64,000 nucleotides of DNA, taken from assembly GCF_000002985.6 (NCBI RefSeq), contig NC_003284.9, forward strand, positions 6,448,001-6,512,000, given 5' to 3'. Each line of letters starts with the position of its first letter. Position 1 is the first letter of the stretch. This document shows, in pieces, positions 1 to 64,000 of this stretch. The translations under genes and the position numbers were made by a program. This DNA is from Caenorhabditis elegans (taxonomy: Eukaryota; Nematoda; Chromadorea; Rhabditida; Rhabditidae). Under the pieces are notes generated by a model that saw only the letters and a list, made by a program, of their open reading frames with translations, had not been told where the DNA came from and made no database searches.

Positions 1-908
1 TTGAGCTGGAAGGTGCATTGTAGCATCGGATTGAGCGACAAGAGCCCGGCTTCTGTAAATAAAAACATAAGAATATTATTACAAAGTTTCTTGGTTGTTT
101 TAAACAGAGTTATATGTAAGTTGTGCGCAAAACGTACAAAGCTTCTAATTACAGTATGAGATTTCAATTTATAAATCAAAAATTAATATAAAAATGTAGG
201 TTTTTCTCGATTTTGAAATAGATTTTTTTAAAAATAATGCCTACAAGTCGCCAACAAAGTTTAACGATATATTTAAAGTCAAATGAAGTATTTCAAAAAC
301 TTTGACGGGTTTCCAGGCGTTCTCAATAAAATAATTTTTTTCAGATTGACCGAACATTTTCACATACTTCTATATACATTTCAACTTGCCAACTTGCTGC
401 ACAGTATTGATTCAACTTTGCAATTATAAACTAACGATAAAAATTAAAACTTGTGAAATAGTTGTTTAGATTTGGTTAGTAGATTATCAGACACACTTTG
501 TACTACTTTTTAACTTTTTCAAATTTGTTTTGCCAACTTATTCACCTCAAATGAGCGTTATCCCTAAGAACAGCACAATCCTCTGAGAGCAGTTGTTGGA
601 TTCTTGCACGAGCTTCCAACCAGGCTGGACGTGGCAGTGCCATGAACGCGTTCAATGTGCTCTGCTTGAAAACATCCTGATGTGCCTTCAATTGAGGTCC
701 GTCAAAAAGATTGGCAATTTCTGCCAAGTTGAGGATTTGATCTCCAATTGCAACTCCAATGTGGCGGGAAGACTGAAAATATTTAGTTTAATTTTGCTTT
801 AGAAATAATTATTTATACACTTACGTCAGCCTTTGTTGAGAAAACACCATACGGTAAGTTTTGAATTGGGAAATCCGAGTTTTGAGGAACAGAAACGAAG
901 GATTTCAT
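1..908 (-). CDS. fah-1: fumarylacetoacetase, N-terminal part (gene runs off the left edge)
   Basis: The last enzyme of tyrosine breakdown: it hydrolyses fumarylacetoacetate to fumarate and acetoacetate in the cytosol. Three coding exons are visible (908-825, 772-546, 52-1), joined in phase and giving about 121 residues. They match the family's N-terminal SH3-like domain: the opening [20 protein letters not shown], then [42 protein letters not shown] and ATMHLPAQ, all aligning in order with mammalian FAH as I know it. The catalytic C-terminal domain lies outside the window. The ATG is the only plausible start: the protein begins at the residue expected for the family. Two WGATAR (AGATAAG) sites lie about 300-360 bases upstream, which would fit intestinal expression, but that is inference. 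The symbol rests on this being the worm FAH orthologue. Confidence 0.93.
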
Positions 909-2035
909 GATTTAGCCTGCAAAGCAATACAAGTTTTGAAAAATGGAGTTGAGTAGACAGCAGTCTGTTATGTCTCCGAAACTGTACACGCATGCGGCGT
1001 TGAAACAGAAAATAGCATACAGGTTGGAGAGGGTGCTAGTGACAAATACAAAAAGGAGTCGTACACGCATAGGCCAAGGTCGATACACGACTAAACGACC
1101 ACCAATAAAAACAAAACGATAACCAAAAAAAATGACTGCACACAGACAGTGACAATGACAGATGTGCACCACTGAAACCGCTATATAAGGTCTCACAAAT
1201 CTAATTGAAAAGATAAGATGATGATAGTGACGTCAATTGGATAAAACAATAGAGTATATCAGATAAGTTTTGACAAGAGAGAGAAAACTACATTGGATGC
1301 AAATTGAATTGCGAAACAGTCACGTGATGATTTTTTCTTGAATGTTTGGATGGCATTATTCTATAGTTGTTTGTTTGCATTGGCAATGATACTGTTTCAT
1401 GAATAAAAAGCAAGTAGGAGTATGACGATTTTAAAGAGTGGAGAACTAGTGTTTTTTAGAGTTGCTTATGTTTATAATATAGAAATCTCAATTCCATGAA
1501 GATAAATTGCTACTAAAACGCTTTTTATATCAGAAGAAAAACGGTCTCTAGCAATTTGTATCTTAGAAAACTCTTACCACCATTTCGAGTAGAGAAAACG
1601 TTTCACAATCGGATGTAGGTTTTTAACCTGTAGATTTCAGATCACCACAGCCTGCTGAGCAGGTCAAAAGTTGTAACTTAAAGGTGAGTTGTATTGTTAA
1701 ATATTATCGGTAATTGATAAACAGGTACGGCGAGTGAAATGGTCAAAAAAATATAAAAATAATTTATTTCTATAATAAAGGGTTGTAATACACAAGAAAC
1801 ATTTTTTAAGGTTAAACATTTTGAAAATACAAACACCAACAGCGATGAACTATTGAATTAACACTTTCTCTACTGTCGTTGAGTATAAGTGTTAGTTTCA
1901 AACTTTTTATATCTTGTTGGATTTTGCTTTTACGAAATCAAATTGAATTAAAAACTTTCAAAAAATTAATTTATTGAAGCCAGTAGTGGACAGAAAAAGC
2001 AGGAAATACAGACAAAAAAAAAACACCAAATAAGT
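909..2035. other. intergenic: upstream region of fumarylacetoacetase
   Basis: No coding exon is supported here. The stretch separates two minus-strand genes, so it holds the promoter side of the oxidase-proximal FAH gene and the 3' side of the ground-like gene. AGATAAG occurs at 1211 and 1261, and TGATAA near 1715, which are possible GATA-factor sites. Short open frames in the stretch show no family resemblance. Confidence 0.5.
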
Positions 2036-2939
2036 TTATTGCAATGGTTTGAATGCATAACAGGTGACATCTTCCTTAAATGCTTGGCAGAATGTATCGG
2101 TATGAGCTATGTAACTGAATTCTCCTGTACCACAAATAACGTTCACCTCATGGCCTAGTGTTTCTTCGGCAATTTTCTGAATGTTCCTCTTTGATTCACT
2201 TGCATCTTCGCTAATATTCTGAAAAGAGAGTAGGCTTGACGTGCAAAACGAGTGTACTCACATCAAGGATAATGTTTTTCAGTTCGGAACTGTTACACGA
2301 AGGGTCGATTGTTTTGGCTGCAAATGCGGCGCGTCTCACACTTTTGTACTTGCATGGCGATGAGCAGCCACAGCAACAATCGTTCTGAAATGATATTTTC
2401 TTAAAGGTTCTTTCAAAAATCTACCAACCTGAGCTGGAATTCTGACTGATGGTACAACTGCACCACCTCCACATCCTCCAGCTGTTGGCATTGGCTGAGG
2501 CATCATTGGCTGATAGTACTGGGGAACATATGATGGGTAGAACGATGGTCGTTGCATCATACACGGGCAAGATGGTCTCGGCATTGGTGGAGGTGGTGGA
2601 GGGCATGGCATTGGCGGTGGTGGAGGCGGAGGACAAATTGGTGGTGGTGGACAGAATCTGTGAACAAGCATGTGAATATTCTAGGTTTATTGCTGAAACT
2701 TACTGAGCCGGGCATGGTGGAGGTGGAGGACAGACTGGCATTGGCATCGGCATTGGCATCGGTGCAGCACATGGCATTCTTGGTTGGCACATTGGAGTCG
2801 GGCATCCTCCACACCCTCCTCTACCAAATGGGTACTGAGCAAAGGCAAAATGAAATGAAATCTGAAAATCCGAATGAGTAAAAGAGATATTCGATGATTC
2901 ATTGCTTACCAAGAAAACTGCAACCGACAAAGTACTCAT
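2036..2939 (-). CDS. ground-like (grl family) secreted protein, Pro-rich
   Basis: A predicted 240-residue secreted protein of the nematode Hedgehog-related ground-like family, thought to act outside the cell in cuticle or cell-surface patterning. Five exons: 2939-2910, 2861-2704, 2657-2429, 2384-2262, 2218-2036. Residues 1-19 form a signal peptide that ends near FAFAQ. Residues 20-140 are low complexity: Gly/Cys clusters, Met-Pro repeats and runs of proline with cysteines. The last ~100 residues are the ground-like domain: it opens with NDCCCGCSSPCKYKSVRRA, continues through DPSCNSSELKNIILD and DASESKRNIQKIAEETLG, and closes with NVICGTGEFSYIAHTD, FCQAFKEDVTCYAFKP. This C-terminal domain is the diagnostic part. 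I do not know which grl number it carries, so no symbol is given. Confidence 0.9.
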
Positions 2940-3810
2940 ATTGCGCAAATATGGAATGGAAGTGGAAGAAGCTATGGTTTCCGACCACACACGCGGATAT
3001 TTATACTACTTCGCACGTGCAACTGGTTTTTTGGGGGAAATTCTGAGTTTCAAGAAGATGCTGTGACCTTTAGAAGCTTTTCGATATTGAATCATATTGT
3101 GTTCTCAATGTTTCAAGTACGGGAAAAATGGAAAGAATTATTAAAATGCAAAAAGTTGAAGGTTGAATATTACCATTCTTTAAAAAAGTACGACGTTAAG
3201 TTTTTTAAAACAAAATCACGATGATGTAAAACGAGCATTTTTGCAATTGACAATTATATTAGTGCGGGCAAATTTGAAAGTGATTCATTAATAGTTTTTC
3301 CAATCAGCACAGTTTTAGCCACAAACTGTTTGTGGTTAAAAGTATGTTCCACCCGTCGGGCTCTGTTGTGTGAATTAAAACATTTGGTTTAAGATACATT
3401 TCTTATTTGAAAAAAAAAACGTGATGATTTTTCTGTGAACATGTACATCTTTTTTGTTTCCAATTATCTTTGCATTTCTTTTAGTCCCGAATTTCCATAT
3501 TTCTTTTTCGAAACATATCATAAGAATTTTGAAATTTTTTTGAATTTTACAAATTCGGTGTCTTTTTCGGAAATATTAACTGTTGCGTCTATAAAACTGT
3601 GTTCCATATTCTCAAAGATAATTTTGAACATTTTTTATTCGACCTTTGCGAACTTTGTATTTTGGTTTCAATTCGAAAATTCTCTGAAGAGCGAAGCATT
3701 CAAATTCACTTTATTTGCACATCCTTTAAGGATGATCCTTAGACAGTTATCTGAAGGTCATAGATGTTATGATTCAAACTAGATTCCGCTTCTCCTTCTA
3801 TTTTTCTTAT
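2940..3810. other. intergenic between ground-like gene and nas-33
   Basis: No coding exon is supported. An open frame at 3435-3782 on the plus strand is Phe/Ile-rich and AT-biased with no family resemblance. The stretch contains the promoter side of the ground-like gene and the 3' untranslated region of nas-33. Confidence 0.5.
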
Positions 3811-6800
3811 TCAGTTCGGATGCGTCACCCCTGTTCTCACTGGAACACAGACACCTCTTGAAAGAACAAATCTGGCACAACACCACCCATTGAGACGTTT
3901 TACACGATGTGAGACTGAATTTCGGAAGTTATCAATTTAAATTTTTCAGTTCCTAGTTCTTACTCTGAGTTTGAAGAACACTGCGTTTTCCCCTGGTGGT
4001 TCCTTGTGCACATGGCTGAGTATTACAGACTCTTGTTTGTTTAGCTGATCTTCTGGAAAAAAAAACTGTTAAATTAATTAGGACTTTTTAAAGCTTACAA
4101 GCAATTCGTTGTACTTGTACATCTTTCTCTATACTGAGTACCACAAGAACCACAATTTTCAGAGCATCTTGTCCAACCGGACCACAGTAAAGAATAACTT
4201 CTTGGAGCAGCAACCCTGACAGGGGGTGGTCTTTGAGTGGGAGCTGTACCATCTAAAACTTGTCGTGGTTAGATTCAAAAATCACAAATAATAAACCTTC
4301 TCTATATCTGAGTACAAATTGTGAGTTCTGAGTAGCTTTTGAAATAATCAGAACACTGTTTCCTTTGCTAATTCGTTCACCAAGGACGGCTTTGCAACAC
4401 TGCCGGTATCCGGTTGCTTCATGACTATATTCTGCTTTCATCTGAAAACAGGAATGGTATTAAAATAACAAAAAAGGTTAAACAAAATACCTCAACAAAC
4501 TCTTCACATACTGGAGAACATCTATACATCACATAGGTGAGCTCAAAACGTACATTGCCGCCGTTTGCCTGAAATAAAAATTATTCGAAAAGTAGCAAGC
4601 CAGAATTTGATAAAATAGGAACAATTTTAAAAGCGTTCAATGTCGTTCAATTAAGTCGTTCAATAAAGTATCAGGGGCACAGAACTGTTAGAGGAAATAT
4701 GATAATCTTGAAAATTGAATAAATTAGATTTCGTTGCTGCTTTGAGAGTGTTTTGTCTTGAATATATTGTACTTACAACAAGCAAAGACAAACAAATTTG
4801 ATCTGAACATTTCAATATGATATAGAAAATGTCTTTTAGTTGTAATTATTATGTAAATTTGGTGCAAAATAATGATAAATTCAATGAAACTTTCAAACTG
4901 TATACTGAAATCAAAAAGGTGAAATGTTTCAAGATCGAAACTGATTGAAGTTTCTTTTTTTAATATACACCTACCGAAACAATTCTCCAATAACAGTCAG
5001 ATGATCCCGAATAGGAAATATTTCTCCATGAGTAATCTGCCCGTGGAAGTTCCACACCGCAATCTGAATTTCTTCACCGATGAAAATCCTCTATGGAAAA
5101 TGACTCACTAGAAGTTTGCAGTCGTTCACAATATGTTCCTTCCAGTCCTGTCGGACACGTACATTGCCCACAATTGTTGGGATCCGCGTAACCGCCGTGT
5201 TGGCAGTTTATCCGATTGGTGCAAATGTCTGAAGTGAAATAAACGTGGAAAAATTATTCCGTAAACTGACTAGAACAGAAAGCCGTATTGAGCAACTTAA
5301 GATCAAGGAATGAAGGTTCCACTCTGTTTCCAATAGTGTTAATGAATGCAGGATCTACTGGTTCAACGGTGTTCATTGTTGAAGATTTGGAAAAAGACTG
5401 AAAATGGTTAAATTCATACGGAACAACAATGTAAGAACACACTTTTGGTCCGTAATGCATAACCGATCCATAATCATAAGGTAAGCTGTATTCGTTAACT
5501 TCCGACCACGATCTCTTGTCGAATTGGCCTTCAAGACCATTTATAGCATTTTGGCGATTGATTCTGATAAACTGGCATGTTTTATTTTTCAATTTTCAAA
5601 ACTCACCTAACGTATGAATCTCGTTCAGGTCTCGCTTGTTCATGCCAAAATCCTAAAGCATGACCCACTTCATGAGTAATAATTCCGAGCTAAAATTACA
5701 CCATTTCCACTATTAAAAAAGTAATTTCCAGTAAATATATGAAAAAAATTTCTAACCGTTTCACATCCATCACCAATAGAAATTTCCTGAGGGCCTCCCA
5801 ATCTGCCAACACTAGAATAGCATCTAAAATCAATCAATATTTGCTGTTGTTATTCTTTTTCTAAAAACAAAACGGACCCTTCTCCTTTGCTAAAAACCAG
5901 GTAATCCGAGCCACCTCCATTGAGAGAAAAACGTATGCAAGTGTTTCTTTCATAGTGTCTTAAACCGTTTGTTATTTGAGATTGCCAGTTACCTGAAACA
6001 TGTTGATAATTTCAGATAAACATTATTTGTACATACCATCAGTATCTAAAAAACGATAAGGAATGTTTCGAGACCACGTTGTTCCGTTCAAATTCATTTT
6101 TCGTTTCACACGAAAGCCGTTTTGAGCTACTTTATTCATTTGTGAAACCGTTAAAGCCTGAAAAAAAATTATTCAGCATTTTTTAAACCTTCTAAACTAA
6201 CCATATCACTTTCAAACATAACTGCAGCAATTTTGCTATTTGCAGCCATTTCATTGTTGTAAATCCCACTGGACGGGATTACAGTGTTTATATCCTGCAT
6301 AGGAAATTTTATAAAAATATTTCAAAAAATGACTCACATATTGAGATCCTGATTTTCGATTAAAATAAGAACTCATAATCTGGATAACTTTATCATAACT
6401 TTCTCCGGGGCGCTGGAACGCAGCTGTATTCTGGTTCACACTATTGACAACCTGAATTCTAACGTATTTGCATATTTTTTCTATTAAACTAACCTTGTCT
6501 ATATCCTGACTAAACATAACTTGCGGCTGATCTTGTTGTGGTTCCGGCTCAGGCGGAGGAGGCGGTGGCGGGAGACCCTTAAACCTTTGATGAAAATTTG
6601 TAGTTTTAGGCTGGTTACCCATGGAGGTCTTCTATGCCATGGAGGTCTTCGCCAAGGTGGCGGTGGTCGATCCCATGGAGGTGGGGGTCCGAATGGCGGA
6701 GGACCTCGGTTTCTAAAACTTTGTTTTAATATGAAAACCTTGGCATTCTACACGTGCGAAAACGTGCTTTTACAAAGTTCTATTTATATATTCTTGGATT

Positions 6801-7134
6801 AGCATGCTGATTTTTTCAAATTCAGTTATGTTTGCAATTCTTCTGGAATCAAAGTGAAATCTCACCGATGCCAAGGTGGAGGCGGTCCCCAAGGCCGAAG
6901 AGGTCCTGGAAAAAACCAATCTGTAAACCGGAACGTATTTCATTATTTTTATACTTCCGTTTTTATCAAATTCCAGGCAAAATTTTTCAATTTTCAGATA
7001 AAAAAATAAGTAAGTGTCAGCTGATGGCGATAATTTTTCAAGGAATTCTTACCTGGAGGAGGAGGCCGTTCAAAAAAATCAGGTTGCGTCAGACAAGTAA
7101 CAAACTGTGATATCAGTATGCTTACAAATAACAT
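3811..7134 (-). CDS. nas-33: astacin-family zinc metalloprotease NAS-33
   Basis: A secreted zinc endopeptidase of the nematode astacin family, of the subgroup with EGF, CUB and TSP1 domains. My model gives 644 residues, the length I remember for NAS-33. Exons: 7134-7053, 6920-6866, 6712-6619, 6577-6494, 6451-6338, 6294-6202, 6157-6037, 5992-5878, 5823-5757, 5689-5607, 5563-5443, 5397-5271, 5228-5109, 5063-4975, 4568-4491, 4441-4297, 4252-4099, 4052-3964, 3914-3811. Residues 1-16 are a signal peptide; ~18-105 are rich in Pro, Trp and Arg. A propeptide follows, with a basic VKRKM site near residue 190. The zinc motif [17 protein letters not shown] sits near residues 281-297, and the Met-turn SVMHYG near 337-342. 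An EGF module covers ~387-424, CUB ~426-529, and a TSP1 repeat ([12 protein letters not shown]) ~557-580. Two sites are odd: the exon 7 donor reads GTCCGT, and the short intron at 6618-6578 with a TTTAAG acceptor is chosen only because it keeps the frame. Confidence 0.93.
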
Positions 7135-8539
7135 TTTGCTCTCGGCGGCAAGTATATGCCAAGTTTAATCAAAATGAAAGACCAAGTAAAAAAATTTACA
7201 GCATGAACTAGTTCAGGGTTTAATCGGTAATAACAACACAAATTTGGTACGCGGGAAGACCTGTAAGGTGTTTGCATCGTTTTGTCTCATTCGGCCAATC
7301 AAATATAAAGGTCGTAGAAGTTTTAATTGGGGGAATCTTTGAGAGTGAAAAGAAGATGAAATTACGCGTGGCCTCAAAAAGTTTTTTTTTGATGGCAAGA
7401 TGATTGGTGAACACAAACATTTGACTATCAGTGGATGTTACTTTGAAATATTATAAAAACTCAGCAAATGGCAATTTTCAAGATCATACCATGCAGAAGA
7501 TCAAGACAGAAATCTGGGGATGAATCAGACAAAGTCGCCGAATTGATCCAAATTATGTTTCGCTGAACTTCAACTATTTTTTCTTGTGTTCTTAATCAGG
7601 GTTCCCAGAAAAATGATGGTCTAGACTCACGTACTAAGTTTATAGCATTCAAGTTTTGCATGTGTATTGTAGAAATAGACTTCTAACGTTTTAATGATAG
7701 ACTACAAAAAAGGGTGGAAAATCTGGATATGGGTACTGTGTTAATAATCAACGTATTATTATTACTGTAGCTTTTGTCAATTCTACACTTTGCCTATCTA
7801 CACATTGTATCTACACATCTACACATTGCAATTGCTTGCAAACGCCTTTTCATAAAACTGAAACGCAATTTTTTGTTAAAATTAAAAAAATTCTTAGGAA
7901 ATATAGCAAATTCCTTGAAAGGTAAACACGTATTACTTGAAAATATTTCATTAATTGACACCAAACATTACATATGGATTATTGTCGTCAGTGGAAATTT
8001 TGTCCGAAAATTTTTATTGCAATCCAGATCATCATAAAACAGTCTAAATTTTCAAAGTTTTTTTTGAAAAAAAAATCATTAAACGTATGTTATCAAGTTT
8101 ATACATAGTTTAGGCTCCTTGATAAATTAAGAGTAGTGTCGCTGTACAATGTTCCAGTACAAGTGTATAAGATTTAATTAGAATATTATTTTTTTAAATT
8201 TCTATTATTTTTCAAATCGACTACCAATTTTATGTGAGCAAAGCTGATTAATCACAACTTTTTGGCTGCAAATGAAAATACTTCAAAATTTATTTATTTA
8301 ACATTATAGAAGTGGTTCCATACATTTTAACTACATTCGCTACTCACCATTTATGGTGCCTTGTTTTAAAAACACTCATTAACCCGTTTTCATATGTATT
8401 TTCAGCGTCTCGTTATGTTTACTGTGTGTTATAATTAACAATTCAATTTTTTGAATGGTGTTGTAAGATTTTAAAGATTTTGAACAAGAAAACAGAATAA
8501 CCTTCCCCTAAATCATTTTTCATCATAAATCACGCCGAC
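7135..8539. other. divergent intergenic region between nas-33 and pept-1
   Basis: No coding exon is supported. The stretch is the shared upstream region of two divergently transcribed genes. A small direct tandem repeat of about a dozen bases (ATCTACACATTG-like) lies at 7785-7830. TGATAA occurs at 8120-8125. The short open frames here show no family features. Confidence 0.5.
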
Positions 8540-9067
8540 ATGATATTCAGTCGGCTCATATCACCATTTTACACCCTTTTCAACTTTGTGCCTTTCTTGT
8601 CATGCTTTTCTCTTTACCCTCCACTCAATTTTTCTTTTTCTCTTCAGAAACAGTACATCTTAATAGGTGATAACATTGAATTACAGACAACCCGCATCAA
8701 AACTTGGTCTCCAACAGTGACACGTACTCTCATTCCTTTGCTCGCCTTCTGCGCTATCCGATTAGTGGAGCATGTAATGTACGAAAACGCTTACAAGAGG
8801 TGGTGGAAAAAGAAAGTGGAAATGATAAAATTTATGAGTGAAATATTTAAGCGAGTAGGAGAAGCACTATTAAGAACAGTGCGGTTCAACTTGATAAAGA
8901 GACGCAGCAAGAAATTGGTGAGGACACAGTCATCGAGCCAACGCACCTATTGCCCACCTCCATACTCCTCCTTCTTCTTCATTTCTTGCCTCAAATACCG
9001 CGACAGGCTCATTCCTCGTCAGTATCGCCACTATGGGCTACTCGGAGAGTCGCTCGGAGAGCGTTAG
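8540..9067 (+). other. 175-codon open frame overlapping the pept-1 start, status uncertain
   Basis: This uninterrupted frame is long for AT-rich noncoding DNA. It overlaps the first pept-1 exon in another reading frame and stops 34 bases past the pept-1 ATG. The translation starts hydrophobic and becomes Lys/Arg-rich (KRWWKKKVEMIK, FNLIKRRSKKLV). It resembles no family I know. A donor-like AATTG/GTGAGG at about 8918 would not join pept-1 exon 2 in phase, so it is unlikely to be an alternative first coding exon. It could be an upstream open frame in a long leader, or chance. Confidence 0.25.
8668..8897 (+). promoter_or_regulatory. cluster of TGATAA (GATA-factor) motifs upstream of pept-1
   Basis: Three exact TGATAA sites lie at 8668-8673, 8823-8828 and 8892-8897, with a fourth at 8120-8125, all within about 0.9 kb upstream of the pept-1 ATG. 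TGATAA is the core of the intestinal ELT-2 site (ACTGATAA). Another CTGATAAGA occurs inside pept-1 intron 11 at 12313-12321. The sites are seen directly; the regulatory role is inferred from the intestinal expression of pept-1. Confidence 0.5.
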
Positions 9068-12000
9068 CTCGAAAGGTAACTGATTCATCATATAAAAGTT
9101 CAATAAAGCATAATACATTTATTAAGACGGTTAAGCCTGAATATTATACCACCCATGTAGTTTAATTTTTAAGATATTGTAACATTACACAGTATTTGAA
9201 TGTTTTAATAGTTTGTTCAATTGTATTTCTCTCGAAATATGATTCGCATGTGGTCAATCATCCAGTCGCAGATTTTAAAGATCCACTTTCCAGTTAAGGC
9301 TGGGGTACCCCTCACGTTTTATACTCGTGACCCCTAGTTGCTAGCGACTACCATTAACAACTGGGCTCCTGTTGAAAACTGTAATCCAATAATTTTGTAT
9401 TACTTATGAGTAACAAGAACCCTCAACTAATAAATCTAATATTAATGCAGATTTTGCAACACACTGTACGGAACAAAATAACTTACCTCCAGCATACCGA
9501 AACATCATTTCCAGATTGTTTTATTGTTTTGTAAAATACAATTCTTCTTAACAGCCGCTAAAACTAGTGATAATGGCATTTATCTAAAATTAGATGGATT
9601 ATAACTAATCTTGCCGCGTGGGAAATTTTATCTATCAAAAAAAAAGGCGACAAGAGTAAATTTCAGAGTTTTTGATCGAAAATCGACAGAACGAGTTTTT
9701 CAGGCAAAACATCATACGGCCATGAACTCGAAACAGTACCACTACCGGAAAAGAAAATCTACACAACATGGCCTGATATGATCAGGCATTGGCCTAAAAC
9801 AACACTGTGCATCGTGTCCAACGAATTCTGCGAACGATTCTCATACTATGGAATGAGAAGTGAGTTGCTTTATTTGTTAGGGTAAAAGTGTAAAGGATAT
9901 AATAGATCCTTTAAACAGCCTTAAACATTTCTGATGTATCAATAATCTACAAAAAATATTTTTATTTGTACATATATTTTTAGTTTAGTTTAAGAGGTAA
10001 GGTGAAGAAAAAGTAGAGTTAAACCTTATTTTGATTTTCGGCCGGTGGGTGGACATTTTCAGATAAGGGTATTATCAACATTTACTTTAAGTACATGGTA
10101 CTCAAAAAGTGAATTTCCTATCTACATGCCAGTATATTTAAAAATCGAAAGTTTTGACACATGAAATGCAAATAAGACATTTTTTCACCGATATCACTAA
10201 AAGGTCATAATCCGGTTATTACCATAATGATTATGACGTTGGCAGTACAGAAGATCAATTGAAACGTGACACGAAAAATTTGCAGCGGTCTTGACATTCT
10301 ACCTGCTTAACGTACTAAAGTTCACCGACTCACAATCTACGATCTTCTTCAATGGATTTACTGTGCTTTGCTATACCACACCACTTCTCGGATCAATTGT
10401 TGCGGACGGATACATTGGAAAATTCTGGTATGTAATAATTGTTGTTTTGCACTCAATAACGACTTTTCAGGACAATCTTCTCTGTCTCAATTCTATACGC
10501 AATCGGACAAGTCGTGCTCGCTCTCGCTTCTACTAAGAATTTTCAATCTTCAGTTCACCCGTAAGTGATGCTTGTTCCAGTATTCGACGCATAAACTTAT
10601 CATGCAACTTTTCCGTCTTTACGAATTCCTCTCGATTGAAACAAGGCATGATGATAAGAACTTCAACCGTGGCAACTTTTGCCCGACAGTGCACGCGCCA
10701 CATTAAACATTAAAAAACTGAAACCGAACAAAATTAAAAAGGGTTCACAAGAAATAAACTGCTGAATTTTCAGATGGATGGATCTGTCTGGATTACTGAT
10801 CATTGCGTTCGGTACCGGAGGAATCAAGCCATGTGTGTCTGCATTCGGAGGAGATCAATTCGAGTTAGGACAAGAAAGAATGCTCTCACTCTTCTTTTCC
10901 ATGTTCTACTTTTCCATCAACGCAGGATCTATGATCTCTACTTTCATCTCTCCCATCTTCAGATGTAAACTTGACAATTCTTAAAACACTATTAGAGTAC
11001 AATAATTTCAGCTCAACCATGCCTTGGACAAGATTCCTGCTACCCAATGGCTTTTGGTATTCCGGCTATTCTTATGATTGTTGCAACACGTGAGATAAAA
11101 TATTCAAAAATCACATTGACTATTAAACTCTTACAGTGGTATTTATGGGAGGTTCATTTTGGTACAAGAAGAACCCACCAAAGGACAACGTGTTCGGAGA
11201 AGTATCTCGTCTTATGTTTGTAAGTTTTTGTTTTGTTTTATTTCTAAACTGCTTTGAAACCAAGATTAAATATTCAGAGAGCTGTTGGAAACAAAATGAA
11301 GTCAGGATCCACACCAAAGGAACACTGGCTCCTTCACTACCTTACTACTCACGACTGTGCTCTTGATGCAAAATGCCTCGAACTCCAAGCTGAGAAAAGA
11401 AACAAGAATCTGTGCCAAAAGAAAAAATTCATCGATGATGTCCGTTCCCTACTCCGTGTTCTTGTCATGTTCTTGCCAGTACCAATGTTCTGGGCACTTT
11501 ACGATCAGCAAGGATCTGTCTGGCTCATTCAAGGTTTGTAAAGTTCTAGATAACAATTTAAAAATGATCAAATTGGGGAGTCAGCTGCAGAATTCCTTGT
11601 GGTGCACCCACTGGGTTTTAGCTTAAGCTACAATCAAGCCGGGGGGCTAAGTCAGCCGTTGATTAATCTAATTCCCAGCGTTGGCTTAGTGAACCTAGGA
11701 GTGCAATTTTGTGATTGCTAGCGACCACCACTACCGACTGAGACATCCCCGCTCTTCACATGTTAAAAATGTGTTTTTTCAGCTATTCAAATGGATTGTC
11801 GTCTTTCTGACACCCTTCTCCTTCTTCCGGATCAAATGCAGACATTGAACGCCGTGCTTATTCTTCTCTTTATCCCACTCTTTCAGGTCATCATCTACCC
11901 AGTCGCTGCCAAGTGTGTCCGACTTACGTGAGTTTTCATTGAAATAAAATTATTTGTGTATAATGAATTATTATATTTTAGACCTTTGAGAAAAATGGTC

Positions 12001-13641
12001 ACTGGAGGGCTTCTCGCGTCACTTGCCTTTTTGATCACTGGATTTGTTCAACTTCAAGTCAATGTAATTTCAAATAAAATTGTTCCATAATTTATTAATT
12101 CTTTACAGACTACTCTTCCAACTCTCCCGGAAGAAGGAGAAGCATCAATTAGTTTCTGGAACCAGTTTGAAACTGATTGCACCATTACCGTTATGTCTGG
12201 AATTCACAAGAGAGTTCTTCCCCATGACAAGGTTTGAGATTCGAATTTGATTCTTTTCACTTTTAACTTTCTCCTCCTAAGTTCTAAACGAAAGATCATG
12301 CCATTTTAAGTGCTGATAAGAAAAAAGGAAGTCAGAAAAAGTTATCGTAAAATTATTTAATTTATTGCCTTTGTCATGAATTACTATACGTATTTACACA
12401 ACAACGTTTCAGTATCTTCACGAAGATAAAAAGAACAAGTCTGGAATTTATAATCTTTTTACAACAAAATCCCCCGCAAAAGGTAATGGCGATTGGACTC
12501 TCACATATGACCTCAGCTATGACGGCGCTTGCGGAGATACATCAAAATTGGAGAAAACTGTTAAAGTGACTGCCAAGAGCAAGAAGATCATCTACGTTGG
12601 AGTCGGATCATTTGGATATTACCAAAACACAGCTAACACTGATAAGCCAACTGATGGAACTGGAGAATTCTCTATGGGGTAGGGGTGTTCATAACACGGA
12701 ACAATGGTTAAATAATATATAAATTCCAGAATTGTCACTGTATTCAATTCTTCATACGGAGGAAACTTTGCCATGTGCCGTCAAAATACAAGCGACTTTG
12801 ATGTTAACCATCCATGTAATCCAAGACATCCTGCTGACTTTTACTTCTGGGAAACCGATTATAATAGTCATACCGATGACAGAGATCAAAACGCTACAAT
12901 TACTGGATCTCTTAGTTCCCAACCGGCTGTAACTTACAAGCAGAAATCTGTAAAGCCAGGATATTGGCAGTTGTACTACCTTTTGAATACACCAAAAGAT
13001 GTAGACCGGCAGACTTACAACAAAACAGCAACACTCGTTGCTCCAACAAATTACGGTTTTCACAGAGTTAAGCAGGGAGGTGTGTTCATCTATGCATTGA
13101 CCGGAACATACGAAAATCCAAAGATCCACGAGCTTCAAATTGTACAGTCCAATAGTGTGTCGATTCTTTGGCAGATTCCACAAATCGTTGTCATCACGGC
13201 AGCAGAAATTTTGTTCTCAATTACCGGATACGAATTTGCATATTCTCAGGTAATGTTAATAGTTAAAATTTATAATTTATAATGCTATTCTAACTGTAAA
13301 TATTACAGTCTGCCCCATCAATGAAAGCTCTGGTACAAGCCCTCTGGCTCTTGACCACTGCTGCTGGAGATTCCATCATTGTAGTCATCACAATCCTTAA
13401 CTTATTTGAAAATATGGCCGTCGAATTCTTTGTCTATGCTGCTGCGATGTTTGTAGTTATTGCCATCTTTGCTCTTCTCTCCATTTTCTATTATACTTAC
13501 AATTATTATACAACTGATGAAGAGGACGGTGAAATTGGAGTTGATGATGAGGAAGAAATTGAGGATCACAATCCACGATATTCAATTGATAACAAAGGTT
13601 TCCATCCGGACGAAAAAGATACTTTCGATATGCATTTTTAA
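9033..13641 (+). CDS. pept-1: intestinal proton-coupled oligopeptide transporter PEPT-1
   Basis: A PTR2/SLC15 transporter that couples proton flow to uptake of di- and tripeptides across the apical gut membrane. Fourteen exons join in phase to 835 residues: 9033-9075, 9704-9859, 10286-10427, 10471-10560, 10774-10964, 11012-11089, 11137-11219, 11278-11533, 11783-11927, 11982-12063, 12109-12231, 12413-12678, 12730-13249, 13309-13641. The family motif ExxERFxYYG appears as EFCERFSYYGMR at the start of TM1, and the second PTR2 signature as FYFSINAGSM in TM5. About twelve membrane segments are visible, with the large N-glycosylatable extracellular loop (NSS, NTS, NAT, NKT sequons) between TM9 and TM10. 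The cytosolic C-terminus is acidic (DEEDGEIGVDDEEEIEDH). The start is supported by the short hydrophilic leader MGYSESRSESVSSKG known for this protein. Confidence 0.97.
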
Positions 13642-13744
13642 TTAAATCCTAATATGTATAAATTTTCAATTTTGTTTTCCTAAACCTACTACTGTTGCTT
13701 TCCCTTATTGTGACATCGTGATAAAATTCGTTTTCACTTGAAAA

Positions 13745-13750
13745 AATAAA
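13745..13750 (+). terminator. polyadenylation signal of pept-1
   Basis: An exact AATAAA lies about 100 bases after the pept-1 stop codon, in a T/A-rich 3' region, at the usual distance for this genome. Confidence 0.6.
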
Positions 13751-14028
13751 TATTTCTAAAAACTTTGTTCATGTCCACTCTCACAACAACAGCCGAACTG
13801 CATCTTGATTCTGTCGTTTTGCGACCAAACACATTTCTTATTCCATTGCAAAAGTCTCTGAACTCAAAAATAGGAGCCAAATTTGAAAGTTGGCATGCGA
13901 CGACCGGATGAGTATATCCGGTCTAAAGCTTTGTAAGCTAGTGGAGGACGGACAATAGCTTGTTGCCGGGGGCTCTCTCATTATCTGCTTTTTTTTGGAT
14001 TTGCTCACGACACACTGGGCGACTAAAT

Positions 14029-17000
14029 ATGACGGATGAATTAACATCACCTTCTCTCAAATCTGGAAATGTTCTGGCTCTACTTAACACACTTTACACT
14101 TCCGGATTTGCAATGGCGTCCTCCAGCACTCCATTGCTCAAAGGTTTGACTCTTGGGCAAATAATTTTTTGTCATTTTAATTTTTTCACTTATAGGCAGA
14201 GTAGCAAGTTTTATTATCACGGTAATAGTCTTCAAACATTTTAATTAATCAATTAAATTTGATGAATTAAAACATTTCAGGGCGTTTTAAAATTTCGAAA
14301 AATTATGGCCGAGTTTAGCTAAATTTCACAATTCCTTGTATAAAAAAAATGCCTACTGAATAACCTGCAGATGCAAAAACGTGTCACCTGCTACATAAAT
14401 GACGGTTCGACAAAATTTAAACTTTTCGCTTCTTACATCTTTCATTTTTTAAACAGTCTGAAAGTTTTTCATAAAGTTTTAGTATGAATTAGTCTATTCA
14501 GGCTATACAAAGTGTTTTGCTATTCCATCTTTAAGCTAATACAAAATAAACTAGAAAAGTCATTGTTCCAAGCAATAATACTATACAATGGATTTTATTC
14601 TTGATGACATATAATTATCACCTAAAACTTATTATCTATTTCTTTCAGGAAAAACTTTGCACACCCTATATGCTGTTTCGTTTGTCGTCTACGTCACCAA
14701 CTCTATTTGCTCTTGGCTTCACATCAGTTTCGTGGTTAAGGTGATAATGATAATAAAGATCAATGTAAAAACCGAAATTTTAACTTCAGGGATACGTGAC
14801 TTCTTTTCCACTGAATACATGGCTAGTGGTTTCTTTGGTTGTTACCGCAGTATGTGGATCAATGTGCACATGGTTGCTACTAGTAGGCGAAATTTTTCCA
14901 TTTCAAAATCAAGAAACATTTTTTTTTAGGTACTTTGTATTGAGAATGCATTTGCACATAGACTAGATATTACCCCCTATCGAAGCGGATGCGCTTTGTT
15001 GTTTGAAGCATTTATAGAATGGACACAGGTGTGTAATCTTTTTCAAAACTTATAAAACTTATTGTTTTAAAAAAAGAAAATAGTTTCCAGGCATTCAACA
15101 ATTTCCGAATGTCATTTCTTATCATGGCACTCCACGATGCACCGATCACAATTTTCAATTACTTCTTTATCGCATCCTGCAGATGTCCGAACCCTAAAGT
15201 GATTATAGATAGAAAGAAACATTTTTGAGTTGGCGAATAGTGAAAATGTGAAACGGTTGCAGATACTCTCCTGGCCGCTCGTTCTATCAGCAAGTTCATG
15301 TACGGTTTCACTGATATGGAGAATCACAGTCTTATACTTCTCTTACAAGTAGGAATGAAAAACTTTTGATTTCGAAATAAAAGTTATGAAATGAAAGTAA
15401 AATCATTTTAGAAGAATGGTATGTGCAAAGAAACCTGTGAAGAAAGTTTCCGGGGTTGCGGTGAACACTCCTGCTAAGAAACATTTTCAGCAAGCTATAG
15501 ACACCAGGTATCGCTGAATTTTTGTTCAAACCAACAAATACGTAGGGTTTCAGTAGTAGTGCAAACGGAGGAAGACTTGGAGAATACGACGAAACATGGC
15601 CTATACGGTGGGCAAGAGTTCAAACAATTGGTCCTCATCATGATGTAACGTTTTTAATTTCTAGCAATTACAAAAAACTGAATTAGAAATAAAAAACTCA
15701 GTAGCAGTTTTTGAGAAGTGTTGCATTTTAGTTTTCAATAATCTTCAAGTCATATATTTTGATGGAGAAAACTTATACACGTTTTTTAATTTTATACTTT
15801 CTCTTCGCTAGCCCTTTTTAATTTTAATATACTACATGCCAATTTAAGTGCATTCTTAGTTCTGGCATTTTAAGTGCAAACCTATAAAACCACATATCAT
15901 TTGAGATGGTTTGCAGAAACAATTTTGAATGAAACATTGGTAACATCAATAAATTTTTCGAAATTAAACATAAGGACTACACACAGGGACTTGATAACTG
16001 TTTTGATTTCAGTTCAAAAAATTTTAGGACTTCAACATTTTTGGAAACAGATTGTTTTGGAAACCGGGTTCTTCCCATCTTAACAGAAACACAATCTCGA
16101 AAAGAGTTTTGATAGTTATTTTCCAATATTAAGAAATTGCAAAATTATCTCCCTACTACTAATGAAATTCTGATAATAATGAAATTCGGATAATACGGTT
16201 TAAGTTTTGGGAACTGTGCAGTAGATTTACCCCAAAATGTTTTTAATAAATAATGTAACACATAAGTAATAACTGCTACAAAATGACCTACATTTGTAAG
16301 AAACACTTGGAGGGTACAATTAAAAAAAAATAATTCATGGTGTAGAGGATAACAAAAAAATTTCTCAAAAAAATAACCAACGTTAAGCAGCCGGAAGTTA
16401 ATGTTTGTTTAATTACTTCACACTTAAATCATTAATTCCAGGGTTGTTTTGCTGAAAAGAAAATATGTATGCACATCACACATGTCCCAAGTTTTTTGAA
16501 AACAAAAAAAACTTCCTAATTTGACATTGTGTTCAATTCGAAACCAATAAACTTTAAATTTTGCAGCGGCTATGTGACACCTCGGATGCAACCAGCCCAA
16601 TGTCAAACGGGAACGTTAAGAGTATGCCAGTCATAACGGAGTCCCCAAAAATAGGTATTAAACAATGTTTTCAAAAGGCTGATGATTTTCGAGCTAACTT
16701 TGATGTGAGTTATTGAAATCGCATTTTGAGTTAAAAAATTAAAATTTAGTGTCAAACATCAAGTCGGTATTTTTGTGGTCATATGTTTTGGTACATACTC
16801 ACTTTCATAACTTATCTTGTTTGGACATTACTTTTATGGATTCCTTGCTTGTATCATTACACTTGTCGCCACAATAGTTTTTATCATCGACACAAGCTAT
16901 GCAGGTCGTTTATAAGGTAAACTAATATCCTAGGATTCAGATAAAATTATCTTTCTTCAGATATTTCTCAGTCACATTCCACTACTCCATTTTCTATTTG

Positions 17001-17731
17001 TCATTGTTATCCTCTGCTTTTTTAATTGGACTGAATATCACCTTACTGTCTTCTGTACACGGTCTTGGATCCAACTCAATGCCTCCGGAGATTGATAGGG
17101 TAACTATTCCTATAGTTCAGATTGAACACATAGCTTTGTATCAGATTTGTGTTACTGTGTCTCCGGAATCACATATGATCTACACCAATATTTTGCCTTC
17201 CTCCCCATTTGAAAGTGCACTACAATTGTGGAAACGACTTAACAAGTAAACACTTTTTTTTAAATTTAAAAATAACAAATTATTTCAGAGAAAATGCACC
17301 AAACGATCCAACAGCCGTAACAGAATGCAAACCTTTGTGGGAAGACGGTGGGCTAGGAATCGGATTAGCAAGAAGAGAAGCTGGAGTTTGGGAGATGAGA
17401 ACAAAGATCAATAATACAATGCTGGTATGGTAATTGAGTTAATAGAGCACATTACAATCAGATCTTTAGGCAGTGTCAACATATGTGACATTTAACAACA
17501 CAAATATCCACAATCCCGCTTTGAAGTTAGAGTATACACATACGCTATTCATTCGAAGAAACGACAACGTTAATGAAAAATACTCATGCGTTCGAGATTC
17601 TGGATGGCAAGTAACTTCATTCAATCATTGTCCAGTTATATTTTTTCGATTTGCAGGACCATAGTTCCATCGGTAGTTCAGCTAAGCTGGCCGTATTTCT
17701 CTGCTTGCGAGCAAAACTGGAAATTTGCTGA
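14029..17731 (+). CDS. polytopic membrane protein of unknown function
   Basis: I do not recognise the family. Fifteen exons join in phase to 558 residues: 14029-14143, 14649-14740, 14790-14882, 14930-15028, 15091-15198, 15263-15348, 15412-15507, 15554-15644, 16567-16704, 16750-16916, 16961-17099, 17145-17245, 17289-17424, 17470-17610, 17657-17731. Hydrophobic segments fall near residues 42-66, 78-102, 140-165, 170-196, 320-345 and 365-390. A basic loop with KRMVCAKKPVKKVSG follows the fourth, and a HDAPIT motif sits inside the third. The C-terminal ~150 residues look soluble and extracellular, with cysteines and NNT, NTT sequons. The 922-base intron between exons 8 and 9 is the weakest link, so two adjacent genes are possible. 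It lies 388 bases behind pept-1 in the same direction, but no splice-leader acceptor is clear before its ATG. Confidence 0.72.
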
Positions 17732-19311
17732 AAATCCCAATTTGATCGAGTGCAATCAAATATTTGGAATTGGATTGGGGACGTTGACGGGGACAAGAAA
17801 GCACAACACCAGACATAATTTTCATTTTTTGCGAACATATGCAGCAGTTCGTAGAACTTAATCATATTTTGTGTTTTACAATTAATCATAACGAGTTTTG
17901 AATGCATATTGAAATTTTTATGTTGTGTAATAAATTGATACGTATTGTTTTGTACAACTCAATTTTCTTTTATTCCGCTCACAGGTCAATTTTACAAGGA
18001 GTTCGGAGGATAAAAACATATTTCATCACAATTTTCAGCCAAAAAATTTCAGAACGTTGGAAATCCACGTTTTATATCATATTTTCGTTCTTACAATTTT
18101 GGCGAATAGAACCTGGTTTGTTAAACTACGTTTTAATATTCAAATAAGATTTTTCAAGGGCTCATTTCATTTCATTCTTCATGATTAAGGACTTTTCTCA
18201 TTCGTATATATGTATTTTGAAGATAAATCAGTTTCACTCAACAGTCATTCTTCCCTTTCATAAAATTTGTTAAATCAATTCTCCATTTTCAACGTCGTAA
18301 AAGTAATAGTATATGTGTTCACACATTCGTCCATTTTTTATGCCAATCATCGAAACCTCCTGCATGCATTGTTTTTAGATGGATTTTCTTTTCTGAACCA
18401 AAATGTTTTAGAAATTGTGAAATAAACATTTATAGTTTTATTCAATGTCAAAATGACGCAATGAGTCGCTCAAATTCAAAAGTTGTAATTTGATTGTTAA
18501 TTTAGTCAGTTTTCTAAAGATTCAAGATTAGTTTGATTTCTATTTGAAAATTTCAAAATGTTTGAAAAATATATAAGTATCTATTTTGTTTTTGACTTTG
18601 TAACTTTGCGCAGAGATACTTGCATCTAATCAAATAGGAGTCACATGTTAATAAGGGATGCGAGGATATAAACCGGGTCATTGCAATTTGATGGTTGTCA
18701 GGGTAACTACTACTGCGTCGTGATTCATTGTACACTTTAGTTTTTTAACCCTTTCATTTTTCCAATTTAATTATAGATCCCGTTATTGCTTAAACATTTT
18801 GTATTCGTTTTAAAATTGAATATATAAAATACAAGTGTGCAGTCGATTTTACACATTAAAAAAATATCTGTACATTTATCTAATGAGCCAGAGGCCACAC
18901 TTTCCAGAACCATGTGAATATTGTCATAACATAGCTTATTGATGATTTCTCAAAACAAATTTCTAGTGTCTGAATAAAGCTTCACAAAAACAGTTTTGAG
19001 ATCAACTAGGAGCTCTGTAAAACAATTTTTGCTTATGAAATCCTGTTTGAAAACATATAATATGTTTAAAAAACTTATAAGTTGATTTCAAAGACGGAGT
19101 AGCAATGGTGGGGAAATTCCTATAAACTTCTCCTTTGGAGCCAAAAGGATTACATATCATACTAAAACTATTGAACATTTTGTTGAAAATTTTTATTTTG
19201 TTCCAAATAGTGGTAATTACACGGTTTTTGCAACATTTTGACAGTAAATAAAAACTTTTCAGAACTATTTCTTTAAACGTTTTCTATGCTATTTGCTCAT
19301 ATTGGCACCCT
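17732..19311. other. intergenic, no gene seen
   Basis: AT-rich DNA without supported exons, between the membrane-protein gene and the nested transposons. Open frames at 17902-18147 and 18553-18735 have no family resemblance and no fitting splice partners. Confidence 0.5.
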
Positions 19312-20725
19312 CTCGGCAATTCGCATAATACATTCCTCGGAGAAAAACAAAATGTAATGTTGGTGCGCTCGTAGGTCGTCGCGCATTCATCGCACATTGT
19401 GGCTCGCTGTTCTTGCGGATACTGTTGATGCGTCGTACATTCCTCGTATGTTCCCAATGTACCACTGTTGAGAATTGAACTTGCCTCTTTACTTACCTTG
19501 ACGGTTTCTGAATCGAACTTCTTACCCATTACTCCATGGCGGTCGCGCGCAGTGAAGTTCATTGTTGGTTTACTAAAGCGGATGCGCTCAGCTGGTGAGA
19601 GTTTCAGTTCAATCAGATATCATTGTATGTTTTAATAGAAAATGATGAATTTTTTCGCGAAGCAAAATAGTTTTGAAACCTTTAGTAGAATTATTTACAA
19701 GTAATAGGTTGGCAGGAAAGTTCTGTCCTATTTTTCAATCATTTAGTTCTCCGAGCAAACTCCAACAAGGGCTCCATCATGATCAACATTGTACTACCAA
19801 CGTTGAAATAACTTGTGAATTCCCTGCCTCTAGAATCCAGCGGGCAGGGATTTAAAGTATTGCATGAATGTAACTTTGAGATGTTTTCTTATGGTGAAAG
19901 TTCTACCTTGAAGGACACGAGTCAGATCAGAGAAAAGCCAATAATCACTTGGAGAAATGTCAGGAGAATGTATTTTCCTCATCTCGAGCAATTTCAAGAC
20001 ATCTGCTATGTATAGATCTATGATGTTCCCCCAAACGTGTTTACAAGCTCACGGGTAGTTTTAAATGGATCCGATTCAACACTGGCTTTTAGTTCATTCA
20101 AATCCAACTCGTGTGGTCTTTTGGGCATTCCTTTCAATTCACAGAAAAGTCTCTAATTCCGGAACGATCGAACCAACTCTGTATGTTTTTACACAAGGGA
20201 GCAAGTCCATCATAAACTTTAGTCAGAAGAGTTTTTGAATCCTACATTGTGGTGTGCGTCAGGAGCATAGAACATGCCGAAGATGAATTGCAATAGGAAT
20301 ATATATCTCAAGTGAACTTGAACTGAGAGAAAGGGAGAGGGATGGGGGTTAATTACTGCAAAGACTTTTTTCTGCTTATCAATCACTAGGAGTGAGTAAA
20401 CACTGAAATTGATCTACAGCTCACAAGAACAGAGCAAAAAATAGGACAACACCTTCTTACCAACCTAATATTTCCAAGTATAAATTATCCTATTTCATTC
20501 TGTCGAGAAAAATAGTTAAAAAGTAGAAAATTTGTGGAAAATATTCATAACATCAAGTAAACAGAGTTGTAAAAACCTCAATATACGCACGTGTTGTGCC
20601 TTTGTCGTACATTCCTCGTAGGTTCCTGGGAATATACGACTAACGCCCAATATTTGGCTTGAGAGGCGCACCATGCGGGGAATGTACGAGGAAAATGCGA
20701 GGAATGTACGATGCGAATTGCCGAG
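19312..20725. mobile_element. outer DNA element with 28-bp inverted ends, interrupted by a mariner
   Basis: The left end (19312-19339) and the reverse complement of the right end (20698-20725) share CTCGGCAATTCGCAT, two variable bases, then TACATTCCTCG. Shorter copies of the TCGTACATTCCTCG motif recur inside at about 19433, 20608 and 20680, in both orientations, so each end can also fold on itself. The total is about 1.41 kb, of which 759 bases are a nested mariner; the outer element itself is therefore about 650 bases and has no transposase of its own that I can see. No clear target-site duplication was found, so the family is unassigned. Confidence 0.7.
19707..20465 (-). mobile_element. internally deleted mariner transposon
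   Basis: Inverted ends of 29 bases begin GGTTGG and finish TTGTCCTATTTTT or CTGTCCTATTTTT, matching at 24 of 29 positions. Each end is flanked by TA (19705-19706 and 20466-20467), the target duplication of Tc1/mariner elements. On the minus strand two transposase fragments remain. One, at about 20030-20135, carries RPHELDLNELKAS, then DPFKTTREL, like the second helix-turn-helix of mariner transposases. The other, at about 19895-19985, carries SPDISPSDYWLF, like the PDLAPSDYHLF motif around the last catalytic Asp. The middle of the catalytic domain is missing and stops interrupt the frame, so the copy cannot move by itself. Confidence 0.85.
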
Positions 20726-20931
20726 CTAAACGTGCTTTTTAACAATAACCTCACTGGCGCTGATCTACCTTTAATTTAGCATAACGTAGGGTTTGCAGGT
20801 AAATGGAAACGATTACGGCTTTTTCAAGCACTAGATGTGCCGTCACTAATGCTGTTTACATCGTTAACAGCGATTGGGTATTTTGCTTTGAAAACGTTGT
20901 TGATTTAATCTTGTTAATTTTTTAGATAATC

Positions 20932-21990
20932 ATGAAATTACCAAAAGAGTTTAAGGAGATTACGGGATTGCAAGTTTGGAGAGAACGGTTTTCCCGATTA
21001 TTGCCACCACAAGATATTTGTACTGAACAAGAGTCTTTGAACTGGATTCAGGATTGTATAAATCATTGCATTGCCGATTTTAAAAAAGCTGCGCATTGCT
21101 TAAGAATTGCAAATCAACATATACCTTTTGAATCAAGTGAAAGCGCATTCAGGAAAGTTGAGGTTTGTCTAAAAGTTTTTGTCCAAATTTTTAATTAAGA
21201 ATTTGGCTTTAATTTGAACTTAATTTTGTCAAGACCGGTTACTACAAATCAGTTTTTAATTACAGAATTCTGCAACGAGAACCTTGTTTCAAAATGTAGA
21301 AAATCCAGAATGGCTCTTTGTTCCCACTGCGCAATGTAAAATCATGCTACCAGTATCTTTTCTTGTGGAAGGTGATGCAATAGAGGTTTTTGTTGCTCAA
21401 GTCCGGAACCAATATGAGCCACGCCCGTTGTACGGAACTCACTATCATTATGAGCCCGAAGACCATTCTGAAGATTTTGAGGCGTTCAGATCGATTGTTT
21501 TTATGTGGATCAGAAAGTGGAACCCAGTCGATGATGATCAAATGGTAGGGTGATAAGTTCATATTTCAAAGTATGCTTTTCATTGTTTCAGCGTAAAGTT
21601 GCCAATAAACTCAAGAAATTCTGCAATGATTCGCCATTGCCAAAACTGTTCAATCAGACGTATAGCAATCAAAACGACACAGATGGAACATTAAATTCTC
21701 CAGAGTTTGTATATTTGAATTTAGAGCATATTTTGTTTGTTAAACTGTATTTATTTAAAAGTTCTAAAATTGATAAGTGGTAAATAAAATAATCAGAGGG
21801 TAAAAAATGTTAAGAAACGAGTGGTTTTTAAGCTACTCTTAAAACAAAACGGTTAAGCTTACATTTTTACAGCCAAATTGATCGCAACTTCTCAATACAA
21901 CTGGAAATGCTGCGAAACAAGCTGTTCGTCGATCATGTGATAAGATTTGACATTCTCGGGCACAATCCATTTAATACTGTGACTGTTTAA
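20932..21990 (+). CDS. hypothetical 246-residue protein
   Basis: I do not recognise the family. Four exons join in phase: 20932-21162, 21266-21544, 21592-21704, 21873-21990. The product is soluble, without a signal peptide or membrane segment. It is rich in aromatic and charged residues and has tracts such as LNWIQDCINHCIADFKKAAH and YGTHYHYEPEDHSEDFEAF. A TTTTTTAG acceptor lies six bases before the ATG, which fits spliced-leader addition and supports this start. An upstream acceptor-donor pair at about 20800-20878 looks like an exon but does not join in phase. The right end of the transposon nest is only about 200 bases upstream, so the promoter may include it. Confidence 0.75.
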
Positions 21991-22471
21991 TTTTTCTCAT
22001 CGAAATTTCTAAGTGGCTCCACGATGAGCGAGAAGAAGACACTAATTGTACACCATCACTTTTCTATCTTTCTTTTTTACACTTAAACACTTGATTCTTT
22101 CTTAAAAATTATATGTTTTTCTCACTTCTTAATATCAAAATTTCATGATTGGTCGGCAATCGACAGCTTTCTTTAAAAAAAAGAAATTAGCAATCTTTCA
22201 GTTTTTTTTTTTAAAGAAACCCCTTTAAAACATTTACTCTACATAAATTGTTAGCAACCCCTTCCCTGACAATTGGCGATCCCGTCCAAAAGTTCAAGGT
22301 TCCTGTTTTCATTTTTTTTTTAAAGAATATATTCATTACCAGATTTTCACTAATAACTTGCAGATTGATTTATAAAATAGAATTATTAAACAACTTCAAT
22401 CTTTGAGAGAATTCAGTAATACGCAAATGTTTGGTTTGATTTTTTTATTACAAATACATTGTGGAACTGAA
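21991..22471. other. intergenic between two convergent genes
   Basis: The stretch holds the facing 3' untranslated regions of a plus-strand and a minus-strand gene. No exon is supported. Confidence 0.5.
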
Positions 22472-25400
22472 CTAGTTCATTGGTTTCAAAATTCTGGATA
22501 ACACAGAAAAACGCTTTTTTCTCTTGAAAATTGTGGAGCTTGACGACGAAACACTTGATGATCCAGCCCCAGATGAAAAAACTCTTTGGTAGTTGTTCAT
22601 ACTTTCAGATCCTGAATTTTTTGAGTTAATTTGAGAAAAAAATCAGTTAAGTTACCATTAATGTTCCCAATCATAGACAAACTTTGAACATGAGTGTTAT
22701 CTCCATCCGCAGCGGCCATTCCGTGTATGGTTCTATCTGAAAAAAAAAAAACCAATTTCGACGCAACTTCACACTACATTCTTACTTTTTTGTACTCCAT
22801 TTTCCATTAAGTTCAGGACAGCTTTAGTATCAGCAGCAATGGGACCGTTTCCACTTCCAAAAGCCTATAAAGAAAATGAAAAAAAAAATAAAAACTTTCA
22901 ATTTTTCAATTGACATTTCTCGCAAACATGAGTGTTGTAGCCGAATTTTGTATTTTGTAGTCTGTGGTCAGGTGTTGAAATAAAAGAAAAGAGTTGCGAA
23001 CAGCTGTGGTTATCAGTTTTTCTTTTAAATATTGAAAAGTTTTTAGATTGTTTGAAAACTTTCTAGATTGAGGTTAGATTGTTTAGGAAATTCATATTGT
23101 CTTATTAATTACACATAATGTTATTATTGTCAATGTGGATATTCTTTTAAACTACCACATATTGCTATACTAGTATAATATTACGATAAAACTTCAAACA
23201 TATTTTTTAGAAACGCTTTTATTTTCAGTCAAAACGTGATTAAAATTCTGTTTTCATTTTTCATAAATCGTCCTAAAATAATAGTGCCCTTTACATATTT
23301 GAACATCGCAAATAAATATAGGCTAAATCACAACTGACATTCTTCAGAGCGCAAATGAAATTTAATCAAACCAGTGTTTAAGTTTCGAGAAAAACAGTTC
23401 ACCTGCATAGAAGAATTTCCATTCATGATATCACCGTCAAGTTCAACAAATCCTGATCCAGTTACATTGTTTTCATTTCCACTAGCACCACCAACTCCAT
23501 TTGAAAATCCACCTAAAATTGTATTTTTCTGATATTTCACCAGTAATATTTTCACATACTAAAACTTGAATTTCTCCATCCTCCTACTAATCCATTGTTG
23601 TTGAATGTTAGTGACGAATTCTGGTTGTCATGTGAAATTGATGATCCATTACTTTTAGATATGATTCTAGAAAAAGTATTCGCAGTATATCTTTTAAATA
23701 AACAATTTATTACTTCACTATCCCACTTGGATCCACGGCTGTCTCCACACTTTGAGATGCTAGTGAGTTTGTATCACTTCCACTTCCACGAATATTTCCG
23801 GAGCCAACAAAAGCTGTAAATGCTTTATTAATTTCAGATAATATTTCACGGTTTTACCAGCATCATTTTCCGAGTTGACAAATTTTAAACCATTGCTAGC
23901 AACCACATAGTTATCCGTTCCTTGCCCAGCACCGTCAATGTGAACGACTCCTAATCCGCTCTGAAATAATAGGCCGTATTCATATAAGATAGATTCCAGA
24001 AAGACATACATCACTTTCGATATTCGTATTCGACATCAAGTTCACCGAACTGTTTCCATCCGAGAACGCATTGGAATTTCCAAAAGCTTGGATTTCTGAA
24101 ACACCAGTAGAGAGTTTTAACGTAACCTTACATAGTTCTTACCTCCAGCACTAGAAGATTGGTTGCTAACAATTGAGCTTGCACCGACAAGAGTAGAGTT
24201 TCCTTTTCCAGACGCTACCCCGTACATGGTGCCGGTCATTTTCTGGTCTGTGCCATTGATTATTCCGTTTCCTTTCACTAGAGTGTTAACCAATCCCTCA
24301 TTAGAGTTCAATCCGGAAACCAAGCCGCTGATCGTGATGTCTACAAATATCACACAAATTCAAAATCAACCCACATTTATCACATCGTTTGTTTAATTCT
24401 CACTCTGATCATCTGATCCGGTTCCAAGATCTAAATTTGATTGTGCACTACCAAGTCCTGAAGCAGAAGCCGATGCCATCAGTCTTGCCATAAGCTGATC
24501 CCAACTTAGTGCTTGTTGAGTTTGAACTTCTGCCTCCGTATTAATAGACCCTGTTCCTCCAGCATTTCCATATGAAAACCCATTTTCTGAACATTTTATT
24601 GATAATCTTGATCTGAGTAGTAAATTTACTCAGTGCTCCATTAGAATTTTGCATTGAGCTTCCTCCGTTTACATTAGAAAGTGTCGCCCCTTGTCCAGCC
24701 ACTCTGCCCTGGAATTTAAATTTGTTTTTCGCCCATGAAAAGGGGAACATATTTAATATAATAAATATATATAATAAAATAGAACTCACTTGCTGCAGAA
24801 CATTTGATGTCATTTTTTCTCCTTCCACTGCCGCGAAAATATCGGAATACGAATTCACCGAATCACCGACAGACATAACATTCGCAACATTGTTCACATC
24901 TAAACATTGAAGTTATAAAAATTGCTCATTCTGGGCAGTTGAAGACGTAGACTGAGGAAGATAAGGCTTGCTCCAAATTTGTGGGTTCACTAATTAGTGG
25001 TATCAACTCAATCACGTCAGGAAAACAATATTTCTGTCTAGGTGATTTTTGGTAGGGGTTCTATAGTTCTGGCCAGGTCAAGATGTCTGGCTTAAACCAG
25101 CCTGCTTCTTGGCGTTCCAATTAATTTGTTGAAAGTAGAATTCACATCAAATTTAATAGGTGGTGCATTTTAATTGAAAATTTTAAAACCATTGCACGGT
25201 TGTTAAAACTATTATTATAGTCTAATTCTTTAATAAAATGTTTTACTAGATTCTCCAACATTTCCACCAGCAGACGTTTGTATGTTAGCTGATCCAGTTC
25301 CGGATGAATTACCATTTGCGGTCACATTCATTCCGAGTACGCCATCAGGAGACTGAAAATCAAATATTGATTGTTTTCATAATTCGAAGCAAAATATTTT

Positions 25401-25639
25401 GAATATACGACAGTTTAAGAACATCTTATCAAAACCTTGAAATGTTGAGTGGACGCATCAGTCAGCACGCTGTCTCCGTTCCCATCAGTTTCTGCATTTG
25501 AATCAACTGCTGAAAATAGTTCCTTGGGTTCAGATAAGTAATACCGTATCAGTTTACACGTCTGCCTCTTGATCCTTGACACTAATGAATTTTCTACGAA
25601 ACAGATGTAACATAGAATCAGAAGAGGCAAGTGGCGCAT
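22472..25639 (-). CDS. secreted Gly/Asn/Ser-rich low-complexity protein
   Basis: Fifteen small exons join in phase to 543 residues: 25639-25558, 25509-25436, 25352-25247, 24899-24790, 24708-24630, 24586-24404, 24340-24143, 24095-24010, 23960-23858, 23813-23714, 23666-23566, 23512-23403, 22864-22786, 22736-22656, 22611-22472. Residues 1-18 (MRHLPLLILCYICFVENS) form a signal peptide and are followed by a dibasic RIKRQ site. The rest is built from irregular repeats of Gly, Asn, Ser and Val, for example GNSSGTGSANIQTSAGGNVG and VKGNGIINGTDQKM, with many N-glycosylation sequons. The C-terminus turns basic (FKRKKRFSVLSRILKPMN). There are almost no cysteines after the signal. This composition suggests an extracellular matrix, eggshell or lumen component, but no named domain is visible and I give no function. 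Confidence 0.85.
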
Positions 25640-26273
25640 TTTGAACTGACGAAATGTTGAAAAATTGTTTATCTACATTTACCAGGCCGTCGACCAACTT
25701 TGTTCGTTTTTACGGTGACCAAAGAGAGATGATCCCATATGTGAGAGTCTGAAAAGCCGGTGGATTACAACAGTCCAAATGGTTATGTCGTTTTTCTGTC
25801 AAGTTCGAATTCAACTTCAACTCGCCACACGGCATATTGGAGGAAAAAGTTATAATAACGAATAATTGCGGAACTTTTTATAGAAAGAGTTTCTAAACTA
25901 TAGACAATTCATATCATTATTTATTGACCGACAAACTACATACAACTACGTGAAAACCATCTGCTCGTTATCTCTGTTTACATCTTGAGGCCAAACTACC
26001 AAGAAAACGAATAAATAGACAGGAAGAAACCAAGAGAGACACATGAAGATAAAGAAGAAAAGATGCAATATCTTACACACATGTTTTGTTGTTTTTATTT
26101 TGTTGCGTGATGTTATCGTTTGTTGCACAACAAATTTAAATTCATAGGTTATAGTGAATTTGCACTCTTTTTATTAGAATTCAGTAAAACATAGGTTTTG
26201 TTCAATTTTTCTTACTATTGGAATTAAATACTGCCTTTTTCATAAATCTTTTTTCATTTTCAAAGTTTCAGAT
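25640..26273. other. divergent intergenic region
   Basis: The stretch lies between the secreted-protein gene (minus) and the first oxidase gene (plus), and must hold both promoters. A TTTCAG acceptor ends two bases before the oxidase ATG, which fits trans-splicing. No exon is supported. Confidence 0.5.
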
Positions 26274-28523
26274 ATGGTTGGTAAGGCATACGACGTGATA
26301 GTTGTCGGAGCCGGTATTTTTGGATCGTGCACGGCATACCACTGCCAGCGGCTAGGCCTGCGTACTCTACTACTCGAACAGGTAGCATAAATATTTCATA
26401 CTAATATTCGTACAGAAATCATGCTTTTTACTTCTGCTTTCTACTTCTCGCAACATTTTGCGTTCTAAAAGTTGTCGTTGAGAGCAGTATAAGAAACAAA
26501 ATTATCGACAATTATCGAAGTGTAAAGGTCAGGAAGCCAAACGTAGACGTTTAGAGACTTAGATTAGTAGGAATTTCAGGAGTTTTTAGTGGTTAAATTT
26601 TAAACTTTTGCATGGGTAGAGTTGCATATGTAGACCTATTCGATAAATAATTTTAAAAAAAAGTGTTCAGCGTCCTCCGTACAATATTTTAACAATTACT
26701 AATAAAAAGTTGCATTCAATCTCGTACAAAATTAGATTCTGGTTTGGGCATTTGGGGCCGTCAGAAAAATCCGATAATACATTCCAATGAAAAATTCTAC
26801 ACATTATAAAGTTACCGAAAGCGATTTGAAATAAAAAAAATCCATTATGAGTTCAAACCCGGAACTTATAAGATACTACTTTTGGTAAATCAGATAAACT
26901 TTAAACAATTTTCAGTATAGTCTTGGACATTCGAATGGAAGTTCTCACGGAAAAAGCAGAATTATCCGATACGCACACACTGATCCAGAATATGTTCCAC
27001 TTGTTGGAGATTCGTATTTGCAAATTGAAGAGCTTGAGAAAAAACGAGGAGAAAAGTTATGGAAGTGAGTTTTAACTTTATTCGAATTTTTATATTCGTT
27101 TTTATATATTTTAGTAAACTTGGACTGCTCTGGGCGGCGACGGGAAACCAAGTTGACTCCATTTCTGGACACTTGAAAAAACATAACATTGACCATGAAG
27201 TGCTCCCAGGAACAAAAGTGAATTGATTTTGTACTGAACTTCTAATAATCATTGGTTTTTTTTCAGATTACTGAACGGTATCCACAATTCAAGTTTGACG
27301 ATAAATGGACAGCACTGATTGATCCAATGGGAGGCGTGATTTATGCTAACAAATGGCTTAAAGCGTTTCAAGTAAGATTGAGAATGTTCGTAAAATGTAC
27401 GTGAAATGTTTTTAGGAAGAGTTCATAACGCTTGGTGGCACTATTCAAGACAATGAACCGGTCATTTCATATGGTGAAACTGATAACGTGATTGTAAACG
27501 TGAAAACGAGCACCGGAGAATACAAAACCAACAAGATCATATTCACAGTGGGATGTTGGATCACAAAGTTTTTTCCTAATGTAAACTTCCAGATCAAAGT
27601 TAGTTTGATTTGTTTGAAAATTAATTAAAGGTGTAGTAATAAAACCGGGGCCTTCGTTTTTTAAAATCCAAAGTTTTCAAAAAATATCATAATTTTATTT
27701 AGCTAAAATCTCAAATTTTTCCGACTTGAAAAAGTCACAACTTGCAGAAATATTTAATTTGATTGTCACTCTTTAATGCATATTTCGGTTCTTTAAATAA
27801 CCTCAACCCGTTAGTACACCTTTTAACATTTTTATTTTTCATATCAGTTCATTTCCAAAGCAACAAAACATTTCACCTAATTCCAAATCCTCTCTGTTTG
27901 CAGCCGATTAGTCTTGCTGTGTGCTATTGGAATGCAAAAGATGAGAAAAACAATCATCTTTTGGACGAGAAACATTTCCCCGTTGTAATTGCCAAAAACC
28001 TCGAGAAAAAGGAATATTTCTTTGCCCTGCCGGATACAGATTACCCAGGAGCTATCAAAGTAAATTTTGAGCAAGTTATTCAAACTGTAATCTTGAGATT
28101 TCCAGTTGGTATTAGACGAAGGAGATGACTTGGCAGGAGATTTGAGTCATCCAACAAAAAACAATCAAGAACTTGTGACGATCCCAGGAAGCTTTATCAA
28201 AGATCACATTCCGGTGATTGATGGATCCAGTCCGTATAAAGTGGATCAGTGTAAATACACCGTAAGCCGTTAAGATTTCAGATACCAAAATAAGTTTTTA
28301 AATTTCCTTTCATTTTTCTTTACAGAACTCCCCGGACCACCATTATCTCATCGGACCAGTTTCGTCTGAAAACTCGAAAATTCTTGTCGGGGGTTGTGGA
28401 TCAGGATCGGGCTTTAAGACTGCTCCTGGAATTGGACGTTCTCTGGCAGAAATGGCAGCTGGAAAGTCTACTACAGTTGATGTTACCTTTTTCTCACCGA
28501 GTCGCTTTGAGACTCCTGCTTGA
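26274..28523 (+). CDS. sarcosine/pipecolate oxidase, copy 1 (no PTS1)
   Basis: A flavoprotein amine oxidase of the DAO/MSOX family, related to human PIPOX, that oxidises N-methyl or cyclic amino acids and releases hydrogen peroxide. Eight exons give 385 residues: 26274-26381, 26916-27064, 27115-27217, 27267-27371, 27416-27598, 27904-28059, 28106-28261, 28326-28523. The FAD-binding Rossmann motif is [13 protein letters not shown] (residues ~10-22). [15 protein letters not shown] follows as in the family. The cysteine in DQCKYTNSPDHHYLIG is at the position of the covalent flavin link, and the last FAD contacts are in [16 protein letters not shown]. The protein ends RFETPA, which is not a peroxisomal targeting signal, unlike its neighbour. 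I recall the cosmid-style name C15B12.1 for this gene but cannot check it. Confidence 0.92.
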
Positions 28524-28849
28524 GCTATTAAATTTTGTAATATTTAATTAACTCGCATTAAAAAAAAATACATGTATTTTTCGAGTATTCGAAATAAGAT
28601 TATGTTTAAAAAAATAAATTGTTTTCAAAGTTGTACTTTACACTTTTGTTTAAAGAACCATCAGGATTAGCGAACCATTATTTTTTAATAGTACTTAACT
28701 TGCTTTAATGCAGTTTATTGACTTTATAAGTGTTATCAATGTCGCTGTTATCTTATCTGTTAATAAAATAAAGTAAAATCATTCACACGGTCATTCGATT
28801 GTATTCACTTAAAACCATACGATTCAATATTTTAAAATAAATAACGAAA
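28524..28849 (+). other. gap between the tandem oxidase genes
   Basis: AATAAA occurs at 28613-28618, about 90 bases after the stop of copy 1. No splice-leader acceptor is clear before the ATG of copy 2, so a shared operon is not supported. A TTATCTGTT (rc GATAA) site lies near 28750. Confidence 0.4.
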
Positions 28850-31029
28850 ATGTCTACGGATTATGATGTTGTAGTTGTCGGAGCTGGTATTTTTGGATCG
28901 TGCACTGCATACAATTGCCAAAAAATTGGACTCAAGACATTGCTTCTCGAACAAGTAAGTTTCGGTAAATCAAAATGAGATTCATTCAGCTGATAGACAC
29001 AAACAATGGTACATTTGGATGTACATATTTTGACTGAAATATGCGAAAATCTACAAAAAAAGTGAAGTTAACATTTTATCATTTTCTTAAAAAAGCAGTC
29101 CCACTTCAGTAAAAAATGTACCAACTATTCTAATAACATCATCGGTAATGAGTTCAACTTGAAAATGTTTCATTAAATATAGATAACAAATATGTTTTGT
29201 TATTGTGTGAATGTTTAGACGGTTTGTCTTCTTTGTAACAGTTTTTACAATAATTTCGTTTATTGATCTAATTTTTGCTTCTCACATATATATTTTCAGT
29301 TTGAACTTGGTCATAAAAACGGTAGTTCTCATGGTAAGAGCAGAATAACACGTTATGCCCACACAGAAGTGGAGTATGTTGATCTTGTTGGCGACGCTTA
29401 CAATCAAATTTTTGAGTTGGAGCGAATCCGAGGAGAAAAACTCTGGAAGTGAGTTTTCAAATTTTATTCACTATTTTGTAAAAAAAAAACGAACGCATTT
29501 AACATTGAAGGAAAACTGGCCTTCTCTGGGTGTCCACTGGGAACGAAGTAGAGAAGATTCATACTAATTTGAAGTTGAAAGGCATCAAACATGAAGTGAT
29601 CAAAGGAACAGAAGTTGGAAAGAGATATCCACAGTTCAAGTTCGATGATAGTTGGAATGGTTTGATTGATCCGATGGGTGGCGTGATTTATGCAGATAAA
29701 TGGTTGAACGCTTTCAGGGTAGGGTATCAGGCTTAAAGAGAAAATGGTGTTTTTGGGGTGTGCTCTTTGATAAGCTCAAAATGCTCCAAAACATCTGAAT
29801 TCCATAATAAAACTTCCTAAGCAAATTTATATATTGGGCAATTTTCCCTGATTCAATATCAGACAAATTTTCGGGGGGAAGATCCCAACACAACAAAAAA
29901 AACCAAGAAAACGGCCAAAACATGCAAAACTGGATTAAAATTAAAGTTGCCGCATCGATAGTGTTACAATTCTTTAGAACCATACGTTTTTAAAGTTTGT
30001 TATATGCAGTCAAAAAGTGGGGGAACCTCACAATCAGTCTCCAAAAATGATGAACCATAGTCAGTTAAAATCAGTTAAAAATACTGCCTTTAATCAAACA
30101 AATACAGCAAGAAAAACGCTACTCTGACTCAAAATTGTGTTTTTTTTTCAGGATGAGTTCAAAAAAATAGGAGGAATTATCCACGACCGTGAAATTGTTC
30201 TTTCCCACTCCGAAATCTCAAACAACCTTTTCGTAACCACCAACAAAAGTCGTTACTCATCAAAGAAAATTATTTTCACTGTTGGTTGCTGGATCACAAA
30301 GTTTTTGCCTGATCTAAAGTTCAATATTGAAGTAGGTCAACGAAATTGGAAAGGCTCAACGATAAAAGGTATTTCAGCCAATCAGTATTTCGGTGTGCTA
30401 CTGGAAAACGAAGAATGAATCTGATAGTCACTTATTGAACGAAGATCATTATCCGGTTGTCATCGCTCAAGAAATGGATCTTCAAGTTTTCCACTATTCA
30501 CTTCCCGACACTGATTATCCAGGATCTATGAAAGTATGGACGTAAACAATCATATTTTTATATGATGTGGTATTTGCAGTTCTGCTATCATTTTGGCGAT
30601 GCTTTGACTCAGGACCTGGCTCACCCAGCACAACGATCACAAGTAGAATTTCTTTTTAAAATGACTTTGAAATCAATTCTGTGAATTTCAGCGATGTATT
30701 GATCTCCCCGCAAAATTCATTCAAAAATACATGCCGGTCGTAGATGGTTCTGCACCAACGAGAATTGACAAGTGCATTTACACAGTTCGTAAAAAATGTG
30801 AAAAGAAATAATTCAAGATTTTTTACAGAACTCACCAGATGACCATTATATTATCGGAACAATTCCGACAAAGAACCCAAACATACTTGTTGGAGGTTGC
30901 GGTTCCGGGTCTGGGTTTAAAGTCGCGCCAGGAATTGGAAAAGCTCTGGCAGAAATGGCTGCTGGCAAAAAGACAACCGTTGATGTCTCTTTCTTCTCAG
31001 CAAATCGCTTCAAACCGTCGAAAATTTGA
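28850..31029 (+). CDS. sarcosine/pipecolate oxidase, copy 2 (PTS1-like end)
   Basis: A tandem paralogue of the preceding gene, with the same enzyme family and reaction. Eight exons give 384 residues: 28850-28954, 29300-29448, 29511-29718, 30152-30331, 30378-30533, 30580-30642, 30692-30784, 30829-31029. It has the Rossmann motif [28 protein letters not shown], the covalent-flavin cysteine in [16 protein letters not shown], and [16 protein letters not shown]. Two exon fusions or splits differ from copy 1: exons 3 and 4 of copy 1 are one exon here, and its exon 7 is split in two. The intron before exon 3 ends in the unusual acceptor ATTGAAG. The C-terminus is KPSKI, an SKI-type PTS1 signal, so peroxisomal import is expected. 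I recall C15B12.8 as a possible name but cannot check it. Confidence 0.91.
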
Positions 31030-31637
31030 TGTTCTTAACAGATATTGTCAGATCGTGCTTGAGAAATGAATGAAAAATTGAATTTGAAGTGAAAAAAACT
31101 GATTTCTAAAAACTTTATTTTCTTTATTAATTATACAGTTTCAAAACACCAACATTTTCTCTCAAAAAGTAGAAAGCGGTTCGTATAGTTTAATTATCTG
31201 AGCCCCAAAAAACAATTTATTTGTGCTTTTTGTTTAGAAAATGTGTGAAAAAAAGATAAAATAAAACCGTGAGGTTTTTCGAAAAGCACTGACAAAAAAC
31301 CGAACTATCGCATTTTAACCAATATACCAACCAATATATAATAAACCCGGAAAACAGTTGGAAAAGTTGAGTTTAAATCATGTTTGATAATATTCTATCT
31401 GTTTCATATTTTAAATTGGTTTTTGAATGCATTTCTTGGAACAATAATTTTAAAACCCATTTATTGATGATCAATCTCATTTCTGTCAGCAATAAATAGT
31501 AAAACATCAGAAGATTTCTACAAAAAGCTCATAAAATCAAAAAAAAAACATATCCAAGCATAGTTTTGAGGAAAAATAGACTTGAAACCCGCAATAAATT
31601 GTGTGAAGAAAAACATTAAGTGATTTTGAATCCAGAT
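31030..31637. other. intergenic between oxidase copy 2 and gar-1 (convergent)
   Basis: The stretch holds two facing 3' untranslated regions. It is AT-rich, and no exon is supported. Confidence 0.5.
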
Positions 31638-34600
31638 CTATGCAACTTTGTTAAAGTTCCCGCGGAACATTCTCATAAACGCTGAACGGAATTGACGATT
31701 GGCAAGAGCGTAGGCAAATGGGTTACCACTACTGTTCAGGTAACACATGTAATACGATAGAGTGTACAGAAATGATGGTATGCATTCGCCTTTACAGAAA
31801 CCATACACTGTTGCCTGAAATTTAAAAAAATTGGAATAATATTGAGGTTAAATAGAAACATTACCATTATGTAATACGGTGACCAAAGAATTGCGAAAAA
31901 TCCTACGATAAATGTGATTGTTCTGAAACACATTTTTGAATTATTGTGGAAGTTGCAATTTAGCAATACCTGAATGCTTTATGAGCCCTCTTTTCAGCTT
32001 TTGTCTGTTTTCTTCCTCTGTTGAAGACGGCAATCGGTGCAAAAATTGAAGAAATGACCTTCTCCCTTGTGATGACCGTGGAGATTGTCGAAATTTTTCT
32101 GGAGACTCTATAATATAATAAGTCCACACTGAACTACCAACAAAGGTGAAAACAATGCTACTAAAAAAATCGAACACATGTGTGTGCGTGTGCTACAAAA
32201 GAAGATTCGCTTTTTGCACATGCTCTGTTCACCTACAAAACCTACCCCGAGGCGCTTAAAAATGTATCAGTTTTATTGGGTGGTGCAAGACGGTCTCGTC
32301 CGGGCTGTGAAGACGTTTCTCCGCGATTTTCGTTGTTAACGGTTAGCTGGGGAATTTTGAGGCCGTTGTTTCTGACTTCTGGTTTCTCTTCACCCTCAAC
32401 TTCAGACGAAGAATCACTGAAAGAAAGAGGACGACGTGATTGATCATGCTCCAACAGGAAAGTAGAAGTTTTGTGTATTTTGATACGAATTCGAAGTGAA
32501 TGAAATGGTGTGTATTATTATGATTGCCAACAAGCACTATTTATTCTGACTTTTGGAAAGAAGTTGACATGTGTATTTAATAGTATGTATATTTTTTGGT
32601 TGAAATGCCTCTTAAAAACAAAGTGCACGGAATTTTATGAATGGGTTGGATATTGCTGAAATAAAAGAAATGAAACATACTCGCTGTTGCTGCTACTTCC
32701 TCTTTCTGGCCTCGTCGTACTTCGTCGACGTATCAATGCTCTTGCAATTCGTTTTTTCATTGAGACAACCCATCGATCTGTGCGTTTCACTTCGATGGTT
32801 TCAGTTTGGTCATCATCCTGGAAAGAGAATATTATGAACAAAGTACAAAATATAAAAGCTGAAAGCAATTTTTCAACCAACTTTTGCAAATTTGAAAATG
32901 CCAATCACAAAAGTTCCTTAACTTGCCGCAAAAGTTGTAAAATTTGGGTACGATTGGTAAAAGTTGGGGATTTTGTGTTTTATTTTTGTGTTTTGTTTTT
33001 TTAAGCTGTAAAAATATTGGTATTTCTACGAGATGTTATGATTTTTTCAATATAAAAATAAAGTGTTTATTTAAAATATGCTAGTTGTGTGGAACAGAGT
33101 TAATTTTCTAGAAAATCTTCATATTCAACACGTGAAATAATTTATCTTCTACATATTATTATAATTCTTACACTTAGGAAACGTCTTTCTAATTATAAAA
33201 ATAAATAGTTTGCTTATTGTCGTATTTCCTCATTAAGAATTGATTTTTAACTTTGATAGCATATAACTCACTTGTCCTTTGTCTATTCAAAAATTGTCAA
33301 CTGTCAAAATATTTTTTATTTCTTTTTCTATTTACTTGTTGTAAATCGATCATTTTGAGTGCGACGCTTAAAGGGATTGCAGTTATTAGTCACCGAGCGT
33401 ATATTTTAAAATATAAAAATATATGACTTCAGTTTTTTTTATTAATTTTGAGACAAAAGCAAAACAAATCAAAAAGCTTTTAGTTTTTTCACTACAGGTA
33501 TCGCAGAAAAATGTTCCAGACTGATAAATTCTAGTGGACTATTCTAATAGGGCGCAATTTAATAGCAACTGCAAATCTATTTTTCAATTTCTAATTTTAA
33601 GTGCAATTCTACTATCCCATCAATAATTTATGGGTATGATATTGTATTTTTTGAAAAATTTAATAATTTTAAGTGGTCGGGTTATTTCGTTTAAGTGGTC
33701 GGATTACATCCACTTTTTTTCATTGTTTGAAAAAATGCACAAAAAACTTACCGGTACACTTTCCTCAATGAGCTGTGCAGCAGTTCCCTCGGCCTGTTTC
33801 ACCTTTGCAATTTGCCTTGGAGTGGAATGTTCAGAACGACGGCTTGATCGTGGTCGCTTATTCTGAAGTTCGGCGTGTTTGATGATTGGTGTGTCAAATT
33901 GTTTACCTTTTTGTACTTTCGACTCCTTTGCAATATCACAGACGTAGTATCACTGTCGTTATTGGAATCCGTATTTTTTAGCTTTTCTTCTTTGAAATTC
34001 AGTACGGAGCCGAGCTCGTCGTCAGCAAACAATTTTTGTAAACTATCTGCTTTTTCTACTTCTTTCTCATCGTTTTCATGTGTTGTTGTTATACTTTCAG
34101 AAGCACTGTATCGAGATCTTTAATTGTGATTTGTTATATAAAATTAGATAGTTAGCGTTAGGCTCACCTTAACGAAAGTCTGCCATAAGATTTTGCAGGC
34201 CTTGTACTCGGCACTCCGTCACTTTCACTCAATAAGGAAACTTTTTCCATTTCACTACACCTTCTAGAGTTGGCCGCAGTTGGATGAGGACCAGGATAGT
34301 AGCTTTCGTTGCTTTCTCTTAAAGTACTCTCAACTTATATGTATTCTTATAATTTTGATGTCTACCTTCTCGAGAGAAATCCACTTCTCTCTTCTTCAAT
34401 AACTCCCAGGTTTTGGTCATTCTCGGTGTTTAGAGATCCCTAAAAACAATGAAAACAAAGTTTGTTTGTTGATTTAAGCTCATAAAAATCAGAATATTGA
34501 TACTTCAGTTTACAATTAAAGAGTGAAACAAAATCGAAGAGTTTAGTAGAAAGTTGTTACAACAGCAGTATTCAACTGAAAAACAATTGTTAGTTTTGAG

Positions 34601-36810
34601 AATTAGCAACGTGTTAAGCAAATCATGAATTGGACATGTTTTGGGTCGATTTCACTCCATTAGATATATTTCCATTATAACAACATGCACGTAATAAATT
34701 TGTTGTATTTTTTATTATTAAATCTGGCTCTGTTAATAGGATTAAGAAGCCATGTCAACTCCATCAATTGCAAACAGAAATCATGAGTCAGCATGCTAGT
34801 TTACCTCTACATTTAGATTGTTATTTGAGTTGGGATCAACTCGAAATTGGCTTGTTTCGGGCTCCGAAAAGCCAAAACGCCGTAGATTATTGGCATCCTG
34901 AATGATTTCATTTTCGGGAAAAATTGACTAACATGCGCTAGAAAATGATCAGAAATAGCAAAAATAGCAAAAAAGGTGATGTCAGAAACAGGAAAACAAT
35001 TGTAATATAGACTATGAAAAAGGAAAAATTCTGATTGATGTAGAAGAAAATAACTTTTTTTTAACTTTTGTGTTTTGTGAACTGTATAACTCACCCCAGC
35101 CTGATTGCTTGTATATCCACTATCTTTCTGAGCTTCTTCAGCTTTTTCCTTCTCCGCTTTTGACTGGAGCATTAAAGAAACTCCGACCTATAAATTATTA
35201 ATACAAGCCAAAAGTTCAACTATCATTTTTCTCTTTTTCACACCTGCGTTCCCAGCCGCTGACTCAGAATCAACGCAATATGTCTCCTCTCTTTGGCTTT
35301 GGCTTTTTTCTCAAGATTTTTGGCTGCTTGATGAATACCCTGAAGCACACATAAGAAATGAGCGAGTTTTTTTTGGTAACCGGAAGAAAAAACCTTGTAA
35401 AGAATTAGCATCGCAACCAGTGTCGTCCAGTAATAGGCCACATACATTCCCATGTTCACATAGGGATTGCTCAAGAACGGAGCAGAGCATTCAGCGCCAG
35501 ACATACTGAAACTTTGGGAATCACCGTCAAAATTTTAAATAGTTGAGAATACCTTGTAGATTGTCCCGTCATTGCTTGCCAACCATAAATCATGATACCA
35601 AAAATAATTGCTGGTAGCAACCAGGACATAACAATCAAAAGTTGCGTTTTTGTTGGGCTCTGCCATTTTAAGTACTTTGCAGTGTGACACACTGAAAAAG
35701 ATTTATGTTGATGAGCTGAATACCAAGTGGGATTAGTTCAGATTTTTCAATTGTTCAAAAAGTTGAAATGTGATAGAAATTAGTGTCACAGTGAAAGATT
35801 CAAAACCACTGTCAAAACCATTTTTGTTTGTATTTTTGTCAGATTTGTTTTATAAAACTCAAAAACACACACCTGAGAGATATCTATCGGCTGTAATCAG
35901 AAGAACCGTTAAAATCGACACAAGACATAGCGTGTAGTCAAGAAACAGCCAAGTTTGACAGGCCACCCATCCTAGAGGCCACCGGTCCCCTGAAAGAGAG
36001 ATATTCCAACTATTAACTAATTACGATAGACTCACCATTCAGAACGTAGACCGTAAAAAACGGAAATCCTTCGATGCCAATGATTAGATCTGATATGGCG
36101 AGGGAAACAATATATCGGTTGCTTACCTGTAATACTTCCGGTTATTCAGTGTTTCCGGGCCCACCATGTTTTTTTTTTGGTTTTAATTGATTTCTTTCGA
36201 TTCTCTGTTGTCTACTAAAAGGCTACAGTCCCTCTCACCTGTTTACTGATGTTTCTCTCAATCCGGTAGGCCATCACGACCATAGCATTTCCAATGATAG
36301 TCTCCAAGCTTAGAACAATGATAATTATCCATACAACGATCTGAAAAAAAAAAATATATATAATGCTATTTGATATCGATCAGAGATGTGCGGAACTTGA
36401 TAATTTTCGGCACATCGGCACCTGCCTTTTTTTCTTTTTTTTTTCTCGGCCCTCGGGTCTTCGGCACCAAAAAAGATACTACATAGCTTCCCAAACAAAT
36501 AAAATTTCTTTTAATATTGAAGTTAGTAAACTACAGATTTAAATGATAAATTCCGTACATATTAATCAATTTTTTGAATTTTCTTTTCATTTTCAAAATT
36601 AAAAAATACATTTTGGTGTATATTCCTAAAAGTGCCGAATGTGCCGAAATGTGCCGAGAAAAAAAAGCCCAACACATGCCGCACATCTCTGACATCGATG
36701 ATAACATTATTTTTAAAAAGTGGCTCAAAGTGTCATACCTGAACTGGAATGCTGTATGGAGAATCCCAGCTAGTGTCTGCTGGATCTGGAGGTACCGTGT
36801 AGTTCGGCAT
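31638..36810 (-). CDS. gar-1: muscarinic acetylcholine receptor GAR-1
   Basis: A class A G-protein-coupled receptor for acetylcholine, plasma membrane, neuronal. Eighteen exons join in phase to 710 residues: 36810-36739, 36340-36239, 36126-36036, 35989-35873, 35691-35553, 35505-35394, 35339-35244, 35187-35095, 34897-34805, 34439-34366, 34317-34168, 34117-33907, 33862-33752, 32817-32681, 32416-32246, 32098-31970, 31922-31865, 31814-31638. TM1 holds GN ([12 protein letters not shown]), TM2 [10 protein letters not shown], and TM3 ends in DRY ([10 protein letters not shown]). TM4 holds [12 protein letters not shown]5 [15 protein letters not shown]6 [16 protein letters not shown] and TM7 [11 protein letters not shown]. 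The Asp of TM3 ([11 protein letters not shown]) is the amine contact. The third intracellular loop is very long, about 370 residues, and Ser/Glu-rich. Several acceptors in the loop exons are AAG rather than CAG. A MITE sits in intron 1. Confidence 0.96.
36381..36691. mobile_element. hAT-type MITE in gar-1 intron 1
   Basis: The element starts CAGAGATGTGCGG and ends with its inverse CCGCACATCTCTG. It is flanked by ATATCGAT (36373-36380) and ACATCGAT (36692-36699), an 8-base duplication with one mismatch, as made by hAT transposases. Subterminal repeats of TCGGCACAT or TGCCGAA occur inside both ends. It has no coding capacity. Confidence 0.8.
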
Positions 36811-39800
36811 CTGCTAGACGGAAGCTTTTTTCAAGATGAGAAGCAATCGATCTAAACGTCTCTTCTAGCTCTAAAATTGGAGATTATTATGATGAGTGGA
36901 AGATACAAACGAAATTAAGGGAAAGCAAAATATTCAAGTTTAATGGTGGATTTTCTGGAATGTTTTCTAAAATGAAACTAGTACTGTTTGAACAAACTAA
37001 AAAAGTACATTGCTGGAATACCAAGACAAGTCGGAGTCCGCTCCTACCCAGGCATTGGCAAAAGTCAGAAGTAAAAACACTTTTTGTAGGGGCGGCGCCT
37101 GGAGCCCTCTTTCTTTTTTCTCGCAGATCTGTGTGTGTACGCGGCGCGAAGCGAATATATAGATATAAATGAAGGAGTGGAAAGGAGAAAAAAGGGACAC
37201 AGCACATGATTTGAAGGTTCACATTAGATTGGTTTGGAAGGGGGGTCTCCTGTCGTGTGTTACTCAACTTTAAAGTTCACTCGACCGTATAGCCGGTGGA
37301 ATAAGAAAATAAAAGGACTTGGTGACCAGAGGAAGTTGAGATCGAGATTGAGAAGTTATAGGAAAGTCCAACGCGTAGATGTAGAAAAAAAAATGAAATG
37401 GGAGACAGAACCGTACAAACGCTTTTAAACAAAACGTTCTAAAGCAGCAATGGTGTAACAGAGCAATTCAAAACAAAAGAAAACGTAAAAAAGAAGCCTC
37501 AAAACAGAAGATAGAAGAATCCATCGAACGGACTCACTTGCGAATAGATTTCGAAAGAGAAAAAATAGAATTTGGTTTCTTACTTCAACTTCGGCCTGAC
37601 TGACTTTTTAGAATGTTCAAAATAATATTAGATTGGCGTATATAGGGTTTGGAAGCATAAGAGACTTTGGTGGCTTGCCATCTTGAAAGCGGTTATGTCG
37701 GTGGCAATGCTAGACACAAAATTGGGGACAGAGCTCTTTTTCTCCACTAGTTATGAGGATATACGTGTATTTTGTCGCGGGTCGGAGAACCGTGTAAATC
37801 CAATATATGCTGATTTTATGTCCGCAATAATGAATTGAATTGCAAAATAAGCTAATGCAAGAAAAAAATGAAGAGGGATAGAGACTGAATATTTCCCTTT
37901 TTATTCACTTCAGATCAAACCAAGTGACTGGCCTCTTGCACACATGCTTTGATTTTTGCACACTAATAAAGAAAGACATACATCCGCAATGAATGCGGTT
38001 CGTTTTTCATTTCCGCTTTTTAGCTTACTGTTCTCAGAAACAACAAGGACAGTACAATAAGGAAAAATAATATGATGTGTGTGCAATACACGGCCGCACA
38101 TTCTTTTCTTAGTAGAAAACCTACAAAGTTGATTAGACTGAAATGCAACGCAGTTCACAGAGTTCTGTCGTGTTTTATCAACATCGTTTAAACCAAAAAA
38201 TATTACTGTATACTCTCTATTAGTGCGGCGTAAGTAATACTACAGCGTATTTATTAGTGAGGCACTTTAACTGGCCTTCTAAAAAATAATACGGCAGTCC
38301 CTATTAGTGCGGCACACCATTTGTGGGTTGCGAAAGCCATTACAAATATTCGATTACTTCGATGGTTTTCTTGTTTATTCTTCAATGGTTTCCTATAAAT
38401 TTTCTCTTTAACGTTGACTTTTAGTGTCTTCGTGAGGCAGAATTACACAATTTCAATGAATTTTCAAATAAAGTATGAGGTTTTATAAGAGAATTTTGAT
38501 TACTAATTTTGAAGGTAGTAACCTCAAAATAAAAATTATTATCGAAAATTAGTGCGGCAGTGTCCAGTAGAACGGCAGTCTGTAATAGTGCACAAGTCAC
38601 GGAAGGGCCGGAAATTAGTGAGGCATGCCGCACTATTTGAAAAAAAAAGTCAATTCGGAGCTTAATGAGCTTACCACGATTTGCAACCGGATCATTATCC
38701 GTCTTCGCTTCCGTGATACGTGGATCACAACCGGCCATTAATCTCATTGGATCAAAAACTGTGTCAACAGTATTAGTAAAATAACTGAATCTATAAATAT
38801 AATATTTGCGATTTTGAAAGAACCGCCAATAAAACATGCATGAGAGTTTAAAAAAAAATTGAAACTGAAAATTAAGGTAAAATTACAGAAAGTGCGACTA
38901 TCAGCTTGTATATAAAAGAGTAAAAGAGAACGATTTTTAAAACTAACAAAGATGATACCGAGAAAAAACATGAACCCAAGCAGGATTGTACTGTGAAAGT
39001 ATACGAAGAGTCGAGAATACATAGAAAAGAAATAAAGCAAAAATACAAATTTTCCGCCATTTTCATTCTTTTTCTCTTGTGTCCTTCTCCTGTGCCCCTT
39101 CGTCAATTGTTCGGGGGCGGTTATACCCCCGACAAAGTAACTTGGGACGACATCGAAGCTCAAGCTCAAAAAGCTCATGCCCCCCTCCCCCAACGTCTCG
39201 CATCTACTTGTTCTTAAATCAGTTTATCGCATGAATCCCATCGAAATCGTCGTGTATGGGCAGCAGAGAGAAAATATGAAGATGATCGAGAAACGTGTGT
39301 GCGAAAAGTATGCGATGAACCCGACGAAGAGTATGTTCAAAAAAGGGATTAGCAGGATGATGATAAGCTTCAATTTGTGTGAGATGAGCGGGCACGACTG
39401 GAAAACAGGAAGATGGAGTTTGAAGATTTTTTATTTTAAAAATACCAATGGTTTTTTGTTATCAATTAACTTTATTTTTGATCGTATGCAAAATCTCTGC
39501 GAGTCTTGCACTCAAAATGCCCCGCTTTAAGAAATGCCTTAATTGTAGAACTTGAAAAAATGCGGTACTTATAAATTGAAAATTAAAAATTAAGATGATT
39601 GAGGCAATGAAAAAAAAACTTGCCCCAGTATTTTCAAATGGATTTTTTATTGATTTTCATTGGTTCAGCATTATGGAAAAACTTAATTAAACGGGAATTA
39701 CTTTTGAACCTAAAATTCGAAAAATTGGGACAGTTTATAATTCTTTCGAAACCTATTGTCTCCAATTTAATATTTTTAAAATTAAATGTGTCGGCCAGTG

Positions 39801-42800
39801 AAAAAATAAATAAAAATCACTTTATAGGTCAACAATGATCATAATAAAACTTCTCAAATAATTTTGGATGTCTGATTATTTCTAGTCAAAAATTGGTGAA
39901 AATATTGGTTTTTCACCTCTTTTTTGGCTCGAAATAAATAACGTCCTAAATTTTTGTTAACACTTTTATCACTAAATTTTGTCAATTTTGAAACTTAGGA
40001 ATGGTTTTTAGTCACTTCCTACCTGGAAGTACTTTAAGTTTTAGCCCCTGTTTAAGTTTAGTTTTTTAAAGACTTTTTTCTTTGTTATTGATTGCATATT
40101 GAGAAGAGAAAACCTCCCAAAACAAAATCCACCCGTTTTGTTTTAGTTCATCGTTCATTTTTCAAAAACCAACATTTTTGAAATTAGCCTAATTTTTTTG
40201 TGCGGCACTCACGTGCAGAAGTGTTTTTTCTCAAAAACACGGAGAGCGCCGCGTCGTCATATTCTATTATGTCCTTTGCAAATTAGAATGAATAGTTGGC
40301 ATCCACGACAACTTGATAACAATGTCGCCGTGTGCAAAGCGCAGGAAACATTTTCCGCGACTCAATGCCCTATTTATAACTTTTGTTGTGGTTTTTTTTT
40401 GTTGTTTTTTCTCATTTCTCAAGCAATCCCTCAAAGCAAGAACAAAAAAGTGAAGTTGTCTGGTTTTTGAACGTCTTACAAAAAATAAAGTTTTGGGTTA
40501 AGCACTACCATTATTTTTAGCGCCTTCTTAGGGGATTCGAAGTTCGGTTTTTTGGATGTCCGCCGCTGCGCTGTGAACTCCCCAAAAAAGCGCGTCAAGA
40601 GGACTCAAAGCACTTGAACACAGAAAGAAAATTGAGCAGAGCTACTGCTTTCTCCTCGAAAAAGTCCCATAAAGGTCAAAATAGTGACAGGATCACGAAA
40701 CAGGTCACGAAACGAATCGATTAAACAAGTTCAAATTTCGAAAGAGTTCCGTATTTTTTAAGTATAAAAAAAGACGGAAAACCAAACTTCGGAATTCTCT
40801 GCAGTATGACATCTGATTGGCATTTGATGATGGAAAAGCGTGGTCATAAGCAGCAAATTAGTTTATAGTTGAGGAGCTCATGCCCCCAAAAAAAAGTATC
40901 ATCATTTATCGGCTAGTATTGGACGACCAATGCCACGCCAACCAATATGATGTGACAATGATCATTCATCAGCACATTTGGGCGTCTCGGACTACCAATC
41001 CTTTTGACAAGGATCAAATGAGGATATGGATATGATAGAAGAAAACAAACTAAAGAGTGAAATAAGCAAAGTAACATTCAACTGGAAGATATCTAGATCA
41101 AATGTGAACAACGAAAACAGGGAATCCAAAAGGAGATAAATTGTGTAAAGCGATAAGAAGTGTGCATGGAGTCATCCTCGTAGTTACGTGTGTGAGGACA
41201 CCGGAAGAGAAACGGAGTACACCAAGTAAGCATAAGTGAGCATATTTAATCCTTGTAGGAGCTCAAGGTTTTCTTTTTCAGAATTAAAATTATTTAAATC
41301 AATAACTGTAAACACAATTTCAAAATAATCAACTTTTCGAACATTTGCAATTTTTTCAACAGACACAATGCTGCGGACAAAATAAAAAAAGAGCCTGCAA
41401 ACATTTGAAGGGTGGGTGAGCTTTAGAACATAATTTGTCGAAACAAACACATGTCAGTAAAGCCGAGAAAAAACAAAACGGGATGCACATAAGTGAAAAC
41501 GAAACTCCTGCACAAAACACAAAACAATCTTAATTGAAAATTTGTAATCAGAAATGAAAGGTTGATTCTTGTTTTGTTGTGTTGAAGTATACACCGTTCG
41601 ATTTTAAAATGAAGATTTAGAGCATTTAGGCATTTAGAAAAACTTCGAAATAAAAGCACGTAACACGTTCTGTTAAATTTTGTAAATAAATATTCAAACT
41701 GATTTCGATTCTTTGATTCGATTTGCAATTGATTTTACTATTCTGGATAAAAAGTAAACTTTAGGTTTAGTTGACTTCATGAGAACATTTCGAATAAAAT
41801 TAAAATAACATTTTTAACCTGAAATGTGGCAAGTATGACTCCGCATATACCTTGTTTCTTTTGTTTCTATGTTTTCCTAACATGTTCAATGAACAAACCT
41901 AGACTGTTTTATTTTCTTAATGAAAAAATAATGTTGTGATTTTTATGTTAGAGGTGAGCAGCGTCAGTGGGGCAAGTGTTTAAAACTTTTATATGCAGTT
42001 TATATCACTTAATCAGTCATTTAATTTTTTTAAGTTAAAATTTTTCACTGTTAAATTATTGAAATGAAATCTTAAAAAATAGACAAAGTGTATTGTTTCT
42101 TAGAATACAACTGTAATTGTTTGACTATTATTTAATGAACATACTTAAAAAGTAGCTCTCCTAATGCAAATTTTTGAAATCAAGACCCCGTACACTGAGA
42201 ACCAATTTCAAACCGGAAAGCAAGAGCAAGAACATTTTGGTTTCAGAGAGTTACTTTTTTATGAAATTAACTTTATCTTCGCGAAAAATGAGTCTAGCTA
42301 CTTTAACGTAACATGTAAATCTTATAGGTGGCAAGTTAGCAAAAACGGAATAACGTCACACGCGAACGTTTACATTAAAAAGATGATTATAAACAGCTCG
42401 TCCAGCGAGTTATCAAAAAGAGACCAGTTCAATAGAATAAAAAAATCCTCGGAAGAAAGAGAATGAAGAAGACGGAAAAAAAGGTTTTGGGTCACTTCGT
42501 GGATGGCTTTTGATCAGTAATGCTCATCGCCGTCTATTCCGCATCGATGAATACTACGGTGAAAAAAATAAAGAAGGTCCGCGTAGAATTAGGTTGAGAC
42601 AAAGTAATTAATTCATTATAATCGAAAGGTCTTCAAAAGAGAGATTAAAAGTTTGAGGTTTTTAATTACATAAAGAGTAAAACTATCTTACAAATTTAAT
42701 AACTAATTTGAGATTTGAAATACCCTACTGTATAATTTAAATGTGAGAGGACATACTTCCTTTATAGGCTTTACTATTAAAGGTAGTTTTTTTTAAATTA

Positions 42801-45800
42801 CAACAATTTTTAAAACTGGAAATCTCATATTTATTCTTTGATGTTGTTAGAAGCCTATATAGTTATACTACGTATTACGTACGTAACGTACTACCTATAT
42901 ACTACGGTATTCATCAGTCGAATTTACCGAATTATTGGATTTACTAACAGAAATTTCCGGATATAAAAATTACTAAAATAATTTATTTTATAGTCGTATA
43001 GATTTTCAAATGTCAACATGAGGGATGTTAAAAACTGTATCCGGCAATCGGCATTTTTCACGTTTATATTGTTTTAAGCCGTAGACTAATCTGGTAGACT
43101 ATAATGTTTTAATGAAATCTCAGTTCTCGTCAAACTATTTCTATGCCTGATATAAACATTAAACTTATTTTTTAGAGCTCGAATATATTCTAAGTACATC
43201 AACTACATTATTTATAAAATATTGACTAAAGACAAAAAAGCATATTAGCAATTGTGTAGAAAACTTGAAATGACTCCAGACATGAACTCAACGCAACACT
43301 ACAATTATGTCAAAATTTTCGTTTGTCAAAAATCTTGTTAAAAATAGTTTTAATTATACAAAATGGTGAGACCAGTGAAACAAGCCTAAATCATTTTCAT
43401 TTATCAACTTACCTAATATGACGTAGTCGGGTGAGGGTGAAAAAAGTATTCAGAAGAGGTTGAAGTTTAATGAGCCATGAAAACTACGTGGTTCTGCCCC
43501 TGCATGTTCAAAATGAGAAAGCACAAAGAGTGTCGGAGAAAAGATGAGGACTGCTCTAAGTACCTGAATCAGAAGTGCATTTTCTATTCTATGTTTTGTT
43601 TTCAGTGTGTTTCCAGATCAAAACATGATGTCATGCTCATAATAGCAAAAGCCATTCCTACAGTAGTCAGACCCCCCCCTTTAGTCGTATTCTCGAAATT
43701 TGCCTTCTATCTAGTTATTTTTCTTCAATTTTCCCATTCTCAAACTGCTTCCCGCTTCATCTAAACGGAGTAGTCGAGAAGCATTATCGACTCAGAAGTG
43801 AATAAGTCGAAGTGAAGATGATAATCAACAAGAATTGAGAATTGACGTCGCTTCAAAAAAACCGATGTTCAAAGATTTTATAACTCGTGAAGGCGAGCCC
43901 CCGGGGATTTGATTCTGAAGATTAAAATAGGAAAGTTGAAACTTGAAGTGGTAAATATTTGACACAACTCGGCTTTCTTAGAAGCGACCGCAAAAAAAAC
44001 GAATCTTGGAAAATGCGAGGAGCTCAGAGAATATAAAGATATGGGTATAGAAATGCAATGAAAATAAAGTAGGAATGCAAAAATAAAGAAAGGGCAAGGA
44101 TGAGGGTGTGATCACAAAAGTGAATAATTACTCAAAGATTTATTTTCTCTCGTTTACAAAAAAGTACCACTTTGCAAAAACTTGAATGTTGGCTGAAAGT
44201 GTGAGGGAAATCGAAAACTTGAAAATTTGTTGACTTTTATTTCAAAAGCTAAAATTTATAGATTTTTTGTATAAAAAGAGGATTTTACTTTTTAAACAAT
44301 TTTTGCAAAATTTTTGACTATAAAAACGGGAAGATGGGTGCCAAGTTTTTGAATTCAGCTGAAAATATGTTTTTCCATAATTTTGAATTGCCATAACGTT
44401 CTTTTTTGAAAAAAAAAACAGATTTCGGTACTGTACTTTCAATACAATTTTCCATGCTTGGTCTGAAATTTTTACGATGGATGGAACTTTGCCTAATGCA
44501 GGAGTTTTTGCAAACTGGCAATTGCCGAAGTTGTCGATGATCGCTACCTTGAAAAAGCGGCAATTGCAAAATCTACCGATAGCCGGAAATCAGAAATTCA
44601 CAATATATAAACATGATAATTTTTGCAAATTTTAAATTTTAGAATTTATTTTCGAATTCTAGACTGTAAAACTTGAGAATTTAAAATTATTTATTAGAGA
44701 GTGCCGGGAATGTTCAATTTCAAAAATCGCTAACTTTGTCTAGAAAATTTTTTTGTAATAGCTATTACAAAAAATTTTTCGATTGCCGTCCTCCTTTGGT
44801 CAAAGCAACATCCAAACTCAATTAGGACATATTGATTGTTTCTAAATTGAAATCAAAAACTCAACATTAAAAAAAAAAATTATTTTACCACATATTTGAA
44901 TTGTTTTTTCAAAAAATGTCATTTGTATTAATGCTTTGAATAAAAAATGTCAAAAAATGTGACTATCACCAGCGAAAAAAAGAAAAAAACCGAAAAAACT
45001 AGAAACACAAAATTTATGTGGTGTGCAAAATATCATTTATCATAGAAGCTTACATTAAGAAGAGTGGATAATCTCTGGCGGAGCTTTTACATGTTCTAGA
45101 CGTTTTCTATTTCTTTATTTTTGTTATTTTTTTGCCAATATTTTTGAAGCAAAAAATTTGAAAAACATGGCAAAACCAATTTGTGGAAATAAAACGAATT
45201 TCCGCGGAAGGTGGAGATGTTTGAAACAACTTCTTGGAAATAATAGCCGTTTTGCGATATAAATGTTATAAAAATAGCTATGAACATTGAAACATAGCAT
45301 TTCATATATTTTATTGGAAATTGAATATTTTAAAACATCAAATTGAGCAGTGGTGCGGATGAGTTACAAGCTCATGACTTAAAAAAATGATTGATTCACA
45401 AAAATGCTATACGCATTTATCTACATTATAGAGCAGTCAGACCAAATCGGTCAAACTAGCAAAACTCAGAAGTTCTGTGAAGTAATTAAATGAAGCTGCA
45501 CGAAGAAGATTACGTGCAACTACAATTTTCCAAAAAAACGGAATAGGATTTTATGGAGTTGAATGGGTAAAACCAAAAAAAAAAAAAAACAAAAGAGAAG
45601 TGAGTTGACTGTAGTTGCATTAACAAGGATGATTTTTTCGAAATCTACCCAGATGAAGAATCAATTTTGCAAACGCTATTCAAAGACCTCTTAACTGGGT
45701 GAGTGGTTCCAATAAAACGTGCTTAATACCAAACACAATTACTTTTTATTCAATGTTCTACTACTAAAAAACAAAATCCGTTATTTTGCAAATATGTTCA

Positions 45801-48800
45801 AATTTATAAATAACGTGAAATTTTTGATTTCAGGACAATATTCAGGTTTAACTAGGTTTTGTACGGAATTCCCAGTTTTTTTTCATACAAAAAATATCTG
45901 GAACTTTGATTCGCGTATGAAGAAAAAACATTCAAAAAACCGAGAATTCTAGCAGAAAAACGCAAAAATGTCAATAATAAGACATTATGGGGTGAAAAAA
46001 TTAGAACAAAAACCAATTAGTCTTTTTTAAACTTTTCAAGATTCAAAAAATTCAAAAATTTTAATTTAGATTTAAAATTTAAAATTTGAAAACATTTTAC
46101 TTTCATATATAGTCACTATCTTCAACTTGAACATCAAGCTTCAAGGCTGAGAAGAGTGTAGAATCTATATTAGTTTGAATGGCATAAAAGCCGAACTCTA
46201 TCTTTGAAAACTTCTCGCGTACTTTTCAAATATTTTCAGCACTATGCAACACCTGATTTGGTGAAAAAATGTTCAAAATGATAAAATAAATGTAAAAAAA
46301 ATTGTTTTTAATTTTGTTTCAAATATGAACTATATCGGCCTTCAAAATAAGCAATGTATGTACTTTGTAGTGAATTATTAAAATTACCACTGACCACGTC
46401 AACTCAATTGTTTAATAATATTCGGTGAGTCCTTAAAAATATATTCAAAATTTTCTCAACAAATCTTCGGAACTTATGAAGTGTTCTAACATTTAAAAAA
46501 AGTTTGTATAAAGTTTGCTCATATTTTTTTTTATTTGTAAAAAAACTTTGGATGTGTTTTTTAAACTAATTGATGAAATTTACAAAACAAGAAAAATATG
46601 AAATATCTGGTAATTAAACTAGTTTTGAAACGTTTTCTTATGAAAGTTGTCATATGTATTTATATTTAGAATGGCGACGTGTTTTTCTTCTTAAAATAAG
46701 CACCTTTGTCATGTATAGGTAGAAAATAATAACTATGGAGTTTGAGACACCTCAAGTAAAACTCCGAACCTTGTGTTTCCGGTGTTTTGGATCTTTGATA
46801 TATTCAAGAGTTGAGGTAAGAAAGGAGCAAGTCGAAAGCTTTAGCCAAACAATGAACATGATGAATCACCAGCGTTTTTTTTTGCTCTCCATCCACCTTT
46901 TCATTGTAGATGGCGTAGTAGTTTTAGCCATCGTTTCGGTTGGAAACAATTAATTTGTTTGTTATTTCTGGAAGATGTCAGGGAGGCAGAAACCGGAAGA
47001 AGGAAGAAAAGACTGAAATTCGATCGCATGAGAAATTCTAGTGCTTCAAAAATAGTTTTTTTTCCTTGACTCCCCTGCAATTCGTTTGCTCCGTGCTTGA
47101 GACCATGGCACATTGAAACAAGAAATGTTTAGTGTAAGATGTCAGAAAACCGGAAATTTGAATCTCGGCTACTAGAGTCAATGAAAATGTTGAACCAGGA
47201 AGAACTCTGTGATATTCGCAAATAGTAAAATCGATATCAGATAACTTTAAGGATGTTTGAAAAAATGGATGTCCTTAAGATTGAAGACGCGTTTTACTTA
47301 CAGAATTCTTTAATCAAACTGAAACAAAAATATGCGTTCAATTTTTTCTGTTGAAAAAAAAAACGTTCCAGAGGTTCAATTCTGAAGCAATTCTCGAAAG
47401 TACCCAAGAAATTTTCATTTTAGGAATCTGTATAATAAATGTATTTAGACTTAGTCGCCACTAACATTAATTAATCTTCAATTACATGCTGATTATTCAC
47501 ATGCTGAACTAAATCTAGCTATTACAATTTTAAAATTATAAAGTTCAAGCGAATCTTGATTTTAAAAGTGTGGAGAATATAAGAATGCTTCAAAATTCTG
47601 ATTTTTAAATTTTTCATGTTTGTATACCACGAACTTTTCAATCTATTGTTGTAAAAAAACTCACCGACCAATAATTGCGGAGTTCTTCACTTTTTCATTT
47701 TGCTTCACAATTTTTTACGATTACACATTCAAATGCATACTCCAAAAAAGGGGGAAAAACTAAAAGTGAGCTAGTAGGGATAAGAAACAAATGTCAATGA
47801 TGAAATGATGAAAAAAGTTAGGCTTTTCTTTATAAATTGGTGCAGTGATGCGAATCGGTAGGGCTTAATGAAACTTGAATTAATGACAGATAAATTGGTG
47901 GTCCGAGTGCTTTAAAGCATGTTTTATGTGGATTTTCTTAGGGCGCAACACAAACTTTTGCTTGCTCCTTCTGTTCGTGCTTTGTTTCGTTTGCCAGGAG
48001 CACCACAATCAAGATTAAAAAAATAACAAAGATCTTTCCATTACTCACTCTCACAAGCAATAAAAAGTAAGGAAAAAACAGGGATGCAAAGAAAAAATTG
48101 TTATCGTTGGATGTAAAGTGACTATGACTATCATATCAAATCTTTTTCCAGAAGCTGTTGTACATCTAATGCCGTCTGATAAGCTTTGCCTATTATTTTG
48201 GTTAATATTTTTTGAGATGATCTCCTCCTTCTTCATCATGCCAGTCGATTGCTAATCCACTGTTTGAAAAAGGAGAAAATAAAAATTGTCAACTAGGAAA
48301 CCTTTCTCTCGAAACCTCATTGGCACGTATTTCGGGGAAAATAATTGTAAAAGCGTCCAATGAACTCACAAAAATTAAAATGTTAAGATGGAATATTGCC
48401 AATGGGAAAAGTGAAACAATTAATTTCGTGAAACAATTTTGCATCAAACTTATTTCTCAAAATTCAAAATTTTCAACAACTTGTAATTGAAATTTTGATT
48501 ATGAACCGATGTTCCCGGTTAGCGAAAAAAGGGTGAAAAGTATTGAAAGCATAGGATTTCCATCTGAGCGACTGAGTTTGCCAAGGGGTTTATGAAAACA
48601 TCCCCATAGTTGTTACTCTCAATTATTACCACTCAGATTTTGTCTCAATCTCTTCTTCAAATTTGTTCTGAATATTAGTTTCCGCTAATTTAATTAAAAG
48701 CGCGGCAGATGTGTCAGCTTCAATTGAGAAACTGAAACCTATAAAAAGATGTGAGAAGAGTGGGGAAAAGTTGTCTAGGATAAAAGTGCTTCACAATTAT

Positions 48801-49077
48801 GAATTCATAGTGTTCAAAGATAGAACCTTCTGTAAGATTTATTTCATTAGTGTATAATAAAATCTGGAAATTGAAAGTCGGAAACAACATCTTAATAGAT
48901 TAACTGAGAAAATTGAAAGAAAAATACTGTTTTTGTAATATGAAAAAATGTGGATAGTAAAGACTGTCTGAGAAATCTAAAAAAACACGTGACTGTCATC
49001 AAAAAAGTGTACAATGAAAAAAAAGTTCATCAGATGCTACAATGTATAGATTATTGGCTCAAAATACCACATGGTGT
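36811..49077. other. 12 kb region without a supported gene
   Basis: I found no chain of exons with matching phases on either strand. The right half is minus-strand downstream of the Death-SEFIR gene, and the left half is upstream of gar-1, so it may contain gar-1 promoter elements or noncoding first exons. A GC-richer patch at about 37040-37180 could be a promoter. Another at about 39060-39400 has coding-like stretches and a hairpin. A repeat cluster lies at 38204-38640. At 44741-44781 is a near-perfect palindrome with arms of about 18 bases. The open frames of 126-149 codons in this region are hydrophobic or AT-biased and resemble no family. Confidence 0.5.
38204..38640. repeat. degenerate repeat cluster with ATTAGTGCGGC units
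   Basis: The cluster opens TACTGTATACTCTCTATTAG and then repeats ATTAGTGCGGC or ATTAGTGAGGC at about 38220, 38250, 38303, 38549, 38580 and 38616. The last unit is followed by an inverted copy (GCCGCACTATT). The opening bases match the inverted ends of the MITE at 63768-63869, so both probably derive from one family of DNA transposons. Confidence 0.6.
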
Positions 49078-51836
49078 TTATTGTGTAATACTGTAGTTCA
49101 TGGAATCCTCGTGATGATCATTTGCATTATTGTGTGATTGTTTCTTCACTTTTCCATCTCTCAGAAGACGCTTCACAAATGGTTCAAAACTTCCGGGGAA
49201 TGGATATTGATTCGTTACAGCTGCCCAGTACGTGTCCGTTACTTTTTCCACTTCCTATAATACACATTTCACACAGTGTAAACATTTTTGGAAGCCAGAG
49301 AGTTAGATGTCCAGCCATGTATTTTCAGAAAGATACTGCAATCTTTAATTAAAAACGAAGTTTTTAAATGTGATGTTAAGACAAATTAATCAAAAAATTT
49401 TGTAGAAGGTGGAGCAGCTATATTTGAGTCTTTATTTTATCAGACCAAAAATGATCACAAAATTCCGACGTTCGTAATGAGAAAACTCTAAAACTTCTCA
49501 TAAAAAATAACGGTAGTTCAGTTTTGGAAAAAAAACCCTATTTTCAGCTGAAATCTCAAATTTCGCCAACGTAATGAATTAGGCTCACATGAAATTTTAC
49601 TTTTGCAAGTTGTGGTTTTGTCGAGTATACAGAATTGCGATTTTAGATGAAAATACAATATTTTTTCAATAGTTTGAACCGCCATAACCTGTTTTTGAGA
49701 AAACTTCAGAACCTCATCACAAAATTGGGTACATTTGGTCTTAACTTTAATGAGCAATGTCCCCAATTTTGCTACTCCATCTTTGAAAATGAAAATAATT
49801 GCCTCAACATCGAGATATAATTTTGAATCAAAGATTTTCACTGCATCAGTTTTAAAAAAATTAACCTTTAACCTAACATTTAACCTAAAACCTTCTGGAT
49901 ACCAGAAATTACTCCTCTTTCAAAATACCAAACTCACCGACATAAGTACACATCTGCCTCGTAAATTGCGATTGCCATTCATGTGGAATTCTACATTCAA
50001 CTTATCACTGATTGATTTTCGGAACTGAGGCATTTTGCTTTTGCTGTTCGGTTTTGTGGCTTCTATGTAAGATTTATTGAAGCACACAACAATATGCGGA
50101 AACTGGAAAATGCAAAAAATTTTGTAATCAGTAATTTACAATCACAAACAACTTAGAAAAAGTTGAATAATAATAAAAAAAAACATTGCCCACGATTTCT
50201 GGAAAAATGAAAACTAAATCCGTAAAAAAAAAACACCAGAACAGTATTAGACTTACAGGGCTTTAAAGTCTATAATGTTCAAATCTTTCAAAAAACCAAA
50301 AAGTTGTTTCCGAAATGTTACACAATGAAATACATTTGAAAAATTGAAACTATTATCAAAAAATATGAATCGCACAGGCCACGTGGCTTTTGTTTTTTAT
50401 TTCATCTTTATTTACGCTCCTCCCACAATTTTATTTTCGGAGAGAATTTAAAAATTGAACTAAAAGTCAAACATGGGAGGAGCCTAAATAAAAAAGAAAT
50501 ATAATAAAAAAACAAAAGCCACGTGGCCTGTGCAATTGTTATTTTTTGATAATAATTTGATAACATGCCCCCGAAATGACTAGACTTATTGCCAACTCAC
50601 TAGATCATAATGCTTTTCCAGCTCCTGAAACACGTTTCCCCGATCATCCTTCTCCCACACCTTCACATCAAAAACTTCCAAGTCTTTTCCCTCCTTGCGT
50701 TCTTTTTCTAAAACATTTTTCAAATTGCATTTAAACCATTTGAAATCTTCCTTTTCTTTGGACGTAGTTTCATAGTGCAACAATAATATTTCTGAAACAA
50801 TAAATGTATTAGGTTCCAATTACTAAAACTTCAATTAAAACTTGCTTTTCCTAGCATTCATCGAATGTACAGGCTCCGCATATTCTGAAAATGTAGTTGT
50901 ACTTGCCATGGAGTCCGTGTCAGCAAATGCAAACATTGGTTCGGGAACTGTAATTACAATGTGCATGTATGAATTAGTTTTAATAATATCAGTCAAATTT
51001 AAAAAATTGTTACATGAAAATGATAACTCACCATTTTTCAGATAACTGTTGGAATCTATATACGATTTAAGCTTCACTAAAATATCGACTCGTTGAGCAT
51101 ATGCTAGAGCATTTACAAGTATTTGAGCGTGCATATCTTCAAATGGCTTCCACGATAGCTTGCTATTTCGTTCCCTTCCTCCTATCTCCTGAAAACAAAC
51201 TTTATAAACGTTGAAACTATTTTTGAAAGTTACCGAGTATTCAATGCCGCGCAAGAAACTTGAAACAATCTGCCATGATCCGGCCGAAACCGTTGTTGGG
51301 ACATCTAGATTTGCTAAAATCAAATCTCGTATTTCTTTCTTGAAGTTTTTGATTCTGTAATCGATTTTTTTACTTGACGTTTTTTATAGAATAGAATGAC
51401 ATACCGAATGTTTGCAGGTAGGGTAATTCGAACATCAGATACTAAAATTGGATCATCTATGTGAACGTCTTCTAGAATATCTTCAACGCATTTGTCGGAT
51501 AACTGAAATTTTCAAGATGTATATTTTGTTAACATTTTATTTGGAAATTTGAACAGGAGTATAAGAAACATTTTTTAATACTGTCACTTCGATCAAATGT
51601 TTTGAAAAATTGCTTAAAACTGACTCAAATATCAATGTGCCGACAAAAACAGTAATTCGGAACATTACAACTTTAAGTCGCATTTCGAGCAACTTGATAG
51701 TACACTTCAAATATATTCAATCAGTTTCTTTTTTACACAAAAATCTTTTGAACTACCAACTTACCACATCAACCTCCTCCCAATCATCGCCATCAAGATC
51801 CAACTCAATTGTTACGTCCATTTTCATCTTAGTCAT
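49078..51836 (-). CDS. Death-domain plus SEFIR-domain adaptor (ACT1-like, IL-17 pathway candidate)
   Basis: Eight exons join in phase to 341 residues: 51836-51765, 51502-51405, 51354-51234, 51188-51032, 50947-50903, 50791-50601, 50102-49938, 49254-49078. Residues ~25-150 read as a Death domain: helices with LPANIRIKNFKKEIRDLILA, then LSWKPFEDMHAQILVNALAY and a final AQRVDILVKLKSYIDSN. Residues ~165-300 read as a SEFIR domain: it opens KILLLHYETTSKEKEDFKWF, then FDVKVWEKDDRG, and HIVVCFNKSYIE in the third conserved strand. There is no signal peptide or membrane span, so it is a cytosolic adaptor. In worms this architecture is what I remember for the ACT1-like adaptor ACTL-1, which links IL-17 receptors to downstream signalling; I could not confirm that this locus is actl-1. 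The exon at 50947-50903 uses a GTACAA donor, chosen because it keeps the SEFIR frame. Confidence 0.78.
50351..50555. repeat. long fold-back palindrome in an intron of the SEFIR gene
   Basis: The two halves are near-complete inverse copies: TTATCAAAAAATA, then GCACAGGCCACGTGGCTTTT, and an inner part ending GCTCCTCCCA. The spacer is about 50 bases. It lies wholly within intron 50600-50103 and would form a long hairpin in the pre-mRNA. It is probably a MITE of the inverted-repeat type, with possible TA flanks. No coding content. Confidence 0.8.
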
Positions 51837-52294
51837 TTTTCGCTTATTACTGTATGTATAATTATTTATAAATATAGTAGACAATTTGGCATTAACCATT
51901 GGATGTTCAAACTAGTTTTTACTTAAAATGGATATTTCATTTATTATTTTTTATCACTCTAGAAATTTAGAGAAATTCTTACTGAAGGGTAACAAAACAA
52001 GTAGGCGTAAGTGAAAATTGGTAGACACAAAGTAAGGACACTTCAGTAAATGGGGGTGGGGAAATGGATTGACACGTATAAATTAAATAGTTTGACGAGT
52101 TTTTGACCAGATTGTGGAAAAAATTATACGGTTAATGAAGGAAACTAAGAAAGGTGAGTAGATGTTGAGATGCTAAAACGATCAAATGCAAAAACATAGT
52201 TTCAAGGAGAAGAAAAAGTACATTTTAATGTTGGTATTTTCGGCCCGCGAAGTTCAAAATTTTTTAATCAAAAATAAAATAGTTGTTTGAACGA
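51837..52294 (-). other. gap between cdf-1 and the SEFIR gene
   Basis: Both flanking genes run on the minus strand, with cdf-1 upstream. The 458-base gap is within reach of a worm operon, but no clear TTTCAG acceptor precedes the SEFIR-gene ATG; a CATACAG sits about 14 bases before it. Confidence 0.4.
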
Positions 52295-55200
52295 TTATTC
52301 GGTGATTTCATTTTCAGTTGACACACTGACTGGCTCCTCGATGCTTTTGCCATCAACAACTTTTTTAACCATTATTCTCATCGACTGCATGCAGGTATCC
52401 TGAATTTTTTTTTTATTTTCGATTTCGCACAAGATAAATAAAAGCTTACCTCAAAGGTGGGTTCAATAGTCGTTGAGTGTACTCCCAAGTCGTGGAAATA
52501 ATTTTTAATTTTATAAGCAGCTTCAGGAAAAACTGCTGGGTGACATATGTTCACGTGGGCGGCAGCAATGATTCGTTGCCCACACAACGTCCACACAGAC
52601 AGCTTTTCCACTTTGGATACACCAACAATGCTGCACAAATCTTTTTTCACCTTTTCGAGGTCGAGCCCTTCTGGGGTTTGCTTGAGCAGCTTTTCTCCCG
52701 ATGTTTTGACAAGAACCACTGCAGTGAAACCCATGATGGAGGCCAGGGAAATACTGAAAATTAACGGTCCTTTTTAAAATATTATACAATACAATTTTAT
52801 ACAAAAATACAATTTTAAAATACTGAATGGTGGAGTACAGCCAGAGAAGACTAAATTTAAAAAAAAAACTATTATGTGGTTTCATAATTACTAATAATAA
52901 CATAAATCTTTTCTAAAAACATTGAATGTTTTTCTTTTAAATGTTTTTCTTGCGAGTCAAAAAGTTAGGAAAACTGATCTTGAGCCACTTTCCGAGAAAT
53001 CCAAATCAAAGTTCGAGCCCCTGTAATGCTGGAAAATGGATAACAACCGAATCGTGGTATAAAAACTGAAAAAAATTGTTTTTGATCCTCGACTTTAGAA
53101 AAAATTGACAAAAAGAGTTTTCACTGTTTTCCGACTCGCAGTTTTCCAAAATAAAAGTTGACATTTTTTAAATGATTTTTGGTGGTTTCAGCACTATATG
53201 ATTATAAGTGATTTTAAGATTGGTTTGTTTTGAAGCTTTTCGGCCAAATTTTATAAATATTACCTTAAAATTGGATCCAAATAAGCGGCAATTTTCCATG
53301 TTGGCAAAAAGTATACAAATCCGGCAGAAATCATGACGATCACAGATCCGAAGGCATCCGACAATAAATGAAGCCAAACTCCGTGAATGTTCACATTTTT
53401 GTCTTCTACAAACATTTCGCTACACTATTTTGATTTAAAACATTTTCGAATGAAAACTAGAGTTTTCTCAAAAAAAAAACTCACTTTTCTGTTCTGTCTT
53501 TTGAGCACTTTTATCGAGATTGTTAGAAGACACATTGAGAACTTCACTGGCCATGTGTGTTCCATATGGTGTCATTTGACGATCGACCGTCGCGATGATG
53601 GTATTCTGACTATTAACTCCAGAAAGACGACGTTCAATAATGTCATTGGAGTTGTCATCATTATCCAGTAGTCGCACATTGGCGTCGGAGTTTGCCATCG
53701 CAGAAGCACTTCGAAATTTTCCATTCAATCTAGTGTGATCCGGCTCTTCTTCACCATTGCAATCACTTTTCCCATCATGAGAGTGTCCATGGCCATTTGC
53801 ATGACTGTGACCATGCCCATCATTTTTCTTAGTCTTCTTGTTATTGTGACTGTGACCATGACTTCCTCCGTGACTGTGACCATGACTTCCGCCTCCATGA
53901 CTGTGACCGTGACCACTCAAGTTGAACATACCGAATAAGTTGATTAGCAATCCGATGAATCCGATGACAAGTACTTGTAGAGGGTGTGTAATCATGTGTA
54001 CATTGATGATACGTCCAACTGCCTCTTGAAACACGAGAACACATACCGTACACATAAAGATTCCGTTGAAGAATCCTCCAAGTGTTTCAGCACGGACCCA
54101 GCCGTATCCGAGGCGCGTGGAAGGGCGAGTAGCGATCTGACGAATAATTGGCTTATAATTTTGCATTATTGTCGCTACAAGACAAAAAGCAATGTTTCTC
54201 TGACTTTTGCATAAAATTGGCAGCGACTATATATTTAAATTTTGGGTATTTATGGGTTTTGTTTTATTTTTAGACTTGACTTTATAAAGGTCAAAATTTC
54301 AAAAAAAATCACGTTTCTACTTGGAAACTTTCAAAGTTTTTCGAGGCAACACAACCCATACTGAATTTCATACTTCTCAAAATTCAATGATCAGTATTGC
54401 ACTCTCAATTAGTTTTATATTCTTAAAATGCTTATCTTATTAATACAATAAACTATTAATACTTTTTTTTCAAAAAAAAATTAATAGAATGCTTCTTTGA
54501 ACTCCCCTGAATTGATCAAAACGAACTCAACCTACTTTAATGCACGTGAATGCCACAATGAGCGCCATCACGTCGGCTGCCATATGGTAACTGTCAGCAA
54601 GCATTGCAATAGATGAACAGACGACTCCCGTGATGAATTCAAGTGCGCAGAATATCACAGTCATCCCAATTTGAATAATAAGGCTTCTGCTAACACCTCT
54701 GAACATTGCAAATAATGCTTTAAAAGTTTACATTCGATGTAAAAACTCACTTAACAGATTCCGACTTGCCAATAGGCTCTCCTTTAAGCCTGAGATCATG
54801 TTCAAGAGTATGTGTACCGTGTGAACAATTATCGATAACCTAAAAGAACGATTACTAATTATTTTGTTTTGTGCTAGTTAGGCATTTTTCTACCGTAAAT
54901 TCTAAAACGTCTGATACATCGCTGATAGTTTCTGTGGATTGGGATTTGATCATTTCCATCTCATATATTGACACCATACGATCAATCAAATGATTATTGT
55001 TTTGGTTTGTACTGATCACCTTAAACTACTACTACAGCGGCTTAGAAAACAGTAGTAAAAAATTAGCGAGAAGAGAAAACTGTTAAATTATAAAAGTACG
55101 ATTCGTTGAGGTAACAGATACAACTGCAATCGCTGAATGAGTACACCCGATAACAAAGAGGCAAAGTAATATACGGCTAGACTTTTCTCGCTTCAAAAAA

Positions 55201-56613
55201 ATGAAGCACATCGGGCGCCCTCGCAGACAGAACGAGTAGAAAGAAGGACCGAAAAATTGAGAAATTTAGAAGTTGATAACGAAATTCACCATATTCAGTC
55301 AATTTCCCTGATAAGCATCGTCTTTTTAGGCGGTTGTCAAAAGGCAACGAGACGAGAAGCCCACTCAAATATGAACCGGGATTAGCCACCGCTCTTAGTT
55401 GTTCTTAAACCGAAATAAATGCAAAATAGATACGATAGCATGGGAACAATAGGCAACTCAGACGAAGATCAATAATTACATCATTCCGTGAAAGTGGTTT
55501 GTCCAAGCAACAAAAAGTGAAATATGTAACACTTGTCTGCGGGTCATTCATTCACAATTTTCCATCACAGCGACGACGCAAAAAAATTGTGTGATAGAGA
55601 GAAATGGAACAGGCAAAATATGAAAATGAACCATTGACACATTTTTATCAGTTTTCTTTACTCTAGAAGCTTTTAGACCTACATCAGTAAATATTTAGGT
55701 ATTTTTAGCCAGAAAACAGAAAAAAGAATAAAAACTTTTCGATTTGAAAAAAGTTTCTTGTTGAATGTTTGTATAACAAAGTTCAAGAGCACAAAAAAGA
55801 TGCAAAATCGATTCAACCACCCGTCAAACATTTTCGTCGGTGTTCCTTTCTTTCGATTAACCGAATTTGTTTTTGTATTATACACGGATGCATTTCAGTA
55901 AACGAAACTTTGAAATCTGAACACTGTTATGACTATTTTTAGTAACAGCTAGTTTGCAACTAAACGTGAAACTTTTTAAAGTTTTCTCTGTGATTTTCTT
56001 GCGATACAGAAAATAGTCTCACTATGCTAAATAACATTATATAATATTGTATACAATTTTGCATATTTTTTTTTAATTTTGCAAAAAAAAAAGATTGATA
56101 ACCAAAAACGCAAAAATTTGTAAAATAGGTTTCATTTGCGCTGGTTGTAAAGCTGAAAAAAATTGTATATATAAACGCTACATTTAGCTAAGGAATTGGA
56201 TATAAAACTATATTTTAAAACTGAGCAAGTTTAACTTGTTGTAAATTCATGCTCAATATCTTTTTACTTGTTTAAACATGTTCAAAAAATTTCCTCACAT
56301 TATTTCAAAACTAGCGATTGTCTAAATTTCTTATTATAAACCACATTCCACATCACACAAAACTCGCCCAAAAATTCAGGTTAAAAAGCCATGTTAAGTA
56401 CCATCAGTGTCCAAAAAAACAATTAGAACTCACTTTTGTTTGACGCATTTTACCAAGCAGTTCGGTGGAGGTAGTATTGTTATCATCTCTATCAGCCTTA
56501 TCAGCTTTGACAGAGCGATCTTCCATTGTTACTTCCATGTTTTTTTTTGTTCCAGTTGATGACAAACCGTCGTCAACTGCCGTCGAAGGTGGAGTCTCAA
56601 AAGTCACCGGCAT
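52295..56613 (-). CDS. cdf-1: zinc transporter of the cation diffusion facilitator family, CDF-1
   Basis: A CDF/SLC30 transporter that moves zinc out of the cytosol at the plasma membrane; known as an enhancer of Ras signalling in the worm. Eight exons: 56613-56434, 55019-54894, 54839-54751, 54698-54536, 54136-53485, 53405-53264, 52753-52450, 52399-52295, giving 586 residues. TM2 carries the zinc-site HxxxD in SYHMAADVMALIV, and TM5 carries HLLSDAFGSVIV. The loop between TM4 and TM5 is His-rich, with many GHGHSH and SHGHSH units. The C-terminal cytosolic domain is typical (VSKVEKLSVWTLCG, HSTTIEPTFE). A TTTCAG acceptor directly precedes the first ATG. The first exon lies 1.4 kb away and joins in phase, but translation could also begin at the Met in exon 2 (DRMVSIYEMEM), giving 512 residues. 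Confidence 0.94.
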
Positions 56614-58143
56614 CTGAAAATATGATATTAGATTGAAAAAAATATTGAACTAAAAGTGCATAGGTAAAGTAAAATCGAATCGAAATTGAGCGAGCAACGA
56701 GAAGTGCATTGCATATTTTATCAATTCCAATTCCTTTTCCTGCGCGCGCGCCAAATGTAGAGCTTTTTACGACTTTTGCTTTACAAATAGTCATTGCACG
56801 TCATGCAACGTAAACATAAAAATCTTTTAAATATTCAGACCAACCCCAATGTTTGATTTGAATCATTGGTACAACAATGAAATTGAAATTCGATGAAACA
56901 TTCGATGCAAAAATAGTCAAAAATGATACCTCATGATGAATGATGAAAATACGAGACAGGAAACAGGAAAATATCAGTGAGTATTTGTATTTGTGGCAAT
57001 GCACGGATATGAGAAAATGACATCTCGTTCAGTATTTATTCTGGTCTCTCGCCGACGACAAGATGTTGTTTTTGGTTTGAGGGGCGAAAAATATCACAAA
57101 ATGCAAATTGCTGGAGACGGAAGACAAAGCAGTAGTCGATATAAACATAGTGACACTCGCAAATAAGGCCTACTGCGCGAACACAAGATGCGCAAAGGAA
57201 ACGGAATATGCGCAAGCAACGCTGTTGGCGTACATGACATTTTTGAATTGAAATTAGTTATAAAACATTAAAACCATTATATTTTCGACATTACTGGAAA
57301 AAAAAAGCAAAAAAGCAGTGTTAAAGTAAAATTCAACAAATAAATTAGGATATGAGAGAAATCGATAATGTGTGGCCTGCAATTGAGGGGGAGAACCGGT
57401 CGAGGAGGGAGAAGAGGGAGAGGTCCGTGTTTGAGCGGGCATAGACGCAGTATCGAATGTCAATAGAAATGCAGGTAACTAATTAGGTTTTTATAGTTAC
57501 TTGGTGACACAAAAACAACAACAACAAGTTACTACAAGAATCTGATAAAAGGCAATGAAAAATTGAAATAAATAAAAAAATTTCTCCAAAACTCAATTCC
57601 AGATTTTGTCTTAAGACATTTAGTTTATTCTTGTCGATTTTATATTAAATTTTGAATTTAAATACTGATTTCATCACTTAAAGTTTGGTTATAATTTCTA
57701 TATTAATAATTTTTCAAACTCCTAGATTTTTTTATGGTAACAAATTCTAAACTACTTAAATTTTTCAAAAAGCAATCAAATCGCAATCAAGTTCAAAAAA
57801 TTTATTAAAATGCACACATACGAACACACGTGCATTTGGTTTCACAATACGAAACTTTTCAATCGAAAGTCACTTGAAGTCCGCTTGAGAGGGAACAGAC
57901 AAACGGAGGAGGTTTAGAGACAAAGTGGTGAGACACTATTAAGTTCGCAGAGAGTGGTCGTGGCGGAAAACTTTAATTTTAAGACTTTTCCAGTATTTTT
58001 GAGACATTTGAATTTTTAAATTGCAAAGATATAATTACGGAAAATAATGTAAAAATATTTTACTATAACACTTAAACACCTCCACTTAACTCAAGAGCGC
58101 CTACTATGTTTTCAAGTGATCCAATTTCTGGAAATATTGAAAC
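56614..58143. other. divergent intergenic region between cdf-1 and the receptor-like gene
   Basis: No exon is supported. The stretch holds the promoters of both genes. GC-rich patches occur near 56740 and 57150-57230. Confidence 0.5.
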
Positions 58144-61100
58144 ATGAGCTCTCAACAACGGGCGGTATTCAAAAATTCATCAGGAGGTCGGACACACACA
58201 CATTCTAAGCTCACCATGCATATTCTATGTGTCATTATTCTTGTTCATGTTTCACAGATAGACTCTCATAAGGCCATGTTCTCGCCAGAGTTCGAAAATA
58301 CTACAGCTGATCCAAATTCTATTAGGACATTAAATAATATTCTAGAGTCTATAAATGAAAGTAAGTTTTGACAAAACATATTTACACTTTGCAGATGTTT
58401 AATAATGGGACTTTTTTTGAAGTAAACAATAAATTAAATTTTAGCGATTTGCTAAACCTTTGACGGAAAACTTTCAAAAAAATATTGGCTCACGTTTACG
58501 TTTAGTTTTTGTTGCAAAGTTTGAGAAAACCCTTAAATACGGCTAAAATGGAAATTTGCTGTAACATTTTAAAGCTGTTTTTTTTAGCTTAATGCAATTT
58601 TTTCAAAAAGCATTCCTAACATTTATCACAATTTTATAAAATGAAACCCTGGACTACGGAATTATGTATTTCTTTGCGGTTTGAAAAAATAATTTCAAAA
58701 ATTTCAACGTAGATTCATAATTTGTTCAGAAGTTGCTCATCCGCCTCAAACTTCCCTAACGAGCGACTATGGAGATGCATATACTGTAAGTATGAATATA
58801 TTCATCTTAAAATAATAGTTCACTGAAAATTAGTGATCAAATTTTTCCAGCTCAGCAATGAAAAACACTTTTCGCTTTCCGAAATGAAAGGAAGAACTTT
58901 AAAAATGGTGGTTCCCGCAATTGAGCCGCCTTATGTAAACTATGTGAACTTTTCCGACGCAGCAGTTACTGATAAGGGTTATGGCCCTGGAGTTGTCATG
59001 GAGATACTTAAAGAAATAGGAAAACGTCTAAATTTAACATATGAGGTTTGTGGGAGCATAAGAAATTCAAACTGAAGAGCTTCAAATTTTTAAAGATATT
59101 ACCGGCATTGGGAAGTACTTGGGGTGAATATCTCAATGGATCATGGACAGGAGCATTTGGGCAATTAGTTAGAGGGGTAAGAAAAAAGCTAAAAATATTA
59201 GCTTTACTCAAGGTATCTTAAATTCAAATTCATTTCAGGAAGTAGATTTGCTCGCAGGAGGTGCAATAATGGAGTATGATCGAAGTGTGATTGCGGATTT
59301 AACGTATCCTTTTCAATTCGAACCAACAGGAATAATGATAAGGTAATCAGGGGTCGGCGGAAAAAGGCAAATTTTGGCAATTGGCGACTTCGTCAAGTAC
59401 CAGTTTTTGAAATTTTAGGCACTTCAAACCGAACTATTGTTCAAAAATAACAATTTTAATTTTTTTCAACGTATCCCGTGAATGTTTTTTGGAGAAAAGG
59501 CAATACAGTTTAAAATTAAAATGATCTTCTTGCAAGAAAATAAATTTCTACACTCAAAAATGTATAGAAACCGGCATATTTATATTTTTTGATAATTCTC
59601 TTTTCTAGCGACTGCTTTTATTTTTATAGACTAGTGCCGAAATTGTCAAAAATTCAAGTTTTTTCAGGTCTCCAGAAAAATATGAAGATGATACCCTTCT
59701 TATTGTTACTGAGCCTTTCTCATGGGAAGTGTGGGTGATAACTGCAGCTGTGATTTTAATTTCTGGTGTCATTTTTCTTGTGATGACAAATATTATTCGT
59801 AAGGTTTACGAAGAAATGACAGTGACGCCATTCGAATCAATTTGGGTATTTTTCTCGATTTTCGTTCAACAAGGTATGCGTGAAAACAATTAATTTACAT
59901 TGGCGCTGAATAGAAAAAAGTTGTTTCCAGGGCTACCAGAACAACCACGAAGCTGGAGTTGTCGAGTTCTCGTTGCATTGTGGTGGTTGGCAAGCATTAC
60001 ACTCAGTGCCACATTCACGGGAAGTCTGGTGGCTCTATTCGCCGTTGACAAAACTAATGTGCCATTTCAAAGTGAGCAATCAGCAATGTCGAACTTTGTG
60101 TTAATGATTATTGCAGACATTGATCAACTTGTGAGATTAGTGAAACAGGGGAAATTTGAAATTGTAATGGACGAAAATTCCTTCACTCGTACTGAAATGA
60201 TTGCAGTTAGTTTTACACAATTTTTTCGAAAAAAAAAACAAAATAAAAATAAATTCAGCGTTCAAAACTTCCTGTTTACCGAGATTTATGGCATGAGATG
60301 ATAGTGAATCATAAAGTGAAATACGTGAATGGAATAGCTAGAGGTAAATATTTCTACTTATTAAAAAAATAGTGAAGTGTGTGGTTATTGTTTTTGCTTA
60401 AATGAACTAACACTGAACTCATAAGTTGAATTTTATTATGAATTCTTGCAACTATTTTATGGCAAATGAATAATTGTTGACAGGGCCAAATTATGTCAGC
60501 TTCTTATCGCAGCGGTCGGGATATATCTAGGTTTTTTTTGCGAATTTTTCAACCATCATGGAACATCTTTTGATTAGTTTATGAGAACTTTCATTATTAA
60601 ATACTGTTGCAGCCAATTTTAATTTGTTTAAGTTAATAATGCAACAAGCTCTACTAAATATGACCTATTACTTGTAAGATTTGTGTCTTACTTTGTTACG
60701 CTTCGTTATATAAGGAAAGGAAAATACAGACAGTATAGTTTTAAAAAAAGCAATACGCTCTACCCGTATTTTGTATTTTTTCTAGTTTCGTAGAAATGTT
60801 TCTTATCTTTTTGTGGAATTTTTTAATATTAACTGTTTTACTAACTGGTAGGACGGAATATGTTGTACAGACTGAGAATACCACGTGTGATATTCCATTT
60901 AAAACTCTGTAATTCCTATTTTCAGGTGTTGCATTTGTTCGAGCAAATCCAGGATATGCACTTCTTGGACCAATGGCCACACTGAACTTTTACGCGTATT
61001 CCGATTGTAAAGTGATACTCTTTAATGACGGAATTTTGCCTGTTTACCTTTCCATTCCTCTTGTGAAAAACTCAATTTATTCGCCGTATTTCTCAACAAA

Positions 61101-61864
61101 GTTAGTACGAGAGGGAATTGGAAAATATGAAATTGGAAAAAAATCAGCTGTTGAGAAGTGTTCATAACTTTTAGTAATATATTTGAATCTCAAAATATTT
61201 TGAATATATTATAGTTACATACATCTACATATTTTAATAACCTCCGAAAAAACATCCGAAATATTATGTGGCGCTAGAACATCTTGCACTTTACAAAACA
61301 AAGCCACCAAAAATTTGAGAAAAATAACTGAGAGGGGACAAATTATAATTTAGAAAATGTCACATTTTATTTGAAAAAAACTGTTCCAGAATTCGAGAAA
61401 TGGTTGAACGAGGTTTCACACAAAAATGGATAGCAGACTACAGATCCTACGTTGCTATGCAGAAAATAAATGAGTGCAACTCTACCACCATCGGTCCGAA
61501 AAGTTACTTGGATTTGAAACGTGCCCAGGGAGCATTTTGGGTTTTTCTTGGTGGTGCTGGACTTGGTTTAGCTCTTTTCGTTGGCGAGTTTATATTCAAA
61601 TTTTTCAGAGAAAAGGTGAGTTCATTTTTAGTCTTCTATATATTAAGAAATATGTAATTTAAGATGACGAAACACACGAAGACAACAACTGTGCCCCCAG
61701 AAGTTGCAACAGTTTCTGCGAATGTAGCTGAAAACTCTACTAGTTTAGATATCCCAGATGAAGTTCTGCCTTCTGCACCTTTACCGAGTGAAGATGGGAA
61801 CTGGAGTTTACGCCGTCGAAATATACTTAATCTTTCTCTTGATTTATCAAATATCGCAAACTGA
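58144..61864 (+). CDS. ionotropic glutamate receptor-like channel without amino-terminal domain
   Basis: A ligand-gated channel subunit of the iGluR superfamily, in the short arrangement seen in insect IRs. Twelve exons join in phase to 591 residues from the first ATG: 58144-58360, 58730-58785, 58851-59045, 59096-59176, 59239-59342, 59668-59873, 59931-60071, 60117-60205, 60259-60343, 60926-61100, 61390-61615, 61664-61864. The Met at 58216 starts a clean signal peptide (MHILCVIILVHVSQ) and may be the true start. Ligand-binding half S1 runs through MVVPAIEPPYVN, GYGPGVVMEILKEIGKRLN and EYDRSVIADLTYPF, whose Arg is at the position that binds the ligand carboxylate. TM1, the pore loop and TM3 follow; SATFTGSLVALFAV replaces the canonical SYTANLAAF. 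S2 and TM4 (GGAGLGLALFVGEFIF) end the core. A 45-base intron at 60072-60116 could be missed by simple frames. I give no glr number. Confidence 0.87.
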
Positions 61865-62936
61865 TGAATCAATCTGATCTCTTCAATTCATTTTCCTATT
61901 GAACCATGTGGCTTTCCAAACGTTCGTAATGCAATAAATCGAGAGTCTTCGGACCAACTGTCGTCTTGTTTTCGGTCAACACGACGCCTTATGGCACCCC
62001 ACTAGCTCATTTCACAACCACTTTCTTCAACGTTATCACTTGACCTCGCGTATTGATTATGATATTTTATCGCGTTTTATCTTTGATTTTATAACTTTCA
62101 GAAAACATTTAATTATAGACGTTAGACTTTAACCCCATTTCCAGTTTTTGTTTGATTATTATTTTTCTATTTTTTTTTTTTGAATATGATTCAAAAGACT
62201 AAAAGTCCAATGACTTTTTTTCTGAACGTCAAATAAGACACCATAAAGGAGGAGGTTCTGGTTTTTGTTTTGCTTGTACGTACGTAAAATGTGCTCAAAT
62301 AAACAATATTCAAAATGAGACTTTTCAAAAGTTTCTCAAAATTTTTATGGTGGTTCAAAATTTAGAATAAACAGTTTTAACTAAATTCTCCAGTTTTGAC
62401 AACTTTTTGTGTAGTACAATTTGGAAAATCGTTTTTATTTTATCATTACTTCTTGTATATATTGTGTGTTTATCTAACATTATCCCGTTTATTTAAATGC
62501 TTTTTGTGAATTGATTGATCAGCCACAAAAGATTTTTTAACCATTTCAGTAATTTATCAAAAAAACAAACATGTTGGGGTCTGTTGGGTCTCAAAACAAT
62601 TAAAAATTTCAAAAACCAAAAAAAAACATTCGGTTTTGCACAGAGAAATTTGTACTTTTTACTCTATAATAGTTCATGATTTCTATACTCGGAAATGTGA
62701 GTTCAGACAAGTGACCCAAATCCATTTATCAAAATTTGAACAACACTGTCACTCAATTTTGATTTTATTGTGTTTGACTTAAATTTTCTCGGAACTGTCA
62801 ACATTTCGTTATCTACTTCATTAACTCAACATTTCGTCTCTTTCAATAAATATTTTTTCTTGACAATTGATACCTTTTCTCGAAAACTAGATTATTTCCC
62901 AAAAATATGAAATTCAACTTTAAATTTCAGTAATAG
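61865..62936. other. intergenic between receptor-like gene and transthyretin-like gene
   Basis: AATAAA at 61933-61938, about 70 bases past the stop, is the likely polyadenylation signal of the receptor-like gene. The rest is AT-rich without exons. A TTTCAG acceptor ends at 62930. Confidence 0.5.
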
Positions 62937-63412
62937 ATGATGAAGACTCTAGTTCTTACATTACTATTAATCGGTGGAGCATTTGCATTCCGTACTCAAT
63001 CGACTGGAGTCAAAGGTAGACTCATGTGCGGAAGTAAACCAGCTGCTGGTGTGAACTTGAAACTTTTTGATGAAGATAATGGTTAGTGATCCTCGATTAA
63101 TTGCAAGTTTGTGACGTACCAATTGAATTTCTAGGCCCAGACCCAGACGATGTATTGGATCAAAAAACAACCGATGACGATGGAAACTTTCTGTTGTCTG
63201 GGTCTTCAATGGAGCTGACACCAATTGATCCAGAACTAAGAATTTTCCATGACTGCAATGATCAAGGAAGCGTAGGTGCCAATTTGTAATATTAATTTTT
63301 AACCTTTTTTCAGCCTTGCCAACGAGAATGGGTTATCCGGATACCAGCAAAATACATTACTAATGGGCCAGAAGTGAAGGAAATCATGGATCTAGGAGTT
63401 TTAAATTTGGAG
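62937..63412 (+). CDS. transthyretin-like secreted protein, 5' part
   Basis: A member of the large nematode-specific TTR-52/transthyretin-like family: small secreted proteins, some bridging apoptotic cells to phagocytes, most of unknown role. Three exons are visible (62937-63081, 63135-63271, 63314-63412). A signal peptide MMKTLVLTLLLIGGAFAFRT is followed by the family opening TGVKGRLMCGSKPAAGVNLK, then LFDEDNG, LDQKTTDDDGNFLLSGSSME and a conserved cysteine pair (DCNDQGSPCQREW). The last visible part, MDLGVLNLE, matches the family position just before its final exon. Reading through would stop after three more codons at 63424, but relatives carry some 15-20 further residues, so the last exon probably lies right of the window. 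A TTTCAG acceptor six bases before the ATG fits trans-splicing. Either of the two adjacent ATGs could serve. Confidence 0.88.
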
Positions 63413-64000
63413 GTTGGTGATTGATTAAAAGTACTTTTGGTATTTATGGGTTTCGTCCCCCCCCCAAAGTGATTTCCATATTTTCTAATTGAGACGTGAA
63501 CTTTTTCTTCATTCTCAGGCTTAGGGAAATTATTTTCTAAGCCTAAACATGAAAACAGTATTAAAATAAACATTCACGTGTGGATTAAAATTAAAAAGGT
63601 AGTGTTAAATAATTAAAAATCATTTTGGGGGGAACGAAACCGTGTACCGTACCTTTTTATTGTTTTGTGTTTTTATCAGGTTTTATAATAAGTTTTCGAA
63701 AAATTATTCGATATATAGGTGTGCGGCTCAACCTATATGTAAATCCTTGTATAGCCTATTTTATATTTACCGTATATCCTCTATTAGTAAGGCGTGCAAA
63801 ACTAATTTTCGGACACCTAATTTGATGCAAAACTAATAGAGGTGCAAAACTAATAGAGAATATACGGTAATATAAATTTGACATGCTGATTTGAACGCTG
63901 CATAGTGTCGTCCGTGGGTATTTTGCTTTAAGTTGCATTGAGTTAAAGTGAAGGTGGGTCGGCAAAAAGAACCCCCTCACAATGTTTAGCAATATTATTA
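63413..64000. other. probable last intron of the transthyretin-like gene, with a MITE
   Basis: Apart from the MITE there is no recognisable exon. If the transthyretin-like gene ends at the nearby stop codon instead, this is intergenic. Confidence 0.4.
63768..63869. mobile_element. short Tc1/mariner-type MITE
   Basis: The ends are inverse copies beginning TACCGTATAT and running through CTCTATTAGT, with TA at both borders as expected for Tc1/mariner insertion. Copies of GCAAAACTAAT recur inside. It has no coding capacity. Confidence 0.75.

Follow-up and report, generated by a model that had tools for sequence, protein, structure and literature searches.

A probable ACT1-type SEFIR adaptor gene with a diverged Death-like region, very probably actl-1, on the X chromosome of Caenorhabditis elegans

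Does a chain of small exons on the X chromosome of Caenorhabditis elegans encode a signaling adaptor with a Death domain and a SEFIR domain and, if so, which adaptor would this be? An earlier note on this DNA had read eight in-phase exons whose product would carry Death-like helices followed by SEFIR strands and no membrane span, and had proposed actl-1 as the gene's identity. Here, we revisited the locus within the 64,000-nucleotide stretch that contains it (hereafter, the window). With considerable confidence, we consider the gene to be actl-1, which codes for the C. elegans orthologue of the IL-17 receptor adaptor ACT1. Its product would be a soluble protein of 360 or 341 residues, in which a very diverged N-terminal Death-like domain (residues ~58–144) is joined by a short linker to an ACT1-type SEFIR domain at the C-terminus (residues ~184–335 in the 360-residue form).

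The gene occupies window positions 51836–49078 on the minus strand (X:6,497,078–6,499,836), where eight exons can be joined in a single frame from an ATG to a TAA (Table 1). In its longer version, the coding sequence comprises 1,083 nt, which translate into 360 residues plus a stop. All seven introns of this longer model end in AG; six of them start with GT and one, intron 5, with GC. The model frame is the sole open frame in each of the eight exons (the stop in exon 8 being the terminal one), and its codon score is the best of the three frames in seven exons and tied in exon 5. None of 2,000 shuffles reached the codon score of the coding sequence, a score that is to be read as rough since the underlying codon model was trained on just two worm frames. 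The exon chain of the earlier note was thereby reproduced, with its 341 residues recovered exactly if exon 5 is ended at the GT donor, and the motifs on which that reading had been built—KILLLHYE, VKVWEKDD, and HIVVCFNKSYIE—are all found in the eight-exon product. The highest mean hydropathy over 19 residues is 0.97, and the protein is accordingly predicted to lack a membrane span; the two receptor-like genes described below reach 3.39 and 2.43.

Table 1 Exons of the gene and the two forms of intron 5 (window coordinates)
Feature	Position	Strand	Description
Exon 1, aa 1–24	51765–51836	−	Begins with the ATG at 51836 and encodes an acidic N-terminal segment; open frame, donor gtaagt
Exon 2, aa 25–57	51405–51502	−	Acceptor tttcag, donor gtatgt
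Exon 3, aa 57–97	51234–51354	−	First part of the Death-like region; MyD88-like LDVPTTVSAGSW...GIEYS; acceptor ttacag, donor gtaact; MyD88 alignment
Exon 4, aa 98–150	51032–51188	−	Remainder of the Death-like region, including HAQILVNALAYAQRVDILVKL; acceptor tttcag, donor gtgagt; MyD88 alignment
Exon 5, linker, aa 150–184 (360-residue form)	50846–50947	−	102 nt with the GC donor; 45 nt (50903–50947) with the GT donor
Intron 5, 360-residue form	50792–50845	−	GC–AG, gcaagt ... tttcag, 54 nt
Intron 5, 341-residue form	50792–50902	−	GT–AG, 111 nt
Exon 6, aa 184–247	50601–50791	−	First part of the SEFIR-like domain, including ILLLHYE and VKVWEKDD; ACT1 alignment from aa 226
Exon 7, aa 248–302	49938–50102	−	Core of the SEFIR-like domain (FPHIVVCFNKSYIEA ... 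LNVEFHMNGNRNLRGRCVLMS); ACT1 alignment
Exon 8, aa 303–360 + stop	49078–49254	−	End of the SEFIR-like domain (aa 335), then polar tail; end of the ACT1 alignment at RLLRD/RLLRE; TAA ends at 49078

Several further features lie within and around the gene, a neighborhood that we take to be cosmid C15B12. An open reading frame of 182 aa (50835–51383, minus strand) runs through exons 3–5 with introns 3 and 4 all open, and retention of the 45-nt or the 84-nt intron within it would preserve the frame. Intron 6 harbors a palindromic element (50347–50558) whose 52-nt arms are 92% complementary and 108 nt apart. A 191-nt query taken from it gave 43 genome matches, a number that includes its own locus and counts some loci on both strands; the element resembles a small transposable element of the inverted-repeat kind, with no apparent consequence for the protein. 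Immediately upstream of the gene, and likewise on the minus strand, lies a zinc-transporter-like gene (52295–54226; Cation_efflux 5.8e-12, ZT_dimer 3.9e-06, HGHSH repeats), presumably cdf-1 (C15B12.7). Farther away are fragments of a PTR2 peptide transporter (12716–13282; 25.8 bits, slightly below the cut-off of 27), an astacin protease (5254–5595; 5.9e-21), and a ligand-gated ion channel (59894–60301; 8.9e-12). A search of positions 47500–53500 against Rfam returned no match at gathering scores.

The 3′ end of exon 5 can be placed at either of two donors, gcaagt (exon end 50846; 360 residues) or gtacaa (exon end 50903; 341 residues); no other GT or GC donor in this stretch preserves the frame with an intron of at least 30 nt. 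The two products are 19 linker residues apart and identical in their domains. With a GC content of 0.386, the disputed 57 nt (50846–50902) equal the exons taken together (0.386), as against 0.226–0.309 in the other six introns, from which 67 of 1,299 overlapping 57-nt segments reached the same value; the 111-nt version of intron 5 would have a GC content of 0.324 and thus exceed these introns. Because the disputed segment is exon-like in this respect, we lean slightly toward the longer exon 5, a choice that the sequence does not settle. It is nevertheless quite possible that the 341-residue form is the main product, in which case all introns would be GT–AG, the linker would be 19 residues shorter, and the domains and the mechanism proposed below would be unchanged. 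The usual donor consensus is gtaagt, from which gtacaa deviates at three places and gcaagt at its C only. This comparison, together with the GC content, speaks for the longer form; yet GC donors are uncommon in worms, the shorter form is stop-free and in frame and has no need of one, and two reading frames tie for the codon score in exon 5.

To ask whether the predicted domains are recognizable, the earlier note had suggested searches with the Pfam models SEFIR (PF08357; cut-off 23 bits) and Death (PF00531; cut-off 22.6 bits). Neither gave a match up to E 10, be it with the whole protein, with its SEFIR and Death halves, or with tighter pieces, in searches where HMMER filters remove most weak matches. 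When the genome was searched, the SEFIR model matched three exons at two loci, and the Death model gave six matches; none of these lies within the window. A PDB sequence search with the gene product gave nothing useful. The weak matches that did appear—to PNK3P (0.076 with the whole protein, 0.016 with the SEFIR half), Arg_decarbox_C (0.048, Death half), NF005560 (0.082), and an Affimer in the PDB (6yr8; 0.089)—were rejected as chance matches from Pfam, NCBIfam, and PDB because they are short and fall under the curated cut-offs where one exists.

Direct comparison with ACT1 gave a different picture of the C-terminal half. In a local alignment, worm residues 226–335 (exons 6–8) share 27 of 109 identical positions, and 55 positive ones, with the SEFIR domain of ACT1 (TRAF3IP2; sequence of PDB chain 9ot1_E). 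The BLOSUM62 score of 66 compares with a shuffle mean of 29.8 and was attained by two of 10,000 shuffles (one of 10,000 with BLOSUM45 and likewise with PAM250), while the best ACT1 score among 258 other reading frames of the window was 46. This comparison was made after the likeness had been spotted by eye, and the three scoring matrices agree on it. Used as a phmmer query, ACT1 placed the gene second of 5,002 sequences, with one shuffle ranking higher. The alignment passes through the join of exons 7 and 8 ungapped, and the join of exons 6 and 7 lies two residues from a one-residue gap. It was from the joined exons only that a strong colinear match was obtained: taken singly, exons 6, 7, and 8 had scores reached by 999, 203, and 21 of 5,000 shuffles, and their best spots on ACT1 (119–146, 87–106, and 123–146, respectively) are not colinear. 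An exon-by-exon search of the whole genome with ACT1 found no match.

A general description of the SEFIR family, on the other hand, missed the gene. A seven-member SEFIR profile ranked it 354th of 5,002 (950th when ACT1 was removed from the profile), whereas ACT1 itself, when left out, came first of 5,001; hhalign with the general SEFIR profile returned a probability of 0.2. For this reason, the SEFIR claim rests on the pairwise comparison with ACT1. The two worm regions recognized by the Pfam SEFIR model (9.4e-43 and 4e-13), which belong to receptor-like genes on chromosomes II and IV, scored 31 and 31 against ACT1, values reached by 490 and 441 of 2,000 shuffles (with an ACT1 sequence that agrees with 9ot1_E at 153 of 155 letters, and a chromosome IV piece of only 106 residues). 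Against the chromosome II receptor, our gene scored 44 (11 of 2,000 shuffles), but this alignment joins different parts of the domain out of register; against the chromosome IV receptor, it scored 30 (471 of 2,000 shuffles), which is no match. When the SEFIR regions of all three worm genes were aligned with MAFFT, the result was poor and was set aside. Given that the SEFIR domains of receptors from the same worm score no better than shuffles, the likeness is, at the sequence level, to ACT1 in particular and not to receptor SEFIRs. We therefore take the C-terminal half as a putative, strongly diverged ACT1-type SEFIR domain. The earlier note would have given up its reading if neither SEFIR nor Death were hit; Pfam indeed hit neither, but since the pairwise alignment to ACT1 picks up what the Pfam model misses, we judge this too strict for SEFIR.

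The N-terminal half is harder to classify. The Death domain of MyD88 aligns colinearly with residues 73–144 (58–144 with PAM250), with 20 of 70 aligned residues identical under BLOSUM62. Both end motifs of the region are in register, and the stretch GIEYSEI/DFEYLEI crosses the join of exons 3 and 4 without a gap. The score depends on the matrix, being reached by 711 of 5,000 shuffles with BLOSUM62, 125 with BLOSUM45, and 27 with PAM250. Of the five best-scoring frames among the 258 others in the window, three lay above the 30 points of our gene and two were level with it. With MyD88 as the phmmer query, the gene ranked 508th of 5,002, and a whole-genome search with MyD88 gave no match. A four-member Death profile ranked the region 38th of 5,001, aligning in two pieces (65–87 and 117–137), whereas all four true Death domains, each left out in turn as a control, ranked first. 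AlphaFold2, run without an alignment on the contiguous translation of 51033–51353 (minus strand; aa 58–149 including 15 residues from intron 3), modeled five helices at a pLDDT of 56, the Death fold being a bundle of six.

Taken for itself, a Death domain at residues ~58–144 is thus plausible but unproven: the MyD88 colinearity and the profile rank speak for it, the missing Pfam match and the BLOSUM62 shuffles against it. We consider it rather unlikely, though deserving of attention, that the protein is an ACT1-type SEFIR adaptor whose N-terminal helices form no Death domain and which would recruit its partners via other helical surfaces or short motifs. The missing Pfam match, a MyD88 score near chance by BLOSUM62 and phmmer, and a profile rank below that of all four true Death domains speak for this reading; against it stand the colinearity with MyD88 over some seventy residues, ungapped across a splice junction, and the report by Flynn et al. 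(2020, PMC7190641) that most lineages outside the amniotes have a Death domain in their ACT1 orthologues.

Which SEFIR adaptor would this be? C. elegans has a published ACT1 orthologue, ACTL-1, that acts downstream of ILCR-1/ILCR-2 (Flynn et al. 2020, PMC7190641). Across the genome (100,286,401 bases in 7 contigs), we found no second copy of the gene, as all seven matches at E ≤ 10 among the best candidates scored were its own exons. The SEFIR model matched two other loci only, both of which encode membrane spans (the hydropathy maxima given above) and are, we infer, ilcr-1 and ilcr-2. Since the DNA is from C. elegans and no paralogue was found, the locus is, by elimination, very probably actl-1, and the identity offered by the earlier note—like its view of the protein as an ACT1-like adaptor, which the alignment to the ACT1 SEFIR supports—is upheld on these grounds.

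The covered parts of PMC7190641 give neither a sequence nor a locus for actl-1, and the passages that we covered of two papers mentioning cosmid C15B12 do not name it. This would fit a SEFIR-adaptor-like gene other than actl-1, which we nonetheless regard as very improbable: the genome holds no other copy that we could find, the remaining SEFIR-model matches come from the two loci with membrane spans, and the published ACT1 orthologue must have some locus. It is likewise very improbable that exons 1–5 and exons 6–8 belong to separate transcripts and no Death–SEFIR protein is made; the reading frame is the sole support for the joins between exons 4, 5, and 6, but all eight exons share a single frame, exon 6 has no methionine (the next in-frame one being residue 271, in exon 7), and a Death domain and a SEFIR domain in one protein are the published ACT1 layout (PMC7190641).

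If the locus is actl-1, what is known of the pathway suggests how its product might work. ACTL-1 forms a complex with PIK-1/IRAK, MALT-1, and NFKI-1, for which co-precipitations have been published, MALT-1 binds ACTL-1 directly in vitro, and an excess of NFKI-1 or MALT-1 rescues actl-1 mutants (PMC7190641). Flynn et al. describe the contact between receptors and ACTL-1 as 'probably via their SEFIR domains' and call for further study of the assembly hypothesis (PMC7190641). Most likely, ACTL-1 would dock on IL-17 receptors SEFIR to SEFIR, and its Death-like domain would then gather PIK-1 and MALT-1—a Myddosome-like scheme, except that SEFIR would stand where the Myddosome has TIR. The complex itself has been described in print; the division of its contacts among individual domains is a proposal.

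The linker between the two domains might add a layer of control. Exon 5 can be skipped without loss of the frame (326 residues), and it is conceivable, if improbable, that the exon serves as a linker-length switch through use of its GT donor, use of its GC donor, or skipping (341, 360, or 326 residues). Were this the case, the distance between the Death-like and SEFIR domains would depend on the switch, and so would how well receptor-bound SEFIR assemblies seed the assembly of Death domains; it would amount to control of neuronal IL-17 responsiveness by splicing.

How unusual, then, is the architecture? Flynn et al. (2020, PMC7190641) state that in most lineages the ACT1 orthologue has a Death domain, which was lost in amniotes, and that the Death–SEFIR arrangement of non-amniote ACT1 resembles the Death–TIR arrangement of MyD88. 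This statement concerns ACT1 orthologues in general, and in the parts of the paper that we covered, we saw none on a Death domain in ACTL-1 itself. The earlier note's notion of an unusual invertebrate design that could merge ACT1-like and MyD88-like roles is not supported, as the layout is published for most non-amniote ACT1 proteins along with the comparison to MyD88; of its interpretation, the ACT1-like adaptor and the identity with actl-1 stand, and the Death domain is plausible. Since the adaptor, its Death and SEFIR architecture, and the analogy to MyD88 are already in print, the finding is genuine without being novel. As a rediscovery, it shows that an adaptor missed by Pfam can be recovered by reading exons unaided.

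Among known systems, the closest is C. elegans ACTL-1 as described by Flynn et al. (PMC7190641): it comes from the same species, is an ACT1-like soluble adaptor, and is in all likelihood the product of this very gene, with no difference seen in the covered parts of the paper. A placozoan protein that also combines SEFIR and Death domains was likened in 2019 to CIKS/CIKSL and MyD88 (PMC6321704); it belongs to a different phylum, and our comparison with it is by published description only. The receptor-like genes of C. elegans (contigs C2 and C4), by inference encoding ILCR-1 and ILCR-2 upstream in the same pathway, share a SEFIR region with our gene but differ in their membrane spans and clear Pfam SEFIR matches.

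With MyD88, the worm protein shares an N-terminal Death-like region, a C-terminal domain of the TIR/SEFIR group, and motifs in register. Unlike MyD88, it would have an ACT1-like SEFIR in place of a TIR domain (Pfam TIR gave no match to the protein, to be read with the caution that SEFIR was likewise missed by Pfam here), and its similarity to the MyD88 Death domain is weak; moreover, ACTL-1 serves IL-17 receptors (PMC7190641).

Human ACT1 (TRAF3IP2, CIKS; 9ot1_E) is, like the worm protein, a soluble adaptor, and the two are comparable over the SEFIR-like region aligned above. The PDB entry 9ot1 holds IL-17 receptor B/A chains together with 15 chains of TRAF3IP2 and may offer a template for a worm SEFIR assembly. 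TRAF6-binding motifs are a feature of mammalian ACT1; the worm protein has one match to the TRAF6-type pattern PxExx[FYWHDE] (PFEDMH at 112, within the Death-like region). Amniote ACT1, by contrast with the worm protein's putative Death-like domain, is reported to have lost its Death domain (PMC7190641). Worm ACTL-1 probably retains the Death-plus-SEFIR form of ACT1 reportedly lost in amniotes, which would link IL-17 receptors to IRAK and MALT1.
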